NCBI RefSeq assembly: GCF_012910785.2
Contig: NZ_WTVH02000008.1
Coordinates: 434,001-498,000 of the forward strand
Length of the DNA: 64,000 nucleotides
Direction: 5' to 3'
DNA from: Aromatoleum buckelii
GTDB lineage: Bacteria; Pseudomonadota; Gammaproteobacteria; Burkholderiales; Rhodocyclaceae
In this document: piece by piece, positions 1 through 64,000 of the stretch
Numbering within the stretch: position 1 is the first letter of the stretch
How the letters are laid out: each line of letters begins with the position of its first letter
The notes under the pieces: generated by a model
What the model was told of the DNA's origin: nothing
What the model saw: the letters and a program-made list of their open reading frames with translations, nothing else
Database searches by the model: none
Program-made: the position numbers and the translations under genes

Positions 1-189
1 GTCGCCGAGATTGATGTACAAGTGCCGGAAATCGACGCCGCCGAGCAGCCGTCCGACCACCGGCATCACGATGTCCTTGACGAGGGAATCGACAATCTTG
101 CCGAACGCCGCGCCGATGATGACACCGACTGCCAGGTCGATGACGTTGCCGCGCATCGCGAACTCTTTGAACTCACGCATAAAGCTCAT
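1..189 (-). CDS. mscL: Large-conductance mechanosensitive channel MscL, 5' part
   Basis: MscL is a homopentameric inner-membrane channel that opens under membrane tension and releases solutes during hypo-osmotic shock. The 63 codons present read [20 protein letters not shown], then [17 protein letters not shown] and [13 protein letters not shown], which is the conserved N-terminal helix and first transmembrane segment (about residues 15-45). The gene runs off the left edge, so the C-terminal half is not visible. The start at 189 is supported by an AGGAG ribosome site about 10 bases upstream. It is divergent from the asmA-like gene. Confidence 0.95.
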
Positions 190-326
190 TTCGGATACTC
201 TCCTGTCGTTGTCGGCCCCGGGAGGGCGCCGCGAAACCGATGCCAGGGCCATCTTAGCGCCTGCCGGTGGCGCTGCACAGCGCCGGCGCGCGAGCCGCGT
301 TCGCAGCGCGACGGTGCGTCCGTGAC

Positions 327-1637
327 ATGACCGGGGCGCTTCGCGCGCGCCGCGTGGCGGTTTTCATCGCGCTGTTCCTCGCGCTGACCGTGATCGTCAT
401 CGCCGCCGCCGTGCATTTCGGCGGGGAATGGCTGCGGGCCGAGTTCGAACGCCGCCTGCAGAACCGCATCGTGCCGGCAGTGCGCGTCGACGGCCCTGTT
501 CGCGTGCGGCTGCGGCCGGCCCCGACGCTGGTCGTCAACGGCATACGGATTGGCGGCGACGGCGAAGCCGACATGCTCGAAATCCGTTCTTTGGCGGTCG
601 AGCTCGATCCAGCGCAGCTGCTGCACGGTCGCGTCGCGCTGTCGGCGCTGACGCTCGAAGGGGGCGACATCGCTTTGCGGCGCGGCGACGAAGGAGACTG
701 GAACTTCGCCGGCTTGCTACGCCCCGACCCGGCGGTGCCGAGCAACGACGGCGCCATCGCGATCGGCAGGGTCGTCGTCGCGAACACGGCGCTTCGCCTC
801 GTCGGCGCCCACGGCGAGCCGCTCGCCGAACTGTCGGAGCTGCGCCTCACGTCCGGCCCGTTCGGGCCCGGCATGTCGGGCACGTTCGAGCTGAACGGTC
901 GCGTGACGGTCGATGCCGCGTTCCCTGCGGATCTGCGAATCGCGTCGAGCGGAAACTATCGATTCGACGAAGGCACCGCGATAGCCGAAAACCTGGCGTT
1001 CAACGTCCAAGGCATTGCGGCGCAGTGGCGCATCGATCGCGGTGAAGCGCACGTCGCGCGGCTGCGCCGGGAACGCGACGGCACCGTGCGGCTCGGCGAC
1101 AGTCGGCTCGCGCTCGAACTCGCGGAGGGCGAGAGCGCGCTGGCGGTGCAGGGCAGTCTCGCAGCGCTCGAGACGGTTCCGGTCGGCGGCACCGCCGCCT
1201 CCGGGACCGGCGGCACGGCGATCGGCGCGAACTTCGAGGGCGGCACGCTCGAGCTGCCCCACCCGGCAGGCGAGCCGGCGCCGCTGAACGTGTCGTTTTC
1301 GGGCGACCTGCGCTTCGACCCGGCAGGGCCATCCGTCCGCGGCACCGTCGCCGGCAGTTTCGACGACAGCCGTTTCGACGGCCGCTGGCGCTTCGAACCG
1401 GAGGCAGTGCCGCCGCTCGGTGTCGCGCTGTCGCTCGACCGGCTGGATCTCGATCGCTATCTGCCGCCACCTGCCGCAAAACCCGCACCGGCAGACCTGA
1501 CGGCGTGGCGCAACTGGCCGGTCGAGGCGGATCTGCGAGTCGGCCGGCTGACGGTCGGCGGGTTCGTCAGCGAGAACGCGCGCCTGCGCTTGGGTGGCGG
1601 CCCCGTTGCCGCGAACAGCGCTACAGGCGCGCGCTGA
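327..1637 (+). CDS. AsmA-family protein, C-terminally shortened
   Basis: AsmA-like proteins are inner-membrane-anchored periplasmic proteins linked to outer-membrane lipid homeostasis. The 436-residue product has one N-terminal membrane segment (about residues 8-30), then the AsmA N-terminal pattern ([54 protein letters not shown]). Start 327 (MTGALRARR) is chosen over 267 because it directly precedes the basic/membrane segment. Family members are usually 600 residues or more. This one stops at 1637, 17 bases inside the 3' end of the convergent TRIC gene, so the C-terminal AsmA region is missing. It may be a truncated, possibly non-functional copy. Confidence 0.75.
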
Positions 1638-2241
1638 ACACCGGCAAGCGCCAGCCGAAGCGCATCGCGCCGAGGCGGACCACGAGCACCAGGACGCCGG
1701 CGGCGAGCGCCGACATGCCGGGCGTTGCGCCGGAGGCTTTCATCGCGATCAGCAGCAGCGCGCCGGCCCAGGATGCGGTCGCATACAGTTCGCCGCTGAA
1801 CACCAGCGGCACCTCGTTGCACAGCACGTCGCGCACGATGCCGCCGAATACGCCGGTGACGACGCCCATCAGGCTCGCGACGAGCCACGGTGTGCCGAGC
1901 GCAAGGGCCGCCTGCGTGCCGCTGACGGTGAACAGCGCGAGGCCGACGGCGTCCGGCAGCAGGAAGAGTTTGCCTGGCAGGCGCACGAAGCGCACCAGCG
2001 CGAAAGTCGCGAACCCGGCCGTCAAGGCGGTGATCAGGTAGCTCTGATCGGCGATCCAGAACACCGTGCGGTCGAGCAGCAGATCGCGCAACGAGCCGCC
2101 GCCAAGCGCTGCCGCGAGCGCGACGATGACGACGCCGAAAAGGTCGAAAGGCTTGCGTCCGGCTTCGAGCACCCCGGCGGCCGCCTGCGCGGCGACGCCG
2201 GCGAGGCCGATGCCGTAGACGAGAATGTCGATTGGAATCAT
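1621..2241 (-). CDS. TRIC-type (UPF0126) cation channel protein
   Basis: A 206-residue polytopic membrane protein of the bacterial TRIC/UPF0126 family (relatives of YicG and YadS), which form trimeric K+-permeable channels. It has about seven hydrophobic helices and the two repeated family signatures: GGGSLRDLLL near residue 50 and GGIVRDVLCNEVPLV near residue 135. Start 2241 (MIPIDILVYGIGL) is preferred to 2259 because it begins directly at the first helix. It converges on the shortened asmA-like gene and overlaps it by 17 bp. Physiological role here is unknown. Confidence 0.85.
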   Translation of the reverse strand: MIPIDILVYGIGLAGVAAQAAAGVLEAGRKPFDLFGVVIVALAAALGGGSLRDLLLDRTVFWIADQSYLITALTAGFATFALVRFVRLPGKLFLLPDAVGLALFTVSGTQAALALGTPWLVASLMGVVTGVFGGIVRDVLCNEVPLVFSGELYATASWAGALLLIAMKASGATPGMSALAAGVLVLVVRLGAMRFGWRLPVFSARL

Positions 2242-2327
2242 GGGGCGCGAGAATAGCATCGCCGCGCCGTGATAGAGTCGCCGCGCGCCCTGTCCGGCGC
2301 AGCCTTCGTTCAGCCCGATGCGATGAA

Positions 2328-3206
2328 ATGTCCGGTCTAGCGCTCGTCCAGGTACTCAGCAGCGGCATCGCGACCGGCTGCGTGTATGGGCTCGTCGCGC
2401 TGTCCTTCGTGCTGATCTACAAAGCGACCGGCACGGTCAGTTTCATGCAGGGCGAGCTGCTGATGGCGGGCGCGTTCGCGGTGCTTGCGCTGCACCTGGC
2501 GGCGGGCTGGCCGCTTGGATGGGCCGCGGCCGGCGGCATCGCCGGGATGTCGGCGTTCGGCGCAGTGCTCGAGCGCACGGTGCTGCGCCGGGCGCTCGGC
2601 CAGGCGCACCTGACTGCGCTGCTACTGACTTTCGGTCTCGGCATGATGTTGCGCGGCGCCGTGGGCTCCGTGCCGGCGGCGACGCATTCGATGCATCGCC
2701 TGGCGCTGCCGTTCGCCGGTGAGAGGTGGCGCGTCGGCGGCCTGGCGATCGCTGCCGAGCACATTGTCGTGATCGTCGCGACGGGCGTGCTCGCGCTGGC
2801 GCTGACGCTGTTTTTTCGTCGCACGCGCGCCGGCATGGCGCTGCGCGCCTGCTCCGAAAACCCTGCCGCGGCCGCGCTGATGGGGGTATCGGTCGCTGGC
2901 ATGCATACGCTCGCGTGGGCGCTCGGCGCCGGCCTCGCCGCGGCGGCCGGGCTGCTCCTCGCACCGGTCACGTTCGTGCATCCGAACATGGGGCTCGTCG
3001 CGCTGAAGGCGTTTCCCGCCGCCGTGCTCGGCGGCATGACGAGCCTGCCCGGCGCGCTGGCCGGCGGAGTGTTCATCGGTGTCGTCGAGGCGCTCGCTGG
3101 GTTCGCGTTGCCCGAAGGGGTGAAGGACGTCGTGCCGTATGTGCTGCTGATGCTCGCGCTGCTGCTGTTTCCGCACGGCCTCGCCGGCGGCTTGCGGCAG
3201 CGATGA
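2328..3206 (+). CDS. Branched-chain-amino-acid-type ABC transporter permease (LivH family)
   Basis: A 292-residue inner-membrane permease of the LivH family, which forms a heterodimeric channel with a LivM-type partner. The N-terminus has GCVYGLVALSFVLIYKATG followed by FMQGELLMAG, a LivH signature. The C-terminal half carries MALRACSENPAAAALMG, the coupling-loop region expected to contact an ATPase. Start 2328 (MSGLALVQVL) fits family length. Its stop overlaps the start of the next permease (ATGA), so the two are translationally coupled. Substrate cannot be read from the sequence; amides, urea or aromatic compounds are as possible as amino acids. Confidence 0.88.
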   Translation: MSGLALVQVLSSGIATGCVYGLVALSFVLIYKATGTVSFMQGELLMAGAFAVLALHLAAGWPLGWAAAGGIAGMSAFGAVLERTVLRRALGQAHLTALLLTFGLGMMLRGAVGSVPAATHSMHRLALPFAGERWRVGGLAIAAEHIVVIVATGVLALALTLFFRRTRAGMALRACSENPAAAALMGVSVAGMHTLAWALGAGLAAAAGLLLAPVTFVHPNMGLVALKAFPAAVLGGMTSLPGALAGGVFIGVVEALAGFALPEGVKDVVPYVLLMLALLLFPHGLAGGLRQR

Positions 3207-4183
3207 AAGGCGCGGTGATGCCGGCGAGCGGGGTCGTGCGGTGGACGGCGGGCGTCATCGGGCTTGTGGTGCTCGGCGCGCTCGCGCTGCGTTCGCTGGG
3301 GCTGGAGTACATGCTGGCGCAGGCGGCGTTCGTGTTCACATACGCGATCGCAGGGCTCGGCGTGGTCCTCGTCGTCGGCCAGTGCGGCCAGATCCCGCTC
3401 GGCCAGGGCGCGTTGCTCGGACTCGGCGCGTATGCCGAGACGCTGCTGGCGCTGCGCGGCGTGCCGGCGCCGGTGTCGCTGCCGCTCGCGATCGCGCTCG
3501 GCGCCACGGGCGGTTGGCTCGCGAGCCTGCCGGCACGCCGCCTCGGCGGCCTGTATTTCGCGATGAGCACGCTCGCGTTCGCGCTGATCGTCGAGGAAGC
3601 GCTGGTGCGCTGGGAGTCGCTGACGGGCGGCGCCGCCGGGCTCGCGGTGCCGGCCCTGGCGCTGGGCAGCTGGTCCGCGGACACTGCGGCGGCGCAGGCG
3701 GCGCTGAGCCTCGTCGCACTCGCGCTCGCGGGGTTCGCGTGCCGGCGCTGGGTGGCGTCGCGGCTCGGGCGGGCTTGGCGTGCGGTGCGCGAGGACGAGG
3801 ACGCCGCAGCGGCAAGCGGCATCGACATCGGTCGTGCGAAAATGCTGGCTTTCGTGCTTGGCGGCGGGCTGGCGGGGCTCGGCGGCGCCCTGTATGCGCA
3901 CTGGATCGGCTTCGTCAGCCCGGAACAGTTCGGGCTGACGCTGTCGTTCGAACTGCTGATGCTGGTTTTCATCGGCGGCGCGCGCCGTCTTGCCGGCGCG
4001 TTGTGGGGCGCGCTGGTCGTGATCGCGATTCCGCAGGCCATTTCGCTCGCGAGCGAAGTGTTGCCGCCCGATCTCGCCGCTGCAGTCGGTCTCGAGACGC
4101 TGCTGTTCGGGGCGGTCGTCGTCGCGGTGGTCGTGCTGCGGCCCCAAGGCCTGGCAGGCCGGGGATCGCGCAGCTCAGGGTGA
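3203..4183 (+). CDS. Branched-chain-amino-acid-type ABC transporter permease (LivM family)
   Basis: A 326-residue LivM-family permease. Motifs are GQIPLGQGALLGLGAY near residue 65, PARRLGGLYFAMSTLAFALI near residue 110, and AVREDEDAAAASGIDIGRAK near residue 200, the EAA-like ATPase-contact loop. The start overlaps the livH-like stop by four bases. No LivG or LivF ATPase gene follows. Instead there is a 137-bp gap and then a c-di-GMP enzyme gene, with the binding protein after that. The permeases must therefore use ATPases encoded elsewhere, or the system is incomplete. Confidence 0.87.
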   Translation: MKGAVMPASGVVRWTAGVIGLVVLGALALRSLGLEYMLAQAAFVFTYAIAGLGVVLVVGQCGQIPLGQGALLGLGAYAETLLALRGVPAPVSLPLAIALGATGGWLASLPARRLGGLYFAMSTLAFALIVEEALVRWESLTGGAAGLAVPALALGSWSADTAAAQAALSLVALALAGFACRRWVASRLGRAWRAVREDEDAAAASGIDIGRAKMLAFVLGGGLAGLGGALYAHWIGFVSPEQFGLTLSFELLMLVFIGGARRLAGALWGALVVIAIPQAISLASEVLPPDLAAAVGLETLLFGAVVVAVVVLRPQGLAGRGSRSSG

Positions 4184-4206
4184 ATTGGGGGTGATGGTGA
4201 AGTGGT

Positions 4207-4222
4207 TGGCACAGAAATTTCA
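4207..4222 (+). promoter_or_regulatory. Weak sigma-54 (-24/-12)-like element
   Basis: TGGCAC, a 5-base spacer, then TTTCA resembles the sigma-54 consensus TGGCAC-N5-TTGCA. The -24 half is perfect, but the -12 GC is replaced by TC, so the match is weak. It lies in the 137-bp gap upstream of the PAS/GGDEF/EAL gene, next to an NtrC-like palindrome. Confidence 0.25.
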
Positions 4223-4229
4223 CAGCGTC

Positions 4230-4244
4230 GCACTAAAGTGGTGC
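4230..4244. promoter_or_regulatory. NtrC-binding-site-like palindrome
   Basis: GCACTAAAGTGGTGC has the perfect outer arms GCAC-N7-GTGC of the NtrC (GlnG) enhancer consensus and closely resembles the second NtrC site at enteric glnA. It ends 76 bp upstream of the start at 4321. NtrC sites normally lie farther upstream of their promoter, and here the only sigma-54-like element is on the wrong side, so function is uncertain. Confidence 0.45.
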
Positions 4245-4320
4245 TCTGCCTGTCAGGGAGCGGGGATGTGAAGGAACTCTTGGTGTCCGATGCGCCCCCT
4301 CGAACGGGGCCGGAGTGATC

Positions 4321-7300
4321 ATGGCGAACTGGTCGGAGTCCGTTCGGCAGCGCCGTCCGCTCGTCGTCGGCATCGTCGTTTTCCTTGTCGCGGCGACGGT
4401 CTCCTGCCTGCTCGTGCTGGGCTTCGGGCCCGGGGGCGGCATCGGGCTGCCGAGCGTCGAAGGCGACAACCGGGTGCTGTCGCTGAACGTCGGCGTGGCG
4501 CTGCTGTTCAGTCTGCTGTTCGCCGGGCTGGCAAGCCAGAGGGCGCAGCTGCGCGCGCACCGCGCCGAGCTTCAGCGACTGGGGGCGGCGCGCAGCGGCG
4601 AAGTGCAGGCGCGCGAGGCGGAGCTGGACCGCGCCCAGTCGGTGGCGCACGTCGGCGAACAGCAGCTGCGCAAGCTGTCGACGGCAGTCGAATGGAGTCC
4701 GGCCTCGATCGTCATCACCGACCGCAGCGGAACCATCGAGTACGTCAATCCGCAGTTCGAACGCAGCACCGGCTACACCGCACAGGAAGCGCTGGGAAAG
4801 AACCCGCGCATCCTCAAGTCTGGCAATCGTTCGGCGGATGAATACGCAGCAATGTGGGCGACGATCACTCACGGGCACGTGTGGCGCGGGGAATTCGAGA
4901 ACGTGCGCAAGGACGGGGCGCACTACTGGGAGCGCGCCTCGATCGCGCCGATCCGGGAGGTCGACGGGACGATTTCGGGTTTTGTCGCGGTCAAGGAAGA
5001 CATCACGCTGCAGAAGCGGGCCGAGCGCGAGCTGCGCGATCGCGAAATGAAGCTTGCCGCGCTGATTGCGTCGTTGCCCGACCTGATGTTCGTCATCGAC
5101 CGAAACCGGCGCATCGCTGAATTCCACGCGCCCGATCCCGGACTGCTGCTGATGCCGCCGGAGTGCTTTCTCGGCCGTCCGTATGCGCGAACGCTGCCGC
5201 CGGCAGTGGTCGCGAAATTCGACGCGGCGCTGGAGGAAATTGCCGCGACCGGAGGAATGAAGCAGGTCGAATACACGCTCGACCTGCCGCGCGGCAGGCA
5301 CCATTTCAGCGCATCGGTCAGTCGCCTCGCCGGCACCGGCCTCGCGCCGGAGGGATTCATCGTGCTCGTGCGCGACCTCACCGAGCGCGTGCGCATGGAA
5401 CAGGCGCTGATCGAAAGCGAGTTGCGCTACCGCGAGCTGTTTGCGAACAGCCGCGTCGTGATGCTCGTCAGCGATCCCATCGACGGTCGTATCGTCGATG
5501 CGAACGCGAAGGCCTGCGAATACTACGGTTACGACCGGGCTTCGCTGACGCGCATGAAGATCGACGACATCAATGTGCCGGGTTACGAGCAGATCCGGTT
5601 CGAGACCGTGCAGGCGCGCAAGACTGACGCGTTCCGTTTCCGCCACCGGCTCGCCGGCGGCGACATGCGCGACGTCGAAGTGGCGAGCAGTCCGATCGAG
5701 ATCGCCGGCAGGAAGCTGCTCTACTCGATCGTCCAGGATGTCACCGAACGCAAGCGCTTCGAGGAGCGCATGCGCCAGGCGATGGTCGTGTTCAAGGCGT
5801 GCAGCCAGGGCATCATGACGACCGATGCGCACGGCGTGATCACGTCCATCAATCCCGCGTTCTGCACCATCACCGGCTACCTCGCCGCCGAAGTGATCGG
5901 CCGCAAGTCGTCGATGTTCAAGCCCGAATGCCACGAGGCGACGTTCTTCGACGCGATGTGGGCGTCGATCGTCGAGAGCGGCAGCTGGGCCGGTGAAGTG
6001 TGGAGCCGGCGCAGGGACGGCGACAGGTATCCGCAGTGGGTCACCATCACCGCCGTGCGCGACACCGACGGCAAGATCGCCGAGTACGTAACGCTGTTCA
6101 GCGATATCACCGAGCGCAAGCAGCAGGAAGTCGCGATGTGGCGTCAGGCCAACTTCGACTCGCTCACGGGGTTGGCCAACCGCAGCCTGCTGCAGGACCG
6201 CCTCGGTTGCGCGCTCGCCCATGCGCGTCGTCATGCGTGCAAGGTCGGGCTGCTGTTCCTCGACCTCGACGGCTTCAAGTGGATCAACGATTCGCTCGGC
6301 CACGACGCCGGCGACGAGCTGCTGGTGGATGTCGCGCGCCGCCTCAACAGCTGCGTGCGCGACGAGGACACGGTCGCGCGCCTGGGCGGCGACGAGTTTA
6401 CGGTCGTCGTGCACGACCTTGCCGACCGTGCGGACCTCGCCGCGATCGCCGACAAGCTCGTCGCCGTGCTGCGCGAGCCTTTCGCGCCGCGTGGTGCGCG
6501 TCACCATATTTCCGGCAGCGTCGGCATCACGGTGTTTCCCGATGACGGCGACGACGTGCAGACGCTGCTGCGCAACGCCGACATCGCGATGTACAAGGCC
6601 AAGCAGGCGGGCAAGAACCGCGCCCAGCCCTATGCCCCCCACATGCAGGCCGATGCGCTCGCGCGCGTGCACCTCGAAGCGGACCTGCGCATTGCCGTCG
6701 AACAGCGCGCGTTCGAGCTTCATTACCAGCCGATCGTCGAGTGCGCGAGTGGCGCGCTCGTCGGAGCCGAAGCGCTGATCCGCTGGAGGCATCCCGAGCG
6801 CGGCATGATCTCGCCGCTCGAATTCATCCCGGTCGCGGAAGAATGCGGGCTGATCGTCCCGATCGGGGAATGGGTGCTAAGCGAAGTCGTGCGCCAGCGG
6901 CGCGACTGGCTCGCGCGCGGCTATCCGCTGCTGCGCCTCACGCTGAACGTATCGGGCGTGCAGTTCCGTGAAGCCGGCCTGCCGGAGCTCGTGCGCACGC
7001 TGCTCGCGGAAGGCGGCACGGCCCGCGGCTCGCTGGTCTTCGAGATCACCGAATCGGTGCTAATGAGCGGCAACGACGAAAACGTCGAGGCCCGCATGTG
7101 CGACATCAAGGAGCAGGGCATCTGCTTCGCGCTCGACGATTTCGGCACCGGTTTCTCGTCGCTGTCCTACCTCAAGCGCTTCCCGGTCGATATCGTCAAG
7201 ATCGACCGCAGCTTCGTGCGCGACTGCCCGGACGACGGCAACGACGCGAGCCTCGTCGAAGCGATCATCAACATGGCGCACAGCCTCGGGTTGCGCGTCA

Positions 7301-7470
7301 CCGCCGAAGGCGTCGAATCGGCCGAACAGCGCGAATTCCTGCGGGCGCTGGGCTGTGACTACCTGCAAGGCTACCTGATCGGCAAACCGCTGGCGGCCGA
7401 CGCGTTCGAGGCGATCATGGCGCCGCTGCCAAGCGTGGCCGCGGCGGCGCACTGCACCGAGTCATGCTGA
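4321..7470 (+). CDS. PAS-sensing c-di-GMP cyclase/phosphodiesterase (4x PAS, GGDEF, EAL)
   Basis: A 1049-residue protein that probably makes and/or hydrolyses cyclic di-GMP. Order: two membrane segments (about 16-38 and 56-75), a short coiled stretch, four PAS domains (about 121-240, 249-355, 368-480, 488-603), GGDEF (about 609-770) and EAL (about 785-1035). The GGDEF signature is intact at residue 689. The EAL part keeps EALIRW at 817, NVSG, EITES, DDFGTGFSSL, KIDRSFV and EGVES, so both activities look possible. Start 4321 has GGAG five bases upstream; a GTG at 4315 is an alternative. It sits between transporter permeases and a periplasmic binding protein, suggesting solute-coupled signalling. 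Confidence 0.92.
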   Translation: MANWSESVRQRRPLVVGIVVFLVAATVSCLLVLGFGPGGGIGLPSVEGDNRVLSLNVGVALLFSLLFAGLASQRAQLRAHRAELQRLGAARSGEVQAREAELDRAQSVAHVGEQQLRKLSTAVEWSPASIVITDRSGTIEYVNPQFERSTGYTAQEALGKNPRILKSGNRSADEYAAMWATITHGHVWRGEFENVRKDGAHYWERASIAPIREVDGTISGFVAVKEDITLQKRAERELRDREMKLAALIASLPDLMFVIDRNRRIAEFHAPDPGLLLMPPECFLGRPYARTLPPAVVAKFDAALEEIAATGGMKQVEYTLDLPRGRHHFSASVSRLAGTGLAPEGFIVLVRDLTERVRMEQALIESELRYRELFANSRVVMLVSDPIDGRIVDANAKACEYYGYDRASLTRMKIDDINVPGYEQIRFETVQARKTDAFRFRHRLAGGDMRDVEVASSPIEIAGRKLLYSIVQDVTERKRFEERMRQAMVVFKACSQGIMTTDAHGVITSINPAFCTITGYLAAEVIGRKSSMFKPECHEATFFDAMWASIVESGSWAGEVWSRRRDGDRYPQWVTITAVRDTDGKIAEYVTLFSDITERKQQEVAMWRQANFDSLTGLANRSLLQDRLGCALAHARRHACKVGLLFLDLDGFKWINDSLGHDAGDELLVDVARRLNSCVRDEDTVARLGGDEFTVVVHDLADRADLAAIADKLVAVLREPFAPRGARHHISGSVGITVFPDDGDDVQTLLRNADIAMYKAKQAGKNRAQPYAPHMQADALARVHLEADLRIAVEQRAFELHYQPIVECASGALVGAEALIRWRHPERGMISPLEFIPVAEECGLIVPIGEWVLSEVVRQRRDWLARGYPLLRLTLNVSGVQFREAGLPELVRTLLAEGGTARGSLVFEITESVLMSGNDENVEARMCDIKEQGICFALDDFGTGFSSLSYLKRFPVDIVKIDRSFVRDCPDDGNDASLVEAIINMAHSLGLRVTAEGVESAEQREFLRALGCDYLQGYLIGKPLAADAFEAIMAPLPSVAAAAHCTESC

Positions 7471-7489
7471 TGGCGATCGCTGCGCTGCC

Positions 7490-8650
7490 ATGACGTTCAT
7501 CCGCCGCTTCTTGGGCGTCGTTGCGCTGGCCGTTTCCTGCACCGCGGCGGCCGAAGCGCCGGGCGTGAGCCGCGACGAGATCGTCGTCGGCAGCATCCAG
7601 GACCTGTCCGGCCCGATCGCGCTGCTCGGCGTGCCGGTGCGCGACGGCATGCTGATGCGCTTCGAGGACGCGAATGCGGCCGGCGGCGTGCATGGCCGCA
7701 AATTGCGGCTCGTCGTCGAGGATTCCGGCTACGACCCGAAGAAGGCCGTGCTTGCGGCCCGCAAGCTGATCCAGCGCGACCACGTGTTCGCATTCCTCGC
7801 GAACCTCGGCACGCCGGTCGTGATGGCGACGATGCCGATCGTCGTCGGCGCCGGGCGGCCCCACCTGTTCCCGTTCTCGCCGCACGAATCGACATACGCG
7901 CCGCGCCATCCGCTGAAATTCCAGATGTTCGCGCCGTACCAGGACTACATGGACGCGGCCACGCGCTTCATGGTGCAGACCCGTCGCTACCGGCAGGTCT
8001 GTATGCTGTACCAGGACGACGACTACGGCCTGGAAGTCATCAAGGGCGTCGAGCGGGCGTTGGCGGCGCTGAACCAGCCGCTCGCCGCGAAGACCAGCTA
8101 CAAGCGTGGCGCGACCGACCTGTCGAGCCAGATCGCGCGGCTGCGGGGCACCGGCTGCGACTTCGTCGTCCTCGCGACAGTCGTGCGCGAGACCGTCGCC
8201 GCAGTCGCCGAAGCGCGCAAGATCGGCTGGAGCGTCGACATGCTCGTCACCGCGTCCGGCTATTCGGCGCAGACGCACGAGCTCGGCGGCAAGACCGTGG
8301 AAGGGTTGTACGGCGTTAGCGTGCTGCCGCACCCTTACGCCGAAGGCGCGAGCCGCCCGCTCGCCGACTGGATCGAACGCTACCGGAAACGCTTCGGCGC
8401 TGCGCCGAACGTCTGGAGCGTGATGGGTTACGGCGCTGCCGACCTCTTCGTCAAGGCCGCGGAGCGGGCCGGGCCGGAGCTCAGCGTCGAGCGCTTCGTC
8501 GCCGCGATGGAATCGTTGCACACGCCGCGCGACTTCTTCGGCAGCCCGGAATATCGGTTCGGTCCCGACAATCACCTCGGCAACCGTCACGGGCGCATCG
8601 CGCAGATCCGCGAGGGCCGCTGGGTGATCCTGACCGACTATCTGAAGTGA
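7490..8650 (+). CDS. Periplasmic amino-acid/amide-type ABC substrate-binding protein
   Basis: A 386-residue LivK/AmiC-type binding protein (Peripla_BP_6 fold). Residues 1-20 form a Sec signal peptide (RRFLGVVALAVS, cleavage near AAAEA). The mature protein starts with ITVGS-like IVVGSIQDLSGPIALLG and has GGVHGRKLRLVVEDSGYDP near residue 65, both typical of the family. It begins 19 bp after the GGDEF/EAL stop, so it is probably cotranscribed. It could deliver substrate to the two permeases at 2.3-4.2 kb, or act as a periplasmic sensor partner for the PAS protein. Confidence 0.87.
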   Translation: MTFIRRFLGVVALAVSCTAAAEAPGVSRDEIVVGSIQDLSGPIALLGVPVRDGMLMRFEDANAAGGVHGRKLRLVVEDSGYDPKKAVLAARKLIQRDHVFAFLANLGTPVVMATMPIVVGAGRPHLFPFSPHESTYAPRHPLKFQMFAPYQDYMDAATRFMVQTRRYRQVCMLYQDDDYGLEVIKGVERALAALNQPLAAKTSYKRGATDLSSQIARLRGTGCDFVVLATVVRETVAAVAEARKIGWSVDMLVTASGYSAQTHELGGKTVEGLYGVSVLPHPYAEGASRPLADWIERYRKRFGAAPNVWSVMGYGAADLFVKAAERAGPELSVERFVAAMESLHTPRDFFGSPEYRFGPDNHLGNRHGRIAQIREGRWVILTDYLK

Positions 8651-8742
8651 GCGCTGCCGGTCGCGCAGCCGTCACTTGGAACGGGCGGCGCTTTCGGCTT
8701 TCGGCTGCGCCGAAACTCCGTTTTCCGCCCGACGCAACCGGC

Positions 8743-9810
8743 TCACGCCCCTCTGGCAAGCGCGTCGAGAATGCGCCGGACCGGCGCCGGCAGCCCGGCC
8801 GCATCCAGGTCGGCGAGCGCGAGCCAGCGATGCCCGGCTTCGGCGACGCTGCGCCCTGTGTCCTCGACGTCGAAGCGGATCGGCGTAATCTCGAGCCGGA
8901 AATGCGTGAACGCGTGGTTTAGCGGCGCGAGCGGGAGGCTCGCGCGCGGCGCGAGGCCGAAGCGCGTTTGCAGCCAGCGCCCGGCGTCCGGCTCGCTGTC
9001 GGGAATTTCCGGCAGCGCGAGCAGCCCGCCCCAGATGCCGGCAGGGGGGCGCTGCTCGAGCAGCACGCGACCTGCCGCATGAATCACCGCGACGCGCACG
9101 CGGCGCTGCGGCACCGCTTTGCGCGGGCGCGCCGCAGGCAGCTCGGCGATGCGGTCCTCGCGGTGGGCGACACACGAGTCGGCGAGCGGGCAGCGTGCGC
9201 ACGCCGGCCGGCTACGCCTGCATATCGTCGCGCCCAGGTCCATCTGCGCCTGGATGTAGGTGGCGACGTCGGTCTGCGGCAGCAGCGATTCGGCCAGCGT
9301 CCACAGCCGCGCCTCGACCGCCCGCTCGCCGGGAAAGCCGGCGACGCCGAACGCGCGGCACAGCACCCGCTTGACGTTGCCGTCGAGGATCGCCGCGCGC
9401 TTGCCGAACGCGAACGCCGCGATCGCCGCCGCCGTCGAGCGGCCGATGCCGGGTAGCCGGGCGATCGATTCGGCGCATGACGGGAAGTTGCCGCCGTGAA
9501 AGTCAGCCACCGCCTGCGCGGCCTTGTGCAGGTTGCGCGCACGGGCGTAGTAGCCGAGCCCGCTCCACAGCGCGAGCACCTCGTCGACCGGCGCCGCGGC
9601 AAGCGCCGCGAGGTCCGGGAAGCGCGCCAGAAAGCGCGCGTAGTACGGGATCACGGTGTCGACCTGCGTCTGCTGCAGCATGATTTCCGACAGCCAGATG
9701 CGATACGGATCGGGAGCGCCGTCGGACGTGTGCTGCCACGGCAGGTCGTGCCGGCCGTGGCAGCGATGCCAGTCGATGAGCCGTGTGGCGAAAGTCGTGT
9801 CTGTATCCAT
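8743..9810 (-). CDS. mutY: A/G-specific adenine DNA glycosylase MutY
   Basis: MutY removes adenine mispaired with 8-oxoguanine. The 355-residue product has the catalytic Glu in SEIMLQQTQVDTVIPYY, the helix-hairpin-helix LPGIGRSTAAAIAAFAFGK, the catalytic Asp in ILDGNVKRVLCR, and the iron-sulphur ligands C-X6-C-X2-C-X5-C in CRRSRPACARCPLADSC. The C-terminal NUDIX-like part (GIWGGLLALPEI) recognises 8-oxoG. Start 9810 (MDTDTTFATRL) matches family length better than 9876. In many betaproteobacteria mutY neighbours asmA; here a 7-kb block of transport and signalling genes lies between them. Confidence 0.95.
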   Translation of the reverse strand: MDTDTTFATRLIDWHRCHGRHDLPWQHTSDGAPDPYRIWLSEIMLQQTQVDTVIPYYARFLARFPDLAALAAAPVDEVLALWSGLGYYARARNLHKAAQAVADFHGGNFPSCAESIARLPGIGRSTAAAIAAFAFGKRAAILDGNVKRVLCRAFGVAGFPGERAVEARLWTLAESLLPQTDVATYIQAQMDLGATICRRSRPACARCPLADSCVAHREDRIAELPAARPRKAVPQRRVRVAVIHAAGRVLLEQRPPAGIWGGLLALPEIPDSEPDAGRWLQTRFGLAPRASLPLAPLNHAFTHFRLEITPIRFDVEDTGRSVAEAGHRWLALADLDAAGLPAPVRRILDALARGA

Positions 9811-9929
9811 TGCCCGCTCGTTCCCTTCGCCTGCGTTGCCCGATGCTGCCTGCGCAGCGATAATCATCGGCTCCATTCACTTTCAGGGGCGGCAGTCGAG
9901 ATCCTGCGATCCGCCGCCCGGCCCCGCCC

Positions 9930-10430
9930 ATGTCCCAGCCGCCCGTCACACACCAGGAATTCACCCGCGCGTTCCGCGACACGCTCGGCATGTTCGCGAC
10001 CGGCATCGCCGTGGTCACGACCCGGGCGGCGAACGGCGAGGCGATCGGCCTGACGGTCAATTCGTTCAACTCCGTCTCGCTCGACCCGCCGCTGATCGTC
10101 TGGAGCCTGGCGCGCCACCTCCAGAGTCTGCCGGTGTTCGAAGCCTGCGAATACTACGCGGTCAACGTGCTGTCGGAAGACCAGCAGCACCTGTCGCAGC
10201 TCTTCGCGACGCGCTCCGACGAAAAGTTCACCGGCCTGGACATCGACGAGGGCCTGTACGGCGTGCCGCTGCTGCGCGGCTGCTGCGCCCGCTTCGAGTG
10301 CCGCAACACCGTGCGCCACGAAGGCGGCGACCACCTCCTGTTCCTGTCGGAAGTCGTCCGCTTCGACCGCGAGGACCATCCGCCGCTGATTTTCCACAGC
10401 GGCGCGTACCGGCGGCTCGCAACCGATTGA
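9930..10430 (+). CDS. Flavin reductase-like FMN-binding protein
   Basis: A 166-residue protein of the flavin reductase/DIM6-NTAB family, split-barrel proteins that use NAD(P)H to reduce FMN, often for a two-component monooxygenase. Motifs: FRDTLGMFATGIAVVTTR (about 13-30), GLTVNSFNSVSLDPPLIVWS (about 40-60) and PLIFHSGAYRRL at the C-terminus. No partner oxygenase is nearby. It is divergent from mutY with 119 bp between the starts. Confidence 0.88.
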   Translation: MSQPPVTHQEFTRAFRDTLGMFATGIAVVTTRAANGEAIGLTVNSFNSVSLDPPLIVWSLARHLQSLPVFEACEYYAVNVLSEDQQHLSQLFATRSDEKFTGLDIDEGLYGVPLLRGCCARFECRNTVRHEGGDHLLFLSEVVRFDREDHPPLIFHSGAYRRLATD

Positions 10431-10446
10431 AGCGGCGCGGCCGGAT

Positions 10447-10478
10447 GTCACCGCGTTCGTCGGTCACCGCGTTCGTCG
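10447..10478. repeat. Two tandem 16-bp repeats
   Basis: GTCACCGCGTTCGTCG occurs twice in succession and is followed by a partly matching third unit (GTCAGCGTTCGT). It lies in the 93-bp gap between two convergent genes, at the change from high-GC DNA to the lower-GC antiporter gene. It may simply be slippage. Confidence 0.7.
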
Positions 10479-10523
10479 GTCAGCGTTCGTTGCGATGCAC
10501 CGGCCACCGGCGTAAATCAACAC

Positions 10524-11615
10524 TCAACGCGTTTTTGCCGTTGGTTGGCGTAGCCAGACCACCACCAAAGTGACAATGGTCAGCGGAACGACAAACCCGA
10601 GCATCGTCGCAGAAAACGCTTGCAAGGCGTCGTGCTGCTGAGCGGCAAGGATCAGGTAAGTGACGTAGGCCAGGTAGTAGCCTAGGAACACGGCCCCTTC
10701 CCAGCGCGCAATCTCACGCCCGGTGAGAAATACGGGCAAGCAGGCCAGAGCAACAGCCAGCATCACCCAGATGTCAAAATTGAGCAAAGAGGGGGCCAGT
10801 GCCAGGCCGCGGCTGCCAGCCACCACGCCGCTCAGCCCCACGCAGCCCAGAATGTTGAACGTGTTGCTCCCGACCACATTGCCGACCGCAATGTCGCGCT
10901 CGCCCTTGAGTGCCGCGGTCAGTGAGGTGGCCACTTCCGGCATCGAAGTGCCCGCCGCGACGATGGTGAGGCCGATGACAAGATCGCTGACCCCGAACGC
11001 CCTGGCAAACGCGACAGACGAATTCACCAGCCAGTCCGATCCGAGGACCAGCAGTGCCAGTCCCGCGAGGATCAAGCCGACCTGGACCGCCCAAGACGCA
11101 TCCCAGCCGCCTTGTTGGGCGGGTTGGATTTTTTCATTGAATTCGGCCGCCTGCTGCGCGCTCTCTTTGCGCGACTGAATCACCAGAAACGCCGTGTAAG
11201 CGAGCATCAGGACCAGCAAGAGCGCGCCCTCCCACGGTTTGATGCTGCCGTCGAGCGCCAGAGCCAGCAGCAGCAACGACGCTCCCAGCATGATCGGAAT
11301 CTCTTGCCGAATCAGCTGAATGTGCACCACCAAGGGTACGATCAGCGCGCTGGCTCCCAAGATGAACAGCACGTTGAAAATATTGCTTCCCACCACGTTT
11401 CCTACCGCGATATCGCCCTGCCCATCGAGCACCGCGCCTGTGGATACGGCCATTTCGGGGGCGCTTGTTCCAAAAGCGACGATGGTCAACCCGACCACCA
11501 GTGGTGACAAACCCACCGACAACGCCAGCTTCGATGCACCGCGAACGAGAGAGTTGGCGCCTGCTATCAAAGCCACCAACCCCGCTGCGAACCACAAAGA
11601 CTGTAACCAGAGCAT
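10524..11615 (-). CDS. Na+/Ca2+ antiporter of the CaCA family (YrbG type)
   Basis: A 363-residue inner-membrane exchanger with ten predicted helices in two inverted halves. Each half carries the CaCA alpha-repeat: GTSAPEMAVSTGA with GNVVGSNIFNVLFILG, and GTSMPEVATSLTAAL with GNVVGSNTFNILGC. The acidic residues after TSAPE/TSMPE are the expected ion ligands. GC content and codon use look lower than in mutY and the flavin reductase, and the gene lies just outside the left end of the tRNA-Gly island, so it may have arrived separately. Confidence 0.93.
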   Translation of the reverse strand: MLWLQSLWFAAGLVALIAGANSLVRGASKLALSVGLSPLVVGLTIVAFGTSAPEMAVSTGAVLDGQGDIAVGNVVGSNIFNVLFILGASALIVPLVVHIQLIRQEIPIMLGASLLLLALALDGSIKPWEGALLLVLMLAYTAFLVIQSRKESAQQAAEFNEKIQPAQQGGWDASWAVQVGLILAGLALLVLGSDWLVNSSVAFARAFGVSDLVIGLTIVAAGTSMPEVATSLTAALKGERDIAVGNVVGSNTFNILGCVGLSGVVAGSRGLALAPSLLNFDIWVMLAVALACLPVFLTGREIARWEGAVFLGYYLAYVTYLILAAQQHDALQAFSATMLGFVVPLTIVTLVVVWLRQPTAKTR

Positions 11616-11753
11616 GGCGTCAATATCCTGAGTGAGGAAAAACGTCGGACGTCGCTTGTTGGATCAGGTTCGCTTCACGCAGCCGGGCGAGCGATGGTGG
11701 CCCACTCGATGGCAGAGCTTGATCCGACTTGGTCTACCGGTGACCCAGACAAC

Positions 11754-11785
11754 AAAAAAGCCAACCTCTGCAGGGTGGCTTTTTG
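11754..11785. terminator. Bidirectional intrinsic terminator
   Basis: AAAAAAGCCAACC, a short loop, then GGGTGGCTTTTTG forms a GC stem flanked by A and T tracts, so it can end transcription from either side. It lies just left of the left attachment repeat and may shield the island from the antiporter region. The rest of the gap 11616-12055 holds only this and the attachment repeat. Confidence 0.7.
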
Positions 11786-11817
11786 CTGGCAGATCGACGA
11801 CCTGCCTGTATTCGATT

Positions 11818-11843
11818 TGGAGCGGGCGATGGGAATCGAACCC
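11818..11843. repeat. Left attachment repeat (partial tRNA-Gly 3' end)
   Basis: A 26-bp sequence starting TGGAGCGGGCGATGGGAATC is identical to 19617-19642, which is the 3' end (CCA tail, acceptor strand and T-arm) of the tRNA-Gly gene. The copies are in direct orientation and 7.8 kb apart. This copy has no tRNA body attached, so it is the far junction left by site-specific integration. Confidence 0.9.
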
Positions 11844-12055
11844 GACCGTATGTCCATCCGCAAGTATTTGATCATTAAGCCAATCCGAGCGGGCGAATCG
11901 CTCGGTCGCACTACGCTTTTGGTGCACTTTACCAACTCGGGCGGAATGCGTCACCTTGATCCACGACAGGAGCGGCGGCGGCCCTACCTGGTTCTCGGTA
12001 TACTCAGCTCGTTGTCGTAAATACAATCGGTCATCATGTCGCTCCGGAAAATGCC

Positions 12056-13201
12056 ATGCTGATCGTACTCACTAGCCCCCATGCCGTCGCCCCTCTGGGC
12101 GCACCCAAACTGGACGTGGTAGCTGCCCTGATCGCCGCAACTACTAAAGGTCACCCCGTCGCAATCGTGTCAAACCACGCCGAGCCGAAGTGGTTTCAGG
12201 GTGCCTTTGGCGGGTCCAACGTTCAGTTTCTGCAAGCGCCGGGACGACAGAATGGCCAAGTCGTCACGGTAAATGTTGAGCAATTTGGCGTCCGTCCGCA
12301 CGACGCAGTGGTACTCCTCGGCAAAGCTGAGGACATCATGATGGCCAAGAACGGCGGCGCGCTCATGCTCGCCGCTGGTTGGGTGAACGACAAGCAGGTG
12401 AAGGGCCTCGGGGTGCAGGTGCAGGACGGCAAAGAACTTCTCGAGGTTCTTGACCTGACGGACAAGTGGTCAGGAGCGTGGTGGTTCTCCGGAAATGGGG
12501 GGGCCGGCGGCTATTCGGTAAGGGCGTTGGCAGATCTGTCCTCGATGTACTGGCAGCCGGACGCTCAGCAGATCTTCGCGGGGAAGTTGAAAACGACTGT
12601 AAAGAACGGGGGCGCACGCCTTACAGCGCTCCTCACGGTCACGGCACGATCGCTTCTCACCGAGGGTCTCGGCGTCAGTCGCGAGTCGCTCTGGGGGATC
12701 TATCCTTCGTCAAGCAGCAAGAACAACGACTCTGATGTGCTGAGTGACTTCGTGCATCGTCTCCGCACTGTCACTTCTCGCGTTCGATTCGCCGAACGAG
12801 GACAGCCGCTCTTCATCCGGCACACCCCTTCCGCTAAGAGGTCATCCGGAGCGGGGGGCAACCGAATGGACCCGTCCGGCCAAGTGGAGACGCTCCACAT
12901 CAATCCGCATTACAAGAAGGGCCGTCTGGTAGGACGGGATGTGATACTGCTGGACGACTGTACTACCTACGGCGTTTCGTTTGGAGTCGCTGCCGCGCTC
13001 CTCCGCAAGGCAGGGGCGGCCTCCGTGACTGGAGTGGCTCTCGGAAAGTTTGGCAATCGGCTCGCAAGCTACCGCATTGACATCAACTCGGACCCCTTCT
13101 CGCACGTGAAAAAGGCCAGCTACATGGCTCACCCCCCTCTGCCGTTGCTCGGCGTAAACAACGAAGCCGCGAAGACGATGCTGCAGTCGTTGATCCCGTA
13201 A
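12056..13201 (+). CDS. Phosphoribosyltransferase-fold protein with degenerate HAD-like N-terminus
   Basis: A 381-residue protein without an obvious named family. The C-terminal part (about 285-345) has a type I phosphoribosyltransferase signature: GRDVILLDDCTTYGVSFG followed by AALLRKAGAASVTGVALGK, resembling ComF-like PRTases, so PRPP or a ribosyl phosphate is a likely ligand. The N-terminal 150 residues have a Rossmann-like rhythm with HAD-like VAIVSNHAEP and LLGKAEDIMMAKNGG, but no DxD nucleophile, so a HAD domain, if real, would be inactive. The stop overlaps the ATG of the SLOG gene by one base. First gene inside the left island end. Function is unknown; nucleotide signalling or defence is inferred. 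Confidence 0.6.
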   Translation: MLIVLTSPHAVAPLGAPKLDVVAALIAATTKGHPVAIVSNHAEPKWFQGAFGGSNVQFLQAPGRQNGQVVTVNVEQFGVRPHDAVVLLGKAEDIMMAKNGGALMLAAGWVNDKQVKGLGVQVQDGKELLEVLDLTDKWSGAWWFSGNGGAGGYSVRALADLSSMYWQPDAQQIFAGKLKTTVKNGGARLTALLTVTARSLLTEGLGVSRESLWGIYPSSSSKNNDSDVLSDFVHRLRTVTSRVRFAERGQPLFIRHTPSAKRSSGAGGNRMDPSGQVETLHINPHYKKGRLVGRDVILLDDCTTYGVSFGVAAALLRKAGAASVTGVALGKFGNRLASYRIDINSDPFSHVKKASYMAHPPLPLLGVNNEAAKTMLQSLIP

Positions 13202-13716
13202 TGAGAGTGATCATCGCCGGTTCACGAAACGCCAGTCAGCGCGACGTTCTTGCCGCGCTCGAAAGGTGTTCGTGGACCGGGTTCGCAACGTGCATCGTCT
13301 GTGGGGGGGCGAAGGGTGCGGACGAGCACGGTGCGGAGTGGGGCAAACAGCAGGGGCTAGAGGTCAAGAACTACCCAGCCGACTGGAAAAAGTATGGCAA
13401 GCGCGCAGGTCCTGTACGAAACCGGGAGATGGCAGAGAACGCAGAAGGGCTGATCGCGGTGTGGGATGGGTCGAGCCGAGGTACCGCCAACATGATCGAA
13501 ACGGCGGAGCAAGCAGGACTGCGGATTTTCATACTCCGGACCGACATCAACGGCACCAAAAGCGTATCCGCCACCGGGCGGCTCGAAGGGCAGTGGGAAT
13601 TCGCTGAAGAAAGAGCGGCAATGATGGAGTTTTCGGCGGGTATCGACCGAACCGTTGCGGAGCGGTTAGCAGGAAGGACCGCTAGAAGCCTTGATGACGA
13701 CGCAGCCATGCAGTAA
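13201..13716 (+). CDS. YpsA-related SLOG-fold protein (DUF2493 type)
   Basis: A 171-residue protein with the SLOG/YAcAr pattern: MRVIIAGSRNASQRDVLAAL at the N-terminus, CGGAKGADEHGAEWGKQQG near residue 40, then YPADWKKYGKRAGPVRNREM near residue 60 and GTANMIETAEQAGL near residue 100. SLOG proteins bind nucleotides or nucleotide-derived ligands, and several families work as sensors or effectors in phage defence. Its start overlaps the PRTase stop (TAATG), indicating coupled translation and a shared task. The last 50 residues are not conserved in pattern. Confidence 0.78.
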   Translation: MRVIIAGSRNASQRDVLAALERCSWTGFATCIVCGGAKGADEHGAEWGKQQGLEVKNYPADWKKYGKRAGPVRNREMAENAEGLIAVWDGSSRGTANMIETAEQAGLRIFILRTDINGTKSVSATGRLEGQWEFAEERAAMMEFSAGIDRTVAERLAGRTARSLDDDAAMQ

Positions 13717-13744
13717 CTCGCCAGCCGCAGCCCATTGAGTCAGA

Positions 13745-14443
13745 CTACCAGAGCCCATAGTTGTCGGGAGCCGGCGTGGATGGTAACCGCTTCAACACCC
13801 GTTGGAGTTGCACCAGAGACCACTCTCCACTTCTCGCGGTCCGTATACCCAGTCTGTTTAGCTGATCAACCATCATCCGCTGTGACATCCCGGCGGCCCT
13901 GAATCCTCGCAGGACACCGGCCAACTTTGCGGCAAATGCGTCAGCGGCGCTCCTACGTTCCTCGATATTCCGCTTGAGATTGGCTGGGCCAGTGGTGCCG
14001 AGCCTGACACCACGAGCCTTCGCTGCCGCCAGCGCCGCCTTCGTGCGTGCACTGATCTGATCGCGCTCCCACTCGCTCATGACTGCGTGCATCTGAATCA
14101 TCACCTTGTTCGCCTGAGGCATGTCAGCGGCCACGAAGTCCACACCGGTTTCGAGCAGGCCCGAAACGAAATGGACGTTCCGGGCCAAGCGGTCGAGCTT
14201 CGCGATGATGAGGGTTGCTCCATGCTTCCGGCAGGTTTCGAGGGCAGCCCGCAACTGCGGGCGCCTGGCAAGCGCATTGGCTCCCTTGCCGGTTTCCACC
14301 TCCTGAAATTCGCCGACTAACTCCCACGCTCCGCCGTTGAGGTATGCAGCGACGGCAGCTCTCTGCGCCTCAAGGCCAAGACCGCTCTGCCCCTGCCTCT
14401 GAGTGCTTACGCGGAAATATGCGACGTATTTACCGTTTGCCAT
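13745..14443 (-). CDS. Serine recombinase (resolvase/invertase family)
   Basis: A 232-residue site-specific recombinase. The catalytic Ser lies in YFRVSTQRQGQSGLGLEAQ, with the conserved Arg set in RPQLRAAL and KLDRLARNVHFVSGLL, and MSEWERDQISARTKAALAAA as the long E helix. The C-terminal part (about 165-225) is a small helix-turn-helix, DQLNRLGIRTARSGEWS. Start 14443 has an AAGGAAG ribosome site. It may resolve or invert DNA within the island. It is divergent from the small gene at 14552. Confidence 0.88.
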   Translation of the reverse strand: MANGKYVAYFRVSTQRQGQSGLGLEAQRAAVAAYLNGGAWELVGEFQEVETGKGANALARRPQLRAALETCRKHGATLIIAKLDRLARNVHFVSGLLETGVDFVAADMPQANKVMIQMHAVMSEWERDQISARTKAALAAAKARGVRLGTTGPANLKRNIEERRSAADAFAAKLAGVLRGFRAAGMSQRMMVDQLNRLGIRTARSGEWSLVQLQRVLKRLPSTPAPDNYGLW

Positions 14444-14551
14444 GCTTCCTTCTCCGACGACTACATGCAAGAGCGCACGTTCAATGTGTAGTCAGCATAA
14501 CACGATACCTGTCTCTTGCGCATAGTCACTCGTTATGGTAAAGTCAGCCGC

Positions 14552-14944
14552 ATGAAAATGACAACAGACAACCTCTCGTCTGACCTGCCCCCGCTTCAGC
14601 GCGGCCGGCAGGTGGGCGATCGCCCAATGACAGCCACTGAGCGGCAGCGGCGAAGCCGGAGCCTCAAACGCAAGGCCGGCGCCCGCGAATTTCTCGTACG
14701 GGTTGAGAAAACTCACCTCGCCGTCATTGAAGAATTGGCTGAAGCGCAGGGCAAGGGCGTGGCCGCTACGCTCAAGGAAGTATTGACAATGTCGCTCGAT
14801 CGGTTCGCAGCCGTCTTTGCGCGCGCAGACGAAATGCGTGCCCAGGGTGCGACCGACGATGAGATCATCATGCACTTCCAGCGAGAACTTGGCATGGAGC
14901 TTCCGGCTCCTCGCCGGCGCGAGGCGGAAGGCGATGCCGACTAA
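14552..14944 (+). CDS. Small island protein, ribbon-helix-helix-like
   Basis: A 130-residue basic protein. Residues about 28-50 (TATERQRRSRSLKRKAGARE) are Arg/Lys-rich, followed by a short strand (FLVRVEKTHL) and two helices (AVIEELAEAQGKGVAATLKEVLTM), the general order of ribbon-helix-helix DNA-binding proteins. The assignment is structural guesswork. The start is set by the ATG at 14552 in the 108-bp divergent gap; in-frame codons upstream run to 14516. Its last 11 bases overlap the next gene, suggesting coupling. Confidence 0.55.
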   Translation: MKMTTDNLSSDLPPLQRGRQVGDRPMTATERQRRSRSLKRKAGAREFLVRVEKTHLAVIEELAEAQGKGVAATLKEVLTMSLDRFAAVFARADEMRAQGATDDEIIMHFQRELGMELPAPRRREAEGDAD

Positions 14945-15329
14945 GATTTACCCGTCAAATGAAGTCGCATTTGCACTGCGGATAGCGCTTGGGCCGCTCA
15001 GAGCCTGGGACGACTGCCTCACGGATATGCGACGGGGCGTCACGGACGTCTATGGAGCCATTCTCCTTCCCGTCTGTCAGATAAACGACGGGCGCGCGTG
15101 GCGACCGGGCTACGCAGCGGAGGACATCGTGACCTTCGTCAACGCGGTCCGCGCGGCCAACCCTAAAGCCATCGGACGCGTGCCCCTGCGGTTCAAGTTG
15201 CTAGACCTTGACCCGGCTGATAGACGGAGCTGGCGGGCGAAAAAGCTGGATGAGGGCGTGAGGCACGCGCGTTCTACTAGCCACGTAATGCGTGCGGCGA
15301 GCAGCTCGCGAACGCATGCTAGCGCGTAG
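14934..15329 (+). CDS. Hypothetical island protein
   Basis: A 131-residue protein I do not recognise. It starts MPTKIYPSNEVAFALRIALG and has GVTDVYGAILLPVCQINDGR in the middle. The C-terminus is Arg/Ser-rich (VRHARSTSHVMRAASSSR). No membrane segment or catalytic motif is visible. It overlaps the end of the preceding small gene by 11 bp (start 14934, previous stop 14944), so the two probably act together. Confidence 0.5.
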   Translation: MPTKIYPSNEVAFALRIALGPLRAWDDCLTDMRRGVTDVYGAILLPVCQINDGRAWRPGYAAEDIVTFVNAVRAANPKAIGRVPLRFKLLDLDPADRRSWRAKKLDEGVRHARSTSHVMRAASSSRTHASA

Positions 15330-15707
15330 GAGGTTGCAGGCCAATTGATTCGTTTCTTCGTGCTTTTATCGGCATCCAGACGTTTCGGGCACGAGTGAGC
15401 GGCAGCGAGTGCCGCACGGGATAGAAAGGAACTGGCAGATCCCAACGGTGGAGTTGGCCCAAAAGGTCGCCGCAGGCCGTGCCAGTGAGCGTGATACGAC
15501 GAGCGCCGGACCTCAACCTAGTCGATCGCGCAACACATAGCTGCGGCTACGGTTGAGGACGAAACGTGAACCCAGGGCGACCGGGGGTATCGTGAGACGC
15601 GCGCCACCTAGCCCGATCCGTTACGGTGGGGTTAGGGGGAGCTTTGCGTCTCACAGCCCCCAGGGTCATATAAAAAGAATGAGGCCATTGGTGCGTCCGC
15701 TGGCCTG
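15330..15707. other. Non-coding stretch with nested inverted repeats
   Basis: A 378-bp gap in the island with no convincing gene. It contains CCTCAACC (15511) paired with GGTTGAGG (15551), GGCAC (15388) with GTGCC (15409), and TGAGACGC (15593) paired with GCGTCTCA (15646). Inside the last pair, CTAGCCC can pair with GGGGTTAG, giving a long interrupted hairpin. This could be a structured RNA, a replication or mobilisation site, or a recombinase target. A TATAAA box near 15669 could start the next gene. Confidence 0.45.
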
Positions 15708-16277
15708 ATGCCGAAAAATACGATGGCAAGAAAATCACTTTCGCTCGAACAGATTGCTGATGCCTTGGCGCTCCGTGAGGCCGGCTACACCGTGCTTGCC
15801 ATCAGTCAGCGACTCGGAATCCCAACGCGCACACTAGAGCGCCACTTCGCCAAGCACGGCGCACAAAAAGGCGTGCTGAAGAAAGAAGCGATTGAGGCCG
15901 CCCGGGCGGAAATACTCCAGCACATCATGGCAGACGACACGATCCGGGCCGAAGCCGCCAAGATGATCGCGGACGATCTTGCGCACGCCCGCCACGTTCG
16001 GACGATTATCCTCAATGCTGCAGAGCAGTTGAAGGCCGCCTCACTTCAGGAGGCTGCGTTGGTCATGCGTGCCGCAGCGGCGTACAGCACAGCGATCAAG
16101 AACACGTCCGACATGGTTCGCCACTCACTGAGGCCGGACAGAGGGGGTGTCGAGTCGCGAGCGCTCCCGGAACTCGTGATAGAAGAGATCACGGCGGCGG
16201 AGTTGGAGCGTATCCGCAAGGCGCCAACCTCCAGCGGGGAACCCTCTGCCGTCAGTGAAGACGACGTCTTGGCGTAA
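15708..16277 (+). CDS. Helix-turn-helix protein, phage small-terminase-like
   Basis: A 189-residue protein. Residues about 11-48 form a helix-turn-helix of the Hin/terminase type: LSLEQIADALALREAGYTVL, then ISQRLGIPTRTLERHFAKHG. The rest is mostly helical (AARAEILQHIMADDTIRAEA; AEQLKAASLQEAALVMRAAA). The layout recalls phage small terminase subunits or HTH transcription factors, but no large terminase follows, so packaging is unlikely. The ATG at 15723 (MARKSLS) is an alternative start; neither has a strong ribosome site. Confidence 0.6.
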   Translation: MPKNTMARKSLSLEQIADALALREAGYTVLAISQRLGIPTRTLERHFAKHGAQKGVLKKEAIEAARAEILQHIMADDTIRAEAAKMIADDLAHARHVRTIILNAAEQLKAASLQEAALVMRAAAAYSTAIKNTSDMVRHSLRPDRGGVESRALPELVIEEITAAELERIRKAPTSSGEPSAVSEDDVLA

Positions 16278-16279
16278 CG

Positions 16280-16399
16280 ATGGCGGAAACGACTGGCAGT
16301 CATACCCTTAGAAAATCGGCGGTCGTGGCGGGAGTGCGTTACAACAAGGAGACCGCAAATTCAAGAATCAAGGCCGGATGCTGGGGGAAATGTTCGTGA
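16280..16399 (+). CDS. Very small open frame after the HTH gene
   Basis: Thirty-nine codons (MAETTGSHTLRKSAVVAGVR at the start) begin three bases after the HTH gene stop and end at 16399. No family is recognised. The tight spacing suggests possible cotranslation, or the remains of a longer gene that once followed, such as a large terminase. No other feature is seen between 16278 and 16462. Confidence 0.3.
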   Translation: MAETTGSHTLRKSAVVAGVRYNKETANSRIKAGCWGKCS

Positions 16400-16462
16400 T
16401 TGCATGCACCCGCCGTACGGTCTTATGCTATACGCAACGAGACCACTAACCGACCGCATCGC

Positions 16463-17215
16463 ATGTTGAACGCCGGCGCCACGTACACAAGAGCACAAGT
16501 CTTACATCTGCTCGGCTTGGCCGACCCTGGCGGAGGGGCCTGGTATACGGGCCTCACTCGTCACAATGACGATCACTACATCTTCTGCGGTGTTGGCGTA
16601 GCCGGGCGCACTGGCCACGATTATGCGAACCACTTTGACGGCCCGGATCTTGTCTGGCATGGCCGGACGGGATCGGCGAAGGATCAGCCGTCTATCAAGG
16701 CGTTGCTGGCCGGCGGCACCGTTCATGTCTTCTTTCGAGACGACAACCGCGCCCCGTTCACCTATGCAGGAAAGGCACGGCCGCTGTCCGTAAAGGATGT
16801 AGTTCCTGTCGAGATCCGATGGTCGTTCCGCCTTGATGATGGTCCGCATCCGGAATTTCTTCCCGACGAGGTCGAGGATGCGACAACCGTGATCGAGGGA
16901 GCCAAGCGCACTGTGACGGTCAACATCTATGAACGCGATCCGTCCGCGCGAGCGCGATGCCTCACACGTTGGGGCACTCGATGCTCGGTATGCTCGTTCG
17001 ACTTTGCAAAGGAGTACGGCGATATCGGGGACGGGTACATCCACGTCCATCATCTACGCCCGCTCGCCGAGATCGGAAACGAGTACGTGCTCGACCCGGA
17101 AAACGATCTTCGACCCGTCTGCCCGAACTGTCACGCAATGCTCCATCGAACCAGGCCAGCGCTTTCGCTTGAAGAACTTGCGGCAAGAAGACACAGTGTC
17201 AAAGGCTCGATCTAA
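16463..17215 (+). CDS. HNH endonuclease with N-terminal DUF3427-like domain
   Basis: A 250-residue protein. The C-terminal HNH nuclease (about 165-235) has zinc-type Cys pairs in RCSVCSF and RPVCPNCHAMLHR and the core YIHVHHLRPLAEIG with following Asn/Asp (PENDLRP), all intact. The N-terminal 125 residues (YTRAQVLHLLGL; YIFCGVGVAGRTGHDYANHF; VHVFFRDDNRAPFTYAGKA) resemble DUF3427, a domain appended to helicases of defence loci. A restriction-type role against foreign or modified DNA is inferred. Start 16463 (MLNAGATYTRAQ) excludes an unconserved 21-residue extension. Confidence 0.75.
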   Translation: MLNAGATYTRAQVLHLLGLADPGGGAWYTGLTRHNDDHYIFCGVGVAGRTGHDYANHFDGPDLVWHGRTGSAKDQPSIKALLAGGTVHVFFRDDNRAPFTYAGKARPLSVKDVVPVEIRWSFRLDDGPHPEFLPDEVEDATTVIEGAKRTVTVNIYERDPSARARCLTRWGTRCSVCSFDFAKEYGDIGDGYIHVHHLRPLAEIGNEYVLDPENDLRPVCPNCHAMLHRTRPALSLEELAARRHSVKGSI

Positions 17216-17282
17216 CGGCACCGCACACCCTTCGCTGCCCGCGTCGCTTCCACCCCCGACGCGCAGCCTCGTCGCGACGCGC

Positions 17283-17522
17283 CTACTTATTCATCCAGGT
17301 GATTGAGAAGTAGCCGCGGTCATCTTCCTTCCACTGATACCCAAGCGCAACAAGCAGTGTCCGTAGCTCTGACACCGAGTAGCCCCCCGGTAAGAGCATG
17401 TCTTGACAGTCGAGCGAGTGCCACCCCATGCGCGCAGCAGCTTCGATCTGAAGGAACAACGGCCTCCACTTGTCCGACCTGCTGGTTTTCGCCAACGATC
17501 TTGCTTGATCGGCTGTCAGCAT
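17283..17522 (-). CDS. Small hypothetical protein next to integrase
   Basis: A 79-residue soluble protein (MLTADQARSLAKTSRSDKWR at the start, GYSVSELRTLLVALGYQWKE in the middle). The start at 17522 has a GAGAGGGGA ribosome site; an upstream ATG at 17543 would add seven residues. No family is recognised. It lies 52 bp downstream of the integrase on the same strand and may be an accessory of the island. Confidence 0.5.
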   Translation of the reverse strand: MLTADQARSLAKTSRSDKWRPLFLQIEAAARMGWHSLDCQDMLLPGGYSVSELRTLLVALGYQWKEDDRGYFSITWMNK

Positions 17523-17574
17523 TTCGCGATCCCCTCTCCTCAAAGTTCCCAGTGTCGCGCAGTACGGCGGAAAT

Positions 17575-19533
17575 TCAAGAATCGGCTCCGGCGCTGACCT
17601 GCTCCCCGCTCTTGCGCCGCGCCACCCTCGCTTTCAGCTGTTTGGAACATTCCAGCGCCCTCAACGCAGCCTGCACGTCGAACCCTCGAATACCGGCTAA
17701 ACAAGGGAAGCTCAGCCGCTCTATGATCGGCTTCAGCTCGTTCGCTTTCCGGTCCTTGGCATATCTCGTGCCCCCCTGCGTCGCGCCGCGCTCATGCCCC
17801 AGGAGCTGCGCCATGACCCGCTCCGGCACGTCCAATCGCTCGATGGCGGTGGCGAAGTTGTGGCGGAACGAATGAAAGGTTTTCCGCCCGTCACGCGGCA
17901 TCCTGAGTTGCCTCCCGAGTAGCCGCTCGTTGAACCACGAGCCGGCCGGTTTGCCGTAGCCCTTCACCCGGTCCCGCGTAAGCTCAGGAAACAATCTTGT
18001 GTGCCCCGCCTCATGCAAAGCTGAGACGTACTGGGGCAGGCCGGCGTCGATTACGGCGCGATGCAGCGGCACCACGCGAATGGCGTTGACCGTCTTCAGT
18101 GACTTATTCGGTCCTGAGCTATCTGCGTCGAGCTTGTCCGACTGATCCAGATTGAAGTCGATGTACCAAACGGAGGATTCATCGTCGGACTGCCGGATGT
18201 CGTCCAAGTGCAGCTGTGCCAGTTCATTGAGCCGCCCGCCGGTCACCAAAGCCAGCAGCGGCAGCCAATAGTAGGATGGCCGCCAGCCGGTCGAGCCCTT
18301 TTCCGTGAACGCACCGCTGCCCGTTGCGAACCAAGGGCGCGTGAAGATCTCGGCCAGCTCGTCCGGCGCGAACGCATCCCTGTCGTCCTGGCTGCGGGCG
18401 CGCTTCGTAGCACCCCACCCGCGTTTGAAGCCTGCCGCTGGATTTACCCTCAACAAGCCGGCGGGAGAGACGCCGAAGTTGAGCACTTCGGCGAGCCTAC
18501 CGACGTGTCCCTGGATAGTCTTCATGTTCTTGAGAGGCAGCGACTCGCGGTCCGCGATCTCCATCAGCTCGGGAAGCGGTTGAATCTTATAACGACGACG
18601 CGTGCGGTAGATGTCGGTGGGCAAGCGCGCGAGTCGTGCCGCGTACTCTTGCACCATCTCCACGTCGATCCTGGCTACAAGAGGGTCGTCCATTAGCTCT
18701 GCGAACAAGCCCGCCTCATGTGCCATCCGTCGCGCCTGATCCTCGCCCCACGCCCGATGCTTGCGATACATCGTGAACAGCTCGGAAAATCGCTTGGCGC
18801 TTTGCCGCACCGTTGGCGGGTCTTCAGCGGCCGGTGGCGCAAGAGCGGGGCCAGGAGCAACTGCAACGGGCGAAACGACCGCGATAGGTACCGCAGCGGC
18901 CAGGCGATGCCGGACCGCCTCTACGGCCCTTTTTGGCGCCATCCATGCGGCTAGCGGCACGGGCGTCGGGGAATCTAGCCAGAACGCTTCTCGTCCTTTC
19001 AGCCGGAGCACCTCTTCCACGCTGATGCCAGTGCTCAGCAGGGCAGCAAGGGTCGCGGCAGAGCTGTGCGCGCGGACGGGGGCGGAAAGTACCCGGCTCG
19101 TTCCTTTTGTTTCGACATCGTTGATGATGTAAGTGCGATCCGAGTCACGATCGATGGCGTCGAGGTCCAGTACATGAAATCCGCGCCAACCCTGTGCCCA
19201 GGTGAACACTTCGACCCCCCGGTTGAGAAGTTCGGTAAGCAAGCTACCGACCGAGAGACCGATGATGGCGGCCGCCTCGGGGATCGAAATGAGACCGCCC
19301 CCCGCGAGCAAGGGGTTTGCGGTGACAAGCTTTTCGATGTCCAGCGTCATGAACCGCTCTCGCCATCCGAGTTGGATTTTCAGGGCCGAGAGTTTAGCTG
19401 CGTTCCAGTCGCGAAGGCCCGTCGAAACGTGGATCTCACCGCGACCGACTAACCCGCGCAGGCGAGCGGGCACGACGAGACGGACGACGTAGATGCCGCT
19501 GGAGCGGCGATACAGACAGGGAACCCCCGGCAT
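17575..19533 (-). CDS. Tyrosine recombinase (island integrase), long form
   Basis: A 652-residue phage-type integrase, about 200 longer than common integrases. The catalytic domain (about 400-615) has the Arg in LVTGGRLNELAQLHLDDI, the HxxR box in FHSFRHNFATAIERL, and the GH...Y region in LLGHERGATQGGTRYAKD with the nucleophile Tyr. The N-terminus (YLYRRSSGIYVVRLVVPARL-like) is an arm-binding motif, followed by an HTH-like insertion (ISIPEAAAIIGLSVGSLLTE) and a Pro/Ala linker. It lies 83 bp from the tRNA-Gly 3' end and reads away from it; it probably catalyses integration at the 26-bp repeat. Confidence 0.93.
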   Translation of the reverse strand: MPGVPCLYRRSSGIYVVRLVVPARLRGLVGRGEIHVSTGLRDWNAAKLSALKIQLGWRERFMTLDIEKLVTANPLLAGGGLISIPEAAAIIGLSVGSLLTELLNRGVEVFTWAQGWRGFHVLDLDAIDRDSDRTYIINDVETKGTSRVLSAPVRAHSSAATLAALLSTGISVEEVLRLKGREAFWLDSPTPVPLAAWMAPKRAVEAVRHRLAAAVPIAVVSPVAVAPGPALAPPAAEDPPTVRQSAKRFSELFTMYRKHRAWGEDQARRMAHEAGLFAELMDDPLVARIDVEMVQEYAARLARLPTDIYRTRRRYKIQPLPELMEIADRESLPLKNMKTIQGHVGRLAEVLNFGVSPAGLLRVNPAAGFKRGWGATKRARSQDDRDAFAPDELAEIFTRPWFATGSGAFTEKGSTGWRPSYYWLPLLALVTGGRLNELAQLHLDDIRQSDDESSVWYIDFNLDQSDKLDADSSGPNKSLKTVNAIRVVPLHRAVIDAGLPQYVSALHEAGHTRLFPELTRDRVKGYGKPAGSWFNERLLGRQLRMPRDGRKTFHSFRHNFATAIERLDVPERVMAQLLGHERGATQGGTRYAKDRKANELKPIIERLSFPCLAGIRGFDVQAALRALECSKQLKARVARRKSGEQVSAGADS

Positions 19534-19616
19534 GACGCTACCTCTGTAGTAGTCTTGCGGAGGGCACGTCCGCTCGCTCGGAGACTGCCTTGTATTTCAA
19601 GCAGTTGAACGAGGGG

Positions 19617-19642
19617 TGGAGCGGGCGATGGGAATCGAACCC
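19617..19642. repeat. Right attachment repeat (tRNA-Gly 3' end)
   Basis: The same 26 bp as 11818-11843. It covers the CCA tail, 3' acceptor strand and most of the T-arm of the tRNA, so integration restores a complete tRNA at this end. The next base differs (A here, G at the left copy), fixing the repeat edge. Confidence 0.9.
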
Positions 19643-19690
19643 ACGGCTCTAGCTTGGGAAGCTAGGGTATTACCATTATACGACGCCCGC
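19617..19690 (-). tRNA. tRNA-Gly (anticodon CCC)
   Basis: The complementary strand reads GCGGGCG...CGCCCGC with an encoded CCA end. A 7-bp acceptor stem, D-arm GTAT/ATAC, anticodon stem CTAGC/GCTAG with loop TTCCCAA (anticodon CCC), and T-arm GTGGG/CCCAT with loop TTCGATT all pair. The total is 74 nt. It closely resembles E. coli glyU. It is the attachment target of the island. Confidence 0.95.
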
Positions 19691-19840
19691 GATTCAGCCA
19701 GATTTGCACTGAACAGGGCTGCCATTCTAATGGCGGGCGCGGCGGCGCGCAATGCGTGAGTGATGCATGTCAGTGAGGCATGTGCCTGGCGCCGGGGCTG
19801 CGCGGAAACCGGTGACCGGGCAAGCGTCCGCGGGGGGCGT

Positions 19841-19848
19841 GGTAAGAT
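19841..19848 (+). promoter_or_regulatory. Extended -10-like element upstream of thiS
   Basis: TGGTAAGAT is an extended -10 type sequence ending 31 bp before the thiS start, with no clear -35. No thiamine-pyrophosphate riboswitch consensus is visible between the tRNA and thiS. Confidence 0.3.
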
Positions 19849-19879
19849 TTCGGTTCATTGCACCATCGACAGCTTCAAC

Positions 19880-20083
19880 ATGATTGAGCTCATCATCAAT
19901 GGCAAACCCGAGCGCCTCGACGAGGCGCCGACGGTGCTCGCGCTGCTCGAAGGCAGGCAGCTTGCCGGCAAGCGTCTCGCAGTCGAACGCAACGGCGAGA
20001 TCGTGCCGAAAGGGCAGCACGCGCACACGCTGCTCACCGACGGCGACCGGCTCGAGATCGTCGTCGCGGTCGGCGGCGGCTGA
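19880..20083 (+). CDS. thiS: Sulphur carrier protein ThiS
   Basis: A 67-residue ubiquitin-fold carrier that delivers sulphur as a C-terminal thiocarboxylate for the thiazole half of thiamine. It starts [20 protein letters not shown] and ends VVAVGGG, supplying the required C-terminal Gly-Gly. Start 19880 gives the family's usual 65-70 residues; in-frame codons upstream to 19760 are not conserved. thiG follows 68 bp later. The remaining thiamine genes are not in this window. Confidence 0.95.
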
Positions 20084-20151
20084 AGCCTTCGCCGCCCGGC
20101 GTGGTGCTCGCTGACCCGCGCCTTCATCAACCCGATTCCTACAGGCCGAAC

Positions 20152-20937
20152 ATGAACGACTCCCTGATGATCGCAGGCAAGTCCTACCGCTCCCGTTTGC
20201 TGGTGGGCACCGGAAAATACAAGGATTTCGCCGAGACGCGCGCCGCGATCGACGCGAGCGGCGCCGAGATCGTCACCGTCGCGATCCGCCGCACGAACAT
20301 CGGCCAGAACGCCGGTGAGCCGAACCTGCTCGACGTGCTGCCGCCCGAGCGCTTCACGATCCTGCCGAATACGGCCGGCTGCTACACGGCGGACGACGCG
20401 GTGCGCACGCTGCGGCTCGCGCGCGAGCTGCTCGATGGTCACGCGCTGGTGAAGCTCGAAGTGCTCGGCGATCCGGTGAGCCTGTTCCCGAACATGCCCG
20501 AGACGCTGAAGGCGGCCGAAATCCTCGTCAAGGACGGCTTCGAGGTGATGGTGTACTGTGCCGACGACCCGATCCAGGCGAAGATGCTCGAAGAGATCGG
20601 CTGCGTCGCGGTGATGCCGCTGGCGTCCTTGATCGGCTCCGGGATGGGCATCCTCAATCCGTGGAACCTGCGGCTGATCATCGACCAGGCGAAAGTGCCG
20701 GTGCTCGTCGATGCTGGCGTCGGCACTGCGTCCGACGCGGCGATCGCGATGGAGCTCGGCTGCGACGGCGTGCTGATGAACACTGCGATCGCGCACGCGA
20801 AGGACCCCGTGCTGATGGCGTCGGCGATGAAAAAAGCGGTCGAGGCCGGGCGCGAGGCATTTCTTGCCGGACGCATGCCGCGCAAGCATTATTCGGCCGA
20901 TCCGAGCTCGCCGACGAGCGGCCTGATCGGCTCCTGA
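20152..20937 (+). CDS. thiG: Thiazole synthase ThiG
   Basis: A 261-residue TIM-barrel enzyme that condenses deoxyxylulose phosphate, dehydroglycine or iminoglycine and ThiS thiocarboxylate into the thiamine thiazole. Landmarks: [13 protein letters not shown] near residue 15, [10 protein letters not shown] near 45, the imine-forming Lys in [10 protein letters not shown] near 100, and the phosphate-binding loops [20 protein letters not shown] and [17 protein letters not shown]. Start 20152 ([15 protein letters not shown]) fits the family. It pairs with thiS upstream. Confidence 0.96.
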
Positions 20938-21044
20938 ACGAACGTCGCCCGCGCCGCCTGCAAGCTGGACCGCGCGCGTCGACCCTTTTCGCCGTGCCGG
21001 CACGCGCGCCGGTACGGACTCGCACGACGTTACGATCCTCGACG

Positions 21045-21824
21045 ATGACTTTTCCCCCCCAGAACCCGCCGGAAACCGGACATCCGTCCGCAACTCCGGA
21101 CGAAGCGCTCCTGCCCGTAGAAGCCCACGTGCCGGGTGATCCGGAAGCGCGTTTTTCGAGCCGCTCGATCCGCAGTTTCGTGCTGCGCCAGGGACGCATG
21201 TCGGTCGCGCAGCAGCGCCACCTCGACGAGACGCTGCCGAAAGTCGGCATTCCCTACCGCGTCGCGCCGCTCGATCTCGACGCGGCGTTCGGACGCGCGG
21301 CGCCGAAAATCGTCGAGATCGGTTTCGGCATGGGCGAGACGACCGCGAAAATCGCCGCTGCGCTGCCCGACAAGGATTTCCTCGCGATCGAAGTGCACGG
21401 GCCGGGAGTCGGCAGCCTGTGCAAGCTGATCGCTGAAGGCGAACTGGACAACTTGCGCATCGTCCAGCACGACGCGGTCGAAGTGCTGCGCGACATGATC
21501 CCCGAGCGGGCATTGGCCGGCGTCCATGTGTTCTTTCCCGACCCGTGGCACAAGAAGCGTCATCACAAGCGGCGCATCATTCAGCCCGACTTCGTCGCGC
21601 TGATCGCGTCCCGGCTCGCGCCCGGCGCTTACCTGCACTGCGCGACCGACTGGGAGGAGTACGCCCAGTGGATGCTCGAGGTGCTCGCCGCCGAGCCAGC
21701 GCTGGAGAATACTGCCGACAGCTACGCCCCGCGTCCCGCTTACCGCCCCCTGACGAAATTCGAAAACCGCGGTCTGAAGCTCGGGCACGGCGTCTGGGAC
21801 TTGGTGTTCAGGCGGCGCGGTTGA
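21045..21824 (+). CDS. trmB: tRNA (guanine-N7-)-methyltransferase TrmB
   Basis: TrmB methylates G46 in the tRNA variable loop with SAM. The 259-residue product has a 40-residue variable N-terminus, then [17 protein letters not shown], the SAM loop [22 protein letters not shown], and the family signature [18 protein letters not shown] near residue 165. The C-terminus ends with [19 protein letters not shown]. Start 21045 ([12 protein letters not shown]) is the first ATG after the thiG-trmB gap. The usual C-terminal features are present and no defect is seen. Confidence 0.95.
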
Positions 21825-21855
21825 ACGAAGCACGCGTCGAAGGGAGATCTGAACG

Positions 21856-23697
21856 ATGGTGAAACGCCTCTTTGCCTTTCTCGGCGCGATTCTCGCGGGA
21901 TTCTGGCGCACGATCGACGTGCTGCGGCGCGTGGTCCTCAACGCGGTCTTCCTGTTGTTGCTCGCCTTTGTCGTGGTGCTGCTGTGGCGGGCGCTGCCGG
22001 CGGTGCCGGACGGCGCCGCGCTGGTGCTGCGCCCGGCCGGTCCGCTCGTCGAGCAGACAACGTTCGAGACTCCGCTCGATTTGCTGCGCAATGGCGGCGT
22101 CGCGCCTTCCCAAACGGCGCTGCACGATCTGCTCGAAGCAGTGGAGGCGGCGCGCGACGACACGCGGATCAAGGCGCTCGTCATCGAAACCGACCGTCTC
22201 GGCCCGACCGGCCTGTCGAAACTCGCCGAACTGCGCGCCGCGATCGTGGCCTTCCGGCAGAGCGGAAAGCCGGTGTTCGCCCGCGGCGAGCGCTTCACGC
22301 AGGGGCAGTACTACCTCGCCAGCGTCGCCGACGAAGTCCATGTCGGGCCCGACGGCTTCGTGCTGCTGCAAGGGCTCGCGCGCTACATCAGCTATTTCGC
22401 CGCAGCGCTCGACAAGCTCGGCGTCAAGATGCACGTGTTTCGCGTCGGCGAATACAAGGCGTTCAGCGAGCCTTTCACGCGCAACGACATGTCGGAGGCC
22501 GACCGCGAAGCGTCGCGCGATCTGCTCGAAGGGCTGTGGACCAACGTGCGCGAGGACCTCATCGCGAGCCGCCGCCTCATCCCCGAGAAGCTCGACGCTT
22601 ACGTCAACGCTTACCCCGACGCGCTCGCGGCGACCGGTGGTGATGCGGTGAGCGCGGCGCGCGATGCCGGCCTGATCGATCGCGCGAGCACGCGCGACGA
22701 GTGGCGCGAGCTGCTCAAGGCGCGCGTCGGTGTCAGCGAGGACGGCAAGGATTTCCGCCGCGTCGAGGCCGACGACTATCTCGCCGTGGTGCGCGCCACG
22801 CGGCCCGAGCAGGACGATCAAGTCGCGGTGCTGGTCGCGCAGGGAGCGATCATCGACGGCAGCGACACGCAGTCGGCGGTCGGCGGTGACAGCCTCGCGC
22901 ACCTGATCCGCACGGCGCGCGAGGACGATCGGGTGAAGGCGCTGGTGCTGCGCGTCGACAGCCCCGGCGGCAGCGCGTGGGCGTCGGAAGTGATCCGGCG
23001 CGAGTTGGAACTGACGCGCGAGGCGGGCAAACCGGTCGTCGCGTCGATGAGTTCGGTCGCCGCGTCCGGGGGCTACTGGATCGCGACCGGGGCCGAAGAG
23101 ATTTTTGCGAGCCCCGCTTCGCTGACCGGGTCGATCGGGATTTTCGCGCTGTTCCCGGAGCTCGCCGGATCGCTCGACAAGCTCGGCGTGAATACCGACG
23201 GCGTCGCGACCAGTCCGCTCGCCGGCGCCTTCGATCCGCGCCGCCCGCTCGAGCCGGCGGCGGCGAAAACGATCCAGCTCGGCATCGAACACGGTTACCG
23301 GCGCTTCCTCCAAACCGTCGCCAAGGCGCGTGACATGAGCGCTCCCGAAGTCGACACTGTCGCGCGCGGACGCGTCTGGACCGGCGAGGCGGCGACCAAG
23401 CTCGGCCTCGTCGACCAGCTCGGCGGCCTGGAGGCGGCGGTTGCGGCGGCCGCGGCTCGCGCCGGCCTGAAGCGCTACGAGACGGTCTGGCCGAGAGCGG
23501 ACGTCGGCCCCGGCCAGCGCCTCCTGCAGCGCTTCGTCGCCACGTTCGCGCCCGTCGCCGGTCTTTCCGGTCTTTCCGGCCTTTCCGCGTCGCCCTTCGC
23601 CGTCGTCATCAACGGTTTGCAGCAGGATGCCAATGAGCTGCTACGCTGGAATGATCCGCGCCACCTCTACACGCATTGTCTTTGCGAAGCGCTCTAG
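21856..23697 (+). CDS. sppA: Signal peptide peptidase SppA, long (67K) type
   Basis: SppA is an inner-membrane serine protease that digests cleaved signal peptides. The 613-residue protein has a membrane anchor at about 15-45 ([19 protein letters not shown]) and two tandem peptidase domains. The catalytic Lys lies in [16 protein letters not shown] near residue 200, and the Ser in [15 protein letters not shown] near residue 400, the Ser/Lys dyad split between domains as in E. coli SppA. The C-terminal tail holds three SGL-type repeats ([11 protein letters not shown]) coded by a 27-bp tandem repeat. It begins 31 bp after trmB. Confidence 0.94.
23560..23586. repeat. Three 9-bp tandem repeats inside sppA
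   Basis: GGTCTTTCC, GGTCTTTCC and GGCCTTTCC follow each other directly. The unit is a multiple of three, so copy-number change would add or remove Gly-Leu-Ser in the SppA tail without a frameshift. Confidence 0.75.
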
Positions 23698-23711
23698 CCG
23701 AGGACCGTCCC

Positions 23712-24134
23712 ATGCCGAATCCCGATTTGCCCCGCGCTGCCGTGCTGTCGCCGCGCTGCGCTCTGGTTGTCGTGCTGTTGCCGCTGCTGCTCGCCGCGTG
23801 CGCCGGTACACGCGACACGCCGCGCGAAGCGGATCTCTCCCCGGCAACGCGCGTCGGGCCGGATCAGCAGCTGTATTTCGAGCTCGCGAGCGGCGACTAC
23901 GATTGCGAACTCGGCGTGAAGGTGCGCGTCAGCCGCGACCTGCGCGACGCCAATCATCTTGAATTGGGCTGGGCCGGCCGCTCGTTCGACCTGCAGCGCG
24001 ACGTGTCGTCGTCCGGCCTGCCGCGCTTCGAGGCGCGCGACGCGGGACTGGTGTGGATCGACCTGCCGTGGAAGAGCATGCTGCTCGATTCCCGCGAGGA
24101 CCGGCCGCTCGCGACGGAGTGCCGGCCCGCCTGA
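23712..24134 (+). CDS. Outer-membrane-type lipoprotein, MliC-like
   Basis: A 140-residue exported protein. The hydrophobic leader ends in the lipobox LLLAAC (Cys near residue 31), so it is probably lipid-anchored. The mature part has a [11 protein letters not shown] strand, [36 protein letters not shown] and a final Cys in LATECRP. This pattern of Tyr-x-Cys, a beta sandwich and a closing Cys resembles MliC/PliC lysozyme inhibitors, but the match is only by eye. It follows sppA by 14 bp. Confidence 0.6.
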
Positions 24135-24167
24135 CGCGCGCGGGGCACCTCGCCCCGCCAGACCCGC

Positions 24168-25391
24168 TCAGTCGCGCAGGAACAGCGTCAGCAGATCGTT
24201 GAGGAAATGCCGGCCGCGTTCGGTCGGGCGGATGACGTCCGGCGTGACCTCGACCAAGCCTTGCTCGCGCGCCGTCTTCAGCTCGTCTTCGATCACCGCG
24301 AGCGGCAGACCGGTGCGCTCGACAAACAGCCGGGGCGGGACGCCCCCGGTCAGGCGCAGCGCATTCATCATGAATTCGAACGGCAACTCGGCGACGCCGA
24401 CCGAGCGGCGTTCCTGCACGAAATCGCGGCTCTTCGCCGCGTCGAGGTAGCGCCCGGGGTGCTTGTGGCGCATCTCGCGCACGATCCCCTCGAAGCTCGA
24501 CAGCTTGCCGTGCGCGCCTGCGCCGACGCCGAGATAGTCGCCGAACGTCCAGTAGTTCAGGTTGTGGCGGCATTCCTCACCGGGCCGGGCGAACGCCGAG
24601 GTCTCGTAGTGGCGGAATCCCACGCCGGCAAGCCGCGCTTCGATCGCATCCTGCATGTCGGCCGCGGTGTCGGTATCGGGCAGCGGCGGTGGAGCGTGGT
24701 GGAAAGGCGTGTTCGGCTCGAGCGTCAGCTGGTAGCACGACAGATGGGTCGCGCCGGTCGCGAGCGCGGTGTCGAGGTCGGCGAGCGCCTGCTCAAGCGC
24801 CTGCTCCGGCAGCGCGTACATCAGGTCGAGGTTCACGCGGTCGAAGTTCGCCAGCGCGGTGTCGATCGCGATGCGCGCTTCCCGCCCATCATGGATGCGC
24901 CCGAGGCGTACGAGCTGCGCGTCGTCGAAGCTCTGAATGCCGAGCGACAGGCGGTTCACGCCGGCAGCGCGGTAATCACGGAAGCGGCCCGCCTCGACGG
25001 TGCCGGGATTGGCTTCGAGCGTGATTTCGGCCAGCGGGTCGAGCTGCAGCAGCATGCGCACGCCGGTCAGCAGGCGGTCGAGCGCCGCCGCCGACATCAG
25101 GCTCGGCGTGCCGCCGCCGATGAACACCGACAGCACGCGCCGCCCCCACACCTGCGGCAACGCGGTCTCGATGTCGGCGAGCAGCGCGTCGATGTAGGCC
25201 TGCTCTGGGATCTCGATCGTGCCGCCGCGCGACGCGTGCGAGTTGAAGTCGCAGTATGGGCACTTCTTCACGCACCAAGGGTAATGCACGTACAGCGCGA
25301 GCGGCGGCGACGCCGTCAGTTGCGGTTGCTCCGGCAGCGGTCCGGGCGCAGCCGGGGCGGGCGCGAGGGAGATGATGCGATGGCGGGTCAC
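24168..25391 (-). CDS. hemW: Radical SAM heme chaperone HemW
   Basis: HemW is a radical-SAM protein that binds and inserts heme; it was formerly annotated as coproporphyrinogen dehydrogenase. The 407-residue protein has the cluster motif CVKKCPYCDFNSH near residue 43, the GGGTPSLM loop near 100, EANPGTVE, RLSLGIQSFDD and the HemW C-terminal domain (LNYWTFGDYLGVGAGAHG). It lacks the fourth Cys of true HemN. The GTG start at 25391 overlaps the rdgB stop (GTGA), so rdgB and hemW are coupled in an operon rph-rdgB-hemW. Confidence 0.94.
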   Translation of the reverse strand: MTRHRIISLAPAPAAPGPLPEQPQLTASPPLALYVHYPWCVKKCPYCDFNSHASRGGTIEIPEQAYIDALLADIETALPQVWGRRVLSVFIGGGTPSLMSAAALDRLLTGVRMLLQLDPLAEITLEANPGTVEAGRFRDYRAAGVNRLSLGIQSFDDAQLVRLGRIHDGREARIAIDTALANFDRVNLDLMYALPEQALEQALADLDTALATGATHLSCYQLTLEPNTPFHHAPPPLPDTDTAADMQDAIEARLAGVGFRHYETSAFARPGEECRHNLNYWTFGDYLGVGAGAHGKLSSFEGIVREMRHKHPGRYLDAAKSRDFVQERRSVGVAELPFEFMMNALRLTGGVPPRLFVERTGLPLAVIEDELKTAREQGLVEVTPDVIRPTERGRHFLNDLLTLFLRD

Positions 25392-25984
25392 AGCGGTTCG
25401 GTGGAGAGGCGGGCCAGCAGGTGGCGCATCGCCGCGCCACGGTGGCTGAGCGTGTTCTTCAGCTGCGCATCGAGCTCGGCAGCAGTCTGGCCGAGCTCGG
25501 GGACGAAGAACAGCGGATCGTAGCCGAAGCCGTTGGCGCCGCGCGGCGCGTAAAGGATCGTGCCGTGCCACTCGCCGTCGGCGATCAGCGGGCGCGGATC
25601 GTCGGCATGGCGCACCAGTACCACAACAGAGTAGAAGAATGCGCGCCGGTCGGGGCTGCCCGCGAGCCGCTCGACGAGCAGCGCATTGTTGCGCACGTCG
25701 GACTTCGGTTCGCCGGCAAAGCGCGCCGACTGCACGCCCGGCAACCCGCCGAGCGCCGCAACGCACAGCCCGGAGTCGTCGGCGAGCGCCGGCAGCCCGC
25801 TCAACGCCGCGGCCTGGCGCGCCTTCGCGAGCGCGTTTTCGACGAACGTCGGGTGCGGCTCGTCGGCTTCCGGAATGTCGAACGCCGACTGCGGCAGCAC
25901 CTCGATGCCGAGCGGCGCGAGCAGCGTCGTCATCTCGGCGGCTTTCTTGGCGTTGTTGCTGGCGAGAACGAGTCGGGCGGTCAT
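25388..25984 (-). CDS. rdgB: Non-canonical purine NTP pyrophosphatase RdgB
   Basis: RdgB hydrolyses ITP, dITP and XTP to keep deaminated purines out of nucleic acids. The 198-residue product has RLVLASNNAKKAAEM at the N-terminus, the substrate loop PTFVENALAKAR, the catalytic ADDSGLCVAALGG (Asp near residue 70), and GFGYDPLFFVPELGQTAAEL and TLSHRGAAMR near the C-terminus. Start 25984 is four bases after the rph stop. Confidence 0.96.
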   Translation of the reverse strand: MTARLVLASNNAKKAAEMTTLLAPLGIEVLPQSAFDIPEADEPHPTFVENALAKARQAAALSGLPALADDSGLCVAALGGLPGVQSARFAGEPKSDVRNNALLVERLAGSPDRRAFFYSVVVLVRHADDPRPLIADGEWHGTILYAPRGANGFGYDPLFFVPELGQTAAELDAQLKNTLSHRGAAMRHLLARLSTEPL

Positions 25985-25988
25985 GATT

Positions 25989-26708
25989 TCAGTTCCGGTC
26001 GATCGCCGCTTTCTGCGCGTCGACGAGCCGGCGGATACCGGACTCGGCAAGCTCCAGCAGCGCGTTGAGCTCGGCGCGCGAGAACGTCGCGCCTTCGGCA
26101 GTGCCCTGCACTTCGACGAAACCTCCCGAACCCGTCATGACGACGTTCATGTCGGTATCGCAGCCCGAATCCTCGGCATAGTCGAGATCGAGCACCGGCA
26201 CGCCCTGGAACACGCCGACCGACACCGCCGCGACGAACTCGCGCAGCGGGTTGTGCGGCAGCTTGCCCTCGGCGACGAGTTTGCCGAACGCGTCGTGGAC
26301 CGCGACGCAGGCGCCGGTGATCGCGGCGGTGCGGGTGCCGCCGTCAGCCTGCAGCACGTCGCAGTCGATGACGATCTGGCGTTCGCCGAGCGCGCTGAGG
26401 TCGACGACCGCGCGCAGGCTGCGGCCGATCAGGCGCTGGATTTCCTGCGTGCGTCCGCTCTGCTTGCCCTTGGCCGCCTCGCGCGCGCTGCGCGTGTGGG
26501 TCGCGCGCGGCAGCATGCCGTATTCGGCGGTCAGCCAGCCTTGGCCGCGCCCGCGCAGGAACGGCGGCACGGTGTCCTCGACGCTGGCGGTGCACAGCAC
26601 GCGCGTGGCGCCGAATTCGACGAGCACCGAGCCTTCGGCGTGGCAGGTGAAGTTGCGGGTGATCGTGACCGGGCGCAGCTGGTCGGGGCGGCGTTGGCTG
26701 GGACGCAT
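25989..26708 (-). CDS. rph: Ribonuclease PH
   Basis: RNase PH is a phosphate-dependent 3'-5' exonuclease that trims tRNA and rRNA ends. The 239-residue length is normal. Signatures: [14 protein letters not shown] at the start, [39 protein letters not shown], the phosphate-binding [18 protein letters not shown] and [20 protein letters not shown]. The gene is the upstream member of rph-rdgB-hemW and starts 9 bp after the PP2C stop on the same strand. Confidence 0.96.
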
Positions 26709-26717
26709 GAAGGATTC

Positions 26718-27635
26718 CTATCGGCTGTACTTGTGAATGGCCTGGTTGATTTCGGCGATCGCTTTCTCGATCTCGTCATCGCTGATGTCGCCGGCGGCGG
26801 CCGGCACGCGCGCGCGGCCGAAGACGTTGAGCTGCGTGGTGACCCGGTCGAGTGCCAGCGTCTGCGTCGATTCCATGTCGTCGTGCGCGGAGCCGCTCTC
26901 GTCGTGCCAGCACATCGCGACCATCGACAGGTTGTCGCAGCCCGGGCCGGCGAGCTGCTCGGCGCGGTCCAGCAGCTTCGGCACGGCGTGCATGACATTG
27001 GTTCCAGCAAGCCCGTCGACGACGCCCTGGTCGCGCACTGGACCCCACACGCCGTCAGTGCATAGCGCGAGGATGTCGCCGTCGCGCAATGGCGTCGGCA
27101 CCGACAGTTCGAGCTGCGGCGTCCGCGTGCCGCCGAGGCAGCTGTAGATGCGATTGCGCTCGGGATGGTGCGCGGCCGCTTCATCATCGAGCAGGCCCTG
27201 GTCGATCATCAGCTGCACGCGCGAATGGTCGCGCGTACGTGCGGCGACACGACCGTCCCGCAGCAGGTAGAGGCGCGAGTCGCCGGCATGCGCCCAGTGC
27301 GCGAGGCCATCTTGGACCACGCAGGCGACGATCGTCGTGCGCGGCGTGTCGTCGAGGTCTTTGTCGAACGCGTGATCGACAATCGCGGTGTGCGCGTTCA
27401 TCAGCACATGCGACAGGAAACGCGCCGGCTGGCCAAGCGTCGGCGCCGCTTCGCGCCGGAACGCTTCAGTGATGGATTGCACAGCCAAGTGCGCGGCGAT
27501 CTCGCCATGCCGGTGCCCGCCCATGCCGTCGGCGATCACCATCAGCAGCGCGTCGCGCGAGTAACAGTATGCGAGACGGTCCTGGTTGCTTTTGCGCCGG
27601 CCGATGCGGCTTTCCTGGTAGATCGTGAATTTCAT
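26718..27635 (-). CDS. PP2C-family protein Ser/Thr phosphatase
   Basis: A 305-residue metal-dependent phosphatase. Metal-binding motifs are RRKSNQDRLAYC (near residue 15), VIADGMGGHRHGEIAA (near 35), HWAHAGDSRLYLLRDG (near 115), and LCTDGVWG and CDNLSMVAM later. Start 27635 (MKFTIYQESRIGRRK) matches the family; the extension to 27722 does not. The gene lies 10 bp downstream of a Ser/Thr kinase, so the two probably form a reversible phosphorylation pair. Confidence 0.93.
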   Translation of the reverse strand: MKFTIYQESRIGRRKSNQDRLAYCYSRDALLMVIADGMGGHRHGEIAAHLAVQSITEAFRREAAPTLGQPARFLSHVLMNAHTAIVDHAFDKDLDDTPRTTIVACVVQDGLAHWAHAGDSRLYLLRDGRVAARTRDHSRVQLMIDQGLLDDEAAAHHPERNRIYSCLGGTRTPQLELSVPTPLRDGDILALCTDGVWGPVRDQGVVDGLAGTNVMHAVPKLLDRAEQLAGPGCDNLSMVAMCWHDESGSAHDDMESTQTLALDRVTTQLNVFGRARVPAAAGDISDDEIEKAIAEINQAIHKYSR

Positions 27636-27645
27636 CGCGCGCCTC

Positions 27646-28590
27646 TCAAGTGCGGCCGATAAACGATTTGATGCGCGCACCGAGGTCGCCGAACAGGCCG
27701 GCCGGAACCGCGTCGTCGCCACTGCGCATCAGCGTCTTCTGCAGCGAATAGACGCTTTGCGGCCGCTCGAGCGGATCGAGCTTCAGGCACCAGTCGATCG
27801 TCTGCAGCAACTGCGCTGAATAACGTGTGGCGTACGCCCTGGTCACGGGAACGAAAGTGTCGCGCCGGCTGCGCTCGTCCGAACGCGGCGGGGCTGTCCC
27901 GGCGATGCACGCGTACAGGCTCGCGCCGACACTGTAGATGTCGCTCCACGGCCCCAGCGCGTTGCGGTTCGCGAACTGCTCGGGCGACGCGAAGCCGGGG
28001 GTGTACATCGGTTTGAGCATCGCCTGGCCGGTCAGCAGGGTCTGGCGCGCGGCGCCGAAGTCGAGCAGCACCGGCGTGCCGTCGTTGCGCAGATAGATGT
28101 TGGACGGCTTGATGTCGAGGTGCAGCAGCTTGTGCGAGTGGACTTCGCGCAGGCCGTTGAGCATGCGCGCGAAAACGGCCCGGATGAAAGCCTCGCGCAC
28201 CCCGTCGCGGTGTTTATGGATATAGTCGTGCAGCGTGCGACCGCGCTCGAACTGCATCACCATGTACACTGTGCCGTTGGCGCGAAAGAAATTGAGCACC
28301 CGGACGACGTTCGGATGGATCAGCTTCGCGAGCGAACGCCCTTCCTCGAAGAAGCATTTCATGCCGTAGCGGAAGGCCGGCCGGTTCTCTTCCGTGACCT
28401 GCGGTTCGAGTTCGCCGTCCTTGCGCAGCGCGAGAGAGTTCGGCAGGTATTCCTTGATCGCGACCGCAGTGCCATGACGATCACGCGCGAGATAGACAAT
28501 CGAAAAACCGCCAACGGAAAGCTGCCGCTCTATTTGATACTGGTCCAGCTGAAAGCCGGAGGGCAGAGGGCAGTTGGCTTGAGGCGGCAT
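27646..28590 (-). CDS. Ser/Thr protein kinase (Hanks type)
   Basis: A 314-residue soluble kinase: ATP loop SVGGFSIVYLARDRHG, catalytic Lys in VAIKEYLPN, an extra insert with the C-helix Glu in FFEEGRSLAKLIHPNVVR, catalytic loop LLHLDIKPSNIYLR (HLD in place of HRD), metal-binding DFGAARQTLL and the activation segment TPGFASPEQF. The HLD replacement is common in bacterial and pseudo-RD kinases and does not abolish activity. It has no transmembrane or PASTA domains. It is divergent from yicC and cotranscribed with the PP2C phosphatase. Confidence 0.93.
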   Translation of the reverse strand: MPPQANCPLPSGFQLDQYQIERQLSVGGFSIVYLARDRHGTAVAIKEYLPNSLALRKDGELEPQVTEENRPAFRYGMKCFFEEGRSLAKLIHPNVVRVLNFFRANGTVYMVMQFERGRTLHDYIHKHRDGVREAFIRAVFARMLNGLREVHSHKLLHLDIKPSNIYLRNDGTPVLLDFGAARQTLLTGQAMLKPMYTPGFASPEQFANRNALGPWSDIYSVGASLYACIAGTAPPRSDERSRRDTFVPVTRAYATRYSAQLLQTIDWCLKLDPLERPQSVYSLQKTLMRSGDDAVPAGLFGDLGARIKSFIGRT

Positions 28591-28682
28591 CGACAGGGGG
28601 AGAGCCGGAGCCGGCTTTCCGCAGGATTTTCTTGATTGGACCTGCAGTGTAAAGGATCGCGGCAGGTTCCCGGAGACACTTC

Positions 28683-29549
28683 ATGATCCACAGCATGACC
28701 GGTTTCGCGGCGCAGACGCGGGACCTCGGGCCGGTGAGCCTGCATATCGAACTGCGCAGCGTCAATTCCCGCTACCTCGACCTGTTCTTTCGCATCGGCG
28801 ACGAACTGCGCCAGGCCGAGCCGGCACTGCGCGAGCGGATCACGGCGAAACTCACGCGCGGCAAGGTCGAATGCCGCCTCAATTTGCAGACGAACGGCGC
28901 CGCGCCGCGCAGCCTCGCGCTGAACACCGCGCTGCTCGATCAGCTGCGCGACGCCGAGCAGCTCGTGCGCGAACGCCTGCCGCAGGCCGGGTGCCTGTCG
29001 GTCAATGAAGTGCTGCGCTGGCCCGGCATGCTCGCCGACGACGGCGTGAGCTTCGAGCAGCTGCAGCCGGCGCTGCTCGAACTCGCGCAGGCCGCGCTCG
29101 ACGAGCTCGCCGCGACGCGCCGGCGCGAAGGCGACAAGCTCGCCGCGATGATCCGCGAGCGGCTCGTCCGCCTGCGCGAACTGGTCGCCCAAGCCGAGCC
29201 TCGCGTGCCGGTGATCGTCACCGAATACCAGGAGCGGCTCGCGACGCGGCTGCGCGACGCTGTCGCTTCGCTGGACGAGGACCGGATTCGCCAGGAAGTC
29301 GCGCTGTTCGCCCACCGCATCGACGTCGCCGAGGAGCTGTCCCGCCTCGCCACCCATCTCGACGAAGTCGAACGCATCCTCGGCGCCGGCGGCGCAGCCG
29401 GAAAACGGCTCGATTTCCTGATGCAGGAGCTGAACCGCGAAGCCAACACGCTGGCATCGAAATCCGCCGCCACCGAGGTCACCGGCATCGCGATGGAGAT
29501 GAAAGTGCTGATCGAGCAGATGCGGGAGCAGGTGCAGAACATCGAGTAG
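28683..29549 (+). CDS. yicC: YicC-family endoribonuclease
   Basis: A 288-residue protein of the YicC family, RNases that act on structured or small RNAs. It opens MIHSMTGFAAQTRDLGPVSL, then ELRSVNSRYLDLFFR, and ends with the conserved block RLDFLMQELNREANTLASKS and AVEMK-like IAMEMKVLIEQMREQVQNIE. Length is typical. In many proteobacteria gmk, then rpoZ and spoT, follow yicC. Here a terminator and accessory DNA with mobile-element remains follow instead. Confidence 0.95.
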   Translation: MIHSMTGFAAQTRDLGPVSLHIELRSVNSRYLDLFFRIGDELRQAEPALRERITAKLTRGKVECRLNLQTNGAAPRSLALNTALLDQLRDAEQLVRERLPQAGCLSVNEVLRWPGMLADDGVSFEQLQPALLELAQAALDELAATRRREGDKLAAMIRERLVRLRELVAQAEPRVPVIVTEYQERLATRLRDAVASLDEDRIRQEVALFAHRIDVAEELSRLATHLDEVERILGAGGAAGKRLDFLMQELNREANTLASKSAATEVTGIAMEMKVLIEQMREQVQNIE

Positions 29550-29586
29550 CGGGTCGCATAGCTTCATCCGGCCGCAAAAACCGATA

Positions 29587-29613
29587 AGGCCCGCGCAGTT
29601 AGCGGGCTTTGTT
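29587..29613 (+). terminator. Intrinsic terminator after yicC
   Basis: GCCCGC, loop GCAGTTA, GCGGGC, then TTTGTTGT forms a stable stem and a partial T-tract 40 bp downstream of the yicC stop. The stretch 29614-29826 beyond it holds no gene I can support. Confidence 0.65.
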
Positions 29614-29826
29614 GTATCTCAGCGCCTCACGTCATATCACTGAATCGCGGTCTAGGCGTGTACCCAAACGTGCACCCAAAGCTGGTAAGGGCCGAAAAAT
29701 TGGGTGCTGCTACGCGAGCTGGAGCGGGGATTACGCGAACAGGAGCGAGCGCGGCGAGACCTGTCATAAATGTACGCACTAGTCTGCAGTTCCTGCCTCT
29801 CCGATTGGCGGCTCCCAGGTGCGGAT

Positions 29827-29930
29827 TCAACCGGTGAATGCAACAGCTCGGTGAAAACGTTCAGCTGGTGTCTGGTAGTTGAGTGTCTTCCTTGGTCGCT
29901 CGTTCAATCGCCTCGCGATGGTAATTCCGT
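29827..29930 (-). pseudogene. C-terminal scrap of an IS30-family transposase
   Basis: The minus strand reads IARRLNERPRKTLNYQTPAE, then RFHRAVAFTG and stop, the typical C-terminus of IS30-family transposases. Immediately beyond the stop, the plus strand around 29816-29850 (GATTCAACCGGTGAATGCAA) looks like the terminal inverted repeat of such an element. Everything upstream of residue -35 is lost. The scrap abuts the decayed RAYT gene. Confidence 0.72.
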
Positions 29931-29986
29931 AGGGCGCAGTAACCGAAGCGCATTGCACCGCCATAGCGTTCCGCGCAACATGCGGC

Positions 29987-30478
29987 ATGCCCGACTATCG
30001 ACGCGCCTGGCATGTCGGCGGCACCAGGTTCTTCACGGTCGATGCCCTGCAGCGCGTGGACAATGATTTGCTGATCCTGTTGCCCAACGTTGTTCGGGAC
30101 GTTCTCCGCCGGCATCGGTTCGCCTTCCACGGTTGGGTCGTGCTGGCGTAACACCTGCACTGCGGGCGGGAATTGCCGTCATCGGATACGGATTTCGCCT
30201 CCCGCTGGCGATTGATCAAGGCAGGCTTCAAAGGTCTTGGCTGCCGCGGAGAGGCGCTCCGTGGTTCCCTGGGCGCGTGGACAGCGGGAGATACGGCAGC
30301 GGCGCTATTGGGAACACCTGATTCATGACGAGCAGGACTATCGTGCGCACCTCGACTACTGCATTTCAATCTCGTCAAATACGTGGATGTCCCGCGGGTG
30401 GCAGACTGGGCTCATTCGACGTTCCACGCCTGGGTGGGGCGTGGGAGGTCTATTCGCTCGATTGGGCAGGGAGTGGTC
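29987..30478 (+). pseudogene. Decayed REP-associated tyrosine transposase (RAYT, IS200-like)
   Basis: Recognisable pieces lie in different frames: MPDYRRAWHVGGTRFFTVDA to FAFHGWVVLA, then DFASRWRLIKAGFKG, then RQRRYWEHLIHDEQDYRAHL, then DVPRVADWAHSTFHAWVGRG. In order they match a full RAYT (IS200/Y1-HUH type), but at least three frame breaks and a stop interrupt it. The His-x-His catalytic segment (normally VxPxHxH) is broken off after WVVLA. Its last piece is in frame with the phosphatase gene. Confidence 0.75.
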
Positions 30479-30493
30479 TCGCACCGTAGCCCG

Positions 30494-31888
30494 ATGCATG
30501 CCGCCAGGTCCGTCCCCCCGTTGCGCCCCGGCCTCGCATGGCGCGCCCTGCGCCGCCTGGCGCTGCCCTGGCTGCTGCTGGCGCTGCACGCGGCCGGCGC
30601 CAGCGCGGCCACATTGGCCGGCGGCCCGATGGCCGGGCCGGCGACGGCCGGGCGGGTAGGGGTGTGGCTGATGACCGACGGCCCCGCCCAAGTGCAACTC
30701 GAGTACTGGCCGCACGGGCAGCCCGACGCGGCGCGGCGCAGCGCGCCAGTCGCCGTCAGCCCGGAGCGCGGCCACACCGCGCGCGTGGACCTCGACGGTC
30801 TGCAGGCCGCCACCCGTTACGCCTACCGCGTGCTGCTCGACGGGACGCCGGTCGAGCTCGGCGAGGTGCCCGCGTTCACCACCGCGCCCGCGGATCCGGC
30901 CGCGCCGCGCGAACTGGTCATCGCCACCGGCTCGTGCAACTACGTCCCCGACCCCCCTTACGAGGTCACGCCGGACTCCTTCGGCGCCGGCTTCGAGATC
31001 TTCGATACCATCGTCGCACGGCGGCCCGACGTGATGCTGTGGCTCGGGGACAGCATCTACTACCGCGACGACGACTTCGCGCCCGCGGACGAGGCCGCCG
31101 CGCGGATGCACCGGCGCTGGGCGGCCACGCGCGGCTTCGCGTCGCTGCAGCGGCTGCTGCGCACCGGCCAGCACGTCGCAATCTGGGACGACCACGACTA
31201 CGGCCCGAACAACTCGAACCGCGACTTCGCGTTCAAGGCGACGGGGCTGGAGCTGTTCCAGGACTACTGGGTGAACCCCAGCTACGGACTGCCGGGCGCG
31301 CCCGGGGTCTTCGCCCGGGTGCCGCTCGGCGACGTCGAGCTGTTCCTGCTCGACGACCGTTACCACCGCGACGACGATGCCGGTGCGGACCCGGCGCGGA
31401 CGATGCTGGGCGCGGCGCAGCTCGAGTGGCTCAAGGGTGCGCTGCGCGACTCGCGCGCGAGCTTCAAGCTGGTCGCCAACGGCAGCCGCATGCTCAGCGA
31501 CCGCCCGTCGCCGGAGAGCCGCGGCGGTGAGGGCTGGCACAACTTCCCGCGCGAGCGCCAGGCGTTCCTCGACTGGCTCGCTACAGAGCGCATCGACGGC
31601 GTGTTCTTTCTCTCCGGCGACATCCATTACACCCACCTGACCGAGCGCGAGCGCCCCGGCACCTACCCGCTGACCGAGCTGACCTGCTCGCCGCTGACCG
31701 CGCGCGTGCATCCCCGCCCATTCCCGGTGCGCGAAGTGCCCGGGACGCTGGTCACGCAGCGCAACTTCTGCACGCTGGAATTCTCCGGGCCGGCCGGCGC
31801 GCGGTTGCTCCGCGTCGCCACGTGGAATGCCGCGGGCACGCGCCTGTGGGAGGAGGAATTTCCGGCCGCGCGGCTGCGCACGCCGTGA
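30494..31888 (+). CDS. PhoD-like alkaline phosphatase/phosphodiesterase
   Basis: A 464-residue exported metallophosphoesterase. A Sec/Tat-type leader (residues about 15-40, RRLALPWLLLALHAAGASA) precedes a Fn3-like N-terminal domain and the PhoD catalytic domain with VIATGSCNYV, MLWLGDSIYYRDDD, AIWDDHDYGPNNSN, LVANGSRM and FLSGDIHYTHL, all expected metal ligands. Start 30494 is chosen because the open frame upstream (to 30383) encodes the C-terminus of the decayed RAYT, not phosphatase. Extracellular phosphate scavenging is likely; no Pho box was identified. Confidence 0.9.
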   Translation: MHAARSVPPLRPGLAWRALRRLALPWLLLALHAAGASAATLAGGPMAGPATAGRVGVWLMTDGPAQVQLEYWPHGQPDAARRSAPVAVSPERGHTARVDLDGLQAATRYAYRVLLDGTPVELGEVPAFTTAPADPAAPRELVIATGSCNYVPDPPYEVTPDSFGAGFEIFDTIVARRPDVMLWLGDSIYYRDDDFAPADEAAARMHRRWAATRGFASLQRLLRTGQHVAIWDDHDYGPNNSNRDFAFKATGLELFQDYWVNPSYGLPGAPGVFARVPLGDVELFLLDDRYHRDDDAGADPARTMLGAAQLEWLKGALRDSRASFKLVANGSRMLSDRPSPESRGGEGWHNFPRERQAFLDWLATERIDGVFFLSGDIHYTHLTERERPGTYPLTELTCSPLTARVHPRPFPVREVPGTLVTQRNFCTLEFSGPAGARLLRVATWNAAGTRLWEEEFPAARLRTP

Positions 31889-32341
31889 GCGCGCCCACCC
31901 GCCGCCCGGTAGCGGGACTGATGTTGGCAGAGCCGATTCGGCTAGTCCCAGACAGTCGCCCTAACATTTCACTTACCGGCAAGCAGCCGTTGAGGAGGCG
32001 CCCGCGCCGGAATTAGAAGCGGCGCCGGGCACCTTACAGTAGTTAAGCCAATGTTCCTTGCTGTCACTGCGTGACCCACGTCATCGAGGTCGCTCTCGAA
32101 TACGCAGGTGTCGGCCAGATTTACACATGTCAGCGATCAAGGAGCGGCGCAGACCATATCCGCCTGTTTTTCCTGTGTGCAGCAGTTTTGGCGTGGATAT
32201 TGCTGGCAGTAAATTTTGGTAGGTCGGTGGGTCAATGACGTTCTCGCGCGTCCGATCATGATCCATTCGCCCCCACGCACAAACCGTTTCCATGCCTTCC
32301 ACATGGTTCTTACTGAACCTTGCTCACACGAGGGATTGGCG
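31889..32341. other. Gap without a supported gene
   Basis: These 453 bp between the phosphatase and the PEP-CTERM gene contain no coding-like frame on either strand. AT content is higher near 32160-32230. I see no clear promoter, repeat or RNA. Confidence 0.6.
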
Positions 32342-33820
32342 ATGAGATCCACGATCGGCAAACTTGCAGCAAGCTTCGTCGCCGCTGTCATTGCCATGTT
32401 CTCGGCACCGGCCACCGCCGTGATCGAGACCAACGGATGTCTGGATAAGAACCGAAGCTGCACGTTGAGCGAGCTGGTTGACAAGCGCGCCTCGTTCGAG
32501 GTGAACGGCGTCGAATTCACTGACTGGGCCTTGTTCGAGGGACCGACCGAAGGCGCCGTCATCTACCCGATGGCCATAAACGGTGTCGGGTTCGAGCTGG
32601 TGTTCGATCCCCCCTTCACGGTCGACGAAAAGGGGGTAACAGCCAATTTCATCCTGGATTACAGCATCTCGCTCGAGCGGGTCCGCTCACTGTCGGTGGG
32701 CATATCCACTGGGTGGATGCACGGCGCCGGCGACATTGCGAATTTCCTGCTGGACGTGGTCGCCGCGCCGGAAGCCCGCATTCGGGTCGACTGCCCTTAC
32801 GACATAATGGCCGACTGCTCTAATTTGGGCGGCCTCGTGTCCGTCGGGTATTACCCGCCGTTCGAGCCCGCAGAGGTTATTAGCAACTACCTCACCCTGT
32901 TCATCACGGAGGATACCGGCCTGATTAGCGAACCGTTGGCGCAGATAGTCAGTTTCGGAAACTTCTTCCAGGTCGCGGAACCGGGCACCCTACTGCTGTC
33001 GCTTTCGGGGCTCGTGCTGCTCGCGCTGGTCTTCTTGCGACCGTCCCGCTCCAGAGGCAAGGCGCAGGCGGCGCTCGCCGCCGCATTCTGCATAGCCCTG
33101 GGCGGCTCTCGTCAAGGGTTGGGAGTACTCAATCATTGCCACGGATGCGCGTCTCAGCCTGCCCGCGCTCGATTCGGACCAAATCGCTTATATGCGATCG
33201 CCCGACCGCGAACTGACCACGACTCGCGTCGAAACCTTCGATCCACTTGCGGGCACCCGGTTAGTGGCCGAGAACTTCTCCACGACACCCCCCGATCGCT
33301 TTCCGCTGAACTACCAGGCCTTCTTCCCGGACGAGTTCGGCAACACGCGCTTCCTCGGCAGAGTCTCTCTCGACAACGGCCAAGTGGCCTTCATGGCCAA
33401 CGCACAGACCTTGCCGCCCGACGACAATCCGGTGATACAGGGCGTGTTTGTTGGCGGCCAGGGGCCGCGAACCGTCGCCACGACGAGTATCGACGGCAGT
33501 CCCACGCCCGGCGAAGGCAACTTTCAGGGCTTCCCTGGTCTGCGGGCGTCGATCAGCGGGGGCAACGTGGCCTTCAACGGGTTCGGAGAATCGGGCTCGG
33601 CGGCCACGGGCATTTACGCCAATTTCGGCGGGACGCTGCAGCGCGTGGCGGATACGTCGACTCCGGTGCCGCCTTCGCCGGGGACCTCCGTTGGCGCCGG
33701 CCATTTCACCTCCCTCTCTCTGCTTCCCGTGATGGTCGGCAGCGACGTTGTGTTCTCCGGGCGGGGCAGCATCCCAGTACCACCCTCCGGCGAAGGCTTC
33801 GACGGCATCTACCTGGCTAA
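32342..33820 (+). CDS. PEP-CTERM-type exported protein whose frame runs on into the next gene
   Basis: The first ~250 residues look real: signal peptide (IGKLAASFVAAVIAMFSAPATA), a soluble domain with two Cys pairs (NGCLDKNRSCTL; DCPYDIMADCSN), then a PEP-CTERM tail (VAEPGTLLLSLSGLVLLALV) and a basic cluster (LRPSRSRGK) near 33055. Such tails are cut by an exosortase on the way to the cell surface. Normally a stop follows; here none does, and from about 33115 the frame is noncoding shadow of the next gene until 33820. A frameshift or fusion is likely. Function is unknown. Confidence 0.6.
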   Translation: MRSTIGKLAASFVAAVIAMFSAPATAVIETNGCLDKNRSCTLSELVDKRASFEVNGVEFTDWALFEGPTEGAVIYPMAINGVGFELVFDPPFTVDEKGVTANFILDYSISLERVRSLSVGISTGWMHGAGDIANFLLDVVAAPEARIRVDCPYDIMADCSNLGGLVSVGYYPPFEPAEVISNYLTLFITEDTGLISEPLAQIVSFGNFFQVAEPGTLLLSLSGLVLLALVFLRPSRSRGKAQAALAAAFCIALGGSRQGLGVLNHCHGCASQPARARFGPNRLYAIARPRTDHDSRRNLRSTCGHPVSGRELLHDTPRSLSAELPGLLPGRVRQHALPRQSLSRQRPSGLHGQRTDLAARRQSGDTGRVCWRPGAANRRHDEYRRQSHARRRQLSGLPWSAGVDQRGQRGLQRVRRIGLGGHGHLRQFRRDAAARGGYVDSGAAFAGDLRWRRPFHLPLSASRDGRQRRCVLRAGQHPSTTLRRRLRRHLPG

Positions 33821-34403
33821 CCTCGACGGACAGGCATCCAGCCTGTTCGCCCTCGTGACGGACGACACGAAGATACCTGGCACCGATGTCAGTTTCGGCG
33901 GGCATAGCTTCGGGACCACTCCTGCCTTCGGCGGTGCGTCAGTGGCGTTCTTCGGGCAGGCATCGAGCGGCGAGCACAGCGGCATCTATCTCGCCGATCG
34001 CTTCTCCGGCTTGGTCACCCGCATAGCCGACACCAACACGCTGGTGCCCGGCAAGGACACGACGTTCTCGGCCTTTCGCGATACCGACATCTCGGTTGAC
34101 CGCGGAAATGTCGTCTTCGCCGCCGAGACAGCGGATGGACCGGGGATCTACATGTACCTCAATGGCAGCCTGATCGAGGTGGCCGAAGCGGCCGATTTCG
34201 CCTTTCCGAATTTCGAAACCATCATCGCCCTTGGCCTGCAAGGCGAGGCGTTGGACGGCCGCGACGTCGCCTTCTGGGCGGAAGCCGTAGGCGAAGGTGG
34301 AGCCCAGGAGTTCATCATCCTGGCCTCGATTCCGATTCCGGCCACGCTATGGCTCGTCGGACTGGCGCTAATGGTAATGTTCGGGATCAGGCGGAATCGC
34401 TAG
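33192..34403 (+). CDS. Repeat-containing surface protein with PEP-CTERM-like tail (5' end frameshifted)
   Basis: A 403-residue frame with four to five repeats of the form V-A-D/N-T-x-P-PG...F...GGNVAFxGxxxxGIY, for example GGNVAFNGFGESGSAATGIY and RGNVVFAAETADGPGIYMYL. This looks like a beta-propeller-like surface protein. The C-terminus (IPIPATLWLVGLALMVMF then IRRNR) is a VPxPA/PEP-CTERM-type sorting signal. Coding-like sequence (GWEYSIIATDARLSLPALDS) continues upstream of 33192 to about 33111, and its signal peptide seems to lie in another frame (AALAAAFCIALGG). The TAG stop is part of a CTAG used by the IS1182-type element. Confidence 0.65.
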   Translation: MRSPDRELTTTRVETFDPLAGTRLVAENFSTTPPDRFPLNYQAFFPDEFGNTRFLGRVSLDNGQVAFMANAQTLPPDDNPVIQGVFVGGQGPRTVATTSIDGSPTPGEGNFQGFPGLRASISGGNVAFNGFGESGSAATGIYANFGGTLQRVADTSTPVPPSPGTSVGAGHFTSLSLLPVMVGSDVVFSGRGSIPVPPSGEGFDGIYLANLDGQASSLFALVTDDTKIPGTDVSFGGHSFGTTPAFGGASVAFFGQASSGEHSGIYLADRFSGLVTRIADTNTLVPGKDTTFSAFRDTDISVDRGNVVFAAETADGPGIYMYLNGSLIEVAEAADFAFPNFETIIALGLQGEALDGRDVAFWAEAVGEGGAQEFIILASIPIPATLWLVGLALMVMFGIRRNR

Positions 34404-35947
34404 CAGTCCGTCGGACTACGCCACCCACGGTGGCGTAGTGTTCGCGATGCGAAACGTGAATCGGGCGTGAAGGCCGTTTTCACCGTCATTTTTGCGAGAA
34501 TGCGCACGATTCCCCGCCGTTTCCTTACTGTGGACGCAATACGGCCATGCGCTTCAGATTCCACGCGAGGCAAACGAGGCTCCATTCGTTCGTCACGTTG
34601 TCGAGGCCGCGCAGCAGAAACTGCCGGAAGCCCATCACCGACTTGATGATGCCGAACACCGGCTCGACGGTTTGTTTGCGCAGGGCATAAGCCGCGCGTC
34701 CGGCACGTGTCTTCAACCGGTGCTTCATCGTCTCGACCGCCGAGGCCCCCGCGGCCAGCGGTTCGGGTTCGCTGAAACGTTCCCGCCAATCCGGATGATG
34801 CGCGTCGCGCTTGACCGCGATCAGCGGTTCGATCTTCGCGGTGACGCACGCCGTGACGTTCTTCTCGCTGTAGTAACCGGTGTCGGCGAGCCAAATCGCC
34901 GGCTGATTCAACCCCTCGGGATTGGCCTGGACCTTCGCCAGCATCGGCTCGATCTGTTCCTTGTCGTTGGTCGCCTGGGTCACGTGAGTGGCGAGGATGA
35001 GCATCGATTCGGTATCGACCACCGCCTGCGCGTTGTAGCTCTGCTCGAATCCGCCACCCGCGACCGGCATGATCCGGGACTCTTCGTCGGTCAGATTGAT
35101 CTGGTCGTCGGCGCGGGGCCCGGCTTGCGGCGGTTTCGGCCCTTTGCCCTTGGACTTCTTGCCCGTTTCGGCTTCCTTCTTTGCGCGGGCGGCGAGCTTC
35201 GCCTGGTGCTCGGCCTGTTCGCGTGCGAAGCGCTCCGCGGCACGCGCTTCGATCTTCGCTTTCGCTTCCGCGATCGCCGCCAGCCGGTCTTCCCGGCGGC
35301 GGATTTCCTCGGGCAGCTTCACCCCGTCCGGCAGCGAGGATTGATCGGCCGCCTCGGCCAGCTTCATGAGCTCCTGCACCTCGGCCTTGAGCTGCGCCTC
35401 GATCGTCCGTGCGTGCCCATAGGAGAGCGCACTGTGCCGGCTCGCGTTGGCGTGGATCTTGGTCCCGTCCAGACTCACCGTGCCAAAGCGCGAGAGCTGG
35501 TTCTCGCGCGCCACCTGCAGCACCTGGACAAAGGCCGCTTCGAACTCCCCGCCGAAGCGCTTCCTGAAATTGGCCAGCGTGTCGTGATCCGGATGCCGAT
35601 TGCAGGCGATGAACCGGAAGGCGAGCGAGTCATACGTCGCCCGCTCGATCTTGCGGCTCGAGAAGGTCCCGGTAGCGTAGCCGTAGATCAGCAGCGCGAG
35701 CAGCGTTGCCGGATGATAGGCGTCGCTGCCTCGTCCCGCGTATGCCCGCTCGATCGCCGACAGATCCAGCTGCTCGACGACGTCCACCACGTACCGCGCC
35801 AGATGCGCTTCCGGCAACCACTCCTGCACCGAGGGCGGCAGCAGAAAGTCAGTGTCCCGGTCTATCGGGTGGAAAGCCATTTCCGCAAATCCCGTCAGTT
35901 CGCCTGGCTATGATTATCGCCTATCCCGCTCAAAGTCCGACACGCTG
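34404..35947. mobile_element. IS1182-family insertion sequence with CTAG target duplication
   Basis: A 1.54-kb element with imperfect 14-bp terminal inverted repeats (left CAGTCCGTCGGACT; right, complementary strand, CAGCGTGTCGGACT) and one intact transposase. It is flanked by CTAG at 34400-34403 and 35948-35951, the target duplication. The left CTAG contains the stop codon of the surface protein gene, so insertion left that protein's end unchanged. Confidence 0.85.
34525..35880 (-). CDS. IS1182-family transposase
   Basis: A 451-residue DDE transposase, apparently intact. The N-terminus has DFLLPPSVQEWLPEAHLARY, then the dimer/DNA-binding part YHPATLLALLIYGYATGTFS and NRHPDHDTLANFRKRFG. The first catalytic Asp lies in VSLDGTKIHANASRHSALSY, the second in IWLADTGYYSEKN, and the Glu in LRKQTVEPVFGIIKSVMGFR. 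Between them is a long charged coiled segment (about 180-260; EAKAKIEARAAERFAREQAE). The start at 35880 lies 67 bp inside the right end. Confidence 0.94.
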   Translation of the reverse strand: MAFHPIDRDTDFLLPPSVQEWLPEAHLARYVVDVVEQLDLSAIERAYAGRGSDAYHPATLLALLIYGYATGTFSSRKIERATYDSLAFRFIACNRHPDHDTLANFRKRFGGEFEAAFVQVLQVARENQLSRFGTVSLDGTKIHANASRHSALSYGHARTIEAQLKAEVQELMKLAEAADQSSLPDGVKLPEEIRRREDRLAAIAEAKAKIEARAAERFAREQAEHQAKLAARAKKEAETGKKSKGKGPKPPQAGPRADDQINLTDEESRIMPVAGGGFEQSYNAQAVVDTESMLILATHVTQATNDKEQIEPMLAKVQANPEGLNQPAIWLADTGYYSEKNVTACVTAKIEPLIAVKRDAHHPDWRERFSEPEPLAAGASAVETMKHRLKTRAGRAAYALRKQTVEPVFGIIKSVMGFRQFLLRGLDNVTNEWSLVCLAWNLKRMAVLRPQ

Positions 35948-36157
35948 CTAGGTTCTGACTTTCCACACGTCTGGCTCATCATCCTGGACGGCCTGCAGTG
36001 GTTACCAGTTGCAGGGAAGGAAGCGACGTTGACCGATGGGGGCACAAGCGTTTTGTGACGCCCCCTGAGCGGCTGCTTTGTACGTGCCCGAATGGCCGTT
36101 CAGGGTCGCTACCGCCAGTTCGAAGAACCGAAGACCTGCCGTTCGACACCGCTCAGC

Positions 36158-36243
36158 GCCGAGAAGGGCGATCAGTGGGATTTCAACACGAAGCTCCATC
36201 TGGACGCCAAAGTCCATTCCGGCCTGACGCATAGGGTATCGGG
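36158..36243 (+). pseudogene. Short IS5-family-like transposase remnant
   Basis: About 28 codons (AEKGDQWDFNTKLHLDAKVH then SGLTHRV) match the IS5-type segment usually reading KKGxQWxFxxKxHxxxDxxSGLxHxV around the middle of the transposase. No other part is recognisable in 35951-36356, which otherwise seems to be decayed sequence between the IS1182 element and the truncated GGDEF/EAL gene. Confidence 0.45.
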
Positions 36244-36356
36244 CGACTCTCAGAGCGTCGGCGGGCCCGAGCTGAACGCTCTTATCACTGCCGGATGGGC
36301 GGCCCGGTTCAGTCGAAACGGCCGGCTCACCGGCGGGCACTTTAAGCCTTGCCGGT

Positions 36357-38525
36357 TCAATCTCCGGAAGGATGCTCCGGGGGCCGGGTCGCGCGCGCTC
36401 GTTGCTCCCGCAACCGCGCCAGCGCTTCAAACGCGATTGCCTTGCCCCCTTGGGCGTCGACGACCGGCCGTTCGTCCAGCGGTCCCCGCTTCAGCCTCGT
36501 TTGGTCCCCAGTCGCCAGACCGGATCGCTCGTCGAGCTCTCGCGTGTAGACGTGATAATTGGCCCGGCCGGACTGCTTCGCCTGGTACATGGCCAGATCG
36601 GCCGCGTGAATCAGCGCGTCGAGCTCGGTCGTGTGCTCCGGAAAATAGCTGATGCCGATCGAAGGCGATATCCCGACCTCCAGCGCATCGATGCGGAACG
36701 GCCGAGTGATCTCGTCGATCACGTGCCGCGCGACCACTTCGGCGCGCCGGGTATCGGCGTCGAGGTAGGGCAACACGATGACGAACTCGTCGCCCCCGAG
36801 GCGGCCGACCAGATCTTCCTGCCGCGTGCAGGCGACGAGCCGCTTGCTGACCTCCTGCAGCACGCGGTCGCCGATCTCGTGGCCGTAGCGGTCATTGACC
36901 GGCTTGAAGCGGTCGAGATCGATGAACAGCAGCGCCCCTTGGCCGTGGCCGCGTCGAGCCGCGGCCAGCAGATGGGCGCAATAGTTCGCCACGAGCGCGC
37001 GATTGGGCAGTCCCGTCAGGGAGTCGAGCAGTGCCGCCTCGCACACGCGCTGCTCCGCGAGCTTGCGCTCGGTGATGTCGCGGCAAGTCGCCAGCATCAG
37101 CCATCCGTCGTCGAACTCCAGAACGGTCGCAGTGATTTCGACGGGAAAGGTGCTCCCGTCCCTGCGCCGCTGCGCGTCTTCGAAGGGCGCAATCGCGCCT
37201 TGCTTCCCGCGGGCGAAAATTTCCGCAAAGTATGCGTTCGCGTGAATCGCGATGTCGGCGATGTTGAGCTCGAGGAGCTGCGCTTCGTCGTACCCGAGCC
37301 GTTCGCACGCCCGCTTGTTGGCATATCGGAGGCCGCCCGCCTCGTCCACAAGCAGGTGCACGTCGGTTGAGTGGTCGCTAAAGAACTTGAACTTCCTCAA
37401 CTCCTCTTGCTGGGCGTGTAGCGTCCGGGCTCGCTCTTTCAGCAGCTCGCCGGCGCGCTCGATCGCTGCAGCCACTTCAGCGGCTTCCTTGATGTGCACC
37501 TGCGGCACCGCGGTCGGTGCGCCGCTGCCCAGCGCGATCGCCGGAGCGGTCAGAGCCTGCACCGAATGCGCGATCCTAGCGGCCATGACGCGGGCCAGCG
37601 CGAGTCCGATGCCGAAGAGCGCCGCGACCCCTACCGTCAGCAACGCGAGGGTCTGCACAAACGGCCGTTGAATCGCCTGGCGGGGAATCCCGACAGCAAT
37701 TCCCCAGTTCGTCACCCGAGAGCGGCAATAGAAGGACACGACTTCAATGCCCTCCAGTGTCGTCAGTTCGACCGCACCATCGGGGGACTTCTGCATCGCC
37801 TGAAACAACTGGTCGACGACTTTCGAGCCGACAAAGCGCTCTTTCTCAGCCGTGCGCACGACGATCGTCCCCAAGCCGTCGAAAATGACCGCGACCCAGT
37901 CTTCGGGCAGGCGCTGAGCGGTCAGGATGGTAGTGAAGGTCTCCGATGCGATGCCGACGGACAGCGCATAAGCGATCTCGCCGCCGACCCTCACGGGGAC
38001 GCTCACGGTCACGACCGGGCGCTTCAGGACGGGGCCGACGTAGACGTCGGAAACAGTCGGCTTTCCGGTTGTGAAGATGTCCCGTACCTGGTCCTCGGCG
38101 CCGCCCTCGGGCAAGGGCGCCCCGAATTCCACCGTGGTGTTCACGAGCTGCCGCCCGGCGACGTCCCTCAAAATGACGTGAGTCCCCAGACCTGCGACGT
38201 TCACGACTTCCCGCGCCCGCTCATGGAAGCGGGCCAGATCGTTTCGCTTGAGCGTTTCCGACGTGGAGAGCGTCTGCGCGACGGCCTGGACGTGGAGGAG
38301 GTGGCTATCGACGCGTTGAACGAGCGCCCGCAGGGTCCGGACCATATCCTTTTCCTGCTGGGCGCGTCCTTCCTGGTATTGGTAGACGACAAGAACGGTC
38401 GCGCCGATGACGCCCGGCAGCAGGCAGGCGAGGACCAGCCAGATCAGGAAGGTGCGTACCGACCGGCGCGGGAGGGGCGCGGCCGCAGGGACCGATTTAA
38501 TTGCCTCAAACACTTGATGGGGCAT
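36357..38525 (-). CDS. dCache-PAS diguanylate cyclase with cut-off EAL domain
   Basis: A 722-residue membrane sensor: TM about 25-48, an extracytoplasmic double-Cache-like domain (about 50-290), TM about 297-318, HAMP-like linker, PAS (about 385-505), GGDEF (about 510-665). GGDEF is intact at 577-581 (RLGGDEFVIVLPYLD), so diguanylate cyclase activity is expected. The last 45 residues (RLKRGPLDERPVVDAQGGK, AIAFEALARLRE) are the start of an EAL domain with the usual xVxxYQP segment shortened, ending in RPPEHPSGD where RPPEFI would normally continue. The EAL domain is thus lost, likely at a mobile-element boundary. Confidence 0.88.
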   Translation of the reverse strand: MPHQVFEAIKSVPAAAPLPRRSVRTFLIWLVLACLLPGVIGATVLVVYQYQEGRAQQEKDMVRTLRALVQRVDSHLLHVQAVAQTLSTSETLKRNDLARFHERAREVVNVAGLGTHVILRDVAGRQLVNTTVEFGAPLPEGGAEDQVRDIFTTGKPTVSDVYVGPVLKRPVVTVSVPVRVGGEIAYALSVGIASETFTTILTAQRLPEDWVAVIFDGLGTIVVRTAEKERFVGSKVVDQLFQAMQKSPDGAVELTTLEGIEVVSFYCRSRVTNWGIAVGIPRQAIQRPFVQTLALLTVGVAALFGIGLALARVMAARIAHSVQALTAPAIALGSGAPTAVPQVHIKEAAEVAAAIERAGELLKERARTLHAQQEELRKFKFFSDHSTDVHLLVDEAGGLRYANKRACERLGYDEAQLLELNIADIAIHANAYFAEIFARGKQGAIAPFEDAQRRRDGSTFPVEITATVLEFDDGWLMLATCRDITERKLAEQRVCEAALLDSLTGLPNRALVANYCAHLLAAARRGHGQGALLFIDLDRFKPVNDRYGHEIGDRVLQEVSKRLVACTRQEDLVGRLGGDEFVIVLPYLDADTRRAEVVARHVIDEITRPFRIDALEVGISPSIGISYFPEHTTELDALIHAADLAMYQAKQSGRANYHVYTRELDERSGLATGDQTRLKRGPLDERPVVDAQGGKAIAFEALARLREQRARATRPPEHPSGD

Positions 38526-38979
38526 CCGGTTTAGAACCCTTCGGACGGAACACGCCTCCCGGGCGGGGAGGGGGCATTTTGGCCGCGCCGTGAATTTCTT
38601 GCTTGACTCGCCTCAAGCGATGGGGCGCCGGTCTCGCGCATTTTGTAACGGGACGTGTGAAAGCCAAAGGTGCCAGCTGCTCAAAGCGAGCTGCCCAAGC
38701 TGGGGCTGCTTACGCCAAAGCCGCAGGTCCTGGTGGGCGTCCCTCCGAATCGAGTAAAAGGTTTTCCTGTGATGCCCCGATCACTCGATTGACGACACCA
38801 AGGATGTCGACTTGGGGAATACGGGCTTGGAATCGTTGTTCGTAGCTGGCCTTCTTTGCTTGCCGCCCTGTCGCCCGCCCGCTGCGCTCCCGTAACGCAA
38901 TATTGTTCCCGAATGTTAGATTACGGCGAGCATGCCCTCCCTGTAGACTTCTACTCTGCCCCTGTTTTCCGTTCCGCCC
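38526..38979. other. Gap of 450 bp with decayed-looking sequence
   Basis: A minus-strand frame (about 38915-38745) reads RATGRQAKKASYEQRFQARI, then PQVDILGVVNRVIGASQENL before a stop; I do not recognise it. GC is lower than in the flanks. It may be more mobile-element debris between the GGDEF gene and the AhpD-like gene. No promoter or RNA is clear. Confidence 0.4.
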
Positions 38980-39546
38980 ATGGCCACCCGACTCGACGAA
39001 CTTTCAGAACGTGACTTTCCCTGGTATGTGCGCCTGGTTTTTGCATACCAGAAACGTAAATACGGGCAGGTGCTGTCCCCTATGTGGGCGTGGGGGCGGC
39101 AGCCCGCGATCATGTTCGTTTTCCTCCTTTTGATCGGACGCTTCAAACGGCTGGCTTCGCCCGGCCCCCTGTTGCGGACGTTGATGAGCGTGCGCATCTC
39201 GCAGATCAATCATTGCGACTTCTGCGTGGACTTCAATGCCCACAATTTCCTCGCCGCGCATGGGGCGCACGAAAAGATCGACTTCATCGACCGCTGGCTG
39301 GAGCACCCCGAGGTTTTCAGCGAGGAAGAACGGGCGGCGCTGGCTTACGCCGAGGCGGTAACGCTGAACGATGGTGCCGGCACTGCGCGCGCGCTGACGG
39401 AGCTCAAGCGCTTCTTCAAGGATGACGCGATCGTCGCCATCACCGCGTGGATCGGCGTGCAGAATCTTTCGAGCAAGTTCAACGACGCGCTGAGCATCCC
39501 GATGCAGGGGTTCTGCCGGGTTCCGCCCCGTTCACCCTCTGGTTGA
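38980..39546 (+). CDS. Carboxymuconolactone decarboxylase/AhpD-like protein
   Basis: A 188-residue protein with the AhpD-fold redox motif NHCDFCVDFNAHNFLAAHG near residue 80 (Cys-x-x-Cys plus His), the pattern of alkylhydroperoxidase-like and CMD proteins. A hydrophobic stretch (IMFVFLLLIGRFKRL) precedes it. The role is probably peroxide or thiol redox chemistry; the substrate is unknown. A tiny membrane protein and the OsmC-YcaO gene follow on the same strand. Confidence 0.85.
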   Translation: MATRLDELSERDFPWYVRLVFAYQKRKYGQVLSPMWAWGRQPAIMFVFLLLIGRFKRLASPGPLLRTLMSVRISQINHCDFCVDFNAHNFLAAHGAHEKIDFIDRWLEHPEVFSEEERAALAYAEAVTLNDGAGTARALTELKRFFKDDAIVAITAWIGVQNLSSKFNDALSIPMQGFCRVPPRSPSG

Positions 39547-39553
39547 ATCCCCC

Positions 39554-39697
39554 ATGCGCTTCATCCGCGAATTTCCGTTTCCGATCCTGATCGTCGTCGC
39601 TGTGCTGATGCTTGGCGCGCCTTTCGTTCCCGAGCCGCACCTGATCGAGAAGTCTCGCATCGCGACCACCGGCACGCTTACCGCGTTTTTCCACTGA
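39554..39697 (+). CDS. Tiny single-span membrane protein
   Basis: A 47-residue frame (MRFIREFPFPILIVVAVLML, then GAPFVPEPHLIEKSR) beginning 8 bp after the AhpD-like stop. The one membrane span followed by PEPHLxEK is seen in small proteins often labelled RND-transporter-associated. The usual tail of about 15 more residues is missing, so it may be truncated. It ends 53 bp before the OsmC-YcaO gene. Confidence 0.6.
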   Translation: MRFIREFPFPILIVVAVLMLGAPFVPEPHLIEKSRIATTGTLTAFFH

Positions 39698-39750
39698 GAA
39701 ATCCTATAATAGCGGTCAATTCGTTTTGAACGCTATTTTGGGATTCCCAC

Positions 39751-41955
39751 ATGGAAATTAAGGTCAACTTTCTCGACAAACTTCGTCTTGAAGCCAAGTT
39801 CGATGACTTCACGGTAATCGCCGACCAGCCTGTCCGCTATAAGGGCGACGGCTCGGCGCCTGGTCCATTCGATTACTTTCTGGCTTCGTCGGCTTTGTGT
39901 GCGGCTTACTTCGTGAAGCTGTACTGCGAAACTCGCAATATTCCGACCGATAACATCCGCCTGTCACAGAACAATATTGTCGATCCGGAAAACCGCTATC
40001 AACAGATTTTAAAGATTCAGGTCGAGTTGCCGGCGGATATTTCCGCCAAAGATCGGCAGGGCATTTTGCGCTCCATGGACCGGTGTACCGTGAAAAAGGT
40101 GGTGCAAACCGGGCCTGAATTTGTGATCGAGGAAGTAGAGAATCTGGATGCCGATGCTCAGGCCCTGCTGACACTGAATCCGGCTTCGGAAGTCAGTACC
40201 TATATCGCCGGCAAGGATCTGCCGCTGGAGCAGACCATCGCCAACATGTCCGAGGTCTTGGCAGGCCTGGGCATGAAAATTGAAATCGCTTCGTGGCGCA
40301 ATCTGGTGCCCAACGTGTGGTCGCTGCATATCCGCGATGCGCACTCGCCGATGTGCTTTACCAACGGCAAGGGCGCGACCAAGGAAAGCGCGCTGGCGTC
40401 GGCGCTGGGCGAGTTCATCGAGCGGGCGAATTGCAATCACTTCTACAACGACCAGTTCTGGGGCGAAGACATTGCCAACGCGGCGTTCGTGCATTACCCG
40501 AACGAGCGCTGGTTCAAGCCGGGTCGGAAAGATGCGCTGCCCACCGGGATTCTCGACGAATACTGCCTGGAAATTTACAACGCCGATGGCGAGTTGCGGG
40601 GCTCGCATCTCTACGACACCAATTCCGGCAATATCGAGCGCGGCATCTGCGCGCTGCCCTATGTGCGCCAGTCGGACGGCGAAGTGGTGTATTTCCCGAC
40701 CAACCTGATCGACAACCTGTTCCTCAGCAATGGCATGAGTGCCGGCAATACGCTGGCGGAAGCGCAGGTGCAATGCCTGTCGGAAATCTTCGAGCGGGCG
40801 GTCAAACGGGAAATTCTGGAAGGTGAAATTGCCTTGCCGGATGTGCCGCACGAAGTGCTGGCGAAATACCCCGGCATTCAGGCCGGCATTGCGGAACTGG
40901 AAAATCAGGGCTTTCCGGTGCTGGTGAAGGATGCGTCGCTGGGCGGGAAATTCCCGGTGATGTGCGTCACCTTGATGAACCCGCGTACCGGTGGTGTGTT
41001 TGCGTCGTTCGGGGCGCACCCAAGCCTGGAAGTGGCGCTGGAGCGCAGTCTGACCGAGTTGCTGCAGGGGCGCAGTTTTGAAGGCCTGAACGATCTGCCC
41101 CGGCCCACCTTTGAAAGCAACGCTGTCACCGAGCCGAATAACTTCGTTGAACACTTTATCGATTCCAGCGGCGTGGTGTCGTGGCGTTTTTTCAGCGCCA
41201 AAGCGGATTATGACTTTGTCGAGTGGGACTTTTCCGGTCAAGGTGAAAACTCGAATGCCGACGAAGCTGCAGCGTTGTTCGGCATTCTCGGCGACATGGG
41301 CAAGGAAGCGTACATGGCGGTCTATGATCAGCTCGGCGCAACAGCCTGTCGCATCCTGGTGCCGGGTTATTCGGAAATTTATCCGGCAGAGGATTTGATC
41401 TGGGACAACACCAACAAAGCGTTGTCGTTCCGAGCCGATATTTTGAACTTGCATCGCCTCGATGATGCCAGCCTGGAAGCACTGCTCGAACGCCTGGAAG
41501 ACAGCGAGCTTGATGATTACACCGGCATCATCACGTTGATCGGCATCGAATTTGACGAGAATACGGCCTGGGGTCAGTTAACGATTCTCGAGTTGAAGCT
41601 GCTGATCAACCTTGCTTTGCGGCAGTTTGAAGCGGCACACGAACTGGTGGAAACCTTCCTGCAATATAACGAGAACACGGTCGAGCGCGGATTGTTCTAT
41701 CAGGCCTTGAACGTGGTGCTGGAGGTGCTGCTGGACGACGACCTGGAACTGGACGATTACATCGTCAATTTCCGCCGGATGTTTGGCAACCCGCGGATGG
41801 ATGCGGTGATGGGGTCGGTGGACGGCAGCGTGCGCTTCTTCGGCTTGACGCCGACGAGCATGAAGCTGGAAGGGCTCGACAGGCATCAGCGCCTGATCGA
41901 TAGCTACCAAAAGCTGTATAGGGCGCGGGCCGAGGTGGCGGCTTTATCCCGTTAG
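39751..41955 (+). CDS. OsmC-YcaO fusion protein (ribosomal S12 methylthiolation accessory type)
   Basis: A 734-residue fusion. Residues about 1-140 are OsmC-like (PVRYKGDGSAPGPFDYFLAS, CAAYFVKLYCETR), a thiol-peroxidase-like fold. Residues about 170-580 are YcaO with ATP/Mg ligands in ALGEFIERANCNHFYND and QCLSEIFERAVKREIL, then a helical TPR-like C-terminus (ALRQFEAAHELVETFLQYNE). E. coli YcaO promotes beta-methylthiolation of ribosomal protein S12 with RimO; the same is inferred. It ends ALSR, without the PxPxP tail of azoline-forming YcaOs. GC and codon use look lower than in neighbours, suggesting transfer, perhaps from a gammaproteobacterium. Confidence 0.88.
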   Translation: MEIKVNFLDKLRLEAKFDDFTVIADQPVRYKGDGSAPGPFDYFLASSALCAAYFVKLYCETRNIPTDNIRLSQNNIVDPENRYQQILKIQVELPADISAKDRQGILRSMDRCTVKKVVQTGPEFVIEEVENLDADAQALLTLNPASEVSTYIAGKDLPLEQTIANMSEVLAGLGMKIEIASWRNLVPNVWSLHIRDAHSPMCFTNGKGATKESALASALGEFIERANCNHFYNDQFWGEDIANAAFVHYPNERWFKPGRKDALPTGILDEYCLEIYNADGELRGSHLYDTNSGNIERGICALPYVRQSDGEVVYFPTNLIDNLFLSNGMSAGNTLAEAQVQCLSEIFERAVKREILEGEIALPDVPHEVLAKYPGIQAGIAELENQGFPVLVKDASLGGKFPVMCVTLMNPRTGGVFASFGAHPSLEVALERSLTELLQGRSFEGLNDLPRPTFESNAVTEPNNFVEHFIDSSGVVSWRFFSAKADYDFVEWDFSGQGENSNADEAAALFGILGDMGKEAYMAVYDQLGATACRILVPGYSEIYPAEDLIWDNTNKALSFRADILNLHRLDDASLEALLERLEDSELDDYTGIITLIGIEFDENTAWGQLTILELKLLINLALRQFEAAHELVETFLQYNENTVERGLFYQALNVVLEVLLDDDLELDDYIVNFRRMFGNPRMDAVMGSVDGSVRFFGLTPTSMKLEGLDRHQRLIDSYQKLYRARAEVAALSR

Positions 41956-42046
41956 GGTTACGAGCCATGGCTGGATCAACCAATCGGCAGCTGAACTCTG
42001 CTTCCCGCTGGCGGTCGATCAGTCACTGCCCCAGGCGACTAAACCC

Positions 42047-43264
42047 ATGGAAGACCGTGAATCCGGAGCACGCAGCGCTCGCCCGAAGCCCGCTCCCGAG
42101 CCGCCTGCAGGTGCGGCAGCGGATGCCGGACGCGTCTTTCGCGTCGGTATTTCGGGCTCCTATGGCGGCCTGAACCTCGGTGACGAGGCCATTCTCGGCG
42201 CCATGGTGTCCGAGCTGCGAGCCTCGCTGCCGGTGGAGATTACGGTGTTCTCGCGCAACGTGGAGGACACACGTCGTCGCCACAAGGTCGACCACGTCCA
42301 CCCGGTGCGTCAGCTCACCCGCAACGAAGCCCGCGCGGTGGTGGAAGGCCTGGACGTGTTCGTGCTGGGCGGCGGCGGCATCCTCTACGACGACGAGACT
42401 GAAATTTACCTGCGCGAGGTCATGCTCGCCCATGAAGCGGGGGTGCCGGTGATGGTCTATGCCATCAGCGCGGGCCCGTTGGTGCGCACGGCGAACCGGG
42501 ATCTGGTGCGCGAGGCTCTCAACCGGGCCGCCGTCATCACGGTGCGCGACCGCCAGGGGCGGCGTCTGCTGGAAGAAATCGGGGTGGACCGGGAGGTGCG
42601 GGTAACCGCCGATCCGGCCCTGCTGCTCGAACCGGAGCCCTTGCCGAAGGACGCGCTGCGGCGCGAAGGGATCGATCACGGCCGGCGCCTGATCGGTGCC
42701 TCGGTACGCGAGCCCGGCCCGGCGGCCCCGGATATCGACATCGACCATTGCCACAGCCTGTTCGCCAACGCGGCCGATTTCATCGCCGATCGTCTCGATG
42801 CGGACATCGTGTTCGTGCCGCTCGAGCGCCAGCACGTCGACATGCAGCACAGCTACGCGGTGCTCTCGCGCATGCAGCTCGTGCAGCGCGGGACGCTGTT
42901 GAAGGGCGAATACACGCCCGGCCAGCTCCTCACGCTCATGGGACACTTCGAGCTGGCGATCGGCATGCGGCTGCATTTCCTGATCTTCGCCGCGATCCAG
43001 GGCGTGCCCTTCGTGGCGCTGCCTTACGCGTCCAAGGTGACGGGGCTGCTGCAGGATCTCGAGCTCGAGATGCCGCCGATGAACGACGTGAATACCGGGC
43101 GCCTGCTGGCCAACGTGGACCGTTCCTGGGACCAGCGCGACGTGTTGCGCCGCCACCTCCAGCAGCGGCTGCCGGCACTGCAGGAGCGGGCGCGCGAGAA
43201 CAATCGCCTGCTGGTGGCGCTGCTCCATGCCGGCGCTTCGATGCGCAGCCTGAAAGGAGGTTGA
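42047..43264 (+). CDS. Polysaccharide pyruvyl transferase family protein
   Basis: A 405-residue protein with the pyruvyl-transferase (CsaB-like) fold: ISGSYGGLNLGDEAILGAMV near residue 35, DVFVLGGGGILYDDETEIYL near 105, ADPALLLEPE near 185, and GQLLTLMGHFELAIGMRLHF near 295, including the conserved GMRLH. These enzymes transfer pyruvate from PEP to sugars of cell-surface polymers, but other uses are known. The first 30 residues are a Pro/Ala-rich unstructured start. It is followed three bases later by a FAD oxidoreductase, so the two act as an operon. Confidence 0.85.
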   Translation: MEDRESGARSARPKPAPEPPAGAAADAGRVFRVGISGSYGGLNLGDEAILGAMVSELRASLPVEITVFSRNVEDTRRRHKVDHVHPVRQLTRNEARAVVEGLDVFVLGGGGILYDDETEIYLREVMLAHEAGVPVMVYAISAGPLVRTANRDLVREALNRAAVITVRDRQGRRLLEEIGVDREVRVTADPALLLEPEPLPKDALRREGIDHGRRLIGASVREPGPAAPDIDIDHCHSLFANAADFIADRLDADIVFVPLERQHVDMQHSYAVLSRMQLVQRGTLLKGEYTPGQLLTLMGHFELAIGMRLHFLIFAAIQGVPFVALPYASKVTGLLQDLELEMPPMNDVNTGRLLANVDRSWDQRDVLRRHLQQRLPALQERARENNRLLVALLHAGASMRSLKGG

Positions 43265-43267
43265 CCC

Positions 43268-44689
43268 GTGCCGGCGCTGAGCAAACCCTCGTCCATTCGT
43301 TCGATCACGCTGCCGCCGCGCTCGGCCGTGCTCGCGGCCGAGACCGATGTGCTGGTGGTGGGCGGCGGCCCGGCAGGCATCGGCGCGGCGCTCGGAGCGG
43401 CACGGGCGGGTGCGCGCACCGTGCTCGTCGAGCGCTACGGCTTTCTCGGCGGCAACGCCACGGCGGCACTCGTCATGCCGCTGATGTCCTTCCACACGCA
43501 GCGGCCCACCTTCAGGCTCCAGGGGGTGACGAATCTGCTGCCGGACGACCACGGTCCCGGTCATCCGGTCATCGCCGGCGCGCTGAAGGAGCTAACTCAG
43601 CGCCTGGTGGCGGCGGGCGGGGCGCTGGCACCGACCCTGGAGACCGGCTACGTGGTGCCTTTCGATCCGGAATCGTTCAAGCTGGTGGCGATGGAAATGC
43701 TCGACGAGGCAGGCGTCGAGCTGCTGTTCCACGCCTTGGCAAGCGGCCTCGTCGGCGAGAGCGTACGCGACGGAGTGGTGTTCGAGACCAAATCCGGACC
43801 GGTGGTGGTCAAGGCGCGGGTGGTCGTCGACTGTTCGGGAGACTCCGACGTAGCGGCGCAGGCGGGCGCACGCTACGAAATCGGACGTGATCCGGACGGC
43901 CTGGTGCAACCGATGACCCTGATGTTCCGCATGGGAGAGTTCGCCCGCGCCGCTTTCGCCGCCTACGCCGAGCAGCACCCCGACCAGTGGCGTGGGGTCC
44001 ATGGCCTGTGGGACCTGGTGCGCAAGGCCACGGAAGCGGGCGAGCTGGAGCTCACGCGCGAGGACATCCTGTTCTTCGCCACGCCCCACGAGGGCGAAGT
44101 GAGCGTGAACAGCACGCGGGTGACGCGGGTGCTGGGCACCGACGTGTGGGACCTCACCTACGCCGAGATTGAAAGCCGCCGCCAGATGCGCCAGGTGGTG
44201 CACTTTCTGCAGCGCTACGTGCCTGGGTTCGAGAAGGCCTACGCGCTGCAGAGCGGCGTCACCATCGGTGTGCGCGAGACCCGGCGCGTGCTGGGCGCAT
44301 ACTGTCTCACCGCGGACGATCTCCTGCACGCGCGCAAGTTCGACGACGTCATCGCGCGCGGCACCTACCCGGTGGACATCCACAACCCGGAGGGCAAGGG
44401 CACGGTGCTCAAGCGCATCCCGCCCGGGGAAGCCTACGACATTCCGCTGCGCTGCCTGATCCCGCAAGGGGTCGACGATCTGCTCGTCGCCGGTCGCGGC
44501 ATTTCCGGCACCCACGAGGCCCATTCGTCGTTCCGCGTGATGCCGATCTCGGTGGCCACCGGCCAGGCGGCGGGAGTGTGTGCCGCCTTGGCCGCGCGCC
44601 ACGACCAGGCCCCGCGCGCGCTGTCCGTCTCCGCAGTGCAGAACGAACTGCTGCGCCAAGGCGCGGACCTCGGTCAGCGGGAGCGCTGA
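43268..44689 (+). CDS. FAD-dependent oxidoreductase
   Basis: A 473-residue flavoprotein with the dinucleotide fold at about 22-50 (VLVVGGGPAGIGAALGAARA then TVLVERYGFLGGNATAAL), which marks the FAD_oxidored family. Further FAD/substrate elements: VVVDCSGDSDVAAQAGA near 190, ETRRVLGAYCLTADDL near 335, and DDLLVAGRGISGTHEAHSSF near 405 with ISVATGQAAGVCAALA. The GTG start at 43268 has a strong AGGAGG site. It is translationally close to the pyruvyl transferase gene; the joint substrate is not known. Confidence 0.86.
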   Translation: MPALSKPSSIRSITLPPRSAVLAAETDVLVVGGGPAGIGAALGAARAGARTVLVERYGFLGGNATAALVMPLMSFHTQRPTFRLQGVTNLLPDDHGPGHPVIAGALKELTQRLVAAGGALAPTLETGYVVPFDPESFKLVAMEMLDEAGVELLFHALASGLVGESVRDGVVFETKSGPVVVKARVVVDCSGDSDVAAQAGARYEIGRDPDGLVQPMTLMFRMGEFARAAFAAYAEQHPDQWRGVHGLWDLVRKATEAGELELTREDILFFATPHEGEVSVNSTRVTRVLGTDVWDLTYAEIESRRQMRQVVHFLQRYVPGFEKAYALQSGVTIGVRETRRVLGAYCLTADDLLHARKFDDVIARGTYPVDIHNPEGKGTVLKRIPPGEAYDIPLRCLIPQGVDDLLVAGRGISGTHEAHSSFRVMPISVATGQAAGVCAALAARHDQAPRALSVSAVQNELLRQGADLGQRER

Positions 44690-44750
44690 ACGTGGCCGCG
44701 GCGGTCGATGACGTCACCTTACGATGGACGGAGCGCGCCCGAGGACGGCC

Positions 44751-45176
44751 ATGAGGCATTTCATACGACATCCGGTCAGCATTCCGATCGAAGTCCGTGC
44801 CGGCGAGCACGCGGGCAGCGAGCTTCGTCCCGCCGGGAACGTGAGCCTCGGTGGACTCGAGTTCGATTCGGACTCCGAGATCGCGCCGGGCAGCCTCGTC
44901 GAGGTGCGCATTCCGCTTATCGAACCGACGTTCGCAACCTGCGGCCGTGTCGCCTGGTGCCGGCGCACCGGAGACAGCTTCGAGCTCGGCGTGCAGTTTC
45001 TCGATGCCGACGAAGCCTATCGCACCCGCATGGTCGAGCAGGTCTGCCACATCGAGGAATACCGACGCAGCGTGCAACGCATCGAGGGGCGCGAGTTGAG
45101 CGCCGAGGAAGCGGCGTTCGAATGGATCCACCGGTTCGCCGGACAGTTCCCGGAGGCGGGCAACGAACACTCCTGA
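44751..45176 (+). CDS. PilZ-domain c-di-GMP receptor
   Basis: A 141-residue single-domain PilZ protein. The c-di-GMP ligands are present: RHFIRHP (RxxxR) at residues 2-6 and GNVSLGGLEF (N/D-x-S-x-x-G) near residue 30. The rest is the PilZ barrel (GSLVEVRIPL; CGRVAWCRRTGDSFELGVQF) and a C-terminal helix. Start 44751 places RxxxR at the very N-terminus, as usual. It could respond to the two diguanylate cyclases in the window. Confidence 0.9.
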   Translation: MRHFIRHPVSIPIEVRAGEHAGSELRPAGNVSLGGLEFDSDSEIAPGSLVEVRIPLIEPTFATCGRVAWCRRTGDSFELGVQFLDADEAYRTRMVEQVCHIEEYRRSVQRIEGRELSAEEAAFEWIHRFAGQFPEAGNEHS

Positions 45177-45273
45177 GTGCCTGGCAATGCGCCAAGACGC
45201 GAGCTTGCATTGCAAGAGCTGACCCTATGATCTCGACCCCGTGGTCTCCTGCTCTTTCCCGACGCCAGACGTC

Positions 45274-45753
45274 ATGGAACTGCTGCTGCTGATCGTCGCG
45301 GTTGTCGCGATCGTCGCCGGGATCGCCGGCGTGATCCTGCCGCTGTTGCCGGGAACGCCGCTCGTCTTTGCGGGCCTGTGGCTGCTCGCGTGGCTGGACG
45401 GTTACGTGCGCGTCGGCGGGGTCACGGTCGGCGTGCTCGGGACGCTCGCGGCGCTGGCCTGGCTCGTCGACTATCTCGCGTCGGCATTAGGCGTCAAACG
45501 CGTCGGCGCGAGCGGGCTCGCGGTCACTGGCGCGCTCGTCGGCGCCGTGCTCGGCATCCTGGGCGGCTTCATCGGCGTCGTCGTCGGCCCGATCATCGGC
45601 GCAACCGCCGGAGAACTGATCGCGCGCCGCAGTCACGGCCAAGCCGCGCGGGCAGGCTTGGCCGCCGGCCTCGGCTTCGTGATCGCGATCGTCGCCAAGC
45701 TCGGCCTCACGTTTGCAATGCTCGGAATCTTTGCGCTCGCGTGGCTGGTTTGA
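45274..45753 (+). CDS. DUF456 membrane protein
   Basis: A 159-residue, very hydrophobic protein of the DUF456 family: MELLLLIVAVVAIVAGIAGV, then ILPLLPGTPLVFAGLWLLAW, DYLASALGVKRVGASGLAV and GGFIGVVVGPIIGATAGELI. It has about four membrane segments and glycine-zipper-like stretches. Function is unknown. Start 45274 begins the first helix directly. Confidence 0.85.
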   Translation: MELLLLIVAVVAIVAGIAGVILPLLPGTPLVFAGLWLLAWLDGYVRVGGVTVGVLGTLAALAWLVDYLASALGVKRVGASGLAVTGALVGAVLGILGGFIGVVVGPIIGATAGELIARRSHGQAARAGLAAGLGFVIAIVAKLGLTFAMLGIFALAWLV

Positions 45754-45873
45754 AGTGGGTCGGGGGTACGCGTCGGTTCCGGTGGGGCGTCACGGTCAAG
45801 ACACGCCTTCGGCAAAGCGCGGCGGCAACCAGCGGGCGGCTGCCGCTCCGGCGAATTCCCCTCGCGTACTGTC

Positions 45874-46353
45874 TCATCCGCCGCCGCCGACGGCGGCGAG
45901 GATCGCCTTGACGAAAAACGCGGAGATCGTCGCGAAGATCAGCATCACGACGAGGAGCGCGACGATGACCAGCGCGACGAGGCGGCGGCTGCTGCGCGTG
46001 CTTGCGGTCGGGTCGTCGAGGTGCTGCTCGAGCAGCTGCACGTTGCGCTGGTTCGCTTTCCACGCCGCGTCGAACACGTCGCCGAGGATTGGCACGAGGC
46101 CGACGAGCCCTTCTACGGCGACGTTCCCGATCATGCGCAGCAGCACGCTGCGCGGGACGCCGAGCCGCGCAGCCTCGCGAACGATGTAGCCCGACAGCAC
46201 CACCCCCACCGCATCGCCGAGAAACGGCACGAGGCCGATCAATGCCTCGATGCCGATCCTGAAGCCGCCGGGCAGCCGGATCGAACTGTCGAGCAGCCAC
46301 GCGAGCGCGCGCAGTTTCTCGCGCGTGCGGGCGGCGTCGCGCCGCGCTTTCAT
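45874..46353 (-). CDS. DUF4112 membrane protein
   Basis: A 159-residue protein with the DUF4112 pattern LDSSIRLPGGFRIGIEALIG, LVPFLGDAVGVVLSGYIVRE, then LVPILGDVFDAAWKANQRN, two related amphipathic repeats, and a C-terminal membrane segment (LVALVIVALLVVMLIFATIS). Function is unknown. It converges on the DUF456 gene. The 216-bp gap to the DUF2254 gene upstream (46354-46569) shows nothing clear. Confidence 0.86.
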   Translation of the reverse strand: MKARRDAARTREKLRALAWLLDSSIRLPGGFRIGIEALIGLVPFLGDAVGVVLSGYIVREAARLGVPRSVLLRMIGNVAVEGLVGLVPILGDVFDAAWKANQRNVQLLEQHLDDPTASTRSSRRLVALVIVALLVVMLIFATISAFFVKAILAAVGGGG

Positions 46354-46569
46354 CGGCTACCTTTCGCGCGTGGCGACCCCGGGCTGCAGCGGGGGGCGTT
46401 GTGTGAGGGTGGCGGGATTTCGGGGAGCGGATCGTCGGACATGGTGCGGGGAGCGGGTGGACGGGAATCGGGAGGTCGGGCGGCGTCGCCGACGACCGCC
46501 GTTGCTGTGCAAACGGCGTTCCTCACGCGCCCGTCGAGGGGATGGGGTCGTGGGGTGGAGTTCCAGGGA

Positions 46570-47808
46570 TCACCCGAGGGCGGCTGCGAGCTGTTCGATC
46601 TTCGCTACGTCTTCTTCCAGTGGCAGGGCGTGTCGGGCACGCCCGAGTGCCAGTTGCGACTGCTGTCGCGCCGCAGCCGGAAAGGCCGGGTGGGCCAGGC
46701 GGGACAGCGACCGCAAGGTTTTTTGCAGCCGGATGCCCACTGCCAGCGTGCCGGCTCCGGCCTCGGAAATGGGCGAGAACGCATCGTTGAAAAGATCTTC
46801 GATCGCGAGCGGCGGGATGAAAACGTGGGGATGCAAGATTTCGCTGTCTTCGTCCCGAGGGTCGGCCAGCAGGGCGAGCACGCGGGCCAGTGCGGCGAGT
46901 GTCGCGATTGCGGTGCCGGGATCGTTGATGGCCGGCGATAGCGCTTTCGATGCGATCTCCGACAACACGACGACGCCGAAGCGAGGATCCTGATCGAAGG
47001 AGCGTCGCTCGCCGACATTGAAAGCCTCGCGCGCGGCTTGCAGGACTTTGTCATCGGCCACGAAATCGAACCAGGCAAGCGGCACGACCGTATCGACGAA
47101 GTCCCCGGGGATTGCGTCGACATGGATTTCGCCGCCTGCCTGGCAAGCCAGCCGCTCGAGCGTGTCCACGTCGATGTGCTGCAGGTAGCCGATCCGGGTA
47201 CTGGTGACGGAAGCGACGGCCGGCGGCGGTCCGATCCGCATCCGCCCGCCGAGGGATGGATGCTTCCAGCGCGCGCGTATCGCATCGCCGGCGGCGGCCT
47301 CGACGCGTTCGATGGCATCGCCGACACGGCCGAAACGTGCCAGCAAGTCGATCCAGGCTAGCAGGGTGAGCACGATGACGCCGATGATCCCGATCGTGCC
47401 GACGAACAGCACCACCCGGCCACTGTCTCCATATACGCCAGCATTAAGCGCAATGATGCCGACCAGGCTGAACAGGAAACTGCCGACGAAAGTGCCCAGC
47501 GCATTCTGGGCGCTGCTGTCCTGTATCAGCAGATCGGCAACCCGGGGCGTCGTCGCGCTTGAAGCGGTGGCATAAGCGGACACCATCGTCACCAGTGAAA
47601 ACGTCGTCACGGCCAGCATGCTCGATGCGAGTATCTCCAGCACGTTGCCGATACTCGAAGCCCCGATTTTGACCGACCAATCGGCAGGAATGAGTGGCGC
47701 GAGGACGATTCCGGCGGCGGCAGTGAGTATCCCGGCCACGGCGAAGAGCGTCGCCCGCACCCAAAGACGCCGGCCGACTTCGATGATCAGCCAGCGCAGG
47801 CGCGACAA
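46570..47808 (-). CDS. DUF2254 predicted membrane protein
   Basis: A 412-residue protein with four membrane segments in its first 155 residues (LFAVAGILTAAAGIVLAPLI; GNVLEILASSMLAVTTFSLV; GTFVGSFLFSLVGIIAL; VLFVGTIGIIGVIVLTLLAW) and a cytoplasmic C-terminal domain with RSFDQDPRFGVVVLSEIASK and ALSPAINDPGTAIATLAALA, both hallmarks of DUF2254. Role is unknown. Confidence 0.88.
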   Translation of the reverse strand: MSRLRWLIIEVGRRLWVRATLFAVAGILTAAAGIVLAPLIPADWSVKIGASSIGNVLEILASSMLAVTTFSLVTMVSAYATASSATTPRVADLLIQDSSAQNALGTFVGSFLFSLVGIIALNAGVYGDSGRVVLFVGTIGIIGVIVLTLLAWIDLLARFGRVGDAIERVEAAAGDAIRARWKHPSLGGRMRIGPPPAVASVTSTRIGYLQHIDVDTLERLACQAGGEIHVDAIPGDFVDTVVPLAWFDFVADDKVLQAAREAFNVGERRSFDQDPRFGVVVLSEIASKALSPAINDPGTAIATLAALARVLALLADPRDEDSEILHPHVFIPPLAIEDLFNDAFSPISEAGAGTLAVGIRLQKTLRSLSRLAHPAFPAAARQQSQLALGRARHALPLEEDVAKIEQLAAALG

Positions 47809-47876
47809 ACCGGATTTCCTGTCCGTTCAAGCATGGCAGCCATTCTAGTCCTGGCGGCCGTGACGCTTTGCCCTTT

Positions 47877-48392
47877 TCAAAAGCGCAAACGGTAATGCAG
47901 CGTGTAAGTCTCGACGCCACCGTTCGGCTGCTTGAGCCCGGCATTGGAATAGTGGATCACCCGCACGCCGAGTTCCTGATCGGCGAAGCGGACGCCGAAG
48001 CCAACGCGGTCCTCGAACTGGAAGGATGAGCCGAGGTCGTTGCCTTCCACCTCGGTGCTGCTGAATGCCGCGATCCCGATGCCGATCGCGACATAAGGCC
48101 GGAACGTCTTGCCGGTGAATTCGTAGACGAACACCGGGCTGAAGGACAGGCTGTGGTTGCTGGCAGTCTCGTCGCCTTCCCAGTACGTGTAGCCGGCATC
48201 CCAGTAACCGCCGAGATGCCCCGTGCTGCTCTGCAGCCAGCGGGTGCCGAAGTCGAGCTGGGTGCTGACCCGATAAACCGCCGTCGAGTCACCGGTCTGG
48301 CCGACAGCGAAAGTCACATCGGCCGCCTGCGCAGCGCCGCCGCTCCCCGCGAATAAAATTGCAAGAGCGCCGGCCAAAAACGTTTTGTTCAT
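47877..48392 (-). CDS. PagL-like lipid A 3-O-deacylase
   Basis: A 171-residue outer-membrane protein: signal peptide (KTFLAGALAILFAGSGGAAQA, cut before ADVTF), then an eight-strand beta-barrel pattern ending in the aromatic-terminated strand TYTLHYRLRF. PagL's catalytic His-Ser is present in VRVIHYSNAGLKQPNGGVE (His and Ser near residue 147-149, Glu about 11 later). It probably removes the 3-position acyl chain from lipid A. The AT-rich 170-bp gap to rnfH (48393-48563) should hold its promoter; none stands out. Confidence 0.86.
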   Translation of the reverse strand: MNKTFLAGALAILFAGSGGAAQAADVTFAVGQTGDSTAVYRVSTQLDFGTRWLQSSTGHLGGYWDAGYTYWEGDETASNHSLSFSPVFVYEFTGKTFRPYVAIGIGIAAFSSTEVEGNDLGSSFQFEDRVGFGVRFADQELGVRVIHYSNAGLKQPNGGVETYTLHYRLRF

Positions 48393-48563
48393 CGAAATGC
48401 CTATTTTTTGTTAGTTGGATACCCCCTGTGAGGTGGTGCAAAGTTTAGAGACGGAAGTTTTCCGGCAAATTGATGGACGTCAAACGCAAAAACTTATTGA
48501 ATACACAAAGAAAATAGGGGAAATGGGGAATGGGATCGGGTATTCCGGGCTTTTCCCCGGCGG

Positions 48564-48869
48564 TCAGGCCGGGATCGCTTCGGGTTTCGCGGACGTGTCG
48601 TCGGCATCGGCTTTCTTACGCACCGCCTTCGGGTCGCACGTGATCGGGCGGTAGATCTCGACCCGGTCGCCGTGCCTGAGCGGAGTGTCGAGTTTCACGA
48701 CTTTGGCGAAAACGCCGACTTTCTGCACCGTCAGGTCGATATGCGGGAACTGCGCGAGGATGCCCGAGCGCTCGATTGCCGCGCCGACGGTGGTTCCGTC
48801 CGGGACTTCGAGGTTCAGCCACACCTGGTGCGACGGCTCCGAATAGGCGACTCCGATTTTCATGGGCAT
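48564..48869 (-). CDS. rnfH: RnfH/RatB-family protein
   Basis: A 101-residue ubiquitin-like (beta-grasp) protein: MKIGVAYSEPSHQVWLNLEV, then GTTVGAAIERSGILAQFP and VGVFAKVVKLDTPLRHGDRV, ending with EIYRPITCDPKAVRKK. RnfH accompanies Rnf operons but is not part of the complex; its role is not settled. Among three nearby ATGs, 48869 sits best behind GGGAG (8-base spacing). It is the last gene of the rnf operon, 13 bp after rnfE. Confidence 0.9.
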   Translation of the reverse strand: MPMKIGVAYSEPSHQVWLNLEVPDGTTVGAAIERSGILAQFPHIDLTVQKVGVFAKVVKLDTPLRHGDRVEIYRPITCDPKAVRKKADADDTSAKPEAIPA

Positions 48870-48882
48870 TTCCATTTCTCCC

Positions 48883-49560
48883 TCAAGCGGCCGGCGCGGA
48901 GGCGGGCACCTGCGGCACTGCCTGCCGCCGGGTTTCGCGCCGTGTTTCGAATAAGCGCCTGGCCGCGAGGAGCAGCCCGAGCACCGCGAAGCCCCCGGGG
49001 GGCAGGATCATCAGCAGCGCGCCGTCGTATTCCGGAACTCGCATCTCGAGAAACGCGAAGCCCGGCCCGAGCAGCAGGCTCGCCTGCGCGAACAGCGTGC
49101 CGGAGCCGAGGAGTTCTCGGATCAGTCCGATCACGGTCAGCGCGAGCGTGAAGCCGAGCCCGGTCGCCAGCCCGTCGAGCGCCGAGGCGGCGACGCCGTT
49201 CTTGCTCGCGAACGCTTCGGCGCGTCCGAGGATCGCGCAGTTGACGACGATCAGCGCGATGAAAAGGCCCAGGATCTTGTGCAGTTCGTGCGCCCACGCG
49301 TTCATCGCCATATCGACGATCGTCACGAGCGTCGCGATCAGCACGACGAAGACGGGGATGCGCACCTGCGAGCTGACGACGTTGCGGATCATCGACACGA
49401 GGGCGTTCGACACGACGAGCACCGCCGTCGTCGCCAGCCCCATCGCCAGCGCGTTTGTGCCGGTCGTCGTGACCGCCATCGTCGGGCACAGCGCGAGCAT
49501 CTGCGAGAAGACGACGTTGTTCTCCCACAGGCCGTCCCTGACGATGCCTCCGATGTTCAT
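48883..49560 (-). CDS. rnfE: Rnf complex subunit RnfE
   Basis: A 225-residue membrane subunit of the Rnf (Rsx) ferredoxin:NAD+ oxidoreductase, paralogous to RnfA. It begins IGGIVRDGLWENNVVFSQML and has LCPTMAVTTTGTNALAMGLA, VNCAILGRAEAFASKNGVAA and LPPGGFAVLGLLLAARRL. The paired NC / LCP Cys carry the membrane [2Fe-2S] centre together with RnfA. Its ATG overlaps the rnfG stop (ATGA). About six membrane helices. Confidence 0.94.
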   Translation of the reverse strand: MNIGGIVRDGLWENNVVFSQMLALCPTMAVTTTGTNALAMGLATTAVLVVSNALVSMIRNVVSSQVRIPVFVVLIATLVTIVDMAMNAWAHELHKILGLFIALIVVNCAILGRAEAFASKNGVAASALDGLATGLGFTLALTVIGLIRELLGSGTLFAQASLLLGPGFAFLEMRVPEYDGALLMILPPGGFAVLGLLLAARRLFETRRETRRQAVPQVPASAPAA

Positions 49561-50192
49561 GGTTTGTCTCCGAGAATGTCGCTGCGATGAGCGGCGAAGA
49601 AGTCGAGCCCGCCCTTGACCGCTTTGACGACCGCACGCGGCGTGATCGTCGCGCCGGCGAACGCGTCGAAGACGCCGCCGTCCTTGTTCACGCCCCACTT
49701 TGCGGGTGCCGGGTCGGCGAGCGACTTGCCCGCGAAGCCGTCGATCCAGCGCGACTTCGCGGTCTCGATCTTGTCGCCGAGGCCGGGCGTCTCGGTGTGC
49801 TTGAGGACACGCACGCCGAGCACCGTGCCGCGCGCGTCGACGGCCATCAGCACCGTCACGTCGCCAGCGTAGCCGCGCTCGGCAGTCTTGAATACCGCGC
49901 CGACCGGCATGCCCGCATGCTTCGCGAGATGCACCGTGACCTTGCCTTTCGGGCCGTCGAGCTCGACGACGTCGCGCAGTAGGTCGTTGTCGGCGAAACC
50001 GCGCGGCAGCACCTGAGCGAGCGTCAGGCGCATGTCTTTTTCTTCCGCGGCGGCGATCGGCACTTTCGTCGCGTCGAACGCCCACGCGAGCGCAGTGCCG
50101 GCGAGCAGCGCGATCGCGCCGAGCAGCACGGGCTGGTAGGGCAGCGTCTCGCGGAGCGCGTCGAACGCCGGAGCGCGTTCCGTCCCGCTCAC
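49557..50192 (-). CDS. rnfG: Rnf complex flavoprotein subunit RnfG
   Basis: A 211-residue subunit with one N-terminal membrane helix (PVLLGAIALLAGTALAWAFD) and a periplasmic domain holding covalently bound FMN. The FMN site is FDAFAGATITPRAVVKAV: the Thr of the GATIT box is the attachment residue. HTETPGLGDKIETAKSRWI is another RnfG signature. The GTG start overlaps rnfD (GTGA). ApbE, whose gene begins at 63854, is the enzyme type that loads this FMN. Confidence 0.94.
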   Translation of the reverse strand: MSGTERAPAFDALRETLPYQPVLLGAIALLAGTALAWAFDATKVPIAAAEEKDMRLTLAQVLPRGFADNDLLRDVVELDGPKGKVTVHLAKHAGMPVGAVFKTAERGYAGDVTVLMAVDARGTVLGVRVLKHTETPGLGDKIETAKSRWIDGFAGKSLADPAPAKWGVNKDGGVFDAFAGATITPRAVVKAVKGGLDFFAAHRSDILGDKP

Positions 50193-51265
50193 TTCACACC
50201 TCGCTGCGCGGCCGCATCGATCGGGGCGCCGCGGTAAGTCCTGCCGAGGATGCGCGGCCGGCAGTAGCGGTCGATTACCGGCGTCAGCGCGTTCAGCAGC
50301 AGCACGGCGAACGCCATGCCTTCCGGATAGCCCCCCCAGCTGCGGATGATCCACGTCAGGAGCCCGATGCCGAAGCCGAAGACGAGCTGCCCGAAAGCGG
50401 TGTTCGGCGACGTCACGTAGTCGGTGGAGATGAAAAACGCGCCGAGGATCGCCGCGCCCGACAGCAGATGGGCGGAGGCCGGCAGGTAATGCGCCGGATC
50501 GAGCGCGTGGCCGATTGCCGCAGGGATCGCGAGTCCGGCCAGCACGGCGAGCGGAATATGCCAGCGGATGACGCCGGTTGCGAGCAAGTACAGACCGCCG
50601 GCGAGAAGGAAGATCGCGCCCGTTTCGCCGAGGCTGCCGGCGCGCGAACCGACCCACGAGAATAGCGGATCGGTCGCCGCGCCGATCGCGTGCAGCACGT
50701 CGACGCCGCGAGAGAGTTCCGTCTTCGCGTGGCCGAGCAGCGACGCCGACGCAATCGCGTCCGGAGCGGGCGGCGACGCGAGCGTGATCTGCAGCCCTTC
50801 GCCGAAGCCGGGGGCGCCGTCCGCCGTCATCGGCAGCGGCGCGACCCACTGGGTCATCACGACGGGGAACGACACCAGCAGCGCGACGCGCGCGACCATT
50901 GCCGGGTTGAAAAGATTCTGGCCGAGGCCGCCGAACAGCTGCTTGCCGATCGCGATCGCGATGAAGCCGCCGAGCGCGCCGATCCACGCTGGTGCCCACG
51001 GCGGCAGCGACAGCGCGAGGAGCCAGCCGGTAAGGACGGCGGAGCCGTCGCCGAGGCTGCTCTCGACGCGCATCAGGCGCTGGCAGACGAGCTCGGTCAG
51101 CACGCACGCGCCGACCGTGATGACGAAAAGATGCACGGCCGGCCAGCCGAAAAGCCAGAAGCCGAACAGCGTCGCCGGCAGCAGCGCAAGCTGCACGTGG
51201 CGCATCGTCCGCGCGATCGACGCTCCGCCATGCGCGTGCGGCGAAGCGGGAGGTAGCGTGCTCAT
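50189..51265 (-). CDS. rnfD: Rnf complex membrane subunit RnfD
   Basis: A 358-residue polytopic subunit resembling NqrB, the main membrane FMN carrier. About nine or ten helices; conserved blocks SSLGDGSAVLTGWLLALSLP, AIGKQLFGGLGQNLFNPAMV, RAGSLGETGAIFLLAGGL (the Thr of GET is the covalent FMN site in homologues) and FISTDYVTSPNTAFGQLVFG, and GGYPEGMAFAVLLLNALTPV near the end. Start 51265 (MSTLPPASPHAHG) overlaps the rnfC stop. Confidence 0.94.
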   Translation of the reverse strand: MSTLPPASPHAHGGASIARTMRHVQLALLPATLFGFWLFGWPAVHLFVITVGACVLTELVCQRLMRVESSLGDGSAVLTGWLLALSLPPWAPAWIGALGGFIAIAIGKQLFGGLGQNLFNPAMVARVALLVSFPVVMTQWVAPLPMTADGAPGFGEGLQITLASPPAPDAIASASLLGHAKTELSRGVDVLHAIGAATDPLFSWVGSRAGSLGETGAIFLLAGGLYLLATGVIRWHIPLAVLAGLAIPAAIGHALDPAHYLPASAHLLSGAAILGAFFISTDYVTSPNTAFGQLVFGFGIGLLTWIIRSWGGYPEGMAFAVLLLNALTPVIDRYCRPRILGRTYRGAPIDAAAQRGVK

Positions 51266-52788
51266 GCGGATTCTCCTGCCGGTGGTGCGGCGGCGCCGGC
51301 AGGCCGGGGCGCCGGCGCCGGTTGCGGGTCGGGCCCCGCTTTGCGCCGCGCGGCGGTCTCGGCCTTCTCGCGCGTCTCGCGTTCGAGCCGCTCGGCCCTT
51401 GCCTGCGCGAGCGTCTTCGTCGCTTCGTTGCGGAGCTTGTTGCGGTCCCGCGCGGCGAGCTCGCCTTTGGCGTGATGGAAATACTGCACCAGCGGGATGT
51501 GCGACGGGCAGTCGTACGCGCAGCAACCGCATGCGATGCAGTCCTTGAGGCCGAACTTCACCGCAGCGTCGAGATCGCCCGCCCGGATGCGGCGCGCGAT
51601 CTCGAGCGGCAACAGGCCGACCGGGCACGCGCGCACGCAGGTGCTGCAGCGGATGCACGGGCCGGGCGTACGCAAGCCGACTTCGTCGGCATCGAGGACG
51701 AGGATGCCTCCCGTGCCCTTGATGACCGGCACGCGCAGCGAAGGCACTTGCATCCCCGTCATCGGACCGCCCATTAACAGGCGCGCCGGTGCCCCGCGAT
51801 CCGCGCGCAGGCCGCCGCAGAACTCGAGGACTTCGTCGGCGAGCGTCCCGATCAGCACTTCGACGTTGCCGGGCTCGCGCACGCACGCGCCATTGACGGT
51901 CACGAGCCGCGACACCAGCGGCCGGCCGAAACGCACTGCGTCGCGCACGGCGACCGCGGTGGCGACGTTGTGCACGACGACGCCGACGTCCGCCGGGCGG
52001 CCCTGCGCCGGCACTTCGAGCCCGGTGAGCGCGAGGACGAGGTGTTTCTCCGACCCCATCGGGTAGCGCGTCGGGACCGGTTCGACCCGGATTTTAGGGT
52101 GTCCGGCCGCGGCGGCGCGCATCGCGGCGATCGCTTCGGGCTTGTTGTCCTCGATGCCGATGCGCGCTTCGCGCGCGCCGGCCGCGTGCAACATGATCGC
52201 GATGCCATCGACGGCTTCTTCCGCGCGGTCGCGCATCAGCCGGTCGTCGCACGACAGGAATGGCTCGCACTCGCCGCCGTTGATGATCAGCAGGTCGACG
52301 TTCGCGTCGCGCCCGCCGCTGAGCTTGACCGCCGACGGAAACGCCGCGCCGCCAAGACCGACGACGCCGGCTGCCGAAACGCGCCGGCCGATCTCGGCCG
52401 GCTCGAGCGCGAACGGGTCGGCGCACGCCGTCAGCGTCGTCCACTCGTCCCGGCCGTCGCTGTCGATCGTGATCGCCGCGACCGGCAGCCCCGACGGGTG
52501 CGGCGCGACGATGTCGCCGATCGCGACGATTCGCCCGGAGGTGGGCGCATGGATCGCAGCGGAGATCGCGCCCTGCGGCGCGGCGATCCGCTGTCCCTTC
52601 TGAACGGTGTCGCCGACGGCGACGGCAGCGTGCGCGGGCGCGCCGACGTGCTGCAAGAGCGGCACGTAGAGCCGCTCGGGCAGCGGCATTTTGCGCACCA
52701 GCGCGTCCGCCGCCGGCCGCTTGTGGTCTTCGGGGTGGATGCCGCGGCTGAATTTGCGCGTGCGCAGGAAGCGGTCGATGAAGCCCAT
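51262..52788 (-). CDS. rnfC: Rnf complex iron-sulphur/NADH-binding subunit RnfC
   Basis: A 508-residue cytoplasmic-face subunit. The N-terminus has a RnfC barrel-sandwich domain (FSRGIHPEDHKRPAADALVR; ISAAIHAPTSGRIVAIGDIV), an NADH/FMN-binding part with VGLGGAAFPSAVKLSGG and LIINGGECEPFLSCDDRLM, and two [4Fe-4S] motifs, CIRCSTCVRACPVG and CIACGCCAYDCPSHIP. The C-terminal ~70 residues are a charged Ala/Glu/Lys helix (RNEATKTLAQARAERLERET). It starts 10 bp after rnfB. Confidence 0.95.
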   Translation of the reverse strand: MGFIDRFLRTRKFSRGIHPEDHKRPAADALVRKMPLPERLYVPLLQHVGAPAHAAVAVGDTVQKGQRIAAPQGAISAAIHAPTSGRIVAIGDIVAPHPSGLPVAAITIDSDGRDEWTTLTACADPFALEPAEIGRRVSAAGVVGLGGAAFPSAVKLSGGRDANVDLLIINGGECEPFLSCDDRLMRDRAEEAVDGIAIMLHAAGAREARIGIEDNKPEAIAAMRAAAAGHPKIRVEPVPTRYPMGSEKHLVLALTGLEVPAQGRPADVGVVVHNVATAVAVRDAVRFGRPLVSRLVTVNGACVREPGNVEVLIGTLADEVLEFCGGLRADRGAPARLLMGGPMTGMQVPSLRVPVIKGTGGILVLDADEVGLRTPGPCIRCSTCVRACPVGLLPLEIARRIRAGDLDAAVKFGLKDCIACGCCAYDCPSHIPLVQYFHHAKGELAARDRNKLRNEATKTLAQARAERLERETREKAETAARRKAGPDPQPAPAPRPAGAAAPPAGESA

Positions 52789-52797
52789 TTCGTTTCC

Positions 52798-53328
52798 TCA
52801 GGCGCAAGCCGCAGGCTTCGGCCAGACCCACTGCTGCAGCGTGACCGGCAACGGCTGCATCGCCATCGCCTCGGTCGGGCAGCGCTCGATGCAACTGCCG
52901 CAACCGGTGCAGGCATCGCGCAGCACATTGTGGATCTGCTTGGGTCCGCCGAGGATCGCGTCAGTCGGGCAGACCTTGATGCAGCGCGTGCAGCCGATGC
53001 AGATATCTTCCCTGATGCCGGCGACTTTCGGGCCTTCGTCACGCAGGCCGGCGAGGTCGACGGCGATGCCGAGCCGCGCGGCGATCGTTTCGGCAAGCGC
53101 CCGCCCGCCTGGCGGGCAGCAGGCCGGGGACGCAGTGCCCGCAGCGATTGCCGCTGCCGCCCCGGCGCAACCGGGGAAACCGCACTGGCCGCAGTTCGAG
53201 CCCGGCATCATCGCTTCGAGTTCGGTGACGACCGGATTCGCCTCGACGGCGAAAAAGCGGCTGGCGAGACCGAGCATGACGCCGAGCGCGGCGCCGAGAA
53301 GAGTCAGACTGACGACGGCGAAAAGCAC
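52798..53328 (-). CDS. rnfB: Rnf complex iron-sulphur subunit RnfB
   Basis: A 176-residue subunit with an N-terminal membrane anchor (VVSLTLLGAALGVMLGLASR), a first cluster motif SNCGQCGFPGCAGAAAAI with the later CC in SPACCPPGG, and two ferredoxin [4Fe-4S] motifs, CIGCTRCIKVCPTDAI and CTGCGSCIERCPTEAM. It accepts electrons from ferredoxin. It lies between rnfA and rnfC with 13 and 9 bp gaps. Confidence 0.95.
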   Translation of the reverse strand: MLFAVVSLTLLGAALGVMLGLASRFFAVEANPVVTELEAMMPGSNCGQCGFPGCAGAAAAIAAGTASPACCPPGGRALAETIAARLGIAVDLAGLRDEGPKVAGIREDICIGCTRCIKVCPTDAILGGPKQIHNVLRDACTGCGSCIERCPTEAMAMQPLPVTLQQWVWPKPAACA

Positions 53329-53341
53329 CTGTTTCCCCTCC

Positions 53342-53923
53342 TTAAGCGGCGACCAGCCCGGACAGCCCCATGAAGGCGAGGCTGAGCAGGCTGATCGTGA
53401 TGAATGCGGCCGGTGCGCCGGCGAAAGCGGCCGGGACGGACGCGAGCGCGAGGCGTTCGCGCAGGCCGGCGAAGATCAGCAGCACGAGCGTGAAGCCGAG
53501 CGCCGAGCCGAAGCCGAACAGCACGCTCTTGAAGAAGCCGTAGCCCTGCTGCACGTTGAGCAGCGCGACACCCAGCACTGCGCAGTTCGTCGTGATCAGC
53601 GGCAAGTAAATGCCGAGGCTCTGGTACAGCGCCGGGCTCGTCTTGCGGATCGCCATTTCGGTGAATTGCACGGCCGCCGCGATGACCAGGATGAAACTCA
53701 GGATGCGCAGGAAGCCGAGGTCGAACGGCGCCAGCAGCCAGTGCTCGAGCATCCAGCTCGCGGCTGCCGCGAGCGTGATGACGAAAGTCGTCGCCAGCCC
53801 CATGCCGAGGGCCGCATCCATGCTTTTCGACACGCCCATCGCCGGACACAGGCCGAGGAATTTGACCAGCACGACGTTGTTGACGAGAGCGGTCGACAGC
53901 AGCAGGAGCGCATATTCGTGCAT
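53342..53923 (-). CDS. rnfA: Rnf complex membrane subunit RnfA
   Basis: A 193-residue protein with six helices: [20 protein letters not shown], then [60 protein letters not shown] and [20 protein letters not shown]. The Cys of GLCP and TNC match those of RnfE and bind the shared [2Fe-2S] centre. Start 53923 excludes shadow codons up to 54148. It follows rseC by 13 bp. Confidence 0.95.
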
Positions 53924-53936
53924 CGCGTGCTCCCGC

Positions 53937-54467
53937 TCAGGCCGGATTGCGGGAAAAGTCGGGGCCCGCGTGGCGCAGGAAGCGCGGCACCGTGCTGCCG
54001 CTTGTGGCGAGTCGCGACGCGAGGCGGCGGGCGATCGCGAGGCCGAGCAGGAGGCCGCTTGCCATCGCGCCGAAAGTGAGCACGTCGCTGCCGCCTGCAA
54101 ACTCGGCGGTCGCGCCGGCGCCCAGCATGATCGCGAGCGGCAGCGCATAGGCGGTCAACGCAGCCGTCGCGAGCGCGTCCTCGCCGACGCCGACGACGAC
54201 GCGGTCGCCGACTTCGAGGCCCGGCCCGTCGGCGCCCGTGTCGACCGGAAAACGGCGCGCCGCCATCCGGCGCGAGAAAGTGCCGGCGCCGCTGGCGAGG
54301 GCGAATGTCGCCGAACCGCAGCTCCGCGCGGCCGCGCAGCTGCCGCACCCGGAGCTCGGCTCCGGCTCGAGCCACGCGACGGCGCCGGTGATCCCGACGA
54401 CGCGCGCAGTGCCTTCGAGCAGCGGCGCGCCGCTGCGGGCGATGCCGTCATGTTCCCGCGCATTCAT
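53937..54467 (-). CDS. rseC: RseC-family protein (SoxR reduction / positive sigma-E regulator)
   Basis: A 176-residue membrane protein. N-terminal region with Cys-rich [11 protein letters not shown] near residue 34, then [20 protein letters not shown], and two membrane segments (about 85-130; [20 protein letters not shown]). In E. coli RseC works with the Rnf-like Rsx complex to keep SoxR reduced. First gene of the rnf operon. Start 54467 has AGGAGG about 10 bases upstream. Its ending is typical (C-terminal basic tail). Confidence 0.88.
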
Positions 54468-54572
54468 GTTGACCGAGCCTCCTTCGTCGAGATGATGTCG
54501 TTGCCGCTGTGACGGATCGAAACCGGGTCTTTTCCCGCGGTCGTCGTCCTGCGCACGGCAGCGCAGCAAAAA

Positions 54573-54590
54573 GATTGACATCAAACAATC
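54573..54590. promoter_or_regulatory. Palindrome GATTG-N8-CAATC, FNR-box-like
   Basis: GATTGACATCAAACAATC is a 5-bp inverted repeat and contains TTGAC-ATCA-AACAA, a two-mismatch version of the FNR/Anr box (TTGAT-N4-ATCAA). It lies 106 bp upstream of rseC and just downstream of the predicted -10, a position expected for repression more than activation. Confidence 0.4.
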
Positions 54591-54600
54591 AGCGGCGCAA

Positions 54601-54630
54601 ACGATACATAAAACCAAGGACAAAAGTCAA
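54601..54630 (-). promoter_or_regulatory. Candidate promoter of the rseC-rnf operon
   Basis: On the minus strand TTGACT (-35) and TATCGT (-10) are separated by 18 bases, giving a start near 54594 and a leader of about 125 nt. The 372-bp gap 54468-54839 otherwise holds the palindrome and an AT-rich stretch. Confidence 0.45.
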
Positions 54631-54839
54631 TGGGTGTAACGCAAGGCGCGCGTTCGGGACGTCGCTTTTTTTCCCGATTCCGGGCTCCCTGCGATCACTG
54701 ATCCTGACAAAAACGGCAGCCGGAGCAGAGACGGTGTCCTATAGTTGCTGTCCGAATCCGGCGGCCGGACGTTCGCGCGGGCAGGATATTGGCCGCGGAG
54801 CACTCGCGGGTGCGGGAATCTGACCGAGGAGACTTCGAC

Positions 54840-55559
54840 ATGATGCTGTCCCGCCTCACGCTTGGCGTCGCGATCCTCGCCGCCGTGATGCTGTTCCTAT
54901 CCGGCTCGGGCACGCGCTTCGGGTTGTGGCCGTTTCCGACCGGATTCATGCTGCTGAAATGGGCCGCGTATTTCGGCGTGGGGGCGGCCGCGGTTGCGCT
55001 CGTCGGCCTGATCGTGCCGAAGCTGCGCGCCGGACACGGGCGCAGCTTCGCCGCGGCGCTCGCGCTCGGCCTCGCCGTCGCGGCCGTGCCGGTGTACTGG
55101 ATGCAGGCGGCCGGCCAAGTGCCGCGGATTCACGACATCAGCACCGACCTCGACAATCCGCCGGCTTTCGTCGCGGTACTGGCGCAGCGGGGCGACGCGT
55201 CGAATCCGCCCGAGCATGGCGGCCCGGCGGTTGCCGAAGCGCAGCGCCGCGCCTATCCGGACATCCGCCCGCTGGTGCTGCCGCTGCCGCCCGCGGACGC
55301 TTTCGCGCACGCGTTGCGGGCGGCGCGCGCGATGGGTTGGGAGATCGTCGCGCAGGATGCTGCCGCGGGACGGATCGAAGCGACGGCGACGACACTGTGG
55401 TTCGGCTTCAGGGACGATGTCGTCGTGCGCGTCGCATCGATAGAGGGCGGCAGCCGCATCGACGTCCGCTCGGCGTCACGCGTCGGCGTCAGCGACGTCG
55501 GCGCCAACGCGAAGCGCATCCGGGCTTATCTGGCGAGGCTCGCGGACTCCGCCGATTGA
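54840..55559 (+). CDS. DUF1499 membrane protein
   Basis: A 239-residue protein with three N-terminal hydrophobic segments (LTLGVAILAAVMLFLSGSGT; MLLKWAAYFGVGAAAVALVG; FAAALALGLAVAAVPVYWMQ) and a DUF1499 domain (IHDISTDLDNPPAFVAVLAQ; YPDIRPLVLPLPPADAFAHA; IDVRSASRVGVSDVGANAKR). Function is unknown. Start 54840 has a GAGGAG site. It converges on the metallo-beta-lactamase-fold gene with a 3-bp gap. Confidence 0.88.
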   Translation: MMLSRLTLGVAILAAVMLFLSGSGTRFGLWPFPTGFMLLKWAAYFGVGAAAVALVGLIVPKLRAGHGRSFAAALALGLAVAAVPVYWMQAAGQVPRIHDISTDLDNPPAFVAVLAQRGDASNPPEHGGPAVAEAQRRAYPDIRPLVLPLPPADAFAHALRAARAMGWEIVAQDAAAGRIEATATTLWFGFRDDVVVRVASIEGGSRIDVRSASRVGVSDVGANAKRIRAYLARLADSAD

Positions 55560-55562
55560 CGT

Positions 55563-56540
55563 TCAGCAGCCGGAGAGGCATTTCGCGTCGGCGTCGAACG
55601 TCATCGTCCGGCCGCTCAGCGGCACGCGCATCGGCGCCGTCAGGGCCTTGCCGAACTGCGCGGTGCGCGTCTCGGGCAGCAACTGGCCATCGCGCGTCGC
55701 CGCCTCGTTCGCATGCGACGCGATCACCGCGTTCGGCTTGACCATTTCGTTGATGACGTGAGCCGCTTCGGCCGGGCCCGCCGTGAAAGTGCCGCCGATG
55801 TTGATCACTGCGAGCTTCGCATCGTAGAAGCGCCGCACGACGAGATCCTGCTCGGCGGTCACGCCGGTGTCGCCGGACAGGTACGCGACGAGGCCGTTCG
55901 AGAACTTCAGCACGTAGCCGCCGGGCGGGCCGACGTAAGCGGTCAGTCCGGCGGCTTTCAGCGCTTCGGCGTGGCCGTCGTCGAGAAACGCCGGGTCGAG
56001 GCCGTTGCTGTGGACCGCGGGCACGCTGGCGATGGTGACGCCGCCGACTTTTGCGCTGCCGCCGAAGCGCAGCAGCTGGACCTGTTTCGGGTCGCCGCCC
56101 GCCGCCTTGACACGGGCGGCGAGAAAGCCGTGCATCTCGCCGCCGACGATCAGTTTCGCTTTCTTGCCGACGGCGATGTTCACGGTGTTGGAATTCGGCG
56201 TCACCTTCACCGAAGCATCCGGTTTGCCGCATTCCCCCGCGTTCGCCGCCGGCGTGTGCGCGTCGCCGAGATGATCACCATGCACGTGCGTCAGCAGCAC
56301 CGCGTCGATCTGGCCGAGCCGCGGGTCGTCCGCGCCGCGCACCGTGCGTCCGGCGTCATAGAGAATACGAGTGCCGTCAGGGTCCTCGAACACCATCGCG
56401 CGGTCGAACGCGCAGAATTCCCCGTCGTGGCTTCCGAGCGGAGTGATCCTGACGGTTGCGTCAGGCGCAGCCGGCGTCGCCGCAGTGGCCGGCGGGGTTG
56501 CGATCGCTGCGAACGCGAGCGCGAAAGCTGTCGTTTTCAT
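55563..56540 (-). CDS. Exported metallo-beta-lactamase-fold hydrolase
   Basis: A 325-residue protein with a signal peptide (FALAFAAIATPPATAATPA) and a metallo-beta-lactamase fold: zinc motif LLTHVHGDHLGDAH (HxHxDH) near residue 85, later LSGDTGVTAEQDLVV (the Asp bridging the zincs) and IASHANEAATRDG. A Cys at the end (KCLSGC) may be paired. The periplasmic location and UlaG-like pattern suggest a hydrolase; the substrate is unknown. Confidence 0.86.
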   Translation of the reverse strand: MKTTAFALAFAAIATPPATAATPAAPDATVRITPLGSHDGEFCAFDRAMVFEDPDGTRILYDAGRTVRGADDPRLGQIDAVLLTHVHGDHLGDAHTPAANAGECGKPDASVKVTPNSNTVNIAVGKKAKLIVGGEMHGFLAARVKAAGGDPKQVQLLRFGGSAKVGGVTIASVPAVHSNGLDPAFLDDGHAEALKAAGLTAYVGPPGGYVLKFSNGLVAYLSGDTGVTAEQDLVVRRFYDAKLAVINIGGTFTAGPAEAAHVINEMVKPNAVIASHANEAATRDGQLLPETRTAQFGKALTAPMRVPLSGRTMTFDADAKCLSGC

Positions 56541-56812
56541 TCTTTTCCCTCCGTGGACGGCGGGCAGCGCGATTCCGCACGATGATGCGCCTTCAACGCC
56601 GGAAAACTTTCCCGAAGCTTAGACCACCGGTCGGCATCCGGCCTGTGAGGGCCGGGGCAAGCGCGAGCGGCGCGGAGGCACCGCAGCCTTCGGCGCGCAG
56701 CGGGGATGAAACAAAGGCTTGCGGGCATTCGCGGCGATCGTGGTTATCGTTGGGCATCCCGGCAGGGTGCAACGCAATTCGCCGGTGTCGCCATCACAGG
56801 GAGAAATCGCGG

Positions 56813-57865
56813 ATGAGAGCACGAAAATCCGCCTGGGTCGGCGTGTGGTTCGATCTCGCCCGGACGACCGCCCGCGCGTCGGGAAAGATCAACCGGGCGG
56901 CCGGCAAGGCGACGGCGAAGCGCGCCGGACCGGCGCTGCGCAAAGCCGCGACGCAGCTCTTGACCGGCGTCGCGACACCGACGCCCCCTCCCGCGACGCG
57001 CGGCGGCGGGCGTTGGGAAGTCGGCCGCTGGGGCCTCGGGCCGATGGCGATGCGCCGCTACCGCCTGTACCTGCCGCCGGGTGTCCGCCGGCCGCTGCCG
57101 CTGGTCGTGCTGTTGCACGGCTGTGGCCAGGATTCGGCGAGTTTCGCGGCGACGACGCGCGCCGCGGCGAATGCCCGCGCTGGAGGCTATGCCGTGCTGT
57201 TGCCGGAACAGGCCTCCGAGGCGAACCCGAACCGCTGCTGGAACTGGTTCGGGCGCGAGCCGGTCGTCGCGACCGAAGCCGCGATCCTGAAAGCCATCGT
57301 CGATCACGTCTGCGACGCCCATCGGTTGCGGACCGACCGAGTGTTCGCACTCGGCCTGTCGGCAGGAGGCGCGATGGCGCTGACGCTCGCGCTGCGCTAT
57401 CCGGGGCTGTTCGCCGCCGTCGGCACGCACTCGGGCGCCGTGCCGCACAGCGCATCGTCGGCGCTGCAGGCCGGGCACGCGATGCGCGGCCGGCGCTCGC
57501 CCGAACTCGCCGGGCTGCGCCAGCGGCTCGGCGGGCGCCGGCTGCCGCCGCTGATCGTGATCCACGGCGAAGCCGACCGCAGCGTCGCATGGGCGAACGC
57601 CGAAGAATCGGTCGCGCTTTGGCTCGGACTGATGGCGCCGGTCGTCGCGTCGGCGGGAATATCCCGGGCCGCGCGGCGCGGTGCGCGCTATCCGTATGCC
57701 GTGACCGATTGGAAGCGTGACCGCCGCGCGTACGTGCGGATGATCCGCGTCGCCGGGCTCGGCCATGCGTGGAGCGGCGGGGCAGCGAAGCAGGCTTTTT
57801 CAGATCCGCGCGGACCTGACGCATTGAAGCTTTTCTGGCGCTTCTTCGACGCGTGTGTCGAGTGA
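56813..57865 (+). CDS. PHB-depolymerase-type esterase
   Basis: A 350-residue alpha/beta hydrolase of the extracellular/intracellular poly(3-hydroxybutyrate) depolymerase family (LpqC-like). Oxyanion region VVLLHGCGQDSASFAATTR near residue 100, CWNWFGREP near 145, the nucleophile GLSAGGAMALTLALRYPGLF (Ser near 185), the Asp region VIHGEADRSVAWANAEES and the His in GLGHAWSGG. No signal peptide; the first 60 residues are basic and helical (ARTTARASGKINRAAGKATA), possibly for granule binding. Substrate is inferred. Confidence 0.86.
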   Translation: MRARKSAWVGVWFDLARTTARASGKINRAAGKATAKRAGPALRKAATQLLTGVATPTPPPATRGGGRWEVGRWGLGPMAMRRYRLYLPPGVRRPLPLVVLLHGCGQDSASFAATTRAAANARAGGYAVLLPEQASEANPNRCWNWFGREPVVATEAAILKAIVDHVCDAHRLRTDRVFALGLSAGGAMALTLALRYPGLFAAVGTHSGAVPHSASSALQAGHAMRGRRSPELAGLRQRLGGRRLPPLIVIHGEADRSVAWANAEESVALWLGLMAPVVASAGISRAARRGARYPYAVTDWKRDRRAYVRMIRVAGLGHAWSGGAAKQAFSDPRGPDALKLFWRFFDACVE

Positions 57866-57908
57866 CGCAGTGGCGGATGCAATTCGGCGGCTGGCTCGGG
57901 CGAGCGGG

Positions 57909-58397
57909 CTAAGGAGCGCGGTGTTCTTCGCGCCGCCGCGACGGGTCGTTCGCTGCGGCGCCGTGTTCGCGGTGGTACACCGGCGTCACGCTCACGACGC
58001 CGGGGATTTCCCGTATCCAGCCGACCAGTTCCAGAGTGTCGGAAAAACGCGTGCAGTCGCTGATCACGGCGAGCTTGCCCGCCGGGTTGATCGTGCAGAT
58101 ATCGAGCTCGGGCACTGCCGCGATTGCCCGGGCGACCTCCGCGGTGCGTGCGGGTTCGGTCTCGACGAGAATGCCTGGGACATGCGCTGGACAATCGTCG
58201 GCAACCAGCGGCGAAGAACCCTCGGCCGCGGAGCCGTATCGTGCGCCGAAGCTCCTGAAGAGGAAGTGGAGCGCGACCGGCAACAGCGCGAGCGCCGGGT
58301 TGACAGCGATGCCGAGAAAAACACCTGCCAGCGCGAGAAGAATCAGGCGCGGAAGCTGGTGGGGCTTCTTCCATTGGGAACTCGATCGTGCATCCAT
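57909..58397 (-). CDS. Membrane-anchored NapD-like protein
   Basis: A 162-residue protein. After a short start comes a membrane segment (LPRLILLALAGVFLGIAVNP; ALALLPVALHFLF), then a NapD-like domain: VPGILVETEPARTAEVARAI, PELDICTINPAGKLAVISDC, LELVGWIREIPGVVSVTPVY. NapD is the signal-peptide chaperone of periplasmic nitrate reductase NapA; here no nap gene is close and the domain is tethered to the membrane. The start is uncertain (58397 or 58403). The tail is Arg/Glu-rich. Confidence 0.65.
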   Translation of the reverse strand: MDARSSSQWKKPHQLPRLILLALAGVFLGIAVNPALALLPVALHFLFRSFGARYGSAAEGSSPLVADDCPAHVPGILVETEPARTAEVARAIAAVPELDICTINPAGKLAVISDCTRFSDTLELVGWIREIPGVVSVTPVYHREHGAAANDPSRRREEHRAP

Positions 58398-58786
58398 TGC
58401 CATCGCTCCAGAACAAGGCTTGCTGCACAGAAACGGGAGGCGACGATGTTCCGTCTGCATGCCTGCGGTCCGCGCGCCGGTTTCCGACGCTCCCAGTGCA
58501 GTCACGGGTTTGTCGTGGGCCAACGCGGCCCTCCTGCGGGAAGCCATGTGAAGGATACAGCTTAATGGGTATTCGATAGGCCTAACAACCGGTAGATTCA
58601 TCCAATGGATGCGGCCGGAACAACGCGGCCGGAGAATTCGTGTGCTGCTGTCACGGGGCTGAGGGCGAGGGCGGGCTGCCGGCACTTTCCCGGTCCACTG
58701 ATGCTTCGATCGGTACTCGCGCGCAGAATTCCTCAGTCTGCCCTTTCGTCAGGGATCTCCGCGCCCCCGCTGTGCAGGCGCAGGAT
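58398..58786. other. Gap of 390 bp without a supported gene
   Basis: Between the NapD-like and DUF488 genes, both on the minus strand, I see no frame with coding character and no clear terminator or repeat. A longer NapD-like start (to 58685) is possible but reads as low-complexity Arg/Pro sequence. Confidence 0.5.
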
Positions 58787-59185
58787 TCAGGAGCCGGCAG
58801 GATCGACCCGCGCGCCTTTTTCGACCAGCAGCGCGCGAAGAATGGAGCGATGGCAGTGCGATTCGTCGGCGCAATAGCAGCCGAGGGAAAAGTTCGCACT
58901 GTGCGACAGCGCCGCAAGCACGTCGAGCGAGCGGCTGTTCTCGGGCGTCGCCATTTCGGCGCGGTAGTGCTTCGCGAAAGCGTGCCAGTCGGCGGGCGTG
59001 GCGGCATGTTGCGCCATTTTCATCGTCGCCACGCTCGGCGCGAGGTTCGGATACCAGACGTCGTACCAGTCGCGCGACGCGAACTCGGTTTTCGGCACGC
59101 CGCGCGGAGGGCGGCGTACGGTCCCGATGCGCACCCCTTCATCTGCGGCCCGGGGCGTGCCGAGCCGCACGATACGAACGACCAT
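58787..59185 (-). CDS. DUF488 family protein
   Basis: A 132-residue protein of the DUF488 (YeaO-type) family: MVVRIVRLGTPRAADEGVRI, SRDWYDVWYPNLAPS, WHAFAKHYRAEMATPENSRS and the Cys/His cluster SLGCYCADESHCHRSILRAL near residue 105, a family feature. Function is unsettled. Start 59185 has a GAGGAGG site. It lies 65 bp downstream of the EcsC gene on the same strand. Confidence 0.88.
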   Translation of the reverse strand: MVVRIVRLGTPRAADEGVRIGTVRRPPRGVPKTEFASRDWYDVWYPNLAPSVATMKMAQHAATPADWHAFAKHYRAEMATPENSRSLDVLAALSHSANFSLGCYCADESHCHRSILRALLVEKGARVDPAGS

Positions 59186-59250
59186 CGCTGCCTCCTCGTG
59201 TGTTGCCGGGGAATGGCGCCGGCGGGGGCGGGCGCCGCCCGCGGCGAGCT

Positions 59251-60039
59251 TCATCGTTCCTTATAGACGAGCCTGACTTCGTCGGCACCATGCACCCGTT
59301 CGAGGCGGCGCACCGTGAAGTGGCCGCGGGCCATGTCCTGGAAGTGGTCGATGAACAAGGTGTTGATCACCGCTCCGCCGAGCGCGCCGACGACCGGCAC
59401 GGCCTGTGCCGCGACTTTCTGCGACACGGTGATCGAAAAGCGCGACGCGATCTGGGTGATGAGCTGCACGATCGCCGGCGCGCCGCGGGAGATCGCGCCC
59501 TGCTGTGCGGCGTATCGCGCCGCTTCGGAGACCGCTTTCGCCATTGCCGCGCGCGCCGCGAAGTATCCCGTCTCCGCCGCGTCGTCATGACCGGATTTCC
59601 CTCCCAGCGCGAGCACCTGGACGCACTGCAGGCGCGCTTCGGCCGACCCGAGGTCTTCGCCTTCGCTGCGCGCGATCTCGGCGATGGAGCGCAGCATGAT
59701 CGTCGTCGACAGCGGTAGCTCGATCGCCAGCGCCGCGAGGCCGAGCGCGCCGCCCGCCGCGCCCGTCGTCCCGACTGCGAGCTTGTGCCAGCGGTTCGAG
59801 GTCGTCGACCGCGTCTCGGTGCGTTCGCGATCGAGCGTGCGCAGCGCGACGTCGAGCGCGGTCTCGATCGCCTTGCGCGTCGCGTTCATCACCGCCGCGT
59901 TCCAGCTCTTCGGCAGCATCCCGAAACCGCGCTCGATCGGCGAGCCGACGACGTCGCTGATGCGCGCGGCCAGCCCGGGATTCTCGAGCAGCGCGCGTGC
60001 GCGACGCAGGTCTTCGATGTCTGCGGCGGTCAGTCCCAT
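59251..60039 (-). CDS. EcsC-family protein
   Basis: A 262-residue protein matching the EcsC family: LTAADIEDLRRARALLENPG at the start, RKAIETALDVALRTL, a hydrophobic centre (GTTGAAGGALGLAALAIELP) with TTIMLRSIAEIARSEGEDL, and a second hydrophobic block (AQAVPVVGALGGAVINTLFI). Bacillus EcsC is tied to an ABC exporter, but the molecular function is unknown. It is divergent from the methyltransferase gene. Confidence 0.85.
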   Translation of the reverse strand: MGLTAADIEDLRRARALLENPGLAARISDVVGSPIERGFGMLPKSWNAAVMNATRKAIETALDVALRTLDRERTETRSTTSNRWHKLAVGTTGAAGGALGLAALAIELPLSTTIMLRSIAEIARSEGEDLGSAEARLQCVQVLALGGKSGHDDAAETGYFAARAAMAKAVSEAARYAAQQGAISRGAPAIVQLITQIASRFSITVSQKVAAQAVPVVGALGGAVINTLFIDHFQDMARGHFTVRRLERVHGADEVRLVYKER

Positions 60040-60223
60040 GGATGGCTCCGGTATCGAAAGTCAGAGGTGGGGCGGCGAAGACAGGTTCCCTCGCGGACGC
60101 CGCGCGTTGCGCCGACCTGCGCGGCAGTTTATCTTCACAGGCTTTGCCCTTTCTTGATACGAGCCTGAGGATCCCGATGAAACCCGTGCAGTCCTCCCGT
60201 GCCGGCGCTGCGGACTGCCGCAC

Positions 60224-61453
60224 ATGAATGTGCAGCTCGAACTCGGACTGCGTGACGTGGCGGCGCTCGGCCAGGTGTTCACGCCTGAGCCGGTCGTGCA
60301 GGCGATGCTCGCGCTGCGGCGCAATCGCGGCCGCGTGCTCGAGCCGGCGTGCGGCGACGGCGCGTTCCTGCGCCACTTGCCCGGCGCGGTGGGCATCGAG
60401 TTCGACTGCGCGCATTGCCCGCCGGGCGCGCTGAACGTGGATTTTTTTGCCTATCCGGTCGCCGAGCGCTTCGACACGATCATCGGCAATCCGCCTTACG
60501 TACGCTTCCAGGACATTCCGCCGGCGACGCGACGACTGCTGCACACGGAACATTTCGACGGGCGCTCGAACCTGTACCTGTTCTTCATCGAGAAGTGCGT
60601 GCGTCATCTTGCGCCGGGCGGCGAGCTGATCTTCATCACGCCGCGCGACTTCCTCAAGGGGACGTCGGCGGTCAAGCTCAACCGGCTGCTGTTCGCCGCC
60701 GGCACGATCACCGACGCGATCGAACTCGGCGACGCGCGGGTGTTCGACGACGCGGTGCCGAACTGCCTGATCTGGCGCTTCGAGAAGGACCGCTTCGCGC
60801 GCGACATGCGCTACGCGCAGATCGGCGTCGCCGACCGGCTTGCCGCCGCACTCGCCGCGCCGCGCTGGCAGGCGCGCCACCTCGTCGAATGTGCCGGGCA
60901 CCTGATGTTCGCGCGCGGCGACTATCCGCTGCGGCTGTCGGACGTCGCGTTCGTCAAGGTCGGTGCGGTTTCGGGCGCGGACGACCTATACGCCGGTGCG
61001 GCAGGCGCGAACCGGGATTTCGTCTGCTCGGCGACGGGCAGGACCGGCGAGACGCGCCGCATGCTGTGGATCGCGCCGGGCGATCCGCCGCCGCCGGCGC
61101 TGCTCGCGCACAAGGCGCGGCTGATCGCGCGCCGCGTCCAGCCTTTCGACGAGTCGAACTGGTGGCACTGGGGGCGCGGTTACCATCAGTCGGCGCAGCC
61201 GCGCGTGTACGTCAATGGCCGCACGCGCACGCCACGGCCGTTTTTCCTGCACGATTGCTGCCATTACGATGGCGCCGTGCTGGCGGTTTTTCCGCGCCGC
61301 GCGGACATCGATATCGCCGCTTTCCGCGCTGCGCTGAACGATGTGGACTGGGCCGATCTGGGTTTCGTCTGCGACGGCCGCTTCCTCTTTTCGCAGCGCA
61401 GCCTCGAAAATGCGCCGCTGCCGGAGCACTTCCGGGCCTTCGTCGCGGTCTGA
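60224..61453 (+). CDS. Orphan N6-adenine DNA methyltransferase (TaqI/Eco57I-like)
   Basis: A 409-residue class I methyltransferase. The SAM pocket is LEPACGDGAFLRHLPGAVG near residue 40, the catalytic IIGNPPYVRFQDIPPATRR near residue 90 (NPPY), then LYLFFIEKCVRHLAPGG and FITPRDFLKG. The C-terminal 180 residues form a target-recognition-like part. No restriction enzyme or specificity gene lies beside it, so it is an orphan: regulatory, housekeeping, or a remnant. Start 60224 follows no obvious ribosome site. It is 94 bp upstream of gshA. Confidence 0.85.
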   Translation: MNVQLELGLRDVAALGQVFTPEPVVQAMLALRRNRGRVLEPACGDGAFLRHLPGAVGIEFDCAHCPPGALNVDFFAYPVAERFDTIIGNPPYVRFQDIPPATRRLLHTEHFDGRSNLYLFFIEKCVRHLAPGGELIFITPRDFLKGTSAVKLNRLLFAAGTITDAIELGDARVFDDAVPNCLIWRFEKDRFARDMRYAQIGVADRLAAALAAPRWQARHLVECAGHLMFARGDYPLRLSDVAFVKVGAVSGADDLYAGAAGANRDFVCSATGRTGETRRMLWIAPGDPPPPALLAHKARLIARRVQPFDESNWWHWGRGYHQSAQPRVYVNGRTRTPRPFFLHDCCHYDGAVLAVFPRRADIDIAAFRAALNDVDWADLGFVCDGRFLFSQRSLENAPLPEHFRAFVAV

Positions 61454-61547
61454 GTGGCGTGGGAGCGTGCCACGCCGGCTGGTGTAATATTGGTTGCAAT
61501 TCACTTGCCGCGGCACGTCCGCCCGCGCACTTTCCCGAGAAAAGCTC

Positions 61548-62843
61548 ATGGTTCCTCATCTGACTACCGCGCTGACCGGCCCGCTTTTGGAACTGGAAAA
61601 GCGTTTCCTCGACCACGCGACGGAAATCGAGCGCTGGATGCGCGTGCAGTGGCAGGATCACCTGCCGCCGTTCTACGGCTCAACGGACCTGCGCAACTCC
61701 GGTTTCAAGCTCGCACCGGTGGACCTGAACCTGTTCCCCGGCGGCTTCAACAACCTCAACGACGCTTTCATGCCCCTGTGCGTGCAGGCGGCGCAGGCGG
61801 CGATCGAGCGCATCTGCCCCGATGCGCGGCAATTGCTGCTGATCCCGGAAAACCACACGCGCAACCAGTTCTACCTGCAGAACGTCGCCAAGCTGGTGTC
61901 GGTGCTGCAGCTCACCGGGCTAGACGTGCGCCTCGGCTCGCTGCTGCCCGAAATCACTGCGCCGACGACGCTCGAGCTGGCGAACGGCAGCACGCTGACG
62001 CTCGAACCGCTGGAACGGCACGGTGCGCGCCTCGGTCTCGCCGATTTCGAGCCGTGCGCGGTGCTGTTGAACAACGACCTGTCGGGCGGCGTGCCGCCAA
62101 TCCTCAAGGGACTCGACGATCAGTGGCTGATTCCGCCGCTGCATGCGGGCTGGCACGTGCGCCGCAAGTCGATCCACGCGGCCGTCTATGACCGCGTCGC
62201 GCGCGATTTCGCTTCGGTCATCGGCATTGACCCATGGCGCATCAACCCCGAGTTCGGCGTGTGCAGCCAGATCGACTTCCACGAACGCACCGGCGAGGAA
62301 CGCCTCGCCGACGAGGTCGACGCGCTGCTCACCCGCATCCGCGAGAAATACCGTGAATACGAAGTCACCGAGACGCCGTTCGTCGTCGTCAAGGCCGACG
62401 CCGGCACGTACGGCATGGGCGTCATGACGGTGCGGGACGCGTCCGAAGTGCGCGGCCTGAACCGCCGCCAGCGCAACAAGATGAGCGTCGTCAAGGAAGG
62501 CCTCGAGGTGCACGAGGTCATCATCCAGGAAGGCGTGCATACTTTCGAGACCGTCGACGACGCGGTCGCCGAGCCGGTCGTCTACATGATGGACCACTAC
62601 GTCGTGGGCGGCTTCTACCGCGTGCACACCGAGCGCGCGCGCGACGAGAACCTCAACGCGCCGGGCATGCACTTCAAGCCGCTGGCGTTCGAGACCTGCT
62701 GCTCGCTGCCGGACTGCCGCCAAGGGCCGGATGCGGCGCCGAACCGCTTCTACGCGTACGGCGTCGTCGCCCGGCTCGCGCTGCTCGCCGCTTCGATCGA
62801 GATCGAGGAAACGATGCCGGCCGAAGCCGAACTGGCGGCGTGA
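61548..62843 (+). CDS. gshA: Glutamate-cysteine ligase
   Basis: First enzyme of glutathione synthesis, joining Glu and Cys with ATP. The 431-residue product belongs to the proteobacterial type with ATP-grasp-like blocks (GFKLAPVDLNLFPGGFNNLN near residue 50; PENHTRNQFYLQNVAKLV near 100; FVVVKADAGTYGMGVMTVRD near 280; VIIQEGVHTFETVDDAVAEP near 325), not the E. coli-type GshA. Start 61548 (MVPHLTTALTGPL) excludes an unconserved 18-residue extension. gshB begins at the next base. Confidence 0.92.
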   Translation: MVPHLTTALTGPLLELEKRFLDHATEIERWMRVQWQDHLPPFYGSTDLRNSGFKLAPVDLNLFPGGFNNLNDAFMPLCVQAAQAAIERICPDARQLLLIPENHTRNQFYLQNVAKLVSVLQLTGLDVRLGSLLPEITAPTTLELANGSTLTLEPLERHGARLGLADFEPCAVLLNNDLSGGVPPILKGLDDQWLIPPLHAGWHVRRKSIHAAVYDRVARDFASVIGIDPWRINPEFGVCSQIDFHERTGEERLADEVDALLTRIREKYREYEVTETPFVVVKADAGTYGMGVMTVRDASEVRGLNRRQRNKMSVVKEGLEVHEVIIQEGVHTFETVDDAVAEPVVYMMDHYVVGGFYRVHTERARDENLNAPGMHFKPLAFETCCSLPDCRQGPDAAPNRFYAYGVVARLALLAASIEIEETMPAEAELAA

Positions 62844-63854
62844 ATGAACCATTCTGATCGAATCCCGGGCGAGCGCCCGGCGCCTGAGCCGAAAGTGCAG
62901 CCGTCGCGCCCGCTGAATCTTGCCTTCATCCTCGACCCGCTGCACGGCCTCAAGGCCTACAAGGATTCGAGCATCGCGATGATGCGCGAAGCCGCGGCGC
63001 GCGGCCACCGCGTGTCCGCGATCCAGCGTGAGGCGCTGACGTGGCGCGAGGGCGTGGTCGCCGCGCGCAGCCACGCGATCCACACCCGGGCCGACGAGCG
63101 CGGCTGGTACGAAGCGGGCGACGAGGCGTCGCTGCCGCTCGCCGCGTTCGACGCCGTCGTGATGCGCCAGGACCCGCCGTTCGACTTCGAATACATCACC
63201 GCGTCGTGGCTGCTCGAACGCGCTGTCGCCGGCGGGGCGCGCGTGTTCAACGATCCGCGCGCGATCCGCGACCATTCGGAGAAGATCGCGATCACCGAAT
63301 TCGCGCAGTTCACCGCGACGACACTCGTCGCGCGCGACGCTGCCGACATCGACGCGTTCATCGACGAGCTCGGCGACGTGATCCTCAAGCCGCTCGACGG
63401 CATGGGCGGCAGCCAGATCTTCCGCGTGACTGCATCCGATCCGAACCGCAACGTCATCGTCGAGACTCTGACGCACGAAGGCACGCGCACGATCATGGCG
63501 CAGCGCTATCTGCCCGCGATCGCCGACGGCGACAAGCGCGTGCTGATCATCGGCGGCGAAGTCGTGCCGTACGCGCTCGCGCGCATCCCGAAACCTGGCG
63601 AGACGCGCGGCAACCTCGCTGCGGGCGGGCGCGGCGTCGCGATGCCGCTGACCGGGCGCGAGCGCGAGATCGCGGAATTCCTCGCGCCGGTCCTGTGGCA
63701 GCGCGGCCTGATGGTCGTCGGCCTCGACGTCATCGGCGGCCACCTGACCGAGATCAACGTCACGAGCCCGACGTGCTTCGTCGAGATCGCCGCGCAGACC
63801 GGATTTTCGGTCGCCGGGCTGTTCGTCGACAAGCTCGAACAGGCCTGCGCCTGA
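62844..63854 (+). CDS. gshB: Glutathione synthetase
   Basis: ATP-grasp enzyme that adds glycine to gamma-glutamylcysteine. 336 residues; NLAFILDPLHGLKAYKDSSI near residue 20, PPFDFEYITASWLLERA near 110, the ATP site VILKPLDGMGGSQIFRVTA near 175, RYLPAIADGDKRVLIIGGEV near 220, and TEINVTSPTCFVEIAAQTG near 300. The 24-residue start is a variable extension. It directly follows gshA, so they form an operon, and apbE overlaps its stop. Confidence 0.95.
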   Translation: MNHSDRIPGERPAPEPKVQPSRPLNLAFILDPLHGLKAYKDSSIAMMREAAARGHRVSAIQREALTWREGVVAARSHAIHTRADERGWYEAGDEASLPLAAFDAVVMRQDPPFDFEYITASWLLERAVAGGARVFNDPRAIRDHSEKIAITEFAQFTATTLVARDAADIDAFIDELGDVILKPLDGMGGSQIFRVTASDPNRNVIVETLTHEGTRTIMAQRYLPAIADGDKRVLIIGGEVVPYALARIPKPGETRGNLAAGGRGVAMPLTGREREIAEFLAPVLWQRGLMVVGLDVIGGHLTEINVTSPTCFVEIAAQTGFSVAGLFVDKLEQACA

Positions 63855-64000
63855 TGCGCGGGTGGCACAGGCTTGGCCGCCTCGGCGCGGCGTGGGTCGC
63901 GCTGTGGTGCGTCGCGCTCCTCGGGGCGTGCACGCAGCCGCAGCTTTTCCACCAGGAAGCCTATGTGTTCGGCACGCGCGTCGATCTCACCGTGTATGGC
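63854..64000 (+). CDS. apbE: FAD:protein FMN transferase ApbE, 5' part
   Basis: ApbE is a periplasmic lipoprotein that attaches FMN to Thr residues of Rnf/Nqr subunits. The visible 49 codons have a signal peptide with lipobox (ALWCVALLGAC, Cys near residue 26) and the start of the mature domain EAYVFGTRVDLTVYG, as in ApbE (FxFGTxVxxxxYG). The ATG overlaps the gshB stop by one base. The gene runs off the right edge. It could flavinylate RnfG and RnfD encoded at 49.5-51.3 kb. Confidence 0.88.
   Translation, partial: MRGWHRLGRLGAAWVALWCVALLGACTQPQLFHQEAYVFGTRVDLTVYG

What the first reader, a model, noticed from the sequence alone, without database searches (positions are those of the whole stretch)
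16463..17215. HNH nuclease fused to a DUF3427-like reader domain
DUF3427 is usually appended to helicase/nuclease defence proteins. Here it is the N-terminal half of a compact HNH enzyme, arranged like modification-dependent (type IV) restriction enzymes with a reader plus a cutter. It is near the PRTase/SLOG pair, so the island may be a small defence island.
Basis: partly seen in the sequence, partly recalled or inferred. Interest (0 to 1): 0.58.

Follow-up and report, generated by a model that had tools for sequence, protein, structure and literature searches.

The report
Modified-DNA reader fused to HNH nuclease
A small mobile island carries a gene for a two-part enzyme that probably recognises chemically modified DNA bases, such as those of some bacterial viruses, and cuts that DNA; it is an unusual variant of a known class of defence enzymes.

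Summary
The ORF at 16463-17215 encodes 250 residues. Residues 2-125 match the last part of DUF3427; residues 158-250 form an HNH nuclease. P0001 alone is below Pfam's DUF3427 cut-off (21.2 of 27.7 bits), but the family profile finds the SRA domain of the 5mC-dependent enzyme SauUSI (residues 806-917, E 9.9e-9), and the AlphaFold model agrees (Z 12.2). The architecture is SRA-HNH, a known kind (TagI).

What differs: the base-reading aspartate is asparagine in 33 of 33 rows, as in PvuRts1I. The HNH cassette also carries 21 other clusters of front ends; SRA monophyly on its tree is rejected (AU p 0.0012). Cytosine-5 methyltransferases lie near 10 of 35 SRA-HNH genes, against 2 of 66 with another front end; the window's genome has none.

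Best reading: a modification-dependent endonuclease, probably preferring 5hmC-type bases. It sits in a 7.8-kb tRNA-Gly element with a ShosTA-like pair. Nothing was tested biochemically.

The parts
16463..17215 (+). SRA-HNH gene (250 aa; alternative TTG start at 16400 gives 271 aa)
16466..16837 (+). N-terminal SauUSI-type SRA (DUF3427 C-terminal part) reader domain, residues 2-125; predicted pocket L31, F41, C42, Y54, N56, W65
16838..16933 (+). low-confidence inter-domain linker, residues 126-157 (pLDDT below 50 at 127-157)
16934..17212 (+). McrA-type HNH nuclease, residues 158-250: zinc cysteines 174/177/220/223; H197, D215, H224, H228 (roles by comparison with TagI, inferred)
16628..16630 (+). 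codon of N56, at the place of the cytosine-reading Asp (SauUSI D858)
11818..11843 (.). left 26-bp direct repeat of the element (copy of the tRNA-Gly 3' end)
19617..19642 (.). right 26-bp direct repeat, inside tRNA-Gly
19617..19690 (-). tRNA-Gly(CCC), target gene of the element
17575..19533 (-). tyrosine integrase (DUF6538 + Phage_integrase) of the element
12056..13201 (+). ShosT-like protein (phosphoribosyltransferase-like) on the same element
13201..13716 (+). ShosA-like SLOG (YAcAr) protein on the same element

Best explanation
It is a stand-alone modification-dependent restriction endonuclease of SRA-HNH architecture. Shown by sequence and model: a SauUSI-type SRA domain, a low-confidence linker and an HNH domain with its conserved residues intact. 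Inferred: the SRA domain flips a modified cytosine out of DNA and stacks it between Y54 and W65; the HNH domains dimerise, as in TagI and VcaM4I, and cut nearby without ATP. Because N56 replaces the usual aspartate, as in PvuRts1I, and because relatives coexist with cytosine-5 methyltransferases, I think the mark read is more likely a 5hmC-type base (or 5mC in a narrow context) than 5mC in general. On this reading the enzyme covers the gap left by ordinary restriction, since phages that hide from restriction by replacing cytosine become its targets. Step probabilities: SRA fold 0.97; modification-dependent cutter 0.7; 5hmC-type preference 0.4.
For: The profile finds SauUSI 806-917 (E 9.9e-9), within its published SRA reader 806-953, and EcoKMcrA for the HNH half (PMC7913695). 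Model: SauUSI Z 12.2, rmsd 2.8 over 115 residues; TagI and ScoMcrA align across both domains, though with rmsd 17.3 and 11.8, i.e. other domain orientations. W65, F41, N56 and GRTGH are conserved in 33 of 33; zinc cysteines and HNH histidines in 35 of 35. PvuRts1I N217 occupies the place of UHRF1 D469 and SUVH5 D418 (PMC4157451). There is no C5 methyltransferase match in the window's genome, 99.4% complete (0 of 1), so a 5mC- or 5hmC-dependent cutter is safe there. 10 of 27 relatives' genomes also show none, which argues against obligate protection by a C5 methyltransferase. Neighbours of relatives include DISARM, HEC-07 and type II R-M genes.
Against: No biochemistry. The DUF3427 score of P0001 itself is below the cut-off. 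P0001 has Leu where 31 of 33 have Tyr at the residue thought to contact the 5-methyl group in SauUSI. 17 of 27 relatives' genomes encode C5 methyltransferases and 10 of 35 loci have one within about 6 kb, which is awkward for a plain 5mC-dependent enzyme. The 10 of 27 without one include draft and metagenome assemblies of untold completeness, so absence there is weak. Asn alone does not fix 5hmC choice: PvuRts1I N217D keeps 5hmC activity. Some long DUF3427 proteins also have Asn there (L136, L137). N6-adenine and N4-cytosine methyltransferases of the window's genome were not searched.
Confidence: 0.6

Rival explanations
1. General 5mC-dependent type IV enzyme, like SauUSI or TagI: the SRA reads any 5mC and the HNH cuts.
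For: Closest reader is SauUSI's 5mC SRA; aromatic pocket positions kept; no C5 methyltransferase match in the window's genome.
Against: 17 of 27 relatives' genomes carry C5 methyltransferases and 10 of 35 SRA-HNH loci have one nearby; the carboxylate held responsible for cytosine preference in TagI is Asn in 33 of 33.
Confidence: 0.22
2. Type II-like partner of a C5 methyltransferase: the SRA pocket reads an unmodified base or a sequence, and 5mC protects the host.
For: Same-strand gene runs with short gaps that include a C5 methyltransferase in L028, L042 and L046; 10 of 35 against 2 of 66.
Against: No C5 methyltransferase match in the window's genome or in 10 of 27 relatives' genomes, some of them drafts. 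In L051 the methyltransferase has a type II REase of its own beside it.
Confidence: 0.1
3. Homing endonuclease or selfish HNH gene that happens to carry a DNA-binding domain.
For: HNH domains occur in homing enzymes; the gene is on a mobile element.
Against: The N domain has the SRA base-reader fold. Phage hits match only in the HNH half (0 of 7 cover 80% of the query). Some relatives sit in defence neighbourhoods. No dedicated search for introns or inteins was run.
Confidence: 0.03
4. Inactive remnant: an intact-looking gene no longer expressed or functional.
For: By eye, no clear ribosome-binding site before ATG 16463 in the sequence printed; P0001 alone has Leu at position 31.
Against: Zinc and HNH residues intact; no stop or frameshift.
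Confidence: 0.05

Closest known systems
SauUSI (PLD-helicase-SRA, Staphylococcus aureus; PDB 7clg)
   Same: Reader domain: detectable sequence homology (E 9.9e-9), fold Z 12.2; Y-x-D/N and Trp pocket positions line up.
   Different: HNH instead of PLD nuclease; no ATPase or coupler; reader at the N-terminus; Asn for Asp858; Leu for Tyr831 in P0001.
TagI / ScoA3IV SRA-HNH endonucleases (PDB 6ghs)
   Same: Same order SRA then HNH, similar size, both halves of TagI align to the model (191 residues, rmsd 17.3).
   Different: TagI is not found by the family sequence profile at E up to 1; TagI reads with Asp58; HNH Asn replaced by D215 here; CxxC instead of CxxD zinc pair (TagI facts; the correspondence is my inference).
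ScoMcrA (SBD-SRA-HNH, PDB 5zmm)
   Same: Its SRA-HNH half aligns to the model (residues 1-239, Z 9.2, rmsd 11.8).
   Different: No sulfur-binding domain here; only weak sequence similarity, in the HNH (E 0.15; 8.7e-4).
EcoKMcrA (NEco-HNH, PDB 6ghc)
   Same: HNH domain homologous (E 1.4e-6).
   Different: Its N-terminal NEco reader recognises bases without flipping (title of PMC7145662, search listing) and was not aligned by the profile.
PvuRts1I / AbaSI (PD-(D/E)XK-SRA)
   Same: SRA fold (Z 8.6 and 9.2) and, in PvuRts1I, Asn in the base-reading place (PMC4157451).
   Different: Different nuclease and domain order; not among the sequence matches.
DUF3427 fusion endonucleases of Lutz et al. 2019 (recalled; paper not held)
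   Same: As I recall the abstract, DUF3427 fusions were screened, restricted T4gt and often lay in islands with DNA methyltransferases. PMC7159879 cites the paper for DUF3427 as a modified-DNA reader.
   Different: As I recall, those tested had PD-(D/E)XK nucleases, not HNH. Not checked.

Membership tests
DUF3427 (PF11907) | score of the protein over Pfam's curated cut-off | tested here: not met
   21.2 of 27.7 bits, positions 128-244 of 280 only; 32 of 35 A1 members match at E 0.01 or better, best 1.1e-15
SRA domain (SauUSI type) | SRA fold | tested here: met
   SauUSI Z 12.2, SUVH5 9.4, AbaSI 9.2, PvuRts1I 8.6; Foldseek E 4.5e-5; profile E 9.9e-9. Fold is that of a predicted model
SRA domain (SauUSI type) | two aromatics sandwiching the flipped base | tested here: met
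   position 54 Tyr in 31 of 33 (His in 2), position 65 Trp in 33 of 33; by alignment, not by a bound structure
SRA domain (SauUSI type) | carboxylate reading cytosine | tested here: not met
   Asn in 33 of 33; PvuRts1I also has Asn
SRA-HNH endonucleases (TagI) | N-terminal SRA plus C-terminal HNH in one chain | tested here: met
SRA-HNH endonucleases (TagI) | common descent with TagI by sequence | tested here: inconclusive
   TagI not among 4 PDB matches of the family profile at E up to 1; structural alignment covers both halves with rmsd 17.3
SRA-HNH endonucleases (TagI) | modification-dependent cleavage | not testable with these tools
   needs enzyme assays
HNH (beta-beta-alpha-metal) nuclease | zinc CxxC...CxxC and catalytic histidine | tested here: met
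   C174, C177, C220, C223, H197, H224 and H228 in 35 of 35; D215 in 34 of 35; PF01844 over cut-off
Type IV restriction (solitary, no cognate methyltransferase) | no neighbouring or genomic C5 methyltransferase | tested here: met
   0 PF00145 matches in the window's genome; N6A and N4C methyltransferases not searched. Not true of all relatives
Homing endonuclease | homologues known only as free or intron/intein-borne phage or homing HNH genes | tested here: not met
   full-length relatives are in cellular genomes, some beside defence genes; phage records match only in the HNH half. Introns and inteins were not searched for
ShosTA (neighbouring pair) | PRTase ShosT plus SLOG/DprA-like ShosA | tested here: inconclusive
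   ShosT E 2.7e-45; ShosA only E 3.5e-4; YAcAr E 1.7e-13

The most novel reading that the evidence does not exclude
The SRA-HNH family works hand in hand with neighbouring cytosine-5 methyltransferases: either its asparagine pocket lets it spare the host's 5mC while cutting 5hmC-type phage DNA, closing the escape route from C5 restriction and DISARM, or its SRA domain reads the neighbour's 5mC as a self mark that vetoes the nuclease. Readers are swapped onto one HNH cassette as the mark to be watched changes.
Probability: 0.2. Interest if true: 0.72.

Novelty: new variant of a known kind. Interest (0 to 1): 0.47.

Why it matters
It turns a DUF label into a concrete, testable reader-cutter enzyme with a named pocket. 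The family offers a natural experiment in which one nuclease cassette carries many front ends, so the mark each one sees can be compared with the cutter held nearly constant. If the asparagine pocket spares 5mC but reads 5hmC-type bases, it would explain how such enzymes live beside cytosine methyltransferases, and it could supply compact enzymes for mapping modified bases.

Tried and rejected
HNH_2 (PF13391) in the own genome: 0 of 1. Type II-partner and homing readings are given as rivals. I first read the N-terminal extensions of L036, L038 and L041 as ScoMcrA-like from memory; PDB, Pfam and NCBIfam searches gave no support (for L038 and L041; L036 was scanned only inside A3), so the idea is dropped. 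L044's extension reaches the EVE cut-off exactly (23 of 23 bits).

A clean empty site was sought in 5 same-genus genomes. Only G013 has 102 bp of left flank (11742-11843, 86% identical) running straight into the intact tRNA. In the other four the DNA next to the tRNA differs (in G007 and G008 parts of the left flank lie 2-4 kb away), so the spot is a variable one and precise excision is not shown. The island has no long match in 72,556 plasmids: 11 records, none covering 80%.

C5 methyltransferases: the motif regex found fewer (6 loci, 4) than the profile (10 of 35). Because that profile was built from group A methyltransferases, it was rechecked with a group B seed; blastp at E 1e-4 recovered 9 of the 10 (phmmer 8) and no further group B locus. 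The association is partly confounded by phylum: outside Bacillota, named phyla only, 3 of 18 against 0 of 47 (p 0.019); Pseudomonadota alone 3 of 13 against 0 of 16 (p 0.078). L001, L002 and L031 are near-copies and were all counted. L021, L023 and L024 gave no ORF hit and are in neither group. L005 and L010 were kept in A1 but dropped from pocket counts, as their N-parts differ. L054 and L057 (broken or short frames) were counted for neighbours but not for the pocket. For one search the genomes of 28 of the 35 group A loci were asked for; 27 were held. In plasmids 202 records match, all below 60% identity, 10 covering 80% of the query; only H1 and H3 were opened. PADLOC on the 118 neighbours listed 25 of 195 families, all methyltransferase models, so other systems there are seen only through.

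Papers: passages or sections seen of PMC3874153, PMC7159879, PMC7913695 (also outline and abstract), PMC12707154, PMC6212794, PMC7897488, PMC7641849, PMC7461809, PMC12923530, PMC11037411, PMC4157451, PMC4027163 and PMC4259335. PMC8565348 and PMC7145662: search listing only. Lutz 2019: not held, recalled.

Full report
THE GENE. Window 16463-17215 (+) is an open frame of 250 codons from ATG; a longer TTG start at 16400 is possible. Homology to most full-length relatives begins at residues 1-8, so I favour the ATG. Pfam finds HNH at residues 174-229 (28.5 bits, cut-off 21.4) and DUF3427 at residues 3-109 (21.2 bits, cut-off 27.7, E 1.9e-4; profile positions 128-244 of 280). PADLOC's best hit is its type IV model mREase_IV, through the HNH half (E 1e-7). 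Solved structures: EcoKMcrA 6ghc E 1.4e-6 and ScoMcrA 5zmm E 8.7e-4, both in the HNH.

THE FAMILY. Viral contigs gave 24. In these 104 loci, 35 frames matched the query from residue 30 or before to 230 or beyond. L005 and L010 among them proved to have other N-parts. A1 (P0001 plus 34 loci, near-copy L002 omitted) shows 35 to 60% identity to P0001. 35 of 35 match HNH and 32 of 35 match DUF3427, best E 1.1e-15. So the domain is sparse.

The A1 profile against all PDB chains returns SauUSI 7clg residues 806-917 at E 9.9e-9, and EcoKMcrA for the HNH half. The SauUSI paper places its target-recognition domain at 806-953, with an SRA fold, and proposes a pocket of Y831, F841, I842 and W868, with D858 reading the flipped base and M829 filling the gap (passages of PMC7913695). 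An AlphaFold model (mean pLDDT 83.5, pTM 0.52; residues 127-157 below 50) matches SauUSI best: Foldseek E 4.5e-5, VIA-align Z 12.2, rmsd 2.8 over 115 residues. SUVH5 (9.4), AbaSI (9.2), ScoMcrA (9.2 and 8.8) and PvuRts1I (8.6) follow. TagI (SRA-HNH, Z 8.5) aligns over 191 residues but with rmsd 17.3, that is, with another domain orientation.

THE POCKET. In the profile alignment, SauUSI F841, D858 and W868 correspond to F41, N56 and W65; Y831 corresponds to position 31. Census over 33 SRA-bearing rows: F41 33, W65 33, N56 33, GRTGH (48-52) 33, Tyr at 54 in 31 (His 2), Tyr at 31 in 31 (one Leu, P0001; one His, L033 in the alignment). PvuRts1I has W215 and N217, with N217 at the place of UHRF1 D469 and SUVH5 D418, and SUVH5 stacks with Y416 (passages of PMC4157451); the spacing aromatic-x-D/N is thus shared with SUVH5, PvuRts1I and SauUSI (Y856-x-D858). 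TagI's authors say the carboxylate is responsible for cytosine over thymine (section of PMC6212794). In PvuRts1I, N217D keeps 5hmC cutting and lowers 5mC cutting, so asparagine is compatible with 5hmC but does not by itself prove it. The swap is fixed in the HNH family sampled here but not unique to it.

THE CUTTER. C174, C177, H196, H197, C220, C223, H224 and H228 are invariant in 35 of 35; D215 in 34 of 35. By comparison with TagI's numbering, H197 should activate water, D215 stands at the Asn place, and H224 binds metal. These roles are inferred.

ONE CUTTER, MANY FRONT ENDS. 66 other loci share the HNH part, mostly residues of about 132-239, at 36-65% identity (48 of 66 at 50% or more) but not the SRA (no match to the SRA profile at E 0.01). 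Their 63 N-parts of 60 residues or more fall into 21 clusters by single linkage (blastp E 1e-3); linkage through long N-parts joined some unlike ones. Pfam names few: of 69 N-parts scanned (these 63 plus 6 extensions of SRA members) only DUF7225 (2), EVE (2) and DUF6009 (1). The commonest N-part, modelled alone (10 sequences, pLDDT 86), has winged-helix repressors as its top hits, best Foldseek E 0.025, probability 0.98, none at E 0.001, and shows no profile similarity to the SRA. That is a weak but consistent match, and wH-HNH enzymes reading 6mA are known (passages of PMC11037411). On a tree of 101 HNH cassettes the SRA label needs 11 changes, at least 6 forced by well-supported branches (shuffled mean 29). 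The bootstrap had not settled and only 110 columns were used. Holding the SRA rows together costs 108.8 log units, AU p 0.0012. So front ends were exchanged repeatedly; the direction is not known.

NEIGHBOURS OF RELATIVES. Up to two ORFs per side in 32 loci gave 118 proteins. Among the 25 most frequent of 92 Pfam families are 7 C5 methyltransferases, 7 integrases, 3 resolvases, 2 EcoO109I enzymes, 2 ThsB TIR and 2 HEF_HK. Ten neighbours that I picked for size or position were checked with PADLOC: DISARM DrmA and DrmB (L034) and DrmB (L048), HEC-07 (L029), a MkoA/DpdJ-like protein (L028), type II REases (L051 and, weakly, L046); 3 of 10 had no hit. Some loci show plain housekeeping neighbours, e.g. 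glycyl-tRNA synthetase in L025. A wider count of C5 methyltransferases within the fetched flanks (about 6 kb, less at contig ends) gives 10 of 35 SRA-HNH loci (383 kb) against 2 of 66 loci with the same HNH and another front end (658 kb), Fisher p 3.5e-4. Genome contigs alone: 10 of 33 against 0 of 47, p 5.6e-5; the phylum-restricted tests are weaker (see Tried and rejected). At genome level 17 of 27 relatives' genomes have PF00145, against 10 of 14 control genomes, so the family does not avoid such hosts; the window's genome has none. L042 and L046 show the run methyltransferase, about 1000 aa, about 560 aa, SRA-HNH on one strand with short gaps; L028 shows 841 aa, SRA-HNH, 1376 aa, methyltransferase. 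A Priestia plasmid relative also has a cytosine methyltransferase, with one gene between.

READING THESE TOGETHER. Copies in genomes without any C5 methyltransferase cannot depend on one for protection. Copies beside active methyltransferases of that kind cannot cut every 5mC. A reader of 5hmC-type bases, or of 5mC in a narrow context, satisfies both, and asparagine in the pocket is in line with PvuRts1I. Pairing a system against unmodified DNA with an enzyme against modified DNA has a named precedent in BREX plus type IV restriction by BrxU (title and start of abstract in search listing, PMC8565348). This is my inference, not a result.

THE ELEMENT. An exact 26-bp repeat lies at 11818-11843 and 19617-19642, the second inside tRNA-Gly(CCC) 19617-19690; it occurs twice in the window. 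Between them lie the ShosT/ShosA-like pair, a resolvase, an HTH ORF, the SRA-HNH gene and a tyrosine integrase. GC is 60.4% against 67.9% and 66.3% in the window's flanks. None of the 16 other genomes of the genus has a match to the protein (G001-G016); of 101 genomes searched there, the 4 others with a match have it in the HNH part only. The tRNA neighbourhood differs between relatives. So the gene probably arrived recently on a small integrative element.

NOVELTY. SRA-HNH, DUF3427 as a modified-DNA reader (predicted in PMC7159879, passage; proposed for SauUSI in PMC3874153) and combinatorial readers on nucleases (PMC11037411) are all in print. Searches for DUF3427 with HNH and DUF3427 alone found the same two papers, neither describing this fusion in the passages seen; most subscription papers are not held, and I recall a 2019 screen of DUF3427 fusions. 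Hence: new variant of a known kind.

Noticed in passing
window 12056-13716 (+): ShosT-like PRTase and SLOG/ShosA-like gene, overlapping by one base, a second defence module on the same element.
   Followed up: partly
window 13745-14470 (-): Small serine recombinase (resolvase) inside a tyrosine-integrase element; may be a remnant of an earlier insertion.
   Followed up: no
window 15708-16277 (+): HTH protein matching a PHROG DNA-binding family (phrog_867, E 2.2e-12), next to the SRA-HNH gene.
   Followed up: no
G000:C5:190135-190557 (+) (L133): A second DUF3427 match in the same genome, in a 1104-codon frame, 65.3 bits.
   Followed up: no
L042 220-6735 and L046 101-6726: Four-gene same-strand run: C5 methyltransferase, about 1000 aa, about 560 aa, SRA-HNH. 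The two middle genes of L042 had no PADLOC hit; the long one of L046 a weak type II REase hit. Possibly an undescribed system.
   Followed up: partly
L034 190-6810; L048 2-6741: DISARM genes upstream of an SRA-HNH gene: drmA and drmB directly before it in L034; in L048 drmB and a first ORF homologous to L034's drmA, with one ORF and a gap between.
   Followed up: partly
L044 5221-6738: Two readers in one chain: EVE-like (23.0 bits, at the cut-off) then SRA then HNH.
   Followed up: partly
A1 position 42: Pocket-wall residue is Cys in 17, Ala in 15 and Val in 1 of 33; Ala goes with Bacillota and with a nearby C5 methyltransferase, but phylum confounds it.
   Followed up: no
L054 1612-2369: SRA-HNH of a Microcoleus MAG split over two frames, perhaps a pseudogene or a sequencing error.
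   Followed up: no
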